DNA from: Pseudomonadota bacterium
GTDB taxonomy: Bacteria; Myxococcota_A; UBA796; GCA-2862545
Direction: 5' to 3'
Assembly (NCBI GenBank): GCA_002862545.1
Contig: PKDJ01000097.1
Span: 1-42,390, forward strand
DNA length: 42,390 bases
Shown: positions 1-42,390 of the stretch, piece by piece
How positions within the stretch are numbered: position 1 is the first letter of the stretch
Layout of the letters: each line of letters begins with the position of its first letter
Notes under the pieces: model-generated
Told to the model about the DNA's origin: nothing
What the model saw: only the letters and a program-made list of their open reading frames with translations
Database searches by the model: none
Made by a program: the position numbers and the translations under genes

Positions 1-1
1 C

Positions 2-118
2 GAGGAGGACGAGGAGGACGAGGAGGACGAGGAGGACGAGGAGGACGAGGAGGACGAGGAGGACGAGGAGGACGAGGAGGACGAGGAGGACGAGGAGGAC
101 GAGGAGGACGAGGAGGAC
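2..118 (+). repeat. Tandem 9-bp repeat, 13 uninterrupted copies
   Basis: The unit gaggaggac repeats thirteen times without a single change and then decays into gag-gac-gag. The unit is a multiple of three, so gain or loss of copies would lengthen or shorten the acidic tail without a frameshift. The array runs off the window edge and may be longer. Confidence 0.9.
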
Positions 119-136
119 GAGGACGAGCGCGACTGA
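2..136 (+). CDS. C-terminal end of a protein with an acidic (EED)n tail (partial)
   Basis: The frame is open from the window edge to a TGA at 134-136 and reads thirteen Glu-Glu-Asp units followed by EDERD. The gene starts before the window, so its main domain is unknown. Extremely acidic tails of this kind are seen on DNA- or ribosome-associated proteins and on exported proteins, but nothing here decides between them. The opposite strand of the repeat is also open (Val-Leu-Leu units). The plus-strand reading is preferred because it ends in a stop just before a hairpin and the next gene converges on it. Confidence 0.6.
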   Translation, partial: EEDEEDEEDEEDEEDEEDEEDEEDEEDEEDEEDEEDEEDEDERD

Positions 137-157
137 GCGAGCCCTCGTGGCTCACTC
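135..157. terminator. Hairpin between convergent genes
   Basis: GAGCGAGCC (135-143) can pair with GGCTCACTC (149-157) with one mismatch across a five-base loop. It lies exactly between the plus-strand stop (134-136) and the minus-strand stop (152-154). There is no T-run, so bidirectional termination is an inference from position and fold. Confidence 0.4.
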
Positions 158-523
158 GCAGGCATAGACCTCAGCGCAGCTCGACGGTGCCCACACCGTC
201 GCTGCGCTCTCGTCGCAGTCCCAGCGCTCGCCGAGACACGTCTCGGCGACCTCGACATCGAAGGCGCACCCCTCGACCTCCGACCAGTCGACCGGGTCGC
301 AGTCGACGTCGATCTCACACGGCTCGAGCTCACAGAGCTCCTCGAGGCACTCCTCCAGCTCCTGGCAGCCGCGCCGCTCGTACAGGGAGCGAAACTCGGA
401 CTCCGAGAGCGGTCCTCGCTCGGCGCTGCCGTCGGGAAGACAGTGCCCGTCCCGACGCTCCAGGCCCTCGGGGCAGGGACTGCAGGCGCCCAGCAGACTC
501 ACCATCAGCACCGTCACGGTCAT
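152..523 (-). CDS. Small cysteine-rich lipoprotein
   Basis: The 123-residue product begins MTVTVLMVSLLGAC, a lipoprotein signal with lipobox LGAC and Cys14 as the predicted lipidation site. The ATG at 523 is chosen over an in-frame GTG at 538 because GGGGAGAG sits just upstream of it. The mature part has about thirteen cysteines and many Glu/Asp residues in spaced pairs such as ECLEEL and CELEPC. This suggests a disulfide-stabilised small domain on the periplasmic or outer face. I do not recognise the family. It is convergent with the acidic-tail gene and stands alone, 106 bases after the end of the SGNH-type gene. Confidence 0.75.
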   Translation of the reverse strand: MTVTVLMVSLLGACSPCPEGLERRDGHCLPDGSAERGPLSESEFRSLYERRGCQELEECLEELCELEPCEIDVDCDPVDWSEVEGCAFDVEVAETCLGERWDCDESAATVWAPSSCAEVYACE

Positions 524-629
524 GCTCTCTCCCCGCACGCCACGACTCCCGAGCCGAAGAGCCCACGTGCGTCGAGGTCTCTAAGCTGGGCCGACTGGGA
601 GGTCACGAGTCGCGTCCCGAGCTGAGGCC

Positions 630-2255
630 TCAGCTCCGTCGACGCCGGAGGACCAGACCCACACCGAGGAGCCCGAGCCAGCCTCCGGCGAGCCCGCCCG
701 AGGCGCTGCATCCGCAGAACCCGTCGCACTTCTCTTTACACACCATGCCCGTGTCCCAGGGGACCGTGCCCGTGTCGATCCCGCTGCTCGTGTCCGTCAG
801 GGTGCCGGGCGTCGGGGTGGCCGAGGTGCCCGTGTCGCTCACCGTGCCCGAGGACAGGACCGTGATGGTGCCGGCCGCCTCGTCCACCACCACCTCCTGA
901 TCCGCACGGGTCACGCGCTCGAAGCCACCATCCACCAGCGTCGAGGCCGTGAGCACCACCTGGGATTCGCCCGTGACTGCGGTCACGTCGAGGGCACCGT
1001 CGAGCACGGCGGTGCCGCTCACGGTGAGCGCACCTCCCTCACTCGGAGACAGACGGCCGCCGGTCTGGGTCAGGTCTCCGCTCACCTCGAAGGCTCCCGC
1101 GAGCGCGCCACCGGTGAGCATGACGGGAGGGAGGACGCCCGCACCGATGGTGACCTCTCCGCCCGACTGCTCCAGCTGCCCAGACCCCATCGTGCTCGCC
1201 GTAGTCACCGTCAGGACCCCGCCCTCGACGGCCAGCAGCCCCTCACCGCCCGCACCCACCGTGAGAGTACCGACGGTCAGATCCCCACCCGCGGTGACCC
1301 AGAGGTGGCCGTAGCCGGACTCCCCGTCGTGCTCGACCCCCACAGCCAGCGCGTCGCGCGCCGCTGTGGTCGCCACTCTCACCTGCAGCCGCATGGCCGG
1401 ATCGCTCACCGTGTCGGTCACGTCCGGGATGTAGAGGGCCCATGGCAGCGGGAAGGCGTAGGGATCACTCAACACGGCACGGGCAGCCACCTCCTGAAGG
1501 TAGGCTCGGTAGCGCTCGTCCTCCAGCTCTTCCTGCACGGCGTTGCCCTGCGGATCATGCCCCGAGAGCGCAGCGTGGAACACCGCCGCCACCAGGAAGG
1601 AGCCATAGGGAGACGGGTGGCTGCCGTCGCCCGAGTACAGCCGATGAAAGTCACTCTCGGGACTACCAGGGTCGCCACCTGATGCGAGCACGTCGCCCCA
1701 CACCAGGCGCCACGCCTCGCCGACCGGTGCGATCCATGCTCGGCGCCCCGTCGACTCGATCGCATGGTGGTACGCCCAGTACCCGTCAGTGAGCGCGTCC
1801 TGCATCGTCGGATAGTCCGGAAACAGCTCGGGGTTGAGGGCATCGCCATCGCGTCGTCCCCAGGTCTGGAAGAGCAGGGTCTGGCCCCCTGCCCCCGCGA
1901 CGAGCGCGTCGAGCGCCACGACGGCCTCGAGGCTCGCCGCCTTGTCGGGCACGTCTTCCGGAAATGCTGGAATTTGGCTCTGATCCTGCAGCACCACCGT
2001 GTCCCAGACCATGCCTCCGCTGACGAGGGCTTCGTGTAGGGGGCGACCGGGCGTCTCGGCATCCGCGAGGTGACGGGGCAGCGTGTAGCCGCCCGTGGTG
2101 ATGGCCTCGACGGTGAAGGGGTCCCACACGGCATCCGCCGCCACGTTCTCGGCCACCCGCTCATGCAGCCCATTGAACGCCGTGTAGCTGTTGCCCACGA
2201 ACAGCACCTGTTGTCCCGCAGCGACCGCGCACACCGAGAACATCCACCCGAGCAT
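630..2255 (-). CDS. Exported SGNH/DUF4886-like hydrolase with passenger-type repeats and MYXO-CTERM-like tail
   Basis: The 541-residue protein starts at ATG 2255 behind GGGAGGGTGA. After a short signal peptide (about 1-15) comes GNSYT (21-25), the block I motif of SGNH esterases of the DUF4886 type, with Ser23 as likely nucleophile. DGSH (210-213) supplies a block V-like Asp/His pair. Residues about 290-450 are Gly/Val/Thr-rich and repetitive, like the beta-helical repeats of autotransporter passengers. The end has a Thr/Ser-rich linker, a Cys pair (CDGFCGC), a hydrophobic stretch and RRRRS, which is the layout of the MYXO-CTERM sorting tail. I infer a cell-surface esterase or carbohydrate deacetylase; the substrate cannot be read. 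It is divergent from the lipoprotein gene at 2388. Confidence 0.8.
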   Translation of the reverse strand: MLGWMFSVCAVAAGQQVLFVGNSYTAFNGLHERVAENVAADAVWDPFTVEAITTGGYTLPRHLADAETPGRPLHEALVSGGMVWDTVVLQDQSQIPAFPEDVPDKAASLEAVVALDALVAGAGGQTLLFQTWGRRDGDALNPELFPDYPTMQDALTDGYWAYHHAIESTGRRAWIAPVGEAWRLVWGDVLASGGDPGSPESDFHRLYSGDGSHPSPYGSFLVAAVFHAALSGHDPQGNAVQEELEDERYRAYLQEVAARAVLSDPYAFPLPWALYIPDVTDTVSDPAMRLQVRVATTAARDALAVGVEHDGESGYGHLWVTAGGDLTVGTLTVGAGGEGLLAVEGGVLTVTTASTMGSGQLEQSGGEVTIGAGVLPPVMLTGGALAGAFEVSGDLTQTGGRLSPSEGGALTVSGTAVLDGALDVTAVTGESQVVLTASTLVDGGFERVTRADQEVVVDEAAGTITVLSSGTVSDTGTSATPTPGTLTDTSSGIDTGTVPWDTGMVCKEKCDGFCGCSASGGLAGGWLGLLGVGLVLRRRRS

Positions 2256-2387
2256 TCACCCTCCCACCCGGTGAGCCTACCCGACAGACGCCTCCCTGGT
2301 GGTGAAGGACAGGCCACCAGAGCCGAGCACAACAGACCGAAGACCCAGGCATCGGGGCAGAGTTTCGTGAACCCAGGAGGTCCCCTG

Positions 2388-3449
2388 ATGAACCGTCTCT
2401 GCCTCGCTGCCCTCGTGATGTCCGCCTGTGGCACCGAGCCGGAGAAAACCTCGGACACCGGCACGTCGCCCGAGTGTGCGACCACCTGCGACCTGCCACG
2501 ACACCGGGTGGAGAGCGCCGACGATCTGGCAGAGATCGCCGACTGCAGCTGCATCGACGGAGAGGTCGTCTTGGCTCCGCAGGCCGGCGTCGTGGTCGAC
2601 CTGCCTGACCTGCGGCGCATCTACGGTGGGCTGGTGTTCGAGTCTCCCTTCGACGGGGAGGTCGCCGACCTGCCGAGTCTGCTCAGCGTGCGTGACCTCA
2701 AGCTCACCGGAGCAGCCGGACCGGGCTCGGTCGTCGAGCTGACCGCGCTGGAGGCGGCCGGCGTGGTGACCGTCCTCGGCGGAGGCGTGACCACGCTGAG
2801 CCTCCCAGCCCTGACGCGCTCCGAGACCGTGCGCGTCGAGGGTGCACCCGCACTGACCGGCCTCGCACTCCCGGCGCTGGCGTCCGTGGACCGTGTGATC
2901 CTGCAGAGTGCGGAGGCCCTGACCGCGGTCACCATGGGTACTGCCGTGGAGGCTGGCGACATCACGATCGAGGCCAACCCCCTCCTCGACAGCCTCTCCG
3001 GAGGACTCGACAAGCTCGAGGGCGATCTGGTCGTGACCGACAATCCCGTCCTCGCCGAGCTCCCCTGGCTCGGCAGCGTGCAGAGCACGACCATCGGAGC
3101 GCTCGAGCTGTCTGGCAACGCGTCACTGGCATCGGTCGGTGTGCTCGAGCGGGTGGAGCGCATCGATGGGCAGCTCAAGGTGACGGAGAATCCGTCGCTC
3201 GTCACCTTCGACAGCCTCCCGGCCCTCCGCGAGATCCACGCCACCGCCGACCCCGAGCGCGGCCTCGACATCATCCAGAACGCCAGCCTGACGACCCTCG
3301 AGCTGCCCCTGCTCGCCTACGTCGAGGGCGGGATCACCGTGATGCGGAACCCCTGCCTCGACGACACTGTGATCCAGGACTGGCCGCTGGCCGTGGCTGC
3401 CGATGCATTCATCATCATCGACAATGGCGGTCCCGAGGCATGCCCCTGA
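2388..3449 (+). CDS. Lipoprotein with receptor-L-domain-like repeats
   Basis: The open frame extends far upstream, but the start is ATG 2388, with AGGAGG at 2375-2380 seven bases before it. The 353-residue product begins with a lipoprotein signal ending LVMSAC (Cys14) and a short Thr/Ser stretch. From about residue 45 to the end it consists of 20-25-residue units with LxxLxxVxGxLxVxxNPxL patterns, such as repeated NP-L and SLPAL. This is the beta-solenoid pattern of receptor-L-domain or ECD-type repeats common in surface proteins of Myxococcota. A binding or adhesive role outside the cell is likely; no catalytic residues are apparent. The next gene starts 24 bases downstream. Confidence 0.8.
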   Translation: MNRLCLAALVMSACGTEPEKTSDTGTSPECATTCDLPRHRVESADDLAEIADCSCIDGEVVLAPQAGVVVDLPDLRRIYGGLVFESPFDGEVADLPSLLSVRDLKLTGAAGPGSVVELTALEAAGVVTVLGGGVTTLSLPALTRSETVRVEGAPALTGLALPALASVDRVILQSAEALTAVTMGTAVEAGDITIEANPLLDSLSGGLDKLEGDLVVTDNPVLAELPWLGSVQSTTIGALELSGNASLASVGVLERVERIDGQLKVTENPSLVTFDSLPALREIHATADPERGLDIIQNASLTTLELPLLAYVEGGITVMRNPCLDDTVIQDWPLAVAADAFIIIDNGGPEACP

Positions 3450-3473
3450 GCCACGAGGCGCTACGTTGCCCGC

Positions 3474-4667
3474 ATGCAGCGCCGCTCCCGCCGCTGGCTT
3501 CCCTGGGTGGTCGCAGCCCTCGCGCTGCTGCTCACCGGGCTCCTGCATCGCTCCTTCGAGGTCGACACGTCCCCGGGACCACCCGCCTCCGGACAGTCGG
3601 GATGCACGCTCGGCCCCGATCGACGAGGCGCGCGTCCCCTCCCCACCGGCAGCCTGCCCTCCTCGGGCACCGCCAAGCTCACCGTCGTCGCGCCCTCCCC
3701 CGCACCCACACCGGTCCCCGAGCCGCCTGAGCCCGAGCCTGAGCCAGGCCCGAGGCTGACCGACGTGCCGCTGCCCGTCGCCTCGCTGCCCGTGAAGGAC
3801 GGGCCGCCGACGGGCCCGGGCGTCCTGCTCCTGGGAATCACCGAGGACGCCGCCCACCACGTCGTCGCGTGGCAGGAGGGAACCCCGCCCCTTCGTGTCC
3901 TCACCTCGCCAGAGCCCCTCGCAGATCTGGCCTGGAGCGGTGGCAAGCTCCTGGCTGCGACCACTGGTGCCGAGCCTGGTGTGCGCACGTGGCGTTCGTC
4001 CAGCGCCGGATGGACCGCGGACACCGAGACGCTCCCCGGCGCGTGGACCCTGCACCGCATCGGCGGCGTCGTCCTCGCGAGCGGAGAGGCTGGGGTGCGG
4101 CTCCACACGGCGGCGGGCTGGACACCTCTTCCCGTAGGCGGACGCGTCGCGGCAGGGGGTCGGGCGCTCGCCGCCGGCGGCCCGCGTGGCACGGGCCTGC
4201 TCGTGCAGGTCGATGGCCGCGACGGGGTCGCGCTGCTGGCCTGCGACGTGTCGGACCGTCGCTGCGAGCGCACCTGGCTCCTCGGCCCCGGCACGGGCTG
4301 TGGCATCACTGGCCCACGAGCCGCAGCAGCGCTGCGCCGGCACGCCGGCACCCTGCTCGCTCACCCCCTGAGGTCGGGTGTTCCGCAGGGGCCCGAGCGA
4401 CGAGACACCACCCGGAGGTGCCCAAGCTGGCTCGAGCATCCCGTGCTCGGCTCGCTGTCCCTCGCGGCCGAAGGGCCGCTCGGCGTCGACGTTCCCCACG
4501 CAAGGGCGGCGCTGCACGACACCCGTGCCCGGGGTGAGCCGGACCTGTTCGGCGCCGTCGGCGCGACCCTCCTGCGTGTGGCCCCAGGGACCGACCTGGC
4601 CGCCGAGCCTGTGCTGCGCTTCCGCCCGCCCGCCGAGATCACCTGCGTGCGGCCCGGGCCTCCCTGA
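3474..4667 (+). CDS. Membrane-anchored protein with proline-rich linker
   Basis: The 397-residue product starts MQRRSRR and then has one hydrophobic helix (about 8-24), so it should sit in the inner membrane with the bulk outside. A Pro/Glu-rich stretch around residues 76-95 (PEPPEPEPEPGP) acts as a spacer. The rest has short Trp/Gly strands (WSGGKLLAA, WRSSSAGW, GGVVLASGE, GRALAAGG), suggesting a beta-propeller-like or beta-rich domain. Four cysteines near residues 250-285 could form disulfides. I do not recognise the family. There is no clear ribosome site before ATG 3474; the 24-base gap to the previous gene suggests co-transcription. Confidence 0.65.
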   Translation: MQRRSRRWLPWVVAALALLLTGLLHRSFEVDTSPGPPASGQSGCTLGPDRRGARPLPTGSLPSSGTAKLTVVAPSPAPTPVPEPPEPEPEPGPRLTDVPLPVASLPVKDGPPTGPGVLLLGITEDAAHHVVAWQEGTPPLRVLTSPEPLADLAWSGGKLLAATTGAEPGVRTWRSSSAGWTADTETLPGAWTLHRIGGVVLASGEAGVRLHTAAGWTPLPVGGRVAAGGRALAAGGPRGTGLLVQVDGRDGVALLACDVSDRRCERTWLLGPGTGCGITGPRAAAALRRHAGTLLAHPLRSGVPQGPERRDTTRRCPSWLEHPVLGSLSLAAEGPLGVDVPHARAALHDTRARGEPDLFGAVGATLLRVAPGTDLAAEPVLRFRPPAEITCVRPGPP

Positions 4668-4678
4668 GCACCCTCAGG
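4663..4678. terminator. Perfect hairpin containing both stop codons of a convergent pair
   Basis: CCTGAG (4663-4668) and CTCAGG (4673-4678) form a six-base stem with loop CACC. The plus-strand TGA (4665-4667) lies in the left arm and the minus-strand stop (4674-4676) in the right arm. The genes end six bases apart. A role in bidirectional termination or 3' end protection is inferred. Confidence 0.45.
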
Positions 4679-5018
4679 CCCAGGTCCGCCGCTGGTTGCG
4701 CGCGTTCTTCTCTCGAAACGCGTCCTCCATGTCGATATCGAGCCGATTGGCGATGGCGAGCAGGTAGTTGAGCACGTCGACCAGCTCCTCGCCGACGTGA
4801 GCGACGAGTGCCTCCCGCTCCTCCACAGGTGCCTCGGCCTGGTCGAAGAGGCGGTTCACCTTCCGGACGGCCTTGAAGAGCTCACCGACCTCCTCGCCCA
4901 TCAAGAAGCAGTTGTGGACCAGATCCACGTCGAGCCAACCCTTCGAGGCCTCTAGCTCGTGGATGTACTCCTGGTACCGGCGCATGGGTGCGGCCGACTC
5001 GAGCTCGATCTCCGACAT
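4674..5018 (-). CDS. MazG-like nucleotide pyrophosphohydrolase
   Basis: This 114-residue protein has the all-alpha NTP pyrophosphatase signature of the MazG/dUTPase superfamily: EEVGE at residues 42-46 and, about 31 residues later, EELVD at 77-81, whose acidic residues bind Mg2+. It then has NYLLAIANRLDIDME and a closing REKNARN. Family members hydrolyse nucleoside triphosphates to monophosphates, often as house-cleaning or ppGpp-linked enzymes; the exact substrate is not visible. Its ATG shares one base with the TGA of the rhodanese gene (TGATG), so translation is probably coupled. The stop lies in a hairpin shared with the convergent gene. Confidence 0.85.
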   Translation of the reverse strand: MSEIELESAAPMRRYQEYIHELEASKGWLDVDLVHNCFLMGEEVGELFKAVRKVNRLFDQAEAPVEEREALVAHVGEELVDVLNYLLAIANRLDIDMEDAFREKNARNQRRTWA

Positions 5019-5335
5019 CAGTAGCGACCCACAGACGGATCAACATCAGAAGCCCAGGCCGCGATGCCACCCGCGACGTTGTGCACGTCGGTGAAGCCCT
5101 GCTGCTGCAGGAAGGCCGCCACCCGGTAGGAGCGCATGCCGTGGTGACACATCACGGCATACTTCTGGGCGCGATCGAGATCCGAGAGCCGCGACGTGAT
5201 CGTGCTCATCGCCACGTGCGTCGCGCCCTCCACGGCCGCAAGCTCAAGCTCTGGAGCCTCACGGACGTCGAGCAGCACCGCCTCCCCGTCACGCAGCCAC
5301 GCCGCCGCGACGCCTGGGCTGATCTGTGGAACCAT
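5018..5335 (-). CDS. Single-domain rhodanese-like protein
   Basis: A 105-residue start at ATG 5335 is chosen because GGGAGGACAGG lies directly upstream; the longer frame to 5500 adds residues unlike the family. LLDVREAPELE (about 21-31) is the rhodanese substrate-side motif. Cys63 in CHHGMRS is the active-site loop cysteine that would carry a persulfide. The C-terminus has NVAGGIAAW, typical of GlpE/PspE-type single-domain rhodaneses. Likely role: sulfur transfer from thiosulfate or a persulfide donor in the cytoplasm. It is the first gene of a two-gene operon with the MazG-like gene. An AT-rich patch at 5381-5389 upstream might hold the promoter. Confidence 0.88.
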   Translation of the reverse strand: MVPQISPGVAAAWLRDGEAVLLDVREAPELELAAVEGATHVAMSTITSRLSDLDRAQKYAVMCHHGMRSYRVAAFLQQQGFTDVHNVAGGIAAWASDVDPSVGRY

Positions 5336-5498
5336 CCTGTCCTCCCTGCTCCGGGCGACTATCCCGACGCCTCCGAGCACCATATTTTTCGATTCGGCAC
5401 GATGTGCTTCTGCGCCGCACCTACTGAGCGCTGCAGCCTCCACCGAGAGGACACGAGAGGAGCCAGGCTCTACTCTCTGCATCCCTGTCGCAGCTGCC

Positions 5499-5904
5499 AT
5501 GTACGTCTTTCACCCGCGCCTCCATCCGCGCACAGCCACCTACGCCCAAGCCAGCATCGCGGCGCCCTCACACCGGACGAATGTGATCGGATCCGCGCGT
5601 TGGCGGGCGACTTCGAGAAGGGAACCGTGGCCGACGGCGTGGTCAACACAGAGGACCGCGACGCCGACGTACAGGGCATTCCGTTCACCGCCGAGACGGG
5701 GTGAATCTTCAAGCGCATCGCCGATGCCGCGCGTGCGCTGAACGACCAGTTCTGGAACTTCGACGTGGTGGGCGTCACTCAGCCCGCACTCCAGCTGATT
5801 CGCTCTCGGAAGGGGCAGCATCAGACCTGGTGCACCGCGTGACGCCCGTGACCAAGAGGGAGCGGCTCGCGCTCGTGCTGTGGATCCACGACCCTCCCTA
5901 CCGG
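5499..5904 (+). pseudogene. Remnant of a 2-oxoglutarate/Fe(II) oxygenase (PKHD-type) gene
   Basis: Three frames together spell one family. From ATG 5499 the frame reads MYVFHPRLHPR and on to AQASIA. A shift near 5556-5562 moves to the frame reading GALTPDECDRIRALA. A TGA at 5702-5704 interrupts it, but the same frame continues IFKRIADAARALNDQFWNFD and ends GQHQTW. At about 5826-5832 the sequence jumps into a third frame, LVHRVTPVTKRERLALVLWI. That is the C-terminal His/Arg block of PKHD-type hydroxylases. The HxD iron site and most of the core are missing, so an internal deletion has occurred on top of the frameshift and the stop. The gene cannot make an active enzyme. Confidence 0.8.
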
Positions 5905-5918
5905 CAGCGGATGCCATG

Positions 5919-6857
5919 TCAGGGGTTTTGCAAGCGCGCACCCAGGATTCGCTCACGCACCTGTCGAAGCTGCACATGCCCAAGGCCAATCTCCCCGAGC
6001 TCGACGCGCATGGCCGTCTCGCAGGCCTCTCCTGACCAGTGCCATCCCTCGGCGGTCAGCCGGCGGTCGAGATCGTCGACGTGTGCGACTCCATAGAGCA
6101 CGCCGACGCTGTCGACGCCCGGCTCCGCAGCTGCCTCCGCCAGGTGCTCCATCACCACCGCATCACGTGCCTCGATCAGCACCTCTTGGTACAGGCGCGC
6201 CGCCTCGTCATCCGAGGTGGCAGGCGGAATCGCCAAGGTCGTCATCAGCGCGTGCCGCGCATGGGCCACGAAGCGATGCTCGACCTTCGCGAGCGCCTCC
6301 ACGGCGGCACCATAGCCATCGCCGACCTCATGGAGCAGCTCGTCTACGTACGTTGGTGCCGCGCCGGCAGCGATCAGCGCCGACTCCAGCTCCCCCACCG
6401 ACATGTCGCTGTTGCGCCAGCCCGCCCTGTCGGTGTCGATGCCAGACTGCTCGACCAACCCGAGCGCTTCGGCGAAGTCACCGAGATCGGGCGACTCCGA
6501 GTGCTCGGGGGCTGGACCCGTGACCCCCTCGTAGAGGACCACCTGCTGACCCGCGAGGAGGGTGTCGACCCACGCATAGAAGCCTGGCTCTGCAAGGTGA
6601 ATCACCCCGGCGACCCAGACGGTCGGGAGTCGAGGCCCCTCGTAGCGGCGAGCGCAGATCGACAGGCGAACCTCGTCCGCACTCTCGTCGAGGCGAACAG
6701 CGTGCGCTGCCCGCGGGGCCCTGTAGACCGACGCCTGAGGCTGCACGACGGTGCTCCCGATCGGGTGGGATACCGACACGGCGAGGGCACCGATCACCAT
6801 GCCGATCCCGGCACCGACCGACACGGCGACCCGTGGGCTCCACGACTCGAAGTGCAT
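5919..6857 (-). CDS. TraB/GumN (TIKI-like) family protein
   Basis: The 312-residue product starts at ATG 6857 behind a GGGGGG run. One hydrophobic segment (about 10-30) anchors it to the membrane or acts as an uncleaved signal. GVIHLAEPGFY followed about 20 residues later by VVLYEGV is the first conserved His/Glu block of the TraB/PrgY/GumN superfamily. VLYGVAHVDDL near residue 255 is the second GxxH block. Characterised relatives include metal-dependent proteases (TIKI) and pheromone-shutdown proteins (PrgY); the substrate here is unknown. It is divergent from the gene at 6924 and may share its promoter region. Its stop lies just past the oxygenase remnant. Confidence 0.75.
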   Translation of the reverse strand: MHFESWSPRVAVSVGAGIGMVIGALAVSVSHPIGSTVVQPQASVYRAPRAAHAVRLDESADEVRLSICARRYEGPRLPTVWVAGVIHLAEPGFYAWVDTLLAGQQVVLYEGVTGPAPEHSESPDLGDFAEALGLVEQSGIDTDRAGWRNSDMSVGELESALIAAGAAPTYVDELLHEVGDGYGAAVEALAKVEHRFVAHARHALMTTLAIPPATSDDEAARLYQEVLIEARDAVVMEHLAEAAAEPGVDSVGVLYGVAHVDDLDRRLTAEGWHWSGEACETAMRVELGEIGLGHVQLRQVRERILGARLQNP

Positions 6858-6872
6858 GCAGTCCCCCCGGCG

Positions 6873-6878
6873 ATTGTA
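6873..6878 (-). promoter_or_regulatory. Possible -10 element for the TraB-like gene
   Basis: The minus strand reads TACAAT, five of six matches to the sigma-70 -10 hexamer, in one of the few AT-richer spots of the divergent gap 6858-6923. No good -35 is seen at the right distance, so this is weak. Confidence 0.2.
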
Positions 6879-6923
6879 ACCGGCCCCAATGCAAGGTTAG
6901 ACGCCCCGCCGCTCGGAGACAAC

Positions 6924-9653
6924 GTGACCCTCATCTGGCTCGCCGCCGCTCTCGCAGTCGCCCAAGATGGGGCTGTGGACACCGCAGCCTCGGACGCCCC
7001 TACGCCTCCGACCCTTCGAATCATCGCCACCGGAGCAACGGGCGGTGTCGGCAGCGGCCGATACGACCTCGACATCCCGGAATCGGTCCGGGCAGCGCTC
7101 GCCTCGCGAGACGCCGAGATTCGGTCCGTCGTCGCGCACCACGGCGTACTGTCCCGCGACGATGCTGCCCTGATCGCGGCTGATCGGCGGGCCGACACAG
7201 TCGCTGCCTTCCTCCAAGCGGACTCTCTCAGCTGCGGCGATGCACGCCCCGCAGAGGTTCAGATCGAGCGCGACGAGATCGCCCTCGTCGACGAGGCGTC
7301 GGCTCCGGGACTCGCAGGCGCCCTCGAGGCGACGCCCGCGCTCGCACGAAAGTGCACGGTAGACGGCTCGGATGCCTGGCTCATCCACGGAGTGGACACA
7401 GCGGTCCCCACCGACCTGGCCGGCTTCGAGTTCCGCCTCGGCCTGACCGTAGAGGTCTCGGCCGGTGAGACCACTGAGCGGTTCGAGATCCTCGGTCGCC
7501 CAGACCGTGAGGCCACGCGCCGAATCGGCGCCGTGCGTCGGATCCTCACCGACGATCCGGGCGCGCTCTTCGTCGATGCCGGCTCCTTCGTCGATGGGCC
7601 CTCGTCCGTCAGCGACGGCAAGCTCAGTCTCCACCGGCCAACCGGCTACAGCGTGCTCCGCGACCTCGAGCCTGCGGCGCTCGCCCCGGGGCGCACCGAG
7701 CTCGCCGGGGGGGCCGTCGCGTTCGCTGCGGAGGCCAGCGGACTGCCCTACACCGCGGCCAACTGGGAGGCGGCGGAGGGCGTTCCCGACCTACCGGCCT
7801 CGATCCGCGTCAGCCGACCGGGCGCCGACATCGCCTTCGTCGGGTTCATCGACCCCGAGTGGCTGCGCTGGGTGCCCGCTGACGAGGGAGTGGTCATCTC
7901 AGACCCCGTCGCGGCGGTCCAGGCCGAGGTCGACCGCCTGCTCGCCACGGAGCGCCCCGAGGCCATCGCAGTCATCGGCGAGGCCTCGGCCGAGCTCCTG
8001 CGGCGCCTGCAGCGCGGCCTCACCGATGTCGATGTGATCATCGGTGACTCTGGCCCTCCCATCGACGGCGTCCACAGCCTCGAGTGGGAGGTCCGCGAGC
8101 CCTGGGCACCCGAGCCCCCACCCGCAGCCACGCTGCCCCTCGACGGCGTGATCGACGCCACCCTGATGCTCGGCTCCGAGCGGGTCGAGGCCATCCGCGC
8201 GGAGCCGATCCGGATCACCACGGCGCTCACGCCCGACCTGGCGGTCTTGGAGAAGGTGAACGCGGTGCGCGCCGAGACCTATCCTCGACTCGACGTGCCG
8301 CTGCTGCCTGCCCCCGATGACCCCACGACCGCTCTGTCGCACGACACCTGGACCAAGCTCGTCTGCGAGTCCGTGCTCGAGACCACTGACGCCGACCTCG
8401 CTCTGCTGCCCGAGCTTCCCGTCGTCCGCCCGACGCCCGGCCCGCTGACCGAGCTGCTGGTCGTCGATCGTCTCGCTCTCCTCGACGAGCTCGTGGTGCA
8501 CGAGATTCCTGGCGATCGATTCGGCAAGCTGCTGGACAAGGCCTTCGAGAACGTGCCGACCCACTGTGGCGCACCTCTCGGAGAGCGCTTCCCGAAGGCC
8601 AAGGGGCGCTCGCTGGAGGCCGAGCGCTCCTACAACGTGGTCACGACCGACCGCACCCTCGCCGACGGCACCCTCCGGGGCCTCCTCGACGAGGCCCACT
8701 CCCCCTGGGTGCTCGATGCCCGACGCGCGCAGCGGCCCGTCCTGACCGAGGACGGCTCGCCCCTCACCCTCCGTGCAGCGACCCTGGACGTGCTCCGAGA
8801 CATCCGAGACCGCGGGGAAAATCCGATCGCCGAGCTGTCGGCTCGAACCCACACGGACTTCCCGCCGATGTGGACACTTCGCTCACGCATCCTCTCCTTC
8901 TCTCTCGAACGATTTCAGGGCGCCGGCGACACTCGCTATGCCTCATTCCCCGAGACCCTCGCGACGAGCCCCTCGAGCACGACCCTCAACACGACGGCCG
9001 ATCTGGCGCTCGAGCACAGCAGTCGCTCTCTGCTGTGGGATCTGCGCTGGGTGAGCATGTACAGCCAGCTCACGACATCGGACGACCAGCAGGAGCCCGC
9101 AGACGACCTGCGCCTCTCCACGTCAGGCTCGCTCCCGGGCGCATCCTTCCCGGTCGGCAGTCTCGCCTTCATGCCCTACACCGAGCTGCTCTTCGACAGC
9201 GAGTTCACGGCCGTCGAGAACGAAGACGGTACCCTCAATCCCCTGCAGCGCGACGCCTCCCTGACGCTCGGTCTCAGCACCAAGCGGGCGGCCGTGCTGC
9301 GCGCCTTCCGGGTCGGTGGCTTCGGACTTCGCGACCTCACGGTGCCTGAGAAGCCCACCGAGTTCGGAGCCAGAACCAACGCCGAGATCCGTCTCACTCT
9401 AGGCTCGGGAATGTACTGGACCACGTGGCTCGATGCCTTCGTCTGGGCCGACACGCCGACCGCCGATGCCAGCGATCTGCGCTTCAAGGCGCTGGTCGAC
9501 ACCCGTGTCCAGCTCGCGCTGGCCCGCTGGCTGAACACCGCCGTCTATGCCCAGTCCTTCAGCTTCGCGGGCCGGCTCCCCGAGACCTCGAAGGTCGGCC
9601 ACGCCCTGACGGTCGGGGCTGCTCTGGACGTCGTGGGAGCGTTCCGGCTCTAG
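6924..9653 (+). CDS. Exported pseudo-5'-nucleotidase fused to an outer-membrane beta-barrel-like domain
   Basis: The frame is open from 6039, but GTG 6924 with GGAG at 6915-6918 gives a clean signal peptide (VTLIWLAAALAVAQ) and a 909-residue product. Residues about 35-400 follow the UshA/5'-nucleotidase metallophosphoesterase order: an N-terminal strand, LFVDAGSFVDG, a GNHE-equivalent (PGRTELAGG), a YTAANWE block, and DVIIGDSG. About 400-540 match the family's C-terminal domain order. The metal-ligand Asp, Asn and His residues are replaced at each motif (SF for GD/F, GRTE for GNHE, GDSG for GGHSH), so it is probably inactive. The last 250 residues alternate polar and hydrophobic residues, as in a barrel, and end GAFRL. 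The role is unknown; a surface-binding protein is inferred. Confidence 0.7.
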   Translation: MTLIWLAAALAVAQDGAVDTAASDAPTPPTLRIIATGATGGVGSGRYDLDIPESVRAALASRDAEIRSVVAHHGVLSRDDAALIAADRRADTVAAFLQADSLSCGDARPAEVQIERDEIALVDEASAPGLAGALEATPALARKCTVDGSDAWLIHGVDTAVPTDLAGFEFRLGLTVEVSAGETTERFEILGRPDREATRRIGAVRRILTDDPGALFVDAGSFVDGPSSVSDGKLSLHRPTGYSVLRDLEPAALAPGRTELAGGAVAFAAEASGLPYTAANWEAAEGVPDLPASIRVSRPGADIAFVGFIDPEWLRWVPADEGVVISDPVAAVQAEVDRLLATERPEAIAVIGEASAELLRRLQRGLTDVDVIIGDSGPPIDGVHSLEWEVREPWAPEPPPAATLPLDGVIDATLMLGSERVEAIRAEPIRITTALTPDLAVLEKVNAVRAETYPRLDVPLLPAPDDPTTALSHDTWTKLVCESVLETTDADLALLPELPVVRPTPGPLTELLVVDRLALLDELVVHEIPGDRFGKLLDKAFENVPTHCGAPLGERFPKAKGRSLEAERSYNVVTTDRTLADGTLRGLLDEAHSPWVLDARRAQRPVLTEDGSPLTLRAATLDVLRDIRDRGENPIAELSARTHTDFPPMWTLRSRILSFSLERFQGAGDTRYASFPETLATSPSSTTLNTTADLALEHSSRSLLWDLRWVSMYSQLTTSDDQQEPADDLRLSTSGSLPGASFPVGSLAFMPYTELLFDSEFTAVENEDGTLNPLQRDASLTLGLSTKRAAVLRAFRVGGFGLRDLTVPEKPTEFGARTNAEIRLTLGSGMYWTTWLDAFVWADTPTADASDLRFKALVDTRVQLALARWLNTAVYAQSFSFAGRLPETSKVGHALTVGAALDVVGAFRL

Positions 9654-9665
9654 CCAGAGAGGAGA

Positions 9666-10544
9666 CTACTCAGTGGTCCGCGCGATCCGAAAGCCGAGCA
9701 CGTCCCCCCTGGATGTGGGCCCCCCGCGCGATCGAGCGGCCACCCGCACCATGTCTCCCCAGGTGTTCCAGGCCCCCCCCTTGCCGACACGTAGGTCGCC
9801 CTCATCCGCACCGAGAGGGTCTACGACCGTGGAGGAGGTCCACACGCCGTAGCGGTCCCAGACCCACTCCCAGACGTTGCCGCTCATGTCGTACAGCCCG
9901 AGCGGGTTGGGGCGCTTGCGGCCCACAGGCTGGGGCGCCTCGCCCGCGTTGTCCGCGAACCAGGCCACGGCCTCGGGCTCGTCTCCCCCCGCGAAGCGAA
10001 GGTCTCGACCGCCGTGTGCCGCAAACTCCCACTCCGCCTCGGTGGGAAGCCGGTAGCCCGTGGCCGTCTGGCTCCAGTGCACCGCCTCGCCGTCGAGGGT
10101 GTAGACCGGCCGCAGCCCCTCACGGAGTGACAGCCGGTTGCAGAACCGTGCGGCGTCCAGCCAGCTCACGTCGGTGACCGGGCAGCCATCACAGGTCCTC
10201 GACGACGGATCGGCACCCATCACGTCGGCGTAGAGCGCACCGGTGACCTCCGTCGCACCGATAGAGAACGGGCGCGTCAGCTCCACGGCCCGCCGGATCT
10301 CGTCCTGCATCCGATCGGGGTCCGTCTCTCCCGCGCCTTGGAGGAAGGTGCCGGGGACGACACGCACGAGGCGATAGCCGTGGCGCTCGAGCACAGCACC
10401 CGGACTCTCGACGACCAGCGTGGCCACCTCGGCGGGCTCCGATGTGCGCCAGACGGCTACCCCAGCCGCCACAGCGACCAGCGCGACCGCCACCGCTGCT
10501 GCGACGAGACGCTCGACCGTCCCCTCGTCCATCCCACGCTCCAT
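9666..10544 (-). CDS. Membrane-anchored FGE-sulfatase (SUMF1) domain protein
   Basis: ATG 10544 is preferred over the longer frame because GGAGG lies six bases upstream. The 292-residue product has one transmembrane helix (about 12-30) and then the formylglycine-generating-enzyme fold. VPGTFLQGAGE opens the domain, TEVTGALYADVMG and CPVTDVSWLDAARFCNRL follow, then GYRLPTEAEWEFAAHGG, GLYDMSGNVWEW and a closing VLGFRIART. The redox cysteine pair that true FGE uses to oxidise sulfatase cysteine is not present in the RVAARSR region. I therefore call it a domain protein, perhaps scaffolding or binding, and not an FGE. It converges with the gene ending at 9653; the stops are 12 bases apart. Confidence 0.85.
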   Translation of the reverse strand: MERGMDEGTVERLVAAAVAVALVAVAAGVAVWRTSEPAEVATLVVESPGAVLERHGYRLVRVVPGTFLQGAGETDPDRMQDEIRRAVELTRPFSIGATEVTGALYADVMGADPSSRTCDGCPVTDVSWLDAARFCNRLSLREGLRPVYTLDGEAVHWSQTATGYRLPTEAEWEFAAHGGRDLRFAGGDEPEAVAWFADNAGEAPQPVGRKRPNPLGLYDMSGNVWEWVWDRYGVWTSSTVVDPLGADEGDLRVGKGGAWNTWGDMVRVAARSRGGPTSRGDVLGFRIARTTE

Positions 10545-10658
10545 GACCGGCCTCCGTGCCGGCGAAGGCGCTCTCCGAGTAGCATCCTCCCCCGCGCGCG
10601 GCCCGCTCCACCCAGAGCACGGATGGAACCACTGCGACGCCTTCGTGTCGAAGAGTCC

Positions 10659-11420
10659 ATGCTCATCACCCTCTCCGTCTTCAGCTGTGCCCTCGCCGAG
10701 CCTGCCCCGGCTCCGGCCCCAGCTCCCGCTCCGACCGCGACAGCTCCCGCCACAGTGCGTCACACCTTTCCGCCCCCCGCCGGAGCGCGCCGCGTCGAGG
10801 GCGACTCCTTCGCGACCTACCTCCGTGACCTCCGCGTGCTGCCCGAGGGCACTCCGGTGACGACCCACGCGGGCGACGTCGTGCGGCGCGATGCCCGAGT
10901 GCTCGATCTACCACTCGTGCCGGGAGATCTTCAGCAGTGTGCCGACACCGCCATTCGGCTGCGAGCCGAGTGGCTCCGCAGCACCGATCAGCCCGTCCTG
11001 TTCCATGCGACGTCCGGCGACCCGATGCCATGGGACCGCTACGCCCGTGGCGAGCGGGCACGCGACGCTGGGAACCGGCTCGAGTGGCGCCCGAGCGAGC
11101 CCTCGACCTGGGAGGGATACCTGCAGGCACTCTTCACCTGGGCGGGCACCGCGAGCCTCGCCGAGCGTGACACCGTGGCGGACGACCATCCTGACCCCGG
11201 AGATATTTTGGTGCAGCCGGGCTTTCCCGGCCACGCCGTCATCCTGCTCGACGTGGCCACCACAGATGAGGCCACCTGGGTACTCGTCGGACAGGGCTAC
11301 ATGCCAGCCCAGTCTCTCCACGTCGAGCCCGGGCCCAAGGACGGGTGGTTCGCGTGGGACGACCACCTCGAGCTGTCGACCTGGCCTCTGGACACGGCAC
11401 TGCTGCGCCGGTGGCGCTGA
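10659..11420 (+). CDS. Exported DUF4846 family protein
   Basis: The frame is open from 10338, but ATG 10659 starts a 253-residue protein with a signal peptide (MLITLSVFSCALA, likely cut after ALA) and an Ala/Pro spacer. The body shows the DUF4846 layout: SFATYLRDLRVLP, LDLPLVPGDLQQCADTAIRLRAEWL, then YLQALFTWAGTASL, GDILVQPGFPGHAVILLDVA and GQGYMPAQSLHV, ending with a Trp-rich strand. Function of the family is unknown; it is exported in Bacteroidota and Myxococcota. A weak GAAGAG precedes the start. It is divergent from the FGE-domain gene and converges with 11437-12870. Confidence 0.8.
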   Translation: MLITLSVFSCALAEPAPAPAPAPAPTATAPATVRHTFPPPAGARRVEGDSFATYLRDLRVLPEGTPVTTHAGDVVRRDARVLDLPLVPGDLQQCADTAIRLRAEWLRSTDQPVLFHATSGDPMPWDRYARGERARDAGNRLEWRPSEPSTWEGYLQALFTWAGTASLAERDTVADDHPDPGDILVQPGFPGHAVILLDVATTDEATWVLVGQGYMPAQSLHVEPGPKDGWFAWDDHLELSTWPLDTALLRRWR

Positions 11421-11442
11421 CCGGCTCGCGCTGCCGTCAGCG
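11415..11442. terminator. Hairpin containing both stop codons of a convergent pair
   Basis: CGCTGAC (11415-11421) pairs perfectly with GTCAGCG (11436-11442) around a 14-base loop. The plus-strand TGA (11418-11420) and the minus-strand stop (11437-11439) sit in opposite arms. The position suggests a shared 3' end structure. Confidence 0.4.
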
Positions 11443-12870
11443 AATGCGCGCACCGACGGCGATGCCCGCTCGATGGACCACCAGTCGCTGCCACTCCGAG
11501 CCGTCGTCGCGAGCGACTGTACCCGGCAGTCCTGCGGTGTAGGCGCCTCTCAGCTCCAGTGCGCCAAAAGACCAGCCCGCCTGTGCGCCCACGGCGGGGT
11601 GATGCGAGAACAACCAGCCAAAGGTCGCCTGAATCGGCGTGATCCCTGCGCTCGCCTGCAGCTGTGGGCGCAGTCGCGTCGCACCGTCGGCGGTCGGCAC
11701 GGTGTGATGCTCGCCCGTCGGCACGGCGAGATCGACCGCCGCGCCGAACCGCGCAAGGCCAACGTCGTAGTCCACACCGAGAGCCACGGAGGGCGTCAGG
11801 GCATTGACGGTCTTGCGCTCGGGCTTCGCCACCGCCGCGTTGTCCGTGTAGAAGTTGCCGCTCGAGAGCCAGCCGATGCCCACGGTACTCCAGCCCGAGA
11901 GCCCTCCCTCGTCGCCGCTGCCACCACCGCCGCCACTCACCTTCACGGCCTGCCGGGTCACGGCGTCGGGGGTCACGGCGAACACCTTCAGGCTCTTGCC
12001 ACTGCCCGAGGCAATCCACACCTCCCCACCGAGTGCATCGACTGCCTCACCCACGACCTCGGGCACCGCGACGCCCTCGTCGAGCGCGTCGAACCATGCT
12101 CGCCAGGTTTTTCGGTCTTCGGTCAGATCGACGGGAACCTGCTCGCCGGGCTCCACGCTCACCGTCCAGCGGGCAATGATCGTCCCCGAGCGCTCGACGT
12201 GGACGAAGTGCCGCCCGGGGGGAACCTTCACGTCACCTGCCGCACCCGGTGCTCGCCCGACTCCGTCGACCAGCAGCAGCGCGTCGTCGAGGCCGGTGAC
12301 GAGGAGGCTCGCCGGAAGCGCTGCGCTGACCGTCTCCTGGACGGAACCGTAGGCGACGCGCTGGGGCGCCTCGGCGATCTGGTAGGCCGTGACCTCTAGC
12401 TCCGGCGCGAGGGCGACGGCGTCTCGCCAGGGACGCTCGACATACAGGCCGTTGTGTTCGACCCGCCAGGGCTCTGCCTCGGCATCGCTCCCGAGAGCCT
12501 CCCCCCAGAACCGATTGGCCGCAAAGCCCTGATAGGCCAGAGCATCGAACACCAGATCCCGGTCGGCCTCGCTGCGCATGACGGTCAGCTCGGAGAGGGG
12601 GCCCTCGAGGTCGCGCAGGATCAAGAGCTCGCCGTCGAGCTTGGTCTCGTAGGCACGAACATCGGACAGGACCTGCGCCAGGCGAGCGTAGAGCTGCACG
12701 TCGTCGTCGCTGACCCGGGTGGCTGCCGACTTGAACGTCAAGCGCGAGAGGGGTGCGCCAGACGCTCCGGCAGCAGCCGCGACGGCACTGCGGTCGGTCG
12801 GGGAGGGTGTGGTGAGCCACACGACCTCAGCGGCACTCGCCACAGCGATCAGACAGGTGATCAGCGACAC
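11437..12870 (-). CDS. Exported protein with PEGA-like domain and C-terminal beta-barrel
   Basis: GTG 12870, with GGAGGG upstream, starts a 477-residue protein with signal peptide VSLITCLIAVASA. The first 200 residues have no family I recognise. Around 205-260 a VPPGRHFVHVERSG stretch resembles PEGA domains (surface or kinase-associated beta modules). A Gly/Ser spacer at about 320 leads to a C-terminal region of alternating strands (WSTVGIGWLSSGNFY, SVALGVDYDVGLARFGA, AGWSFGALELRGAYTAG) ending in VGARIR, consistent with an outer-membrane barrel. The start lies inside the end of the kinase gene (10-base overlap), so it is the last gene of a three-gene operon. I infer an outer-membrane partner of the kinase. 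Confidence 0.7.
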   Translation of the reverse strand: MSLITCLIAVASAAEVVWLTTPSPTDRSAVAAAAGASGAPLSRLTFKSAATRVSDDDVQLYARLAQVLSDVRAYETKLDGELLILRDLEGPLSELTVMRSEADRDLVFDALAYQGFAANRFWGEALGSDAEAEPWRVEHNGLYVERPWRDAVALAPELEVTAYQIAEAPQRVAYGSVQETVSAALPASLLVTGLDDALLLVDGVGRAPGAAGDVKVPPGRHFVHVERSGTIIARWTVSVEPGEQVPVDLTEDRKTWRAWFDALDEGVAVPEVVGEAVDALGGEVWIASGSGKSLKVFAVTPDAVTRQAVKVSGGGGGSGDEGGLSGWSTVGIGWLSSGNFYTDNAAVAKPERKTVNALTPSVALGVDYDVGLARFGAAVDLAVPTGEHHTVPTADGATRLRPQLQASAGITPIQATFGWLFSHHPAVGAQAGWSFGALELRGAYTAGLPGTVARDDGSEWQRLVVHRAGIAVGARIR

Positions 12871-14537
12871 GTGAGCGTCCCTCCATCCACGGTGCACACA
12901 ACCTCACGCGGGCGCTCCACCCGCACATCCGTCTGGTAGGCCTGGCCGACATACGTCGCCTCGACCCGGCACGCTCCCTCGGGGAAGTCACGCAGCCGAA
13001 GGCTCGCCGTTCCAGAGCCCAAGACCCCTCCGCAGTCGACGCTCAGCGCCGAGGCATTCTCCAGCACGAACAGGGCACGACTGACCCGAGGCGCGCTCGG
13101 GTCGACGACAGGTGCGGCAGCGGGCGCCGCCGCCGGCTCGGGAGCAGCTACCGGAGCGGGCGCCACCACCGGAGCGGGCGCCGCCGTCGGCGCGGGAGCC
13201 ACCGCCGGCGCGGGAGCCACTCGCGGCGCAGGTGCCACCTCTACCGGAGGACTCGGCGCGGGAGCCGCTGCGGGCACGGGTGCCGCTGGGGCGGCGACAG
13301 GGACCGGAGCCGCGGCAGGAACTGTTGGCGGAGGTGCACTCTCGGAGCGCAGCATCCAGAGCGCCGCTCCGATTCCAAAGGAGACCAGGAGCACGAAGCC
13401 CGCCAGACCCGCGACCGCACCAGCTCCGAGCATGGCGAACAGCGAAGTGTTGACGGCGGACGTGGACTCCGCTGGCCCGGTGGAGGAACCTCCGCCCGCG
13501 ACGGTGCCGGCCGGGAGCGCACCCGCGACGAGCTTGGAGCTACCGTCCGACACCAACATCGTGCCATCGACCGCCTCCGGCTCGCCTAGGGTGTCGAGGA
13601 TCACGGGCACGACGCTGCGCGAGAACCGCACCAGCGAGTCCCCCTCGAGGCGGCGAGAGAGGCTGTCGAAGACCTCCCAGGCCTCGCTCGCGGAGGGACG
13701 ACGCTCCGGCTCGGCAGCGAGTCCTCGCCGGCACAGCGACACCACCGCATCGACGACGTCTGCGGGCCCCGTCAGTCGCTCCCGCAGCGCAACGAGCGAC
13801 TCCTCGACGAAGGGGGTGTGCCGCTCCGCGAGCACGGGCGTGCGGCCGACCGGCTTGCTGTTGATCAGCTCCACCACCGTGGCGAAGGCCGCGTAGACAT
13901 CGCCAGCCGAGGTGTCTCCCTCGAGGAGGATGCGCTCGGGCGCCATGTAGCGCTCAGTGCCAATCCAGCCGGTGCCCTGGGTCATCGCCTCACGGCTGTC
14001 CATGTTCTCGACACGCGCGACGCCGAAGTCGAGCACCTTCACGTCGCCATCGGCCGTCAGTCGGACATTGCTCGGCTTGATGTCACGATGGACGACGGCG
14101 AGGGTGCCCCCCCGGCCGTCATCGGCCGAGTAGGCTGCATGGAGCGCGGAGCACATCGCGGCGCCCACCTCCAGTGCGGCAGGAGCCGGCACGAAGCTGC
14201 CCTGTGCCTCGAGCGCGCTCACCACCTGCTCGAGGTCGACACCCGGCACGTAGTCCATCACCACAGCCCAGCGGTCTCCCAGCTGCACGAGGTCGAGGAC
14301 CTTGACGATGCTGCGGTGGGACAAGCGACCGAGGATCCTGGCCTCGTCACGCATCCGGGTGGCCGCCTCGGGGTTCCGCGCCACGTCGGCATGCAACACC
14401 TTCAGCGCGACATCGCGGCGAAAGCCCGCACCGCTCTCTTGCTCAGCGAGGTACACCTCTCCGAAGGCTCCTGCACCAATGCGGGCCTTGAGGTGGAATC
14501 GGCGGCCGCCGGCCTCGCTGGAGACCGCAGTGGTCAC
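12861..14537 (-). CDS. Transmembrane Ser/Thr protein kinase with extracytoplasmic C-terminal domain
   Basis: The 558-residue protein has every Hanks-type motif: glycine loop GAGAFG (21-26), VALK with Lys46, helix-C Glu65, HRDIKPSN (150-157), DFG (170-172) and APE (199-201). It should be an active kinase in the cytoplasm. A helix at about 365-395 crosses the membrane. It is followed by a long Ala/Pro linker (about 400-475) and a C-terminal beta-rich domain with several cysteines (DCGGVL, GACRVEATYVG, CTVDGGTLTCR) that resembles PEGA-type modules. GTG 14537 overlaps the upstream lipoprotein's TGA as GTGA, so the two are coupled; the downstream barrel gene overlaps by ten bases. I infer an envelope-sensing kinase. 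Confidence 0.92.
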   Translation of the reverse strand: MTTAVSSEAGGRRFHLKARIGAGAFGEVYLAEQESGAGFRRDVALKVLHADVARNPEAATRMRDEARILGRLSHRSIVKVLDLVQLGDRWAVVMDYVPGVDLEQVVSALEAQGSFVPAPAALEVGAAMCSALHAAYSADDGRGGTLAVVHRDIKPSNVRLTADGDVKVLDFGVARVENMDSREAMTQGTGWIGTERYMAPERILLEGDTSAGDVYAAFATVVELINSKPVGRTPVLAERHTPFVEESLVALRERLTGPADVVDAVVSLCRRGLAAEPERRPSASEAWEVFDSLSRRLEGDSLVRFSRSVVPVILDTLGEPEAVDGTMLVSDGSSKLVAGALPAGTVAGGGSSTGPAESTSAVNTSLFAMLGAGAVAGLAGFVLLVSFGIGAALWMLRSESAPPPTVPAAAPVPVAAPAAPVPAAAPAPSPPVEVAPAPRVAPAPAVAPAPTAAPAPVVAPAPVAAPEPAAAPAAAPVVDPSAPRVSRALFVLENASALSVDCGGVLGSGTASLRLRDFPEGACRVEATYVGQAYQTDVRVERPREVVCTVDGGTLTCR

Positions 14538-14980
14538 GGGCAGGCACCCGCAGCGTCTGGCCCCACCTCGATCTCGATCTCGTCGAACACGTCGAAGAAG
14601 CCGTGCTCGTTCTCGTGCAGCTCGACCGTGATCGCGAGAGAGGAGCCCACACTCAGCCCGCTCTGCTCCAACAGGAAGGACTGATCGAACGTGGACTCGT
14701 AGGCGGGCGGTGCCCAGATGACGTGCACGTGCCCCTCACCCTCCACGTTGGTGCGGGCGCTGCCGTCGTCGTTGGTGAACGACACCAACGTGAAGCTGTC
14801 GACATCCCAGGCCACGAAGGTGCGCAGGACGCAGTCTTCGTCGAGGGGAACGACCTCATTCGCGAGCGGTAGAACCAGCTTGATGGCGGGCTCACCGTCG
14901 ACACCAGCGACCCCAAAGTCAACGGGCGGCGGGGGCTCGCAAGCCGCCAACAGTAGCGGCGCCAGCACAACACAACGCAT
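14534..14980 (-). CDS. Lipoprotein upstream of the kinase
   Basis: The 148-residue product begins [14 protein letters not shown], with lipobox LAAC and Cys14. The mature part carries [12 protein letters not shown] and VELHENEHG, a His-strand pattern like the small beta-sandwich modules of DUF4399-type proteins, in which the histidines may bind a metal; that match is weak. It is the first gene of the operon and its TGA overlaps the kinase GTG. A GGAGAG stands close before ATG 14980. Its position suggests it is a ligand or accessory subunit for the kinase's outside domain. Confidence 0.7.
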
Positions 14981-15000
14981 GCACTCTCCAGACGCGCCCG

Positions 15001-15035
15001 AATATAGCGGAGACGCTCGCAGCGCGCGCGCTGCG
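15001..15035. promoter_or_regulatory. Perfect 18-bp palindrome beside a -10-like element
   Basis: CGCAGCGCGCGCGCTGCG (15018-15035) equals its own reverse complement. Next to it aatata (15001-15006) reads TATATT on the minus strand, close to a -10 hexamer, 20 bases before the start of the kinase operon. The palindrome would cover the -35 area. The gap is divergent (14981-15134), so an operator affecting one or both sides is possible. Confidence 0.3.
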
Positions 15036-15134
15036 TTGGGCTACCCAGCTACGCTTCGGCGCACTCGAAGCTCTTGCGCCTCGAGCGACTGCCCGCGACA
15101 GACCGCGATAGGACCTTGCACCAAGGAGCGAAAC

Positions 15135-17474
15135 ATGCGGTGGACGACCTTGATGGCCCTGGCCCTCCTCGCCTGCAGCGGCGACGACAAGGGGGGAGAC
15201 TCCGCGGCAGTCACGGATTCCGCTCCGACCACCACGAGCACCGGCTCCGGCACGACGGGGGCAGGCACGACGGGTGTGGGAACCACACCGGCAGGCACCA
15301 CATCGAGCTTCGACACAGACGGCGACGGGCTCACTGACCTCGAAGAAGAGGCGCTCGGCACCGATCCCAACGATGCCGACACCGACGATGACGGCATCGA
15401 GGATGGCAATGAGGTCGACCTAGGGACCGATCCGACGCGCGCCGATTCCGACGGTGACGGACTCGACGATGGCTTCGAGGTGGGAACCACCCGGACCGAC
15501 CCCACCGTCGCAGACTCGGACGGTGACGGACTCACCGACGGCGACGAAGTGAACGAGCACGGGACGAACCCGACCACCGCCGACACCGACCGCGACGGAC
15601 TCTCCGACGGGGACGAGGTGAACCTCTGGGGCAGCAACCCCGTCACCCAAGACACGGACGGTGACGGCGCTCCCGACGGGGACGAGGTCGCAGCAGGCAC
15701 CGACCCTACGCTCGCCGACACCGACGGCGACGGCATCAGCGACACGCAGGAGGTCCTCTACGGCACCGACCCTACGCTCGCCGACACCGATGAAGACGGC
15801 CTGACCGACGGCGACGAGGCGCTGCTCTACCGCTCCAACCCGCTCTCGACAGACACCGACGGCGACGGCTTGCTCGACGGCGACGAGGTGCTCATCCACG
15901 GCACCAACCCGACCGCGGTCGACAGCGACGGCGATGGCCTCGACGACGCCGTCGAGCTCGAGCTCGGCACTGACCCGGCAGTCGGCGACACCGACGGTGA
16001 CGGCCTGCCCGACGGCGTCGAGCAAGACGTGTGGCTCACGGACCCCCTCCTGGCCGACACCGATGCCGACGGTGTCGACGACGGAGACGAGGTCGACCGC
16101 GCTCTCGACCCCCTCGACGACGACACCGACGACGACGGCCTGCTCGACGGAGACGAGCTCGAGCGCGGCACGCGCCCCACTGTCGCGGACTCCGACGACG
16201 ATGGACTGACCGACGGCGATGAAGTCACGCTCCACGAGACGGACCCCTTGTCTGCTGACTCGGACGGCGACGGACTGACCGACTCGGAGGAGCTGGAGGT
16301 CCATGGCACCGATCCGCTGTCGCCCGACACCGACGCTGGCGGCACCTGGGACGGTGACGAGCTGCTGCTCGTCGGCTCGGACCCGCTCGACGCCAGCGAC
16401 GACTCGGACTGCCTCCCTCTCGACGCCGCTCCGAGCGCCCCCCTGGCGGAGGCGGTCTCCTTCGAGCCGGCCTTCGCCCAGTTTGCGCTCCACGGCGCCC
16501 TCGTCCGGGGCACGCTCCAAGACGGAGCCATCGGCATGACGCCTCGGTCTGCCGAGGTCGTGATCACCCTCTACGACAACAGCCGCACGCCCCGCTGCGA
16601 GGTTCGGGTCGACACCGACGGCCTCACACCCAGTGAGCGCCCCTTCGCCGAGGGGCTGTCCCAGGCGTGGGACCTCGACCCGCTCGTCGGAGTGAGCGGC
16701 TGCCCGGAGCTCGACGCCGACCTCTGGGGCTCGGACGACATCCGTGAGGTGCTCGCGGCAGTTCCATGGGGTCTCGGTCTCGGAACCGTCGACCGCCTCC
16801 TTCCCGCTGTTCGTGACGAGGCGGTGCTCGCCGGCGTCGACTTCGACACCGAGTGGGCTCCCTACCTGCACGGCCTGCGCGTGACGAGCACCGGCGAGCT
16901 GAGCCAGGAGCATGGCTACGGATTTGCCGCCGAGGCTCCATGCGGCGTCCAGAGTGACCATGCGGACTGGCTGCCCGCCGACGCCGCGACGGGCCTCGCG
17001 GCCTGGTGGGACCTCACCCCGCTCGACAGCTTCGTGCTGGAGCCCGAGGGCGAGCCGAGTCCCCGGGATGTCTCGCCCGCCGTCGACACCTGCGTCGACC
17101 TTCCCGAGCCGCTGACCTCCGGTGCATACCGCTTCGAGGGCTCGAACGACGGCCTCACCGATGACCTTGCTCTGCCGGTGCCCTCCTGCACCGGGTACGA
17201 CACGCGCGGCCCGGACAGCGTGCTCGCCGTCACGCTCGAGGCCGGCCAGCGGGTCGTCGCCCAGTACACCAGCCTCGACGACGGGTCGGTCTACCTGCTC
17301 TCCGACTGCGAGGACGCCACGACCTGCGTGGCCGGTGCCGACGATGTGCTGGAGCGCGCCACCGAGATGGTCGAGTGGACGAACGGCAGCGACGAAGACG
17401 TCACGCTCACCTTGGTGTTGGACTGCTACACCATGGACTGCGGCGGCTACACCCTCGACGTGGACATCTACTGA
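15135..17474 (+). CDS. Lipoprotein with 16 thrombospondin type-3 repeats and a PPC-like end
   Basis: ATG 15135, with GGAG at 15125-15128, gives 779 residues. The lipobox is LLAC ([14 protein letters not shown]), followed by a Thr/Gly stalk. Residues 59 to about 420 hold sixteen units of about 22 residues with pattern D(T/S)DxDGLxDGDEVxxxGTDP, the Ca2+-binding thrombospondin type-3 repeat common in surface proteins of this phylum. A middle domain (about 430-650) is unrecognised. The last 120 residues, opening around [18 protein letters not shown] and ending [10 protein letters not shown], look like a pre-peptidase C-terminal (PPC) beta domain. Likely a Ca2+-stiffened outer-surface protein. The arylsulfotransferase-type gene follows with overlapping stop and start. 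Confidence 0.85.
15309..16392 (+). repeat. Thrombospondin type-3 coding repeats (about 66 bp, 16 units)
   Basis: The units are diverged at DNA level but share gac-acc-gac-ggc-gac cores. They code for the Asp-rich Ca2+-binding loops of the surrounding lipoprotein. The high Asp content makes the opposite strand open too, which creates long spurious antisense frames. Confidence 0.85.
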
Positions 17475-18823
17475 CCCTCCTCGGCCTCCTCACCCCGTGC
17501 GCGCTCGTCGGTCTGCTCTCCTGCACCGACGCGTCGTCCCCTACCGGTGCACTCGGGCTCTCCATCGAGCCGACGGCGCTCGACACCACCTGGCGTGTGC
17601 GCTGGGACGCCCCCGGTGACGTCCACTGGGTCGAGTTCGGCATCGGCGGACTGGGCGATAAAACGGAGGAGACCGCCACTCCCGAAGCATTGCTGCGTCT
17701 ACATGAGGGGGCCTGGGTCATTCGCGCCGTGAGCCTCGACGACGACGGGCGACGGCGGACTCAGACCTCCTCGCTGGTCGTGCCGGAGCAGCCGGAGCTG
17801 CTGGGGCGCTTCGACGTGCTCGTCTCCGAGCCCGAGGCCGAGCTGCGCGACCTGTTGCTGTTCTTCAACCAGTACAGCATGGAGCCTCGCTTCTCGTGGG
17901 TCGCCGTCATCGACGGCACGGGCAGGCACCGCTGGTACCTCCCTGGCGACCCGCCCCCCTTCAAGATCAACCGCGCTCATGTCGGTCCAGACGGTCAGCC
18001 ATGGTTCACGACCTACCACTGGGACCGCGAGGCGGACTGGGGCACGCTCCACCAAGTCAGCTGGGACGGTCTGCATCGAGAGCGCTGGAGCCTCCCCGAG
18101 CAGCACCACGACTTCGTCGTCGAGGACGACAGCGTCACGTGGCTCTCCTGGGTGTACCGCGACACGCCCATGCCCGGGACCACCAGTCCCGTGGCCACCG
18201 ATGCCCTCCGGTCCCGCCCACTCGATGGCGACCAGCCGTCCATCCTCTGGTCCGTGCTCGACGACCACCCGCTCGACCTGCGTCCTCCCTGCCCTCACGC
18301 CAGCGCGCCCAAGTTCAAGCCAGGGTTCACCGAGTTCAGCCACGGCAACTCGGTGGTGAGCGTGGACGATGAGTGGTGGGTGATGCTGCGGTACCTCGAC
18401 CAGATCGTTGCCGTCGACAAGCAGACCGGAGCGACGAAGTGGTCCCTCGGTGGGCCCGAGGCCACGCTCTCGTACGACGGCGTGCCGCCCTCCCACCCCC
18501 ACTTCTCGGACGCCTGGGCCGATGGGCTGCTGGTCTTCGACAACGGAGACCACCGTCCCGACGACACGAGCAGCGCCATCGAGTACGTCCTCGACGGCGA
18601 GGTGGCGCGGGAGGTGTGGCGATTCGAGCACCCCGACGGCGCGCACACCCCCTTCCTCGGTGACGTGCGACGCCTGCCCGGCGGCAACCGGCTGGTGGTG
18701 TGGAGCAGCAGCGGTGAGCTGATGGAGGTCACACCGGACGGACGGGTGGTGTGGCACGCCGTCACCCCCGATGTCGTCGGACGCGTGACCGTGCTCGACC
18801 CAGGCTGGCAGCCGGTCTTCTGA
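17471..18823 (+). CDS. Arylsulfotransferase (ASST)-type lipoprotein, probable CTG start
   Basis: The only in-frame ATG (17375) lies deep in the previous gene and gives no signal peptide. CTG 17471, overlapping the upstream TGA as CTGA, opens a hydrophobic leader with lipobox LLSC. That start gives 450 residues. The ASST propeller motifs are present: [20 protein letters not shown] with an Arg 17 residues after its His (MLRYLDQIV), and [19 protein letters not shown]. These match the active-site His-His-Arg-His order of bacterial aryl sulfotransferases, which move sulfate between phenols without PAPS. The substrate is unknown. The start codon is the uncertain point. Confidence 0.75.
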
Positions 18824-18826
18824 GGC

Positions 18827-19744
18827 CTACTCGGTCAGCAGCTGCTCGGTCGCGTGCACCAGCGCCTCGACCGCTCGGTGGTGAAACGTGGCGTCGAGGT
18901 TGGCGGGGGTGTCCGGACCCGAGCGACAGTGGTACGCCGGATAGCGAAAGTCGGCGGTGTCGGTCACCATCACGCCGGGAAGCCCCTGGTACCAGAACGC
19001 TGCGTGATCGCTGCGCCCGAGCTGCGGCACGTGGGGCGCGAGCGGACTGGTGAAGCCGATGACCGGGAGCCCAGCCGCCTGGCCTCCCGCACGCAGCGCC
19101 TCGCCCACGTGGGACGACCCCCAGTCTCCCACGTAGAGCAGAAAATCCCCTCGGAAGTCGCGCGCTCTGACCTCCGACCAGGCACTGCGGAAGGCATACT
19201 CGAACCCTGCGGGAATCCGCTGCGAGCCAGGTCGATCGTCCGTGAAGCCGATCATCTCCACCGACAGCATCGCGTGGACGGGCCGCTCCGCCAGCGCCGC
19301 CGCGAGGGCCTGCGCCCCGATCAGCCCCCACTCCTCCTGATCGAGACAAGCCAGGACGAGGGTGCGGTCGCCCGGCTGCACCACGTCAGCGAGCGCCCAC
19401 AGTCCAGCCACCCCCGAGGCGTTGTCGTCGGCTCCCTCGCAGCCCGGGATGTGGTCATAGTGGGCGGCCAGGACGACAGGCTCATCGAGCCGACCGACGC
19501 GCGTGCCGACGACGTTCACGCCCGTGCCGTAGGCCATGCGCTCCACCTCGAGCCCAGCAGCCTCGAACCGCTCGACACAGGCGTCTTGCACAGCCTGCCA
19601 GGTCGGTGAGCCCGGCGGACGGGGGTGCGCGATGAAGCGCAGGTCTGCGGCGAGCCTGTCGGGGTCGATGCGTGCAGGGACCCGAGGCTCCGGCTGCAGA
19701 GGCTGCTCGGGTACGGAGCAGCCAATCAGCAGCAGCGTGATCAC
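18827..19744 (-). CDS. M28-family zinc aminopeptidase lipoprotein
   Basis: GTG 19744 overlaps the TGA of the upstream lipoprotein gene (GTGA) and opens VITLLLIGC, a short lipoprotein signal. The 305-residue product has the M28 di-zinc set: His95 and Asp97 in AHYDH, Asp106/107 in ADDN, the catalytic Glu137 and ligand Glu138 in DQEEWG, and a late His in AYHCRSGPDTPANLD. Family members are exopeptidases or glutaminyl-cyclase-like enzymes acting outside the cytoplasm. It probably trims peptides at the envelope. The longer frame to 19792 would place a charged stretch before the signal and is rejected. Confidence 0.88.
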   Translation of the reverse strand: MITLLLIGCSVPEQPLQPEPRVPARIDPDRLAADLRFIAHPRPPGSPTWQAVQDACVERFEAAGLEVERMAYGTGVNVVGTRVGRLDEPVVLAAHYDHIPGCEGADDNASGVAGLWALADVVQPGDRTLVLACLDQEEWGLIGAQALAAALAERPVHAMLSVEMIGFTDDRPGSQRIPAGFEYAFRSAWSEVRARDFRGDFLLYVGDWGSSHVGEALRAGGQAAGLPVIGFTSPLAPHVPQLGRSDHAAFWYQGLPGVMVTDTADFRYPAYHCRSGPDTPANLDATFHHRAVEALVHATEQLLTE

Positions 19745-20097
19745 TCGGTGGCGGTGGTGGTCCCGGTGCTCTCGCTCATACTCCAGGCGCACTCATCGCC
19801 TGAGTAGACCTGCGTGCAGACCGCCACGCCGGCCACGGCAGCATCGCAGCTGGCCTCGTCGAGTGCCTTCAGGCACGCGCGTGCCTCGGTGCCGCTGTAG
19901 TCGCACCCTGCGACGCTCGCCTCGACCAGGATGCCGTAGAACGTCTCGCAGTCGCCCTGGTCGCCGAACGACACCTGTGCGTCGTCGCAGGACGCGAGAA
20001 GCTCACAGCTCTTCGCCGCATACTGCTCCTGGAACTTGTCTTCTCCCAGACCACATGCCACGAGACAGACCAGCGCCATCACGAACCCGACCCTCAT
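19741..20097 (-). CDS. Small cysteine-rich lipoprotein
   Basis: The 118-residue product starts at ATG 20097 behind AGGAGGTCTC, an ideal site. The signal MRVGFVMALVCLVAC gives lipidated Cys15. The mature part (FQEQYAAKSCELLASC and eight further cysteines in spaced pairs) matches a type of small lipoprotein frequent in Myxococcota, with no assigned function. The end is Thr-rich. It is the first gene of a coupled pair with the M28 peptidase. Confidence 0.8.
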   Translation of the reverse strand: MRVGFVMALVCLVACGLGEDKFQEQYAAKSCELLASCDDAQVSFGDQGDCETFYGILVEASVAGCDYSGTEARACLKALDEASCDAAVAGVAVCTQVYSGDECAWSMSESTGTTTATE

Positions 20098-20188
20098 GAG
20101 ACCTCCTCAGCTCGCCCTCGATGGACCACGCTTAGCATCCACTGGTTCCGGTCGCTTCCCGAGATATGCGGCGCACCTCGGAGGACGA

Positions 20189-20953
20189 GTGCGAACGCTC
20201 TGCGCCATGATCTTCTTGATCCTCGCCTCGGCGGCGCACGCCGAGCCGAGACGAATACAGCCCGGAGAGCTGTACGGGCATCGCGGCGGCTGGACCGGCA
20301 ACGCCTACACCGCGAAGCAGGGCACGGTGAACCTTCACCCCCTGCTGCGCTCGAGCATCGGCGTCACCGACTTCATGGACCTCAAGGTGTCCTTCCTCGG
20401 CCTGGTCTTCGGCCCGGCCGTGTCTGCCGAGTTCGCTGTGGTCGACACCGGCACCGTCGCGGTGTCGGTCGAGCCCCGCCTCGCCTCCTCGTGGACCGCG
20501 AGCCGACTCGATCTCGGCACGGCCGCCCGCGTGACCTTCGGAAGCCCCAAGAAGGGCTTGTTCACCACGGGCCTGCTCGTCGCTCACTGCTCGGGCTGTG
20601 GTCTCGACACCAACAACGACGGCATCCCCGACACCGCGGTCAAGCAGGGTGTCTACGACCTACGACCCGAGGTGACGTACGAGTTCGTGCTCACCAAGAA
20701 GTCCCATCTCGTGGTCACCGGACGAACCAACATCATCCAGCTCTCACGCGGTCGAGCCGTCGGAACCCTCGGCTCCTACTATGCGCTCGCCAGCGGCTCG
20801 GTCGGCGTCTCGCTCGGGCTGAACATCGGGCTGCTCGACATCACCGAGGTCAACGCCACCCTCGAGAGCCTGGAGCGGCTCGGCATCCAGCCGCTCGGCA
20901 GCAACGTCCTGCCCATCCCCCTGCCCCATGCCCAGCTCTGGTTCCGGCTCTGA
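20189..20953 (+). CDS. Probable outer-membrane protein
   Basis: GTG 20189 is chosen because GGAGG at 20180-20184 precedes it by four bases; ATG 20207, six codons later, has no site of its own. The signal VRTLCAMIFLILASAAHA is cut after AHA. The 254-residue product then alternates polar and hydrophobic residues (VSFLGLVFGPAVSAEFAVV, GTVAVSVEPRLASSW) and ends QLWFRL, typical of a barrel's last strand. One insert, GLDTNNDGIPDTA, is Asp/Asn-rich like a Ca2+ loop. The third codon position is strongly G/C up to the stop, so this strand is the real coding one in the 210-base overlap with the GTPase gene. Confidence 0.7.
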   Translation: MRTLCAMIFLILASAAHAEPRRIQPGELYGHRGGWTGNAYTAKQGTVNLHPLLRSSIGVTDFMDLKVSFLGLVFGPAVSAEFAVVDTGTVAVSVEPRLASSWTASRLDLGTAARVTFGSPKKGLFTTGLLVAHCSGCGLDTNNDGIPDTAVKQGVYDLRPEVTYEFVLTKKSHLVVTGRTNIIQLSRGRAVGTLGSYYALASGSVGVSLGLNIGLLDITEVNATLESLERLGIQPLGSNVLPIPLPHAQLWFRL

Positions 20954-22117
20954 GGCGGGCCGGACGTCCTCGCTGGACGCCGCTCCGCTGACCCAGGGCA
21001 GCTCCCCTGCATCCTTGCCGAGGTGCTCGAGGCGCTCCACGAGCCAGTCGTGCACCGGCCCGAGCCCGATGGGTGACTCCGACAGCTGCGGCAGCGGGTC
21101 GAAGGCCGCGGCCGCGAAGTCCTCCGCGCGCACGGCGAGCTTGTCCCGAGCATCGGCGAGGTAGCGCTCCCGGTCTCGCTCTCGCAACGTGTCGATCTTG
21201 TTCACCACCACCAGCGCTGGCCGACCCGTGGCCCGGACGCTCTCCCAGTCCGCCTTCTCCCGCGCCTGGACGCCGCCTTGGGCGTTGACGACGTAGATGT
21301 ACACATCGATGTGGTCCAGGATCTGCCTGGCCTCTTCGGTGACCGCCTCGACCACGTCGCCGAGGCCCGGTGTGTTGACGACAAACAGCGCCGTCGAGCC
21401 TGGAAGGCGCTGAATCTCCACCTCGGTGGTCGACCCCGCCACCGGATCGACGTTGCCCGAATCGATCCCGAAGATGGCCTTGATGGCCGCATCCTTGCCC
21501 GCGCTCGGAGAGCCGACCACCCCCACCGTCACGCGGTGGCGCACCGTCTGCCGCAGGCGAGCGACCTCGAGGACGGCCGGCAGGACCACGCGGTCGTCCG
21601 GTCGGGTGACCCAGAAGACGAGGAGGCACCCCGCCAGCGGCCCCATTCGCAGGACAGTGCTCGCCATCACCGACGTCGCGACGTAGCCGAAGCGGCGGTT
21701 CAGAGCCCGCTCTGCGACCGCGGGGACCTCGGCGGGATCCCGCGGTGAGGGAGGCGACTGTCCGAGAGCACGCCACATCACGGCCTGCTCCTCGGAGGAG
21801 AGGTGCACCCAGCTGCGCTCGAGAGCCCGCCTGACGAGAGCGACCTCCCCGGCCTCCAGTCCCACGTCCGCGGTGAGGCGCTGCCGTGCGAGCAGGTCGT
21901 CCAGCACCTTTCGGTAGGAGGGCCCATCGCCACGCCGCCTGAGCTTGTCGAGCACGCTGCCACCTGCGCGCCTGAGGGTCGCCGCGAGGTGTCGGGCAAG
22001 GGCGTCCCGGCCCATCCCCTGTGGACGCACACGCAGCGTCTGGGCCAGCGTGATCAGCTCGTCACGGTGACACTTGCGGAGGAGGTCCTCGAGGTCGAGC
22101 TCAGAGGTCGTCGCCAT
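20744..22117 (-). CDS. GTPase with YaaW/UPF0174-like N-terminal domain and GKD P-loop
   Basis: ATG 22117 overlaps the end of the upstream GTPase gene by 17 bases and gives 457 residues. Residues 5-120 follow the DUF3944/UPF0174 (YaaW) pattern: LDLEDLLRKCHRDEL, then RRAGGSVLDKLRRRGDGPSY, and LSSEEQAVMWRAL. A hydrophobic stretch lies at about 145-170. The GTPase domain has P-loop GSPSAGKD (202-209) with Asp209 where Ser/Thr is normal, GST (228-230), G3 as NTPG (248-251) with Asn for Asp, and NKID (306-309). The last 69 residues are antisense to the barrel gene and have poor codon bias. This suggests an older stop near 20950 was lost. Confidence 0.8.
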   Translation of the reverse strand: MATTSELDLEDLLRKCHRDELITLAQTLRVRPQGMGRDALARHLAATLRRAGGSVLDKLRRRGDGPSYRKVLDDLLARQRLTADVGLEAGEVALVRRALERSWVHLSSEEQAVMWRALGQSPPSPRDPAEVPAVAERALNRRFGYVATSVMASTVLRMGPLAGCLLVFWVTRPDDRVVLPAVLEVARLRQTVRHRVTVGVVGSPSAGKDAAIKAIFGIDSGNVDPVAGSTTEVEIQRLPGSTALFVVNTPGLGDVVEAVTEEARQILDHIDVYIYVVNAQGGVQAREKADWESVRATGRPALVVVNKIDTLRERDRERYLADARDKLAVRAEDFAAAAFDPLPQLSESPIGLGPVHDWLVERLEHLGKDAGELPWVSGAASSEDVRPASEPEPELGMGQGDGQDVAAERLDAEPLQALEGGVDLGDVEQPDVQPERDADRAAGERIVGAEGSDGSTA

Positions 22118-23258
22118 CCAACACCTGGGGCGGCTCGGCTGTGTGCGCGTCCATGTCGACGACGCGCGAGCGATAGGCATGCGCCTCGGCATCGAAGATC
22201 TCGCGAATCTCGACGCCCGAGAGGTTGCCGTCCTTCTGCATCCATGCGACTGCTGCACGGCCGACGCCGTACGTGGTCGCTGCTGCGATGCCTGCTCCCA
22301 GGGCGCTGGTGGCCACGTGAACCGCCTGGGTGCCGGGGACCCACCCCGCTGTCTTCGCGGCATTCAGCGCCCACCGCACGAAGCTCTTGCTGCCACCCGC
22401 CAGCGCCTCACCCAAGATGAAGAGCACCAGCTCCCGGTCCATCCGTCGGTCGAACACCGCGGCGATGTCCGTGATGAGCTTCACCTGGATGGCCGTGACA
22501 GCGGTGGCGTCCGCTCCTGGCACCGGAATGGCCCCCGCCATGGCCGAGCGGCGCGCTGCCGCTCGAATGATGGCCTCGCAGGCCGCGGCGCGACTGCGGA
22601 GGTGCTTGGCGAACAGGAGCGACTTGCCATCCTTCTCGAGCTGTCGGTGGATCCACTGGATGACCGCGTCGACGCCGATGGGCTCCTCGGAGAGCACCGG
22701 CAGGGGGTCGAAGGCAGTGACGACAGCCTCGTCGCGCCTCAGGCCCAGCTGCGACAGCGTGGCCTCAATGAAGGCCTCACGCTGGTGCTCCCGGATGAGG
22801 TCAATCTTGTTGAGGCAGACCAGCGTCGGACGCCCCAGGGCACGGATGGCGTCGAGGTCGCGACGCTCATCGATGGTCGCGCCCCCATCGCTATTGACCA
22901 CATAGATCGCGATGTCGAGCTGATCGAGCGCCCTACGAGCCTCAGCCTCCACCGCGGCGCGCAGATCGCCGAAGCCCGGGGCATTGATCACCATGAAGCG
23001 GCCGTCGAGATCGACCGGCGCCACGCGGATCCGATCCGTGGATCCCGGGATGGGGTCGACCTCGCCGAAGTCGACGTCGAAGAGGGCCCGGATCGCGCTG
23101 TCCTTGCCGCTGCTCGCTGAGCCGAGGAAGGCGACAGCGAGCGTCTGCTCGAGCGCGATGCGCACCTCGTCGTGAGCGATCTCCCAGCGCTCGCGGGCGC
23201 TCGCCTTGACGTCGGCCACCAGCTCCTGGCTGGCGACGGTGAGCTCGTCCTGGCTCAA
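22101..23258 (-). CDS. GTPase with DUF697-like membrane domain and GKD P-loop
   Basis: The frame is open up to 23807, but that part is antisense-like to the reductase gene. TTG 23258, with GGAGGG just before it and overlapping the reductase TGA as TTGA, gives 385 residues. The GTPase has P-loop GSASSGKD (46-53), GST (72-74), G3 as NAPG (92-95) and NKID (150-153). These are the same two changes from GKS and DxPG seen in the next gene. Residues about 215-350 (GAIPVPGADATAVTAIQVKL, then Gly/Ala helices) match DUF697-type domains found in membrane-linked GTPases. It is the middle gene of a three-gene coupled operon. Confidence 0.85.
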   Translation of the reverse strand: MSQDELTVASQELVADVKASARERWEIAHDEVRIALEQTLAVAFLGSASSGKDSAIRALFDVDFGEVDPIPGSTDRIRVAPVDLDGRFMVINAPGFGDLRAAVEAEARRALDQLDIAIYVVNSDGGATIDERRDLDAIRALGRPTLVCLNKIDLIREHQREAFIEATLSQLGLRRDEAVVTAFDPLPVLSEEPIGVDAVIQWIHRQLEKDGKSLLFAKHLRSRAAACEAIIRAAARRSAMAGAIPVPGADATAVTAIQVKLITDIAAVFDRRMDRELVLFILGEALAGGSKSFVRWALNAAKTAGWVPGTQAVHVATSALGAGIAAATTYGVGRAAVAWMQKDGNLSGVEIREIFDAEAHAYRSRVVDMDAHTAEPPQVLDGDDL

Positions 23259-24262
23259 GCTCCCTCCACCACCCGGCCGCGAACCGGAAAGTACGCCGGG
23301 TCGGGAACGGTCTCGCCGGTGGCGGTTCCGGGGGCGACGAGGGCGTCGCAGCGTGCCTCCAGATCCGGCGTCCAGGAGACCTGACTGCCGGCGATGTACT
23401 GCTCGAGCTGCCCGAGGGTGCGTGGGCCGATCACGGTGCTGGTGACGGCCTGGTTTGCCAAGACCCAGGCTGTCGCCAGGCTCGACGGCGCCACGCCAAC
23501 CTCTCCTGCGAGCGCCGAGAAGCGCTGCGCAACCGGCAGCGAGGCCTCGCGCCACTCTGCCTGCAGGAACCTCGTGTTCTGCCGATCCAGGCGACTCCCT
23601 CGGGGGACGCTCTCCCCTGTGTACTTGCCCGTCAGGACGCCCCGAGCGAGTGGCGAGTAGGTGACCACCCCGACGCCCTTGCGCTGTGCCATGGGGATGA
23701 ACTCGTACTCGAGCTGACGGTTGACCAGAGAGTAGGGATTCTGGCCGGCAACGACGGGCGACCAGTCGTGGCGGGTCGCCACCCGCAGGAGCTCCACGAC
23801 CTCCCACGCGAAGTAGTTCGAGCAGGCGACGTACCGGACGCGGCCAGACCGAACGAGATCCTCCATGGCGCGGAGGGTCTCGTGGATCGGTACCTGCCGA
23901 TCAGGCAGGTGCATGTAGTACAGGTCGATCCAGTCGGTACCGAGCCTCGCCAGCGAGGCGTCGCAGGCCTGGAGCAGGTGCCTCGCAGAGAGTCCGCGAT
24001 CGTTCACCCCCGGCCCCATAGGCGCCCAGGCCTTGGTCGCGAGCACGATCTGATCACGTCGACCGCGCATCAGGTGGCCGAGCATCTCCTCAGAGGTGCC
24101 CCGGCCGTACATGTCCGCGGTGTCCCAGAAGAAGATCCCGGCATCCAGGGCGCGATCACAGATGGCCGACGCCTCGTCGAGCTCGGTGACATCGCCGAAG
24201 TTCATTGTGCCGAGGCACAGGCGGCTCACTCGCAGGCCGCACCGACCGAGCTGCACGGGCAT
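23255..24262 (-). CDS. Aldo/keto reductase
   Basis: The 335-residue TIM-barrel enzyme has the full AKR tetrad: Asp47 and Tyr52 (DTADMYG), Lys77 (ATKAW) and His118 (MHLPDR). ACSNYFAWE and VVTYSPLARGVLTGKY are further family blocks, and IGPRTLGQLEQ binds the NADPH phosphate. It should reduce an aldehyde or ketone using NADPH in the cytoplasm; the substrate is unknown. GAGGAGGACTGC precedes ATG 24262. Its stop overlaps the TTG start of the GTPase gene, so this metabolic-type enzyme is translated with the two GTPases, which is unusual company. Confidence 0.92.
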   Translation of the reverse strand: MPVQLGRCGLRVSRLCLGTMNFGDVTELDEASAICDRALDAGIFFWDTADMYGRGTSEEMLGHLMRGRRDQIVLATKAWAPMGPGVNDRGLSARHLLQACDASLARLGTDWIDLYYMHLPDRQVPIHETLRAMEDLVRSGRVRYVACSNYFAWEVVELLRVATRHDWSPVVAGQNPYSLVNRQLEYEFIPMAQRKGVGVVTYSPLARGVLTGKYTGESVPRGSRLDRQNTRFLQAEWREASLPVAQRFSALAGEVGVAPSSLATAWVLANQAVTSTVIGPRTLGQLEQYIAGSQVSWTPDLEARCDALVAPGTATGETVPDPAYFPVRGRVVEGA

Positions 24263-24277
24263 GCAGTCCTCCTCGTA

Positions 24278-24307
24278 GGCGCCGCCTTAACGTGAACAGA
24301 GGGCGCC
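24278..24307. promoter_or_regulatory. Dyad upstream of the reductase-GTPase operon
   Basis: GGCGCC occurs at 24278-24283 and 24302-24307, able to pair around an 18-base loop. The loop holds TTAACGTGAA (24287-24296), itself nearly symmetric and AT-richer than its surroundings. It lies in the 54-base gap before ATG 24262. It could be a terminator of the upstream gene or an operator; the sequence does not decide. Confidence 0.25.
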
Positions 24308-24316
24308 GAGTGGCGC

Positions 24317-24883
24317 TCAGCTCGAGGAGCGCCGTGCCCCCCTGGCCACCCTCGCCAGGAGCTCGAACCACTCCGACCAGCCCCCAGGCTCTCCACCCGA
24401 CCTCAGAAATCGACGAATATCCGGAACTTCTTCGGGGGTGAGCTGGATCCGATGCAGGGCGGCGAGCTGAAGGATCACCTCGGCGCGGACCGCCCCAGGA
24501 TCCGCGCAGCCGTCGGGAAGGTCGACCCGATCGACCACCAGCTCGGCCCAGGCCTGCACCCCCTCCGCGGTGAGATCGCCCGCCTCCCAGACCGCGAGCA
24601 CCCCCAGCACCTGCCGCAGTGTGGGCATCGGCATCGGAGGAGCAGCGCGCGTCGGTGGCACAGCGAGCGCAGCAACGTGCTCCGCGACGAAGCGCGCGAT
24701 CGGATCGTCACGACGCAGGCCCTGCAGGCGCTCGAGAAGCCTGGTGCGGGCCTCGGCGGCGGCCGCCCGCTCTCCAGGGGTCGTCGCTCCGGCGTGGAGC
24801 GCCTCCACCTTCTGGAGACGCTCCCTCAGCCGCGCCTCCGTCCGTCGGTCCGGCCGCTCTGAGCCGCTCAGGGGCACGACCAC
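24317..24883 (-). CDS. DUF2786-like protein
   Basis: The 188-residue product has near its N-terminus LQKVEALHAGATTPGERAAA followed by EARTRLLERL. This is the DUF2786 pattern, in which a short helix pair with an E-A-x-A-A motif precedes an Arg/Leu helix. The rest is helical with Trp-rich turns (VWEAGDLTAEGVQAW, WSEWFELLARV). There is no signal peptide, so it is cytoplasmic. The start is uncertain: GTG codons at 24883 and 24877 both overlap the end of the upstream lipoprotein gene and neither has a clear ribosome site, so coupled translation is likely. Confidence 0.6.
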   Translation of the reverse strand: MVVPLSGSERPDRRTEARLRERLQKVEALHAGATTPGERAAAAEARTRLLERLQGLRRDDPIARFVAEHVAALAVPPTRAAPPMPMPTLRQVLGVLAVWEAGDLTAEGVQAWAELVVDRVDLPDGCADPGAVRAEVILQLAALHRIQLTPEEVPDIRRFLRSGGEPGGWSEWFELLARVARGARRSSS

Positions 24884-25758
24884 GCGAGGTCGGTGGTGGT
24901 GACGGTGGGAGGCTCGTCGCCGTCGTCGTCGAGCGCCGTGACAACCGTCCGAACCACCCGGTCGCTCGCATCGATGGTGTGCTCGGTGACGAACCGATCA
25001 TAGCCCTCGCTGGGGGGCAAGACCTGCTCGTCGCGCCGCACCTGGCAGTCGTCGCGGTACTCCGTGAACGCGGTCCACTCTTCGATGCCATCGCCGTCGC
25101 GATCCCAGACCACCTCGAGCGGCACCCGCCGCTCTACGTCCCACACGGTGACCGCGATGGTGTTGCCCCCGGCCGACTCACAGCGCTCCGTCTGCTCCCA
25201 GGCATCCGCCGCCTCCGTCCATGTAGAGGCACAGCTCTCCACCCGCAGCGCGCCCCGCGTGCGCTCCTCGGAGACGACCCGGCCGACGGGATCGTAGGTC
25301 AAGGCGCGCCCCGTCTCTACGTCCTCGAGGTGATCCGCCAACAACGAGGAGAAGACCTGGCCGTCATCCCGGTAGACGGCCACCTCCGTGCGGATCAGAC
25401 CCAACCCAGGGACCTCCTGAGTCGCGATCCGGGTCTCCCCGTCCCACTCGGTCTCGATCCGCAGCTCCCAGCCGTCGCCGTCGAGGCTCTCCTCCCACAG
25501 GACCTCACGCCCCTGATCGTCGAAGCGCTGCACGAACGTGTACGAGAGCGCGCCGGTCACGGTGCCGGTCACGGTGCAGCCTGCCCGGTGGCTCGGCTCG
25601 GGGCAGCTGCTCTCCCAGCCGACAGGGCTCGGCTCGGCGGTCGAGTCCGGCTGCTGCTCGATGACGGGAGAGGTCGATTCCGACTCCACACCGAGGTCGA
25701 GCGACCCCTCGGAGGGGGCACAGGCAACCACGAGCAGCGCTGGGAAGACGAGCCTCAC
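24868..25758 (-). CDS. Lipoprotein with RHS/YD-like strands
   Basis: GTG 25758 gives VRLVFPALLVVAC, a good lipoprotein signal (lipobox VVAC); the frame to 25812 adds a charged leader and is less likely. The 296-residue product has Ser/Thr/Glu-rich spacing and then repeated strands with FDDQGREVLWEE, YDPVGRVVSEE and WDRDGDGIEEW. This is the Asp-Gly-Arg pattern of RHS/YD-type beta repeats, in a short form. Seven cysteines may pair. It is probably an outer-surface protein of unknown partner. It overlaps the DUF2786-like gene by up to 16 bases. Confidence 0.7.
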   Translation of the reverse strand: MRLVFPALLVVACAPSEGSLDLGVESESTSPVIEQQPDSTAEPSPVGWESSCPEPSHRAGCTVTGTVTGALSYTFVQRFDDQGREVLWEESLDGDGWELRIETEWDGETRIATQEVPGLGLIRTEVAVYRDDGQVFSSLLADHLEDVETGRALTYDPVGRVVSEERTRGALRVESCASTWTEAADAWEQTERCESAGGNTIAVTVWDVERRVPLEVVWDRDGDGIEEWTAFTEYRDDCQVRRDEQVLPPSEGYDRFVTEHTIDASDRVVRTVVTALDDDGDEPPTVTTTDLAWSCP

Positions 25759-25848
25759 CCTGTCAGGATAGCCCGGTCGACGCAGGACGTGGGGGGCAAA
25801 CGCCCTCTTCACACCGAACGGACACGCTCTACAGCCCGACGCGATGTG

Positions 25849-26214
25849 TCAGCCGCAGTCGAGCTCGACGACGTGCTCCTCGTCCGAGCAAGCGGCGACC
25901 TCAAGCAGCTTCATGCCGTCCGCACAGCCGCTGTTCACGACGTTCATCACCCACGAACCGGCTCGAAGATCCTCGTCGAAGTAGCCCTCGTTGGAGAGCT
26001 CCGCCTCGACCTCCTCGTCCTCCGATACGAACGTCACCTCGGCGTTGAGCAGCGCTTGGCCCACGAAGGTCACGACCCGACCCGTCACCCGGCCCGTCTC
26101 CTTGTCGCAGCTCGTCGTGCCCGAGCCCCCGCCCGTGTCGAGGGGCAGGACCACCGCGCCGTCGTCCTTTCCACCACAGGCAAGCAGCAGTCCCGCGAGC
26201 AGAGCCATCCGCAT
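25849..26214 (-). CDS. Small lipoprotein with a carboxypeptidase-regulatory-like beta domain
   Basis: ATG 26214 has two tandem GGAGGTC sites before it. The 121-residue product has signal MRMALLAGLLLAC (lipobox LLAC) and a short GGGSGTTS stalk. The domain GRVTGRVVTFVGQALLNAEV, followed by EGYFDEDLRAGSW and CADGMKLLEVAAC, follows the transthyretin-like fold of carboxypeptidase regulatory domains, which is common in surface proteins. No enzyme domain is attached. It is divergent from the gene at 26351. Confidence 0.75.
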   Translation of the reverse strand: MRMALLAGLLLACGGKDDGAVVLPLDTGGGSGTTSCDKETGRVTGRVVTFVGQALLNAEVTFVSEDEEVEAELSNEGYFDEDLRAGSWVMNVVNSGCADGMKLLEVAACSDEEHVVELDCG

Positions 26215-26350
26215 GTCGACCTCCGACCTCCATCTTATCTGAGCGGGCACACGTCCACATGCTCCCCGCTAGAGCTCTACCGCAGACCCGAACTCATCAG
26301 CCGTGTGCAATAGTCGGGACCTGCGACGCGAAGCACATGCGGAGGTGTGG

Positions 26351-26944
26351 ATGCCCGTCCCCGGCGTGGAGCGTGCGCTCCGAAGTCAAGCACGTGAGGC
26401 GAGCGCCCGACGCGCGCGCCGCTCGGACACGGCGGACCGCCTGCGCGCTCGCCGAGAGGCCGCAGCCGGGGCTCAGCCTGGCGTGGCCGGACTCGCCGCC
26501 TGTGCATCCTGTGAGCTCGACTTTCCCGTCAGTCACCTGATGCAGACCGGTGAGGGCCAGCTGTGCGACGGCTGCTACATCGAGGCCGAGACGCACACGG
26601 CCCTCGCGCGCGGCAAGCGACAGGACCTCCGCGCGATGGCGACCGCCGCGCTGCCGGGTGTGCTCACCGGACTCCTGATCGGGATGCAGCTGTCCAACGC
26701 AGCCAACCCGCGGCTGCTGATCTCTGGAAAGCCCATGGTCGGCTGGCTCGCCCTGACCTCGGTCGCCCTCATCTCGGGGCTAGTCTCCGCGCTGCTTGGT
26801 GCGCGACAAGGCTCGACAGCCCTGAAGCAGCCTCCGGAGAAGCGAGAGCTCGTTGTTCTGTTCGCCGCAGCCCTCACGCTGGTCAGCGGGCTCGCCTCGC
26901 TGACCGCGGCTGTGCTTGGGTGGGCGATCCCGCTCGGGCACTAG
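26351..26944 (+). CDS. Zinc-ribbon-like membrane protein
   Basis: ATG 26351 is chosen because GGAGG at 26341-26345 precedes it by five bases. The 197-residue product has a basic helix-like N-terminus rich in Arg/Ala. It then has a CASC-x17-CDGC pair of CxxC motifs, likely a Zn ribbon, followed by three hydrophobic helices (PGVLTGLLIGMQL, GWLALTSVALISGLVSALLG, LVVLFAAALTLVSGLASL). The ribbon should face the cytoplasm. The family is unknown. It ends eight bases from the convergent YcxB-like gene. Confidence 0.65.
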   Translation: MPVPGVERALRSQAREASARRARRSDTADRLRARREAAAGAQPGVAGLAACASCELDFPVSHLMQTGEGQLCDGCYIEAETHTALARGKRQDLRAMATAALPGVLTGLLIGMQLSNAANPRLLISGKPMVGWLALTSVALISGLVSALLGARQGSTALKQPPEKRELVVLFAAALTLVSGLASLTAAVLGWAIPLGH

Positions 26945-26951
26945 GTGGCCC
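26936..26951. terminator. Short bulged hairpin at a convergent junction
   Basis: GGGCAC and GTGGCCC can pair with one bulged base; the plus-strand TAG forms the loop. It lies directly between the two convergent stops. The stem is short, so termination is only a guess. Confidence 0.25.
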
Positions 26952-27944
26952 TCACACGGAGGCGAGTCGCCCGCGCAGCTCCGTGACGAAGGCCTCTGGA
27001 TCGGACAGCACGTGCTCGGGCACCGCGAAGATCACGGCCCCTCGTGTCGACAGCAGCAGGACGTGCCCGGCTCGCCGCTCGGACTCCCCCACCATCGACC
27101 AGGCGAAGGTCGCGTGTCCCGCGTCGGTCCAGACCTCGAGTCCCGCGTCGCCGAGTCGCACGCCGAGGCGGTCCGTCCACGGCGGCGCCACGCGGTGCAG
27201 CAGCCTCGCCATCGCACCCGGCAGACCCAGGATCGCCCCAGCCACCGCCCCGAAGAGCCCTCCAGCGACGAAGGGCAGATCGGTAGGTAGGCCGAGTCCC
27301 CCTGCGATGGACAGCCCGGTCGTCGCGCCGAGGCCCGCCCCACAGACCGCCGCGAACAGCGCAGCGCCGAGACCGAGCCCCTGGAGCTGTGGGGCGCGAA
27401 GCGCGAAGAGCGTCCGCTCGAAGCCTGGCGTCCACGACCACGAAAGCGTCCCTGCCGGCAGAGCCTGAGGTGGCTGCGCGGACGCACGCCACCCGTCGAC
27501 GGCTGCAGCCAGCTCGTCCAGCTCCGCTGCAGACGACGGGATCGCCCACGCAGAGCGGCCGATCTGCAGCACCAGGTGGTCTGACGTGCGACCCACCCGC
27601 GGCACGGCTGCCCACGGGACCCGCTCCACGACGGGACCCCGCTCGCGGACCAACCCTGACGGCCCGACTCGCAGGAGCACCCGAGTCGAGCCCTCGGGCA
27701 CCGCGGCCCGGAGCACCCGCTCGCTAGTCTGCATGGCGAGGGCGGCCCCGATCACGACGAGAAAGAGCGGTCCAGCCGCCCCCCACGCCGGCAGGTCTTC
27801 AGCCGCAGAACCGAGGACGAGCCCAAGAACCCCAACGGCGACCAGCAGGCGGCTCGTGGGGGCTACCCAGCGCTGCGCACGCCAGCGGCCCGACGCGACG
27901 AGCTCGTCGGCGGTCTCCTGCCACGACAACGTCCGCTCGCTCAC
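26952..27944 (-). CDS. Membrane protein with two YcxB-like domains
   Basis: The 330-residue product has two hydrophobic helices near residues 33-70, a beta domain (about 90-150) with VPWAAVPRVGRTSDHLVLQI and WAIPSSA, a second pair of helices (about 190-240), and a second beta domain at 265-325 (FAWSMVGESERRAGHVLLL, IFAVPEHVLSD). The W-x-x-V and I/A-V-P patterns are those of the YcxB C-terminal (PH-like) domain. Two helix-plus-domain units in one chain point to an internal duplication. Function unknown; likely inner membrane. The start is GTG 27944 with only a weak AGG upstream. Confidence 0.7.
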   Translation of the reverse strand: MSERTLSWQETADELVASGRWRAQRWVAPTSRLLVAVGVLGLVLGSAAEDLPAWGAAGPLFLVVIGAALAMQTSERVLRAAVPEGSTRVLLRVGPSGLVRERGPVVERVPWAAVPRVGRTSDHLVLQIGRSAWAIPSSAAELDELAAAVDGWRASAQPPQALPAGTLSWSWTPGFERTLFALRAPQLQGLGLGAALFAAVCGAGLGATTGLSIAGGLGLPTDLPFVAGGLFGAVAGAILGLPGAMARLLHRVAPPWTDRLGVRLGDAGLEVWTDAGHATFAWSMVGESERRAGHVLLLSTRGAVIFAVPEHVLSDPEAFVTELRGRLASV

Positions 27945-27987
27945 CAGGCCTGCTCAGGTCGGGTGTGCGGGCGCGTGAGCGAGCCGC

Positions 27988-28161
27988 TCAGTAGGTGCCG
28001 CCGGTGACGAACACGATGGTGCTGTCGAGGATCGCCAGCGTCACGAGCGTCATGCCGACGAGGGGCGCGCTGATCATGGCGCCGAGTACCGGGATGGCGG
28101 CCGCGGTGATGAAGAACATCTCGGCCGGAGTGGCGCTGTTGTCGTCGTCGTGGTTGGCCAT
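27988..28161 (-). CDS. 57-residue small membrane protein
   Basis: ATG 28161 with GGAGGGCTCC directly upstream opens MANHDDDNSATPAEMFF, an acidic leader. It is followed by two hydrophobic stretches (ITAAAIPVLGAMI and MTLVTLAILDSTIVFV) and a short GGTY end. The clean ribosome site and stop argue for a real small protein. Size and layout fit a small membrane-stress or accessory subunit protein, but no family is recognised. It stands between the YcxB-like and deaminase genes, on the same strand. Confidence 0.65.
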   Translation of the reverse strand: MANHDDDNSATPAEMFFITAAAIPVLGAMISAPLVGMTLVTLAILDSTIVFVTGGTY

Positions 28162-28229
28162 GGAGCCCTCCGTAGGGACGTGATGTACTGTCGATGCGTC
28201 CAGGCGAGTATGCAACGAAGCGCGGCGCC

Positions 28230-29132
28230 TCAGGCCGGGGCCCGGACCTCGATCCCGGCCGACTCCAGCAGCCCGCGCAGCTCGGCAGCGACCGTCCCGT
28301 TCGTGATCAAGGCCGCCGGCCGGAAGAGCTCACAGGCACCCACGCTGCTCCAGCCCAGAGAGGCCACGTCGAGGCCTCCGTCGGAGAGCACGACCACAGC
28401 GTGCTCGCGGAGGTTGATCGCCGAGCCTGCTCGACCGACCGCGAGCATCACCGCCGAGTGGACGGGGTTGCCACCGTGCGCCCCTCGTGCATCTGCCGCA
28501 GCAGCAACGACCCGGCCGCTCCCATCGACCACGGCTGCATCCTGCCCGCGCTCCCGCAGACGCTCCAGCACGGGGGAAGGGTCGAACACAGGCAGCGGGC
28601 CCGCCGCAGGAACCTCACCGATGTCTGCCGCCCAGTCCCAGGGATAGCGTCGAGCGAAGCGCTCCATCCGGGCGACTGCCGCGGCATCCGTCAGCTCGAC
28701 GATCTGCATGCCCTCCAGTCCCGCCAGCAGCTCCGGCCTGCCCGAGAAGGTGGCCGATTCGGCAATCACCAGGCGCCGTAGGCCCAGTCCGTGCAGGTGA
28801 AGGAGGGAGCGTGTGCACATGATGCAGGGGCTGAGGGTCGTCGCGAAGACCACGCGAGACCAGTCCACGGCCTCCACGTCGTGGATGTGACGCAGCGCGC
28901 CCGTCTCACCGTGGTCGGTCGGGTAGCCAGCCCCCCCGTCGGCAGGAATCCTGCCGTTGCACCCGACGGTCACCGTGTGCAGCGAGCCGTCCACAGCGCG
29001 CAGAACCGCCGCACCGGCGATCGGAATGCGCCCCGACAAGCCGGATTCTTCGGCCTGTGCCAGCGCCAGCTGCACCGCTCTCAGGCCAGCCTCGGCGTAG
29101 TCCCCGAGCGCCGCCAGGTCTGCCAGGACCAT
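28230..29132 (-). CDS. Cytosine-deaminase-like protein fused to a second, degenerate deaminase domain
   Basis: ATG 29132 follows GGAGGTGAGAGG. Residues 1-175 match the yeast-type cytosine deaminase: His74 and Glu76 in DHGETGALRH, and Cys103/Cys106 in TTLSPCIMC for Zn2+. The domain ends WDWAADIGE, very like the end of yeast cytosine deaminase. Residues 190-300 repeat the fold in weak form: VVDGSGRVVAAAADARG, NPVHSAVMLAV (His225 but Ala in place of the catalytic Glu) and no PCxxC. The first domain should be able to deaminate cytosine or a similar base. The second may bind substrate, as the inactive half does in ADAT3-type proteins. Confidence 0.8.
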   Translation of the reverse strand: MVLADLAALGDYAEAGLRAVQLALAQAEESGLSGRIPIAGAAVLRAVDGSLHTVTVGCNGRIPADGGAGYPTDHGETGALRHIHDVEAVDWSRVVFATTLSPCIMCTRSLLHLHGLGLRRLVIAESATFSGRPELLAGLEGMQIVELTDAAAVARMERFARRYPWDWAADIGEVPAAGPLPVFDPSPVLERLRERGQDAAVVDGSGRVVAAAADARGAHGGNPVHSAVMLAVGRAGSAINLREHAVVVLSDGGLDVASLGWSSVGACELFRPAALITNGTVAAELRGLLESAGIEVRAPA

Positions 29133-29251
29133 CCTCTCACCTCCGCGAGGGTTCCTCTCGTCGTATCCTCTCACGCCTGCTCGGTGGGGGCGCACCGCCC
29201 TCCGCCCGCGCGAGCCGATGTGCTACGTCAGTCGTCGAGCCCGGAGCCCTC

Positions 29252-30766
29252 ATGCTCGCCTTGTGCCTCTCCCTCCTGACCGCCCACGCAGCCGATTCCC
29301 TGCAGCTGGTCCTGAACGACCCGGCCGGCCGAACCGGTCCGGAAGACAAGTGCGACCGCGGCGTCTGCTCCACGCTCCTCGAGCGCATCAATGCCGCCGA
29401 GAAGACCATCGACTTCGCCCTGTACGGCATCCGCGACCAGAACGACATCATCGATGCCCTCAAGCGCGCAAAGGAGCGCGGCGTCGTGATCCGGGGCGTC
29501 GTCGATCGCGATGTCAAGCATCGGAACTACTACTCCGACACCGAGGAGGTCATCGCGACCCTCGGCAACATCACCGACGACTACAACTCCGACAGCGACA
29601 AGGCCCGTGCTCTAGCGAAGAAGCCGCGCTCCACCTACGAGCCCCCGTGCCAGCGGCCGAAGGGCTTCGCAGGCCCCCTGCAGTGTCTCGGCTACGATCT
29701 CGGAGACCGCTGCCTCATCGCCGTGCACGCCTCCCGCGAGGACCTCGCCTTCCAAGGCGAGATCATGCACAACAAGTTCTTCGTGGTCGACGAGCGCTAC
29801 GTCTGGACGGGCTCCACCAACCTGAGCGACTCGGGCACCGGTGGGTACAACGCGAACCTGGTGACCGTGGTCGACAGCCCCGAGGTGGCCGCCTGGTACA
29901 CCGAAGAGTTCGAGCAGATGCACCGCGACGGGCGGTACCACGACCACAAGTTCTCGCGCGGCGTCAAGCAAGCCCGCCTCGCGCCCGGCGTGGATGTCGA
30001 GGTGCTGTTCTCCCCGCAGGACAAGCCCATCACCACCAAGGTCCGCCCGCTGCTCCAGCGAGCGAGTGACCGCATCGACATCGCCGTCTTCTTCCTCACC
30101 CACAAGGGCATCGCCGAGGACCTGATCCTCGCCCACCTCCGTGGGGTGAAGGTTCGGGTGATCATGGACGCCACGGCCGCCAAGAATGGCTACGCCAAGC
30201 ACAACCTGCTGCGTGCCGCTGGAATCCCGGTCAAGGTCGAGAACTGGGGCGGCAAGATGCACGCGAAGTCCGCCGTTATCGACGGGCGGATCGTGATCAC
30301 GGGCTCCATGAACTGGACCAGTGCCGGCGAGGGCGGCAACGACGAAAACACGATCATCGTGCACTCGAACACCCACGCCCAGCAGTTCACGGCCTGGTTT
30401 GACAACCTCTGGGGCCAGATCGACGACCGGTGGCTCACCCGCGACCCCGACCCCGAGTCGATGAACAGCGGCACGGCCTGCACGGATGGCTCCGACAACG
30501 ACTTCGATCGCCTCCGCGATGGTGAAGACCCGGGCTGCAGCGTCGACCCACCGCCGCTGCCCGATTCTCCCACCTGGGAGATCGTCGCCAAGGAGGACGG
30601 CCACGGGCTCGTCAAGGGCATCCTCGACCGAGAGGGGCGCAAGGTCTACCTGATGTCCAACCACCGAGACTATGCCTACGCGACCGTCAGCACCGTCGCT
30701 GGCGAGGAGTGGCTGTGCAGCGAGCAGCAGGCACAGGCTCTCGGCTACTGGCGCTACCCGGAGTAG
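29252..30766 (+). CDS. Secreted phospholipase D-family protein
   Basis: ATG 29252, with GGAG at 29243-29246, gives 504 residues with signal MLALCLSLLTAHA. Both HKD motifs are complete: His173-x-Lys175 with Asp180 (MHNKFFVVDERYVWTGSTN) and His337-x-Lys339 with Asp344 (MHAKSAVIDGRIVITGSMNW). One active site therefore forms between two halves. Members hydrolyse phosphodiesters in lipids or DNA; Cys34/39 and others suggest disulfides. The tail holds SDNDFDRLRDGEDPGCS, a metal-binding-like loop. It ends with a small module (GRKVYLMSNHRDYAYATV, then EWLCSEQQAQALGYW) like the Ada-type end found on secreted nucleases. This favours a DNA-acting enzyme. The next gene begins two bases after its stop. 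Confidence 0.88.
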   Translation: MLALCLSLLTAHAADSLQLVLNDPAGRTGPEDKCDRGVCSTLLERINAAEKTIDFALYGIRDQNDIIDALKRAKERGVVIRGVVDRDVKHRNYYSDTEEVIATLGNITDDYNSDSDKARALAKKPRSTYEPPCQRPKGFAGPLQCLGYDLGDRCLIAVHASREDLAFQGEIMHNKFFVVDERYVWTGSTNLSDSGTGGYNANLVTVVDSPEVAAWYTEEFEQMHRDGRYHDHKFSRGVKQARLAPGVDVEVLFSPQDKPITTKVRPLLQRASDRIDIAVFFLTHKGIAEDLILAHLRGVKVRVIMDATAAKNGYAKHNLLRAAGIPVKVENWGGKMHAKSAVIDGRIVITGSMNWTSAGEGGNDENTIIVHSNTHAQQFTAWFDNLWGQIDDRWLTRDPDPESMNSGTACTDGSDNDFDRLRDGEDPGCSVDPPPLPDSPTWEIVAKEDGHGLVKGILDREGRKVYLMSNHRDYAYATVSTVAGEEWLCSEQQAQALGYWRYPE

Positions 30767-30768
30767 TC

Positions 30769-31179
30769 ATGTGGCTGGCACTCACCGTTCTCGCCTGCGG
30801 GGGAGCCGACACGGCGATCACGCGCGTCCCGGCTCCTCCGGCCCCCTGCTTCGCGACCACCGCGCTCCCTGTCCCGAGCGGATGCGACCCCTCGGGTCCG
30901 ACGGTTCCCGTCACGGCGGGAGACCTGACCTGCACCTACAAGACCGGCGGTGATCGCTGCGCCGGTGAGGAGCAGTGCTGGTGGGTGGGGGCGCGCCGGC
31001 CGGCAGCCGAGGGTCAGATCACGTGTGAGCGCGGCACCTGCCGCACCGTCGTCGAGGTCGTCGCGGGCGCTCCGGTTCCACCCGGCGCTCGGGGAGAGTG
31101 GGCGCGAATGGCCAACAAGGGCGAGCCCGCCGGCTTCATGGCCTGCGACACCCCCTTTCCCGGACCAAAGCTCCGCTGA
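30769..31179 (+). CDS. Small lipoprotein co-transcribed with the phospholipase D-family gene
   Basis: ATG 30769 lies two bases after the previous stop, with GGAG at 30760-30763 inside the end of that gene. The 136-residue product begins MWLALTVLAC (lipobox VLAC). Its mature part has eight cysteines, a CTYKTGGDRCAGEEQCWW stretch and a Gly/Pro-rich end. The family is unknown. Tight spacing suggests it is made together with the secreted enzyme and may bind or restrain it. Confidence 0.7.
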   Translation: MWLALTVLACGGADTAITRVPAPPAPCFATTALPVPSGCDPSGPTVPVTAGDLTCTYKTGGDRCAGEEQCWWVGARRPAAEGQITCERGTCRTVVEVVAGAPVPPGARGEWARMANKGEPAGFMACDTPFPGPKLR

Positions 31180-31200
31180 GTGGCGACCGTCGGCTGGGGC

Positions 31201-32649
31201 TCATGAGACCACGACGTAGACCAGCAGTCCGACGACAGCGCAGGCGGCCGTCACGAGCAGCGCGAGGAGGGTGCCCACCGCGACGCCGAGCGGGAGGGTG
31301 AGCAGCAACCAGGCCGGACTGGCCGCCGGAGGAGACGCCTGCACCTCCGGTACGTAGCTCCCGACCGGCGCGGACACGGTGGGGATGCTGTCGTCGTCTT
31401 CGTCCGGGGTCCACGTGGCCAGCGGAGGCCCCAGATCGACCTCGTCCTCGGCGTTGCGACTGTGCAGCCGCACGAGCCCGAGGACCGTCTCGGGCTCGTC
31501 CGTGCTGCTTCGCTGCTTCGCGATCTTCTGCGCCGTGATCGACGCCGACTCCGCGATGGTAGGACGCGCGCTCCGGTCGAGCTGAAATGCAGGCTGGCCG
31601 GGTGTCGGGCGCGCCTCGGAGCGAACGTTGGCCCGCTGGGGCTGTGTGACGCCTCCGCTGTATGCGGACGCACGCTGCGGCTCGACACTCTTGGGGGCGA
31701 CGGGAGCGCTCGGTGCCCCCACCGGCAGGGCGTCCATCCCCTCGTCGAGACGAAAGCGGGTACCGACGAGCGCGTGCCGACCGAGAGGCACGTAGCGGTA
31801 GCCACTGCAGACCTCCCGGGCGTAGCCCTCCAGAGCGACGGGAGACGCAAACAGCTCGAAGACCGAGGCACGCACCTCGACGGGCTCGGGCCGCTCGTCG
31901 GGGTAGAACGACAGCATCCGCTGGAGCAGCGCCAGCAGGCTGTAGGGTGCCTGCAGCCGGCGTGGCGACAGCGCCTCGAACACCGCCTTGTCGTGCAGCG
32001 TGCCGTCTTCGGCCTGGTTCAGCTCGGCATCCAGCATCTCGACGGCTGACCTCCCGGCGACCAATGCAAGGATGATCCGTCCGAGGTCGAAGATGTCGTC
32101 TGCTGGTCCCTTGCCCAGCACGGCCAGCCGGTTGTCGCGGCTGCGCTCGAGATGGGAGGTTCGGACGACGCGCCCCGGCCAGTCACCGCCGAGCGTCTCG
32201 ACGCTGGTGATCCGCACCGAAGAGTCCGCCGCCAGGCGGACCGTGCCGAGCGACAGGTTGCGCAGCGCGACATCGAAGGGTCGGTGGACCGCGTCTCGCA
32301 GCGCCGCGATGTGGATCAGGTAATCGGCCAGTCGCCCGCTGATCTCAAGAGCAACGTCGAGCTCGAGGGGATCGACGCACAGCGTCTCGAGCGTCGGCCC
32401 GGCGAAGCGACTGACGATCAGCCCGACCCCGTCGCGGGTCGACACCGTACCGATGACCTCCGGCGCGACCGGGTGCGGATGCGCCTGGAGAAAGGCCGCC
32501 GCGTCGCGAATGCGCGAGGTCGCGTCCGCGAGCACCGACCGGTCGCAGTCGGCCCAGCGCAGCTCGCCGCGCCGGCCGTCGTCGAGGCTCACCTCGAACC
32601 TCTCTACGAAGTTCTCAGTGCCCAGGTAGCTGCGGATGGTGGCGTTCAT
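31201..32649 (-). CDS. Pseudokinase-like membrane protein
   Basis: ATG 32649 (weak GGGA upstream) is preferred to longer forms and gives 482 residues. A Hanks-type fold is visible but worn. HRPFDVALRNLSL stands at the catalytic loop where HRDxKPxN is expected. ITSVET replaces the DFG region, so the metal-binding Asp is gone. DDIFDLGRIILALVAG is the helix F block, and ALLQRMLSFYPDERPEP the C-lobe helix. No glycine loop is seen. After a long Ser/Pro/Arg linker (about 310-440) one helix near the C-terminus crosses the membrane (WLLLTLPLGVAVGTLLALL). It probably acts as a scaffold or sensor and not an enzyme. Confidence 0.75.
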   Translation of the reverse strand: MNATIRSYLGTENFVERFEVSLDDGRRGELRWADCDRSVLADATSRIRDAAAFLQAHPHPVAPEVIGTVSTRDGVGLIVSRFAGPTLETLCVDPLELDVALEISGRLADYLIHIAALRDAVHRPFDVALRNLSLGTVRLAADSSVRITSVETLGGDWPGRVVRTSHLERSRDNRLAVLGKGPADDIFDLGRIILALVAGRSAVEMLDAELNQAEDGTLHDKAVFEALSPRRLQAPYSLLALLQRMLSFYPDERPEPVEVRASVFELFASPVALEGYAREVCSGYRYVPLGRHALVGTRFRLDEGMDALPVGAPSAPVAPKSVEPQRASAYSGGVTQPQRANVRSEARPTPGQPAFQLDRSARPTIAESASITAQKIAKQRSSTDEPETVLGLVRLHSRNAEDEVDLGPPLATWTPDEDDDSIPTVSAPVGSYVPEVQASPPAASPAWLLLTLPLGVAVGTLLALLVTAACAVVGLLVYVVVS

Positions 32650-32872
32650 CGCGTCCCGTGGCCGGTACATGTCGTCGCGTTGAGCCGATCCGTACCATGG
32701 CGGAGGCCTTCGGGACAGGCGCGGCCGGCGGAGCGCGAAGGCCACCGTCCCCGGCTGTCGCGGTCACGGCCCACCCGCAGGCGATGCAGCGCGCTCCAGC
32801 GGCTCAGACACGTCGCTCATCCCTGCCACCAGCCTTCCTCTGCGAGACCAAGCTCCCCGTCGAGCTCGACGA

Positions 32873-34348
32873 TCAGAAGTCCGTCAGCGGTCGAACGCGC
32901 GGCACCATCGAGCCTCGGCCGCCGCCGGGGCCGCCGGGGCCGCCGCCGCCACCGCCGCTGCTGCAGGAGAGCTCGAGACGCCACTGCTCGGCGCCCGAAG
33001 CGTCGTAGGCGGCCGCCCAGCCTCCATCACCACAAGTCGCGAGCACGCCGCCGTCCGCGAGGTCCCAGCCTGCTCCTTGAATGTCGCAGTGCGTGCCGAG
33101 ATCGAAGCTCGAGGCCACCGACACCGTGCCCGCGGCAGGGTCGAGGTCGAGGTGGAGCACGCGGGAATCGTCGGCCCGATCACCGTTGTCGAAGAGCGAC
33201 AGCTTGCCGTCGGCGGTCCAGGTGGCGTGGTGCTGTCCGACGTAGCCCCCCCCGTCGGTCCAGGTGAAGTCACCCTCCAGATCGGCGTCGTCGCCGATGA
33301 GGATCCACTGGATCTCCCCAAAGTCGGCCGCCGTCGGGTCTGCTGCGATGGCCACGACGGCGTTCTGCCAGCGAAGGCTCATCAAGCCCAAGCCATCCTC
33401 GACGACGAGAGCGTTGCCGTGCGACCACTCTGCCGCGCCGCCTGGCCCTCCCCGGCCGCCGCCGGTGATCTCCACGTGGTCGGCCAGCTGCCACGACCCG
33501 ACCTGGGAGCCGCCCGAGTCGAACACGGTGAAGCCATCGACGGTCAGACCATCGACCACCTCGTCGGTGAGCACGTAGACGTAGCCGTCGCTGTAGTGCA
33601 CGTCGTGGTGCTGGTCGGCGATGGCGATGTCGAGCGGAGGCGTGCCGCCCGCGAAGGGCCACTCCACGAGCTGAATCCCGCGCGCAGCCGTGACCACGGA
33701 GGCGCGATCGGTGAGGGAGAAGCCGCTGACCCCGTCCGAGGGTCCGCCACCGATGCTCGTGGTCACCTCCTCGTACCAGACCACGCGTCCCGTGGAGTCG
33801 GCGACGACGATCCACCCCGCCTCGCAGGCGATGGGGAAGAGGACGTGCTCGAAGGACGAGACGGAGCCGGAGACCTCGAGCTCGAGGTCCGCCAGGCCCG
33901 AGGGCAGCGCACCCGTCGTGAGGTCGCCCCCTGCAGAGCCCGCAGCGCCACTGGCCTCCCAGGTGTAGTCGGTGCTGGCAGCGAGACCGTACAGCGTGAC
34001 GGCATGCTCCGGACCGGACGAGGCGAACGTCCGCACCGCCTCCGCTCCTTCGTAGACGGTCCACGACAGCTCGCCCTCCGCCGTCGCCACGCAGTCGAAG
34101 CGCAGTGCATTCGCGGTGCCCGAGCACGACGCACCCGTCACCTCACCCGTGACCTCGGTGCCCGTCGCGCCGCCCGTGGCGGTGCCCGTCGCCCCCCCGG
34201 TCTCGGTGCCCGTGCTGGTCGTGCCTCCACCCCCGCCCGTAGGCGTGGTGGTCGAGGCGCTGCTCGTGGGGACAGCCCCCGAGTCTTCGGTCTTGTCACC
34301 TCCACAGGCAACCAGCAGGACGGCGAGAGCAGCGGTCGAGAAGCGCAC
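32873..34348 (-). CDS. Arylsulfotransferase (ASST)-type lipoprotein
   Basis: GTG 34348 with GGAGGT just upstream gives 491 residues and a lipoprotein signal ending LLVAC, then a long Thr/Gly stalk. A fibronectin-like domain (GLAASTDYTWEASGAAG) precedes the propeller. QHHDVHYSDGYVY, WSHGNALVVEDGLGLMSLRW and GQHHATWTADGKLSLFDNG give the His-His-Arg-His active-site order. The end is a Gly/Pro-rich string and PLTDF. It is a distant paralogue of the gene at 17471, with its own ribosome site and a longer stalk. Possible roles are sulfate transfer between phenols or, if inactive, a surface propeller. Confidence 0.8.
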   Translation of the reverse strand: MRFSTAALAVLLVACGGDKTEDSGAVPTSSASTTTPTGGGGGTTSTGTETGGATGTATGGATGTEVTGEVTGASCSGTANALRFDCVATAEGELSWTVYEGAEAVRTFASSGPEHAVTLYGLAASTDYTWEASGAAGSAGGDLTTGALPSGLADLELEVSGSVSSFEHVLFPIACEAGWIVVADSTGRVVWYEEVTTSIGGGPSDGVSGFSLTDRASVVTAARGIQLVEWPFAGGTPPLDIAIADQHHDVHYSDGYVYVLTDEVVDGLTVDGFTVFDSGGSQVGSWQLADHVEITGGGRGGPGGAAEWSHGNALVVEDGLGLMSLRWQNAVVAIAADPTAADFGEIQWILIGDDADLEGDFTWTDGGGYVGQHHATWTADGKLSLFDNGDRADDSRVLHLDLDPAAGTVSVASSFDLGTHCDIQGAGWDLADGGVLATCGDGGWAAAYDASGAEQWRLELSCSSGGGGGGPGGPGGGRGSMVPRVRPLTDF

Positions 34349-34415
34349 GAGACCTCCAAGTGGGCGCAGTCTAGGCGACGACCCGTCCAGTTCTCGTGAG
34401 ATTCCGCACCCCCGG

Positions 34416-35168
34416 TCAGGCGAGACCAGCCGCCTCCGTGGCCCCAGCATCTGCTGGAAAGGCTCGCCGGTAGCACGCGCAGATCCACCCCATGCTCACC
34501 ACGGTGGCGAGCCCACTCCCCAGCACGGGGATGGCGCTCCCCAGCATGCTGATGAGGAAGGCCCCCAGGATGATGCCGGCGTGGTAGCCCGGATTCGCGC
34601 GCGCATGCCCCACGGCCCTGCTCAGTGCAGCTGTCGGGCCGAGACCATCGAGGGCCGCAGCCGGCAGGGCGAACAGCGTCAAGAGCGAGAACAGCAGACC
34701 GGGAATCACCAACAAGAGGAAGCCAAGGAGGGCCCCGCAGACCAGGGTGGCGTTGGTGAGCACCACGGGCCGGAGATGCAGCCGCAGGCTGGACAGCGGC
34801 GCACCGGCACTCAGCGCCCCACCGGCGAGAGCGCCATCGAAGGCACGGTACAGGCTTCCCTGCATCGCAGGCGTGAGCCCGAGCAGCAGGCCGCCGAAGC
34901 ACACCAGGTAGGCCAGCATCGAGGGCAGGATCACCGCGAGCAGTGCCCACGAGGGCGGCTCGGCCTCGCCATAGACCATGACCAGGATGCCGAAGCCTGG
35001 ACCGGCCACGAAGAAGGGCACGATCAACACGGCCAAGACCCCCGCAATCACGAGCCCGAACCAGGCGACGGCGGCCAAGCAGAGCCCGACGACGTTCTGG
35101 GTGAGGACCGCGACGAAGCGGGGCACCACCTCGTCGAGGGCGGTCTGGAAGGAGAGTGGCTGGTCCAT
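34416..35168 (-). CDS. Multi-pass membrane protein
   Basis: The 250-residue product has about six hydrophobic helices in two groups (VVGLCLAAVAWFGLVIAGVL, AVILPSMLAYLVCFGGLLLG, and ATLVCGALLGFLLLVIPGLL with ALPAAALDGLGPTAALSRA). The last block, with a conserved-looking ALDGLGPTAALSRAVGHAR, is the pattern of the DUF975/glycerophosphodiester-phosphodiesterase membrane-domain group. The role is unknown. ATG 35168 follows the upstream MopE-like stop by two bases, so the two genes are coupled and the membrane protein may help to place or export that lipoprotein. Confidence 0.7.
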   Translation of the reverse strand: MDQPLSFQTALDEVVPRFVAVLTQNVVGLCLAAVAWFGLVIAGVLAVLIVPFFVAGPGFGILVMVYGEAEPPSWALLAVILPSMLAYLVCFGGLLLGLTPAMQGSLYRAFDGALAGGALSAGAPLSSLRLHLRPVVLTNATLVCGALLGFLLLVIPGLLFSLLTLFALPAAALDGLGPTAALSRAVGHARANPGYHAGIILGAFLISMLGSAIPVLGSGLATVVSMGWICACYRRAFPADAGATEAAGLA

Positions 35169-35170
35169 GG

Positions 35171-36913
35171 TCAGTCCACCACAGCGCCGACGATCCAGCA
35201 GTAGTTGGTTGAGCCGTCACCACAGTTATCGGCGACGTAGGCCGACCGACAGCCGGTCGTGAAGTAGGTGTCGCACTCCTTGGTGTCGTCGGGGAGATCT
35301 GTGCCGCCCGACCGGCAGTAGGCCGCCGAGCCGTGCTCGGAGAGCCAGGCCGTGCCGGTGATGCTCTCAGGGTCGAGCGAGGGATCGATGGAGCACCGGT
35401 AGGTCAAGGGGTCGCCGCCGAAGATCTCGGCACAGGCCTCGATGCAGGAGTAGGTCTCCGGGCTGCTCGTCCACACGGGGCCATCGTGCACCAAGTACTC
35501 GCCGACGTAGGCGATGCAGAGCACATCCGAGCCGTCGCAGTCCTGGTCGATGCCGTCCTCGCAGACCTCGGGAGCACCTGGGAAGGTCGTGGGCTCGGCG
35601 TCATCGCAGTCGAGGCCGACCCAGTCAGGTCGAAGGCCCGGACCGGGCGGATCGCAGGTCGGCGTCGGGTCGAACGGGTCGCCGGCGCCGAAGCCGTCAC
35701 GGTCGCCGTCCGGGTACCACAGGCTCGGTGGACCGACGGTCGGGTCCGCGTCGTCGCAGTCGTCGTTGGTCGCCGCCGTGCCGTCGGGGCGGCTGCAGGC
35801 GTACTCGAAGTCGTCGTCGGCCCCGAAGCCGTCACCGTCGCGGTCGGCGTACCACTCCAGGTAGCTGGCCGGGCTGATGTCCGGGTCGGCGTCGTCGATC
35901 AGGCCGTCGCAGTCATCGTCCAGCGGGCCGTCCGGGTTGCAGATCTCCGGCATCGACGGGTTGACGTCGGCGCGGCTGTCGTCGCAGTCCTGGTTGGCCA
36001 GACCGTGGTCGGCGGGGGCCTGGCACGCGAGCACCACGTCGTCTCGGATGCCGAAGCCATCGCCATCGCGATCCGGTGCCCAGGCGATGAGCGTCAGCGG
36101 GTCGATGTCGGGGTCGTTCTCGTCGAAGAGCCCGTCACAGTCGTCGTCGAGCACCTCCGCCCCGTTGCAGATCTCGGGACGGCTCGGGTTGACCTCGAAG
36201 CGCGTGTCGTCGCAGTCATCGCCTCCGTAGTCAGCGTTGTAGAAGCCGTCGCCGTCCGCATCGCAGACCTCGGCGCACTCCTCGTCCTCGCAGTCGATGC
36301 GGCCGTCGGCGTCGTTGTCGCGGCCGTCCGTGCAGACCTCGGGGCAGGCCCCGTCACAGTCCGTGTCGTCGCAGTCGACCCGACCGTCAGCGTCGTTGTC
36401 GCGACCGTCCGTGCAGTTCTCGACGCAGGACGGGTCGTTGCAGTCGTCGTCGGCGCAGTCGATCAGCCCGTCGGCGTCGTTGTCACGATCATCGGTGCAG
36501 ATCTCGTCACAGGACGGGTCGACACACTCCTCGTCGAGGCAGTCGACCTTGCCGTCGCCGTCGTTGTCGAAGCCGTCGCCACAGACCTCGGGGCAGCTAC
36601 CGAAGCAGTCTCGGTCGTCGCAGTCGATGGCGCCGTCGCCGTCGTTGTCGCGGCCATCACCGCAGTTCTCGGGGCACAGGCCATCGCAGTCGTCGTCGAG
36701 GCAGTCGATCAGGCCGTCGAGGTCGTCGTCCGTGCCGTTGGTGCAGACCTCACCACAGAGCGCAGCGCAGTCCGGATCCGCGCAGTCAGCGAGGTCGTCG
36801 AGGTCGTCGTCCTCGAGGTTGTCGCAGATCTCGTCAGGAACCTCGTCCTTGGCCTCGCCACCCGACTCACAGCCCGCCAAGATGCCAAAGACCACCAGAA
36901 GCGCCATGCGCAC
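35171..36913 (-). CDS. MopE-like cysteine/aspartate-rich repeat lipoprotein, copy A
   Basis: GTG 36913 is chosen because GGAGG stands five bases before it. The 580-residue product has lipobox ILAGC. It then carries seven units of about 27 residues with pattern E(V/I)CxDGxDNDADGxIDCxDxDC. Four longer units with DRDGDGFG and DCDD cores follow, the putative metal-binding motif of MopE-type proteins. Each unit offers acidic loops for Ca2+ or Cu+ and paired cysteines. The tip (about 470-580) is a separate cysteine-rich domain with [13 protein letters not shown] and [11 protein letters not shown], shared with the partial gene at 41881. It is likely a rigid outer-surface stalk with a binding tip. 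It precedes a membrane protein gene by two bases. Confidence 0.85.
35519..36835 (-). repeat. Duplicated stalk-coding segment, copy A
   Basis: This 1.3 kb stretch encodes the Cys/Asp repeat stalk. It is nearly the same, at protein and largely at DNA level, as 37815-39129, and the order of all eleven units is kept. The sequences on each side differ, so the duplication is confined to the stalk. Confidence 0.8.
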
Positions 36914-36979
36914 GCCCACCTCCCGACACCGAGATTAGCCGCTTGGCGGCGTGTGACGCATCACCTCGCGGGAAAACAG

Positions 36980-37507
36980 CTAGAAGCGCGCGCGAGCCAC
37001 AGCGCCACGAAAGTCGGGCCCAATGACTGGCGTGACGACCACGCCTGCGGCTTTCTGCTGCTTCTCCCACTGGTGACCAGCCGAGACCCCGGCGGTGATC
37101 GGGACCGCGACCACCGTGGCCGTCGTGAAGCCCAGCGCCGACGTCGGCGCCTCCTGGACGACGAGCACGGTGAGTCCCGTGCCCACTGCGGCTGTCACCC
37201 CCATCGTGAGCAGGATGGGCCCCGTCTTGAGCCCCGTCTTGCGGGCGCCGAAGTGCGCTCCAAGGGGAAGGCCGACGCCGCCCCCGATCAAGCCTCCGTA
37301 GATCGCTCCGTATGCCGCAGCGAGCGAGGTCCCGCCGACCGCGGCGTAGACCGCCGCCCCGACGGCCGCCCCACCCGCGCCCACGACAGCCGCGCCTCCG
37401 GCGGTGCTCGCGCTGACGACGAGCCCGGTCTTGGCCCCCTCAGAGGCCACCACGGGGGACGTCAGAGCCAGAGAGCCTGTAAGAAAGAGAGCAGTCAACC
37501 ACCGCAT
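36980..37507 (-). CDS. Exported glycine/alanine-rich protein
   Basis: ATG 37507 starts a 175-residue protein with signal MRWLTALFLTGSLALTSPVVA. The body is almost entirely Gly/Ala/Val with small-residue helices (GAGGAAVGAAVYAAVGG, AAYGAIYGGLIGGGVGLPLG) and a basic break GARKTGLKTGPI. This suggests several membrane helices packed by GxxxG contacts, or a glycine-zipper protein. The end ARARF is like an outer-membrane C-terminus. There is no clear ribosome site. It begins 11 bases after the copy B stop, so both are probably transcribed together. Confidence 0.6.
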   Translation of the reverse strand: MRWLTALFLTGSLALTSPVVASEGAKTGLVVSASTAGGAAVVGAGGAAVGAAVYAAVGGTSLAAAYGAIYGGLIGGGVGLPLGAHFGARKTGLKTGPILLTMGVTAAVGTGLTVLVVQEAPTSALGFTTATVVAVPITAGVSAGHQWEKQQKAAGVVVTPVIGPDFRGAVARARF

Positions 37508-37518
37508 CGAGCACACCG

Positions 37519-39210
37519 CTAGAGGAAGCAGCTGCAGTTGGCGTGGCACGCACTGTGGGTCCAGCTCGGCGGCGGAGCGACGCCGTTGGCACCCCAGTTC
37601 GTGTTGTTGTCGACCGACGAGCACTCGGTCTCGACCCAGTTGCCACCATCGGCCTTCGAGGGCCAGAAGTGGAACCCGATGTCGTTGCCCAGGTGCGTCG
37701 AGGTGACGACGTCGAAGCCGCCATGATCACCGCACACCGTCTCGCAGGAGTCCCCGACCTCGCCGGTGTACCAGCAGCCGCCGTAGACCGGTGACACCCA
37801 GCCACCACAGCAGGCCTCGTCCTCGCCGTCGCAGCTCTGGTCGATGCCGTCCTCGCAGACCTCCTCCGCACCCGGGTACGCCAGCGGGTCGGCGTCGTCA
37901 CAGTCGAGCCCCACCCAGTCGGGGCGAAGTCCAGGTGCCGGAGGGTCGCAGGAAGGAACCGGGTCGAACGGCTCGGACGCCCCGAAGCCGTCACCGTCGC
38001 TGTCCGGGTACCATAGGCTCGGCGGGCCGACGGAGGGGTCGGCATCGTCGCAGTCGTCGTTGGTCGCTGCCGTGCCGTCCGGGCGGCTGCAGGCGTACTC
38101 GAAGTCGTCGTCGGCACCGAAGCCATCGCCGTCGCGGTCTGCGAACCACTCGATGTAGCTGTCCGGGCTGATGTCCGGGTCGGCGTCGTCGACGAGGCCG
38201 TCGCAGTCGTCGTCCAGCGGCCCCTCGGGATTGCAGATCTCGGGCATGTCGGGGTTGACGTAGTCCCGCGTGTCGTCGCAGTCGGTGTTGGCGAAGCCGA
38301 AGCCCTCGGGAGCCTGGCAGGCCAGGGTCACGTCCTCGTCCGTTCCGAAGCCATCGCCGTCGGCATCCCGCCCCCAGGCGATGAGCGTCAGCGGGTCGAT
38401 GTCGGGGTCGTTCTCGTCGAACAGGCCGTCACAGTCGTCATCGAGCACCTCGAGGCCGTTGCAGATCTCAGGGCGGCTCGGGTTGACCTCGAAGCGCGTG
38501 TCGTCGCAGTCGTCGCCGCCGTAGTCCGCGTTGAAGAAGCCGTCGCCATCGGCATCGCAGACCTCGGCGCACTCGTCGTCTTCGCAGTCGATGCGACCGT
38601 CGGCGTCGTTGTCGCGGCCGTCGTCGCAGACCTCGGGACAGGCCCCGTCGCAGTCCGTGTCGTCGCAGTCGACCCGGCCATCGGCGTCGTTGTCGCGGCC
38701 GTCCGTGCAGTTCTCCACACAGACCGGGTCGTTGCAGTCGTCGTCGTCGCAGTCGATCAGGCCATCGGCGTCGTTGTCGCGACCGTCGGTGCAGACCTCG
38801 GCGCAGGACGGGTCGACACACTCCTCGTCGAGGCAGTCGACCTTGCCGTCGCCGTCGTTGTCGAAGCCGTCGCCGCAGATCTCCGGGCAGCTGCCGAAGC
38901 AGTCGCGGTCGTCGCAGTCGACGGCTCCGTCGCCGTCGTTGTCGCGGCCGTCGCCACAGTTCTCGGGGCACAGGCCGTCGCAGTCGTCGTCGAGGCAGTC
39001 GATCAGACCGTCGAGGTCATCGTCGGAGCCGTTGGTGCAGACCTCGCCACACAGCGCCGCACAGTCGGGGTCGGCACAGTCGGCGAGATCGTCGAGGTCG
39101 TCGTCCTCGAGGTTGTCGCAGATCTCGTCCGGCGGCTTGGCGTCGTCCTGCAGACCCGACTCACAGCCCGTCGCCGCCATGACCAACAAGATGCCCAAGA
39201 ACCGTCGCAC
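37519..39210 (-). CDS. MopE-like cysteine/aspartate-rich repeat lipoprotein, copy B
   Basis: GTG 39210 with GGAGGGGCCA upstream gives 563 residues. The signal ends AATGC. The stalk repeats copy A nearly residue for residue: seven Cys/Asp units and four DCDD units. The tip differs completely: after EDEACCGG it reads [20 protein letters not shown], then [20 protein letters not shown] and a CHANCSC end. So a common stalk carries an alternative binding head. The neighbour downstream is the glycine-rich exported protein, where copy A has a multi-pass membrane protein. Metal binding by the acidic loops is inferred from the MopE family. Confidence 0.85.
37815..39129 (-). repeat. Duplicated stalk-coding segment, copy B
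   Basis: This is the partner of 35519-36835, with the same unit order and mostly conservative single-residue changes. Close similarity implies a fairly recent tandem duplication or continuing gene conversion between the copies. Confidence 0.8.
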
Positions 39211-39276
39211 TGGCCCCTCCACCCGAGGGGCCCAGTGTACCCGCTGCGACGCTCTTCGGGACGCACCTTCCCTGAT

Positions 39277-40596
39277 TCAGAGGAGGTCCTGCACCATCGC
39301 GAAGTAGTCGTAGAGCACCTGTCGGCTCGTGCTCGTGGTCGAGACGAGCTCCCAGCCCGTGCTGAGGTAGGCCGGCTCCTGCGACCACTCGGGCTCGTCC
39401 TGAAGCCAGAGGTAGTCTGGAAAGCGGAAGTTGGCCCAGATGATCGCGCTGACCTCATCCTCGCTGTAGTCCGGCTTTCCGTCGTGATTCTCGTCGGCGT
39501 TGGTGTAGTAGGACCACACCTCGTCGAGGGACGCAAAGCCTCCCTCCTGCAGCGGCACCTGCCACTGACCACCCAGGATCTGGCCCTCCGCGTCGAGGTC
39601 GAGCGTGTAGTGGAGGACCAGCGTGGTGCTGTGCTGTCCTGCCGTGCCGAGCACGGTGTCGTGGGTGGGCTCGATCTCGATGGTGTAGTCGAGCTCCGTC
39701 CGCATCAGGACCTCGGTGACCGTCCCCATCGACGCGAAGCGCGCCGGCTCTCGGGACTCGACGAGGGTGGACCGGTAGGCCCAGGCGGGCTGGTTCCACT
39801 TCTCGTAGGTGGGGTCGACGTCGAAGAGGACGTGCTCACCCGCCAGGCCGAGCTGGTTGGCCATCACGATGTGGAAGGTGCCCGGGTTGGTGTCGTGGCA
39901 GGCCGGATCGATGGGGTTCGCGGAGCCGCAGACCGTGCCCACGACCCGCGCCGGACGCGCCCAGTCGTGACCGACGAAGGACGAGATGACCACCGAGCCA
40001 CGGTAGTAGGTGAGCAGCGCCTTGATGTCGGACGACCCGAAGGTGAACTCGATGCCGTCGGGATTGCGTACCGTCACCGGCTCGGGCTCGTCGTACGACG
40101 CCGCCGCGGGTGCCCAGCCATGGCAGTACCCCGTCCAGCCGGACTCCGTCGGGCTCGTCTCGCCGAGCACGCCCTGGGTGAGACTCCAGCCATAGTTGCC
40201 GGTGTATAGATCGTACTTCTCGGCAGGAGACAGTGCGTGGATCGCGTCGGCGCTGGCCTGGAGTGCCTCGCTGCGGCTCATGAAGTCGCGCACGAAGGCC
40301 TCGCCCGTGCGCCACCGGTAGGCGATGCCGCCCTTGTACTCGGGCCAGTAGGAGCCCGACCAGGGCTCGACGGCCACGGAGCCCTGGAGCGGCAGCTGCT
40401 CGAGGCGCCGGACCGCGTCGGAAAGCAGCAGGCTGGGGTCGTTGTACCCGTCGAAGGCGTTGGGAACGGCGCCTGTGGCAAGACCCAGGCTGTCGTCGCG
40501 ATGCTCGGACAGCCCAGCCAGCCCAGAGACATCGTGCTGCTCGGCACAGGCCCGGAGCAACGCGCCAGAGGAGAGGAGACACAGAAGACGAGACAT
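39277..40596 (-). CDS. Transglutaminase-elicitor-like exported protein
   Basis: ATG 40596 with GAGGTG upstream gives 439 residues and a leader MSRLLCLLSSGALLRAC, probably a lipoprotein signal. The core matches the transglutaminase elicitor family first known from Phytophthora surface proteins: GYCHGWAPAA with catalytic Cys158, DTNPGTFHIVMANQLG with His242, and DVDPTYEKWNQP supplying Asp259. The catalytic triad looks whole. Such enzymes cross-link glutamine and lysine side chains or deamidate glutamine outside the cell. A nested dyad lies 36-101 bases upstream. It stands between two MopE-like genes, so those stalk proteins could be its substrates; that is only an inference from position. Confidence 0.75.
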   Translation of the reverse strand: MSRLLCLLSSGALLRACAEQHDVSGLAGLSEHRDDSLGLATGAVPNAFDGYNDPSLLLSDAVRRLEQLPLQGSVAVEPWSGSYWPEYKGGIAYRWRTGEAFVRDFMSRSEALQASADAIHALSPAEKYDLYTGNYGWSLTQGVLGETSPTESGWTGYCHGWAPAAASYDEPEPVTVRNPDGIEFTFGSSDIKALLTYYRGSVVISSFVGHDWARPARVVGTVCGSANPIDPACHDTNPGTFHIVMANQLGLAGEHVLFDVDPTYEKWNQPAWAYRSTLVESREPARFASMGTVTEVLMRTELDYTIEIEPTHDTVLGTAGQHSTTLVLHYTLDLDAEGQILGGQWQVPLQEGGFASLDEVWSYYTNADENHDGKPDYSEDEVSAIIWANFRFPDYLWLQDEPEWSQEPAYLSTGWELVSTTSTSRQVLYDYFAMVQDLL

Positions 40597-40631
40597 GAAC
40601 ACACCTCGGGAGGGGTCAGAGGCGACCCTGT

Positions 40632-40697
40632 TGCCGGCGCGGCCTGATCTACTCATCAGTAGATTTGCAAGCGCATGAAGACAAATCAGCGCCGGCA
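40632..40697 (-). promoter_or_regulatory. Nested dyad element with alternative stems
   Basis: An outer nine-base pair of arms, TGCCGGCGC (40632-40640) and GCGCCGGCA (40689-40697), encloses a perfect hairpin ATCTACT-CATC-AGTAGAT (40647-40664). It also encloses a second stem GATTTG (40662-40667) / CAAATC (40682-40687), which shares three bases with the first and so competes with it. The element is AT-rich inside and lies upstream of the transglutaminase-like gene. It may be an operator, or a structured leader if it is transcribed. Confidence 0.4.
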
Positions 40698-40833
40698 TGC
40701 ATCCGAGAGTGCCAGGGAACGAGGCGACCGGATCCGCCGGACCCGAACATCAACGTGTGTCGCGGTGCCCCGGACGACCGCCCTCTACGAGAGACATCCA
40801 CGGCGCCAGAGGAAAGCCCTGGCCGCGGTCTCC

Positions 40834-41814
40834 TCAGTCCGAGAGGTTGAGGTAGGCGGTGCCGATCATCGCGACGGCAAAGAGCACTCCGATGTAGATG
40901 AAGCCGTTCATCGTGCCGACCTGGTCGCGCATGAGCATCATCGGAGCCACGCCTGCGACGACGCCAGCCGCCATGATCAGCGGCGGTGGGATCTGCACGC
41001 GAAGGAGCGAATCGGTGAGTGCATCGAGATCCTGGAGACCCTCACGCAGCGCCTTCTCCACGTCGTCCAGCGCACGCGTGGGCGTGGCCACACCGAGCTG
41101 CCTCGCCGCAGCGTCGAGCACCTTCCGCTCAGCCCGACCGAGCGTGCCTCGACTGCCGACGATCAGCGCACAGTCCCGCAGCATTCGCTCGATCAGCTCG
41201 GTCTCGGGAGGAGTGCTCGGAATGAACCACAGCGGGTCTTCACGTCGCTCCAGAGCCTCGTCGCAAAGGCGGCTCGCCCTTCGGGGGTCGAAGCCCAGGA
41301 CCCGAACCACCTTGCGCAGCTGCACCCGCTCCTCATTCTCGATCACGCCATCAGCGGCCACGACGGCCGCCAGCAGCCGGAGGTGGAGCTCGGCATGCTC
41401 TGGGGATCCTGCCGAGTCGGCCGGCGCCTCGGTGCTCTGTGAGCCGCCGCTCATCGCCGCGATGCGCTCGAAGTCCGCCTCGTTGCCCATGAGGACCGAG
41501 GCATGATGGAGCACCTCTAGCTCGGACTCGGCTGTGTTCTGATCAACGAAGGCGATCAAGAAGCCATCACGCAAGCACCGCTTCGCCAGCTCCGGAGTCA
41601 CGGACACGTCCGTGAGGAACCACAGCGGACGCTCTTGGTTCGCGACCGCCTCCATGCACAGCTCCTCCGCCTTCATCGGACTGTGGCCTTCGAGTCGGAG
41701 CAGCTGCGCGAGCTTGCGCACCTCTCGCTCGTCGATCACGCCGTCCGCCGCGGCCACCGCCGCGAGCAGCTTGAAGTACACATCGAAGTCTGTTGCTCGC
41801 ACGATGACTCTCAC
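40834..41814 (-). CDS. Double TerB-like membrane protein
   Basis: Two copies of a helical domain open with LLAAVAAADGVIDEREVRKL (about residues 15-35) and LLAAVVAADGVIENEERVQL (about 150-170). This is the acidic-loop pattern of TerB/DjlA-type domains, which bind metal or join stress-response membrane complexes. Each is followed by a Pro-Leu-Trp-Phe turn (RPLWFLT and DPLWFIP). The C-terminus has two hydrophobic helices (LIMAAGVVAGVAPMML and GFIYIGVLFAVAMIGTA). The start is uncertain between GTG 41814 and GTG 41802; the GTG at 41865 has no ribosome site. A cytoplasmic double TerB unit anchored to the inner membrane is the best reading. No ter-type partners are next to it. Confidence 0.7.
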   Translation of the reverse strand: MRVIVRATDFDVYFKLLAAVAAADGVIDEREVRKLAQLLRLEGHSPMKAEELCMEAVANQERPLWFLTDVSVTPELAKRCLRDGFLIAFVDQNTAESELEVLHHASVLMGNEADFERIAAMSGGSQSTEAPADSAGSPEHAELHLRLLAAVVAADGVIENEERVQLRKVVRVLGFDPRRASRLCDEALERREDPLWFIPSTPPETELIERMLRDCALIVGSRGTLGRAERKVLDAAARQLGVATPTRALDDVEKALREGLQDLDALTDSLLRVQIPPPLIMAAGVVAGVAPMMLMRDQVGTMNGFIYIGVLFAVAMIGTAYLNLSD

Positions 41815-41880
41815 CGCTCTGGGGGGAGGGGGGCGCCGCACCACGGGGTCGAGCCCCGCGCTCACTCGTCGTCGCTCGGC

Positions 41881-42390
41881 TCAGTCGATGGGCACGCCGA
41901 CGATCCAGCAGTGGTTGACCGACCCGCAGGAGTGGTCCATCACGTAGGCACTGAAGGAGCAGCCACCGGCACCGCAGTCGTAGGTGTCGCTGAGGCTGTA
42001 GGTGTCGTCCGTCGGGCTGCTGCAGTACCGGGTGTCGCCCCAGCCATCGAGGTAGGCCAGGCGGTCGATGTCGGCGTCGCTGGTGGAGCAGTTGTAGTCG
42101 CCCGAGTCGCCCCCGAAGACCTCGGAACAGGCCTCGATGCACGAGTAGCAGGGCGGGTTGCCGCCCCAGGCCGGGCCGTCCATCACCCGGAAGTTGCCGA
42201 CGTAGGAGATGCAGAGCACGTCCGCGCCGTCGCAGTCCTGGTCGATGCCGTCCTCACACTCCTCCGGCGCGCCCGGGTAGATCGTGACGTCACCGTCGTC
42301 GCAGTCGAGCCCGATCCAGTCTGGACGCGCCCGCGGGTCGGGCCAGCTGCAGCTGGGTGTCGGATCGAGGGGGTCGCCGGCGCCGAAGCC
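41881..42390 (-). CDS. MopE-like repeat lipoprotein, C-terminal part (third copy, cut by the window edge)
   Basis: The frame is open from the edge to the TGA at 41881. It reads GFGAGDPLDPTP, then DWIGLDCDDGD and [11 protein letters not shown], the last DCDD unit of the MopE-type stalk. A tip domain of about 110 residues follows, with YSCIEACSEVFGG and NHCWIVGVPID. The tip is clearly related to that of copy A at 35171 and unrelated to copy B. The N-terminal stalk lies outside the window. It shows that the stalk-and-tip lipoproteins form a cluster of at least three. Confidence 0.85.
   Translation of the reverse strand, partial: GFGAGDPLDPTPSCSWPDPRARPDWIGLDCDDGDVTIYPGAPEECEDGIDQDCDGADVLCISYVGNFRVMDGPAWGGNPPCYSCIEACSEVFGGDSGDYNCSTSDADIDRLAYLDGWGDTRYCSSPTDDTYSLSDTYDCGAGGCSFSAYVMDHSCGSVNHCWIVGVPID

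What the first reader, a model, noticed from the sequence alone, without database searches (positions are those of the whole stretch)
20744..23258. Two neighbouring GTPases share the same double change in nucleotide-binding motifs
Both P-loops read GKD where GKS/GKT is nearly universal, and both G3 motifs read NxPG for DxPG. The Ser/Thr and the G3 Asp both take part in placing Mg2+, so an Asp gained in one and lost in the other looks like a compensating swap. It is fixed in both paralogues while GST and NKID stay normal. This may define an undescribed GTPase group with its own metal chemistry. They are encoded with an aldo/keto reductase in one coupled operon.
Basis: partly seen in the sequence, partly recalled or inferred. 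Interest (0 to 1): 0.7.

Follow-up and report, generated by a model that had tools for sequence, protein, structure and literature searches.

The report
GTPases with swapped metal-site residues
Two neighbouring bacterial genes encode GTPase-type proteins in which an acidic residue is missing from its usual place in the magnesium site and present at the adjoining one; the same swap is in 359 of 360 family members examined, likely gives these proteins their own way of holding the metal, and one branch of the family is fused to a domain that matches a known phage sensor.

Summary
GTPases A (22101-23258, -) and B (20744-22117, -) read SxGKD at G1 and NxPGxxD at G3. In the best 120 listed homologues of A, of B and of a third family C, the residue after the P-loop Lys is Asp in 360 of 360 and G3 begins with Asn in 359; Lys and switch-I Thr are kept in 360, NKxD in 358. 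The K+-binding P-loop Asn is Ser/Ala in 360 and G5 reads FDP in 344. A tree without the two motif columns puts sampled A, B and C on one side of a branch (97/88) against 13 canonical GTPases: probably one origin. C, in Proteobacteria and at least one myxobacterium, carries an N-terminal JukA (YaaW) phage-sensor domain; B carries a distant version, A a DUF697 domain. One C gene stands beside DISARM genes and an integrase. The aldo/keto reductase link is not conserved. I read these as GTP switches with a relocated Mg2+ carboxylate, lacking the Ser/Thr-Asp pair that one model calls universal in P-loop NTPases. Chemistry and defence are untested.

The parts
22101..23258 (-). GTPase A, 385 aa, TTG start: N-terminal helix, G domain, C-terminal DUF697 domain
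   Evidence: (PF01926 33.3 bits; DUF697 36.7 bits, cut-off 27.7)
23100..23123 (-). A G1 / P-loop GSASSGKD (K+1 Asp53; Ser49 at K-3)
22965..22985 (-). A G3 NAPGFGD (Asn92 in place of Walker B Asp)
22800..22811 (-). A G4 NKID, intact
22227..22601 (-). A DUF697 domain
20744..22117 (-). GTPase B, 457 aa, ATG start, overlaps the end of A by 17 bases
21548..22117 (-). B N-terminal domain, distant YaaW/JukA-like
   Evidence: JukA 2.6e-8, partial; profile-profile against family C N-terminus, prob 99.6, E 1.3e-23
21491..21514 (-). B G1 / P-loop GSPSAGKD (K+1 Asp209)
21356..21376 (-). B G3 NTPGLGD (Asn248)
20744..20992 (-). B C-terminal tail beyond the part that most listed homologues share; its last part is antisense to the + strand gene 20036-20953
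23255..24262 (-). aldo/keto reductase; stop overlaps A's start; not a conserved neighbour

Best explanation
A and B are a conserved pair of GTPase-domain proteins that likely work as GTP-driven switches whose metal site is rebuilt: the Asp after the P-loop Lys is predicted to bind Mg2+ in place of the Ser/Thr hydroxyl, and the G3 Asn would hydrogen-bond that Asp, so the site would keep its charge but move it next to the metal. Shown: both substitutions, their fixation together across three families, grouping of the three on the tree, loss of the K+-binding Asn, retention of Lys, switch-I Thr and NKxD. Predicted: the GTPase fold of both AlphaFold models. Inferred: GTP is bound and turned over, though not through the usual K+ route. 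Inferred: B's JukA-like part senses something and A's helical DUF697 part acts at a membrane, the two acting together as sensor and effector. In family C the same GTPase is fused directly to a full JukA domain and is likely an anti-phage module. For A and B, which are mostly inherited vertically, a resident surveillance or membrane-maintenance role is as likely as defence.
Against: No nucleotide, metal or activity datum exists; published work says replacing either residue abolishes activity (PMC9599734, passages), so these could be non-hydrolysing. A and B have no conserved defence neighbours and A largely follows host families on its tree, unlike typical mobile defence genes. B's own JukA match is weak. 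Hydropathy peaks of A's DUF697 part are only 1.1-1.5, so membrane contact is unproven. No A-B complex was modelled. Only two C loci have readable context.
Confidence: 0.5

Rival explanations
1. The swap marks pseudo-GTPases: they bind GTP or GDP, perhaps without Mg2+, but do not hydrolyse it, and serve as nucleotide-sensing scaffolds.
For: Both residues of the pair held to be essential for hydrolysis are gone (PMC9599734 passages); the K+ ligand Asn is lost too.
Against: Degenerating sites drift; here Lys, Thr, NKxD, Asp and Asn stay fixed though pairwise identity falls to 56% (A), 45% (B) and 43% (C), which suggests a positive role for both new residues.
Confidence: 0.27
2. The site prefers another metal (Mn2+, Ca2+) or another guanine nucleotide such as an alarmone, and the swap is the adaptation to it.
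For: A direct carboxylate ligand and a changed G5 loop (FDP) would alter both the metal and base pockets.
Against: NKxD and the phosphate-binding Lys are kept; nothing points to a particular alternative.
Confidence: 0.12
3. The pair is a Juk-type immune system in which B senses and A is the effector.
For: JukA-like N-terminus in B; family C in a defence island; Juk effectors are reported to be diverse (PMC13282480, passages).
Against: Seen only in one order of the 282 genomes, largely vertical, present in 17 of 19 sampled genomes of family f4, no defence neighbours.
Confidence: 0.3
4. Chance, sequencing error or wrong register.
For: Isolated exceptions exist (P0085, L012).
Against: 359-360 of 360 and genome loci agree; profile register.
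Confidence: 0.01

Closest known systems
TRAFAC GTPases Era, Der (EngA), MnmE, EngB
   Same: Fold, G1 Lys, switch-I Thr, NKxD; among the best PDB sequence and fold matches
   Different: K+1 Ser/Thr to Asp, G3 Asp to Asn, K-3 Asn to Ser/Ala, G5 to FDP
Canonical DUF697 GTPases (L079 tandem pair, L147, L143, L132, L134, L149)
   Same: DUF697 beside a G domain as in A; L079 is also a tandem of two
   Different: GKS and DTPG/DTRG; L079 has Asn at K-3
JukA (YaaW, UPF0174) of the jumbo phage killer system
   Same: N-terminal domain of family C, distantly of B
   Different: In the 17 plasmid records found by tblastn no match reaches past residue 245 of 417, so none shows the GTPase part; PADLOC's JukA models (234-250 positions) cover the sensor domain only
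YaaW-GTPase fusions noted in Shewanella and Campylobacter coli (PMC2268670, passages)
   Same: YaaW joined to a GTPase domain as in family C; Shewanella is among its members (P0351)
   Different: The passages seen do not mention the changed motifs
T4 dNMP kinase (PDB 1dek)
   Same: P-loop reads GKD, so a K+1 Asp is not unique among P-loop proteins
   Different: A kinase, not a GTPase; an Asp in a likely Walker B stretch (IVPD, my reading of the sequence) is kept
Immunity-related GTPases (Irga6, Irgb10, GM4951)
   Different: 11-12% identity, rmsd 7-9 A; shared arrangement, not shown kinship

Membership tests
TRAFAC/Era-like GTPase | GTPase fold | tested here: met
   predicted models
TRAFAC/Era-like GTPase | G1 Ser/Thr after Lys | tested here: not met
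   Asp 360/360
TRAFAC/Era-like GTPase | G3 Asp (DxxG) | tested here: not met
   Asn 359/360, Lys 1/360
TRAFAC/Era-like GTPase | switch-I Thr and G4 NKxD | tested here: met
   Thr 360/360, NKxD 358/360
TRAFAC/Era-like GTPase | binds and hydrolyses GTP | not testable with these tools
   needs protein
K+-activated GTPases (MnmE, Era, Der) | P-loop Asn/Asp at K-3 | tested here: not met
   Ser 353, Ala 7 of 360; role of Asn from PMC6310460 passages
DUF697 (A) | PF05128 over its cut-off | tested here: met
   36.7 bits vs 27.7
JukA (family C) | PADLOC JukA profile | tested here: met
   E 1.5e-42 to 1.2e-48 for 3 of 3 scanned (of 120 listed)
JukA (B) | PADLOC JukA profile over its length | tested here: inconclusive
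   two partial matches, 2.6e-8 and 2.4e-7; profile-profile to C prob 99.6
Juk immune system (A+B) | defence-island context | tested here: not met
   PADLOC 0 hits in 8 window neighbours; no conserved neighbour; neighbours of other A-B loci were not scanned with PADLOC
Juk immune system (A+B) | protects against nucleus-forming phage | not testable with these tools
   -
Immunity-related GTPases / dynamins (A) | fold over the whole protein | tested here: inconclusive

The most novel reading that the evidence does not exclude
A widespread clade of bacterial GTPases hydrolyses GTP without the Walker A Ser/Thr-Walker B Asp pair proposed as the universal catalytic module of P-loop NTPases. It uses instead an Asp directly on the metal with an Asn partner, and was recruited to phage sensing by fusion with JukA.
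Probability: 0.35. Interest if true: 0.85.

Novelty: new variant of a known kind. Interest (0 to 1): 0.68.

Why it matters
A published model (PMC9599734, abstract and passages seen) says that the Walker A Ser/Thr and Walker B Asp are strictly conserved, and that their hydrogen-bonded pair is the proton trap of all P-loop NTPases. Here is a natural and widely spread clade in which both residues are replaced in step, so the model can be tested on wild-type proteins. If they hydrolyse GTP, that pair is not needed in its usual form; if not, the phage-sensor fusion would use GTP as a signal rather than fuel. It also links a large GTPase clade, of which I found no characterised member, with Juk immunity.

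Tried and rejected
Reductase as part of the system: AKR within the held flank in 2 of 36 loci (34 of the 36 hold over 1.1 kb upstream of A), never directly upstream. The neighbour clustering could not test it, because the window's AKR was dropped there by an overlap filter.

Shifted register (K+2 Ser as ligand): rejected, Ala in 200 of 360.

Compensation by the Asp six residues after the G3 Asn: it is invariant (360/360) but also present in the canonical L079 pair, so it is not part of the swap.

A's DUF697 related to the JukA domain: no support (hhalign E 0.11 and 0.34).

Solved structure of JukA: none found by sequence. That is not proof of absence.

Single-change relatives: none seen, but sampling is biased. 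Protein searches score only the roughly 8,000 candidates that share most words and list the best 120 (347, 386 and 246 passed); the genome scan patterns include GKD. The less biased part is profile searches of 282 genomes, in which up to 7 first-look candidates per genome were scored. Of the 25 further GTPase matches outside the family (the L079 pair aside), all were fetched and 23 read, all GKS with Asp at G3; L180 and L181 could not be read by my pattern. In the window's own genome there are 16 further PF01926 matches: K+1 Ser/Thr in 13 of 13 read, G3 Asp in 11 of 11 read; the rest were not read.

dNMP-kinase family in relatives: 0 of 19. Viral-contig scan with B: none; with C: one locus, L158. 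Phage records: one partial YaaW match, no GTPase part.

Paper searches: listings only, and in part where many papers matched (20 of 50, 25 of 38). The original Juk paper (Cell 2025) is not held; what I say of Juk is from passages of a review (PMC13282480).

Full report
What was checked. The window encodes, on the minus strand, an aldo/keto reductase (23255-24262), GTPase A (22101-23258) and GTPase B (20744-22117). A reads GSASSGKD and NAPGFGD, B reads GSPSAGKD and NTPGLGD; GST and NKID are normal. Profiles of each family align the Asp with the Ser/Thr and the Asn with the Asp of Era and Der.

How far the swap goes. Two searches of 5.8 billion proteins gave 347 relatives of A and 386 of B; the best 120 of each are listed. 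A third search, from a distant relative found in another family of the phylum (L080), gave 246, 120 listed. I call that family C. Over the 360 listed proteins (the window's own A and the L080 query among them): P-loop Lys 360, K+1 Asp 360, switch-I Thr 360, G3 Asn 359 (P0085 has Lys), NKxD 358, K-3 Ser 353 or Ala 7, and FDP in the G5 loop 344. In the genome-scan loci A has both changes in 36 of 36; B has GKD in 30 of 30 and Asn in 29 of 30, the exception being L012. Median pairwise identities are 67% (A), 55% (B) and 52% (C), so this is strong conservation, not recent copying.

Probably one origin. With the two motif columns left out, 36 rows of A, B and C (12 each: 8 listed proteins and 4 loci for A and for B, 12 listed proteins for C) form one side of a branch (97/88) against 13 canonical rows. 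A and C are well supported (100/99 each), B less so (89/71). Long branches among the outgroups make their own order unsure. The canonical rows include a tandem pair of DUF697 GTPases (L079) with GKS, DTPGLED and Asn at K-3, and other DUF697 GTPases with GKS and DTRG. No single-change form was seen, with the sampling limits given under Tried and rejected.

What the proteins are. A is a G domain plus DUF697. B is an N-terminal helical domain plus G domain. C's N-terminal domain is JukA by PADLOC (E 1.5e-42 to 1.2e-48 in three of three scanned), and B's N-terminus matches C's by profile (prob 99.6, E 1.3e-23), with only weak direct JukA hits. AlphaFold models (pLDDT 86) give GTPase folds; A also aligns with immunity-related GTPases over about 260-275 residues at 7-9 A rmsd.

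Distribution and context. In 282 genomes sampled from the phylum, A and B were seen only in the window's order: of 49 genomes sampled there, 33 have both, 1 has B only (79% complete) and 15 neither. In 28 of the 33 they are adjacent; in 5 they lie on different contigs. The tree of A (31 rows) mostly follows host families: 5 label changes where 3 is the least possible, family f1 being scattered at weakly supported forks and one f1 genome (G038) lying inside f4. B is directly downstream of A in 29 of 36 loci; apart from the pair the clustering showed no gene common to more than a minority of loci, and the reductase is within the held flank in 2 of 36. C has named members in Vibrio, Shewanella, Serratia, Pectobacterium/Dickeya, Novosphingobium, Azospirillum and Rubrivivax, and one in a Polyangiaceae bin. 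In L080 the C gene lies beside DrmA-DrmB-DrmC with an integrase on the other side; in L158, a contig of the viral collection, an integrase lies about 3 kb away; in both a sigma-54-type AAA gene lies divergent and close by, in L158 with a small ORF between. Those are the only two C loci with readable context.

Mechanism. In ordinary P-loop NTPases the K+1 Ser/Thr binds Mg2+ and is hydrogen-bonded to the Walker B Asp; a 2022 analysis calls both strictly conserved and their pair a universal catalytic module (PMC9599734, abstract and passages). Here an acid stands at K+1 and an amide in place of the Walker B acid. The simplest reading is a carboxylate moved from the outer to the inner shell of the metal with total charge kept; that is inference. 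The lost K-3 Asn is the K+ ligand of MnmE-type GTPases; dynamins have Ser there and are adapted to Na+ (PMC6310460, passages), so a different activation route is likely. The hydropathy of A's DUF697 part is moderate.

Known and new. YaaW-GTPase fusions were noted in 2008 (PMC2268670, passages), and JukA is known as a phage sensor (PMC13282480, passages). Full-text searches showed no account of the motif change or of DUF697 GTPases as a group in the listings seen; the library lacks most subscription papers. A K+1 Asp by itself exists in T4 dNMP kinase. I recall it also in human phosphomevalonate kinase, from no call.

Verdict. The compensating-swap idea fits the sequence evidence but lacks biochemistry. 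The operon link with the reductase falls away as a general feature.

Noticed in passing
window 20744-20992 (-) against 20036-20953 (+): B's last ~80 residues run past the point where most listed homologues end and into antisense of a convergent + strand gene with no Pfam match, a 210-base overlap; a near-identical copy (P0123) has the same tail.
   Followed up: partly
L080 6139-7836 and L158 2003-3664: The gene divergent from the JukA-GTPase fusion is in both cases a sigma-54-type AAA protein similar to RtcR/PspF models: a possible conserved regulator or partner.
   Followed up: partly
G5 loop: A residues 183-185, B residues 339-341: The place of the usual G5 [S/T]A loop reads FDP in 344 of 360 members of the clade; its effect on base recognition is unknown.
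   Followed up: partly
L019, L032, L037, L039, L040: Record titles name Klebsiella pneumoniae or Bifidobacterium breve, but the loci carry the A gene that the phylum search saw only in the window's order; probably mislabelled metagenome bins.
   Followed up: no
window 14718-17474: Protein with nine TSP3-type repeat matches, next to an arylsulfotransferase-like protein and an M28 peptidase.
   Followed up: no
L187 3968-5182: Plasmid-borne YaaW protein of 404 aa with a different C-terminal part and no P-loop motif, between a WYL-domain gene and a membrane protein gene.
   Followed up: no
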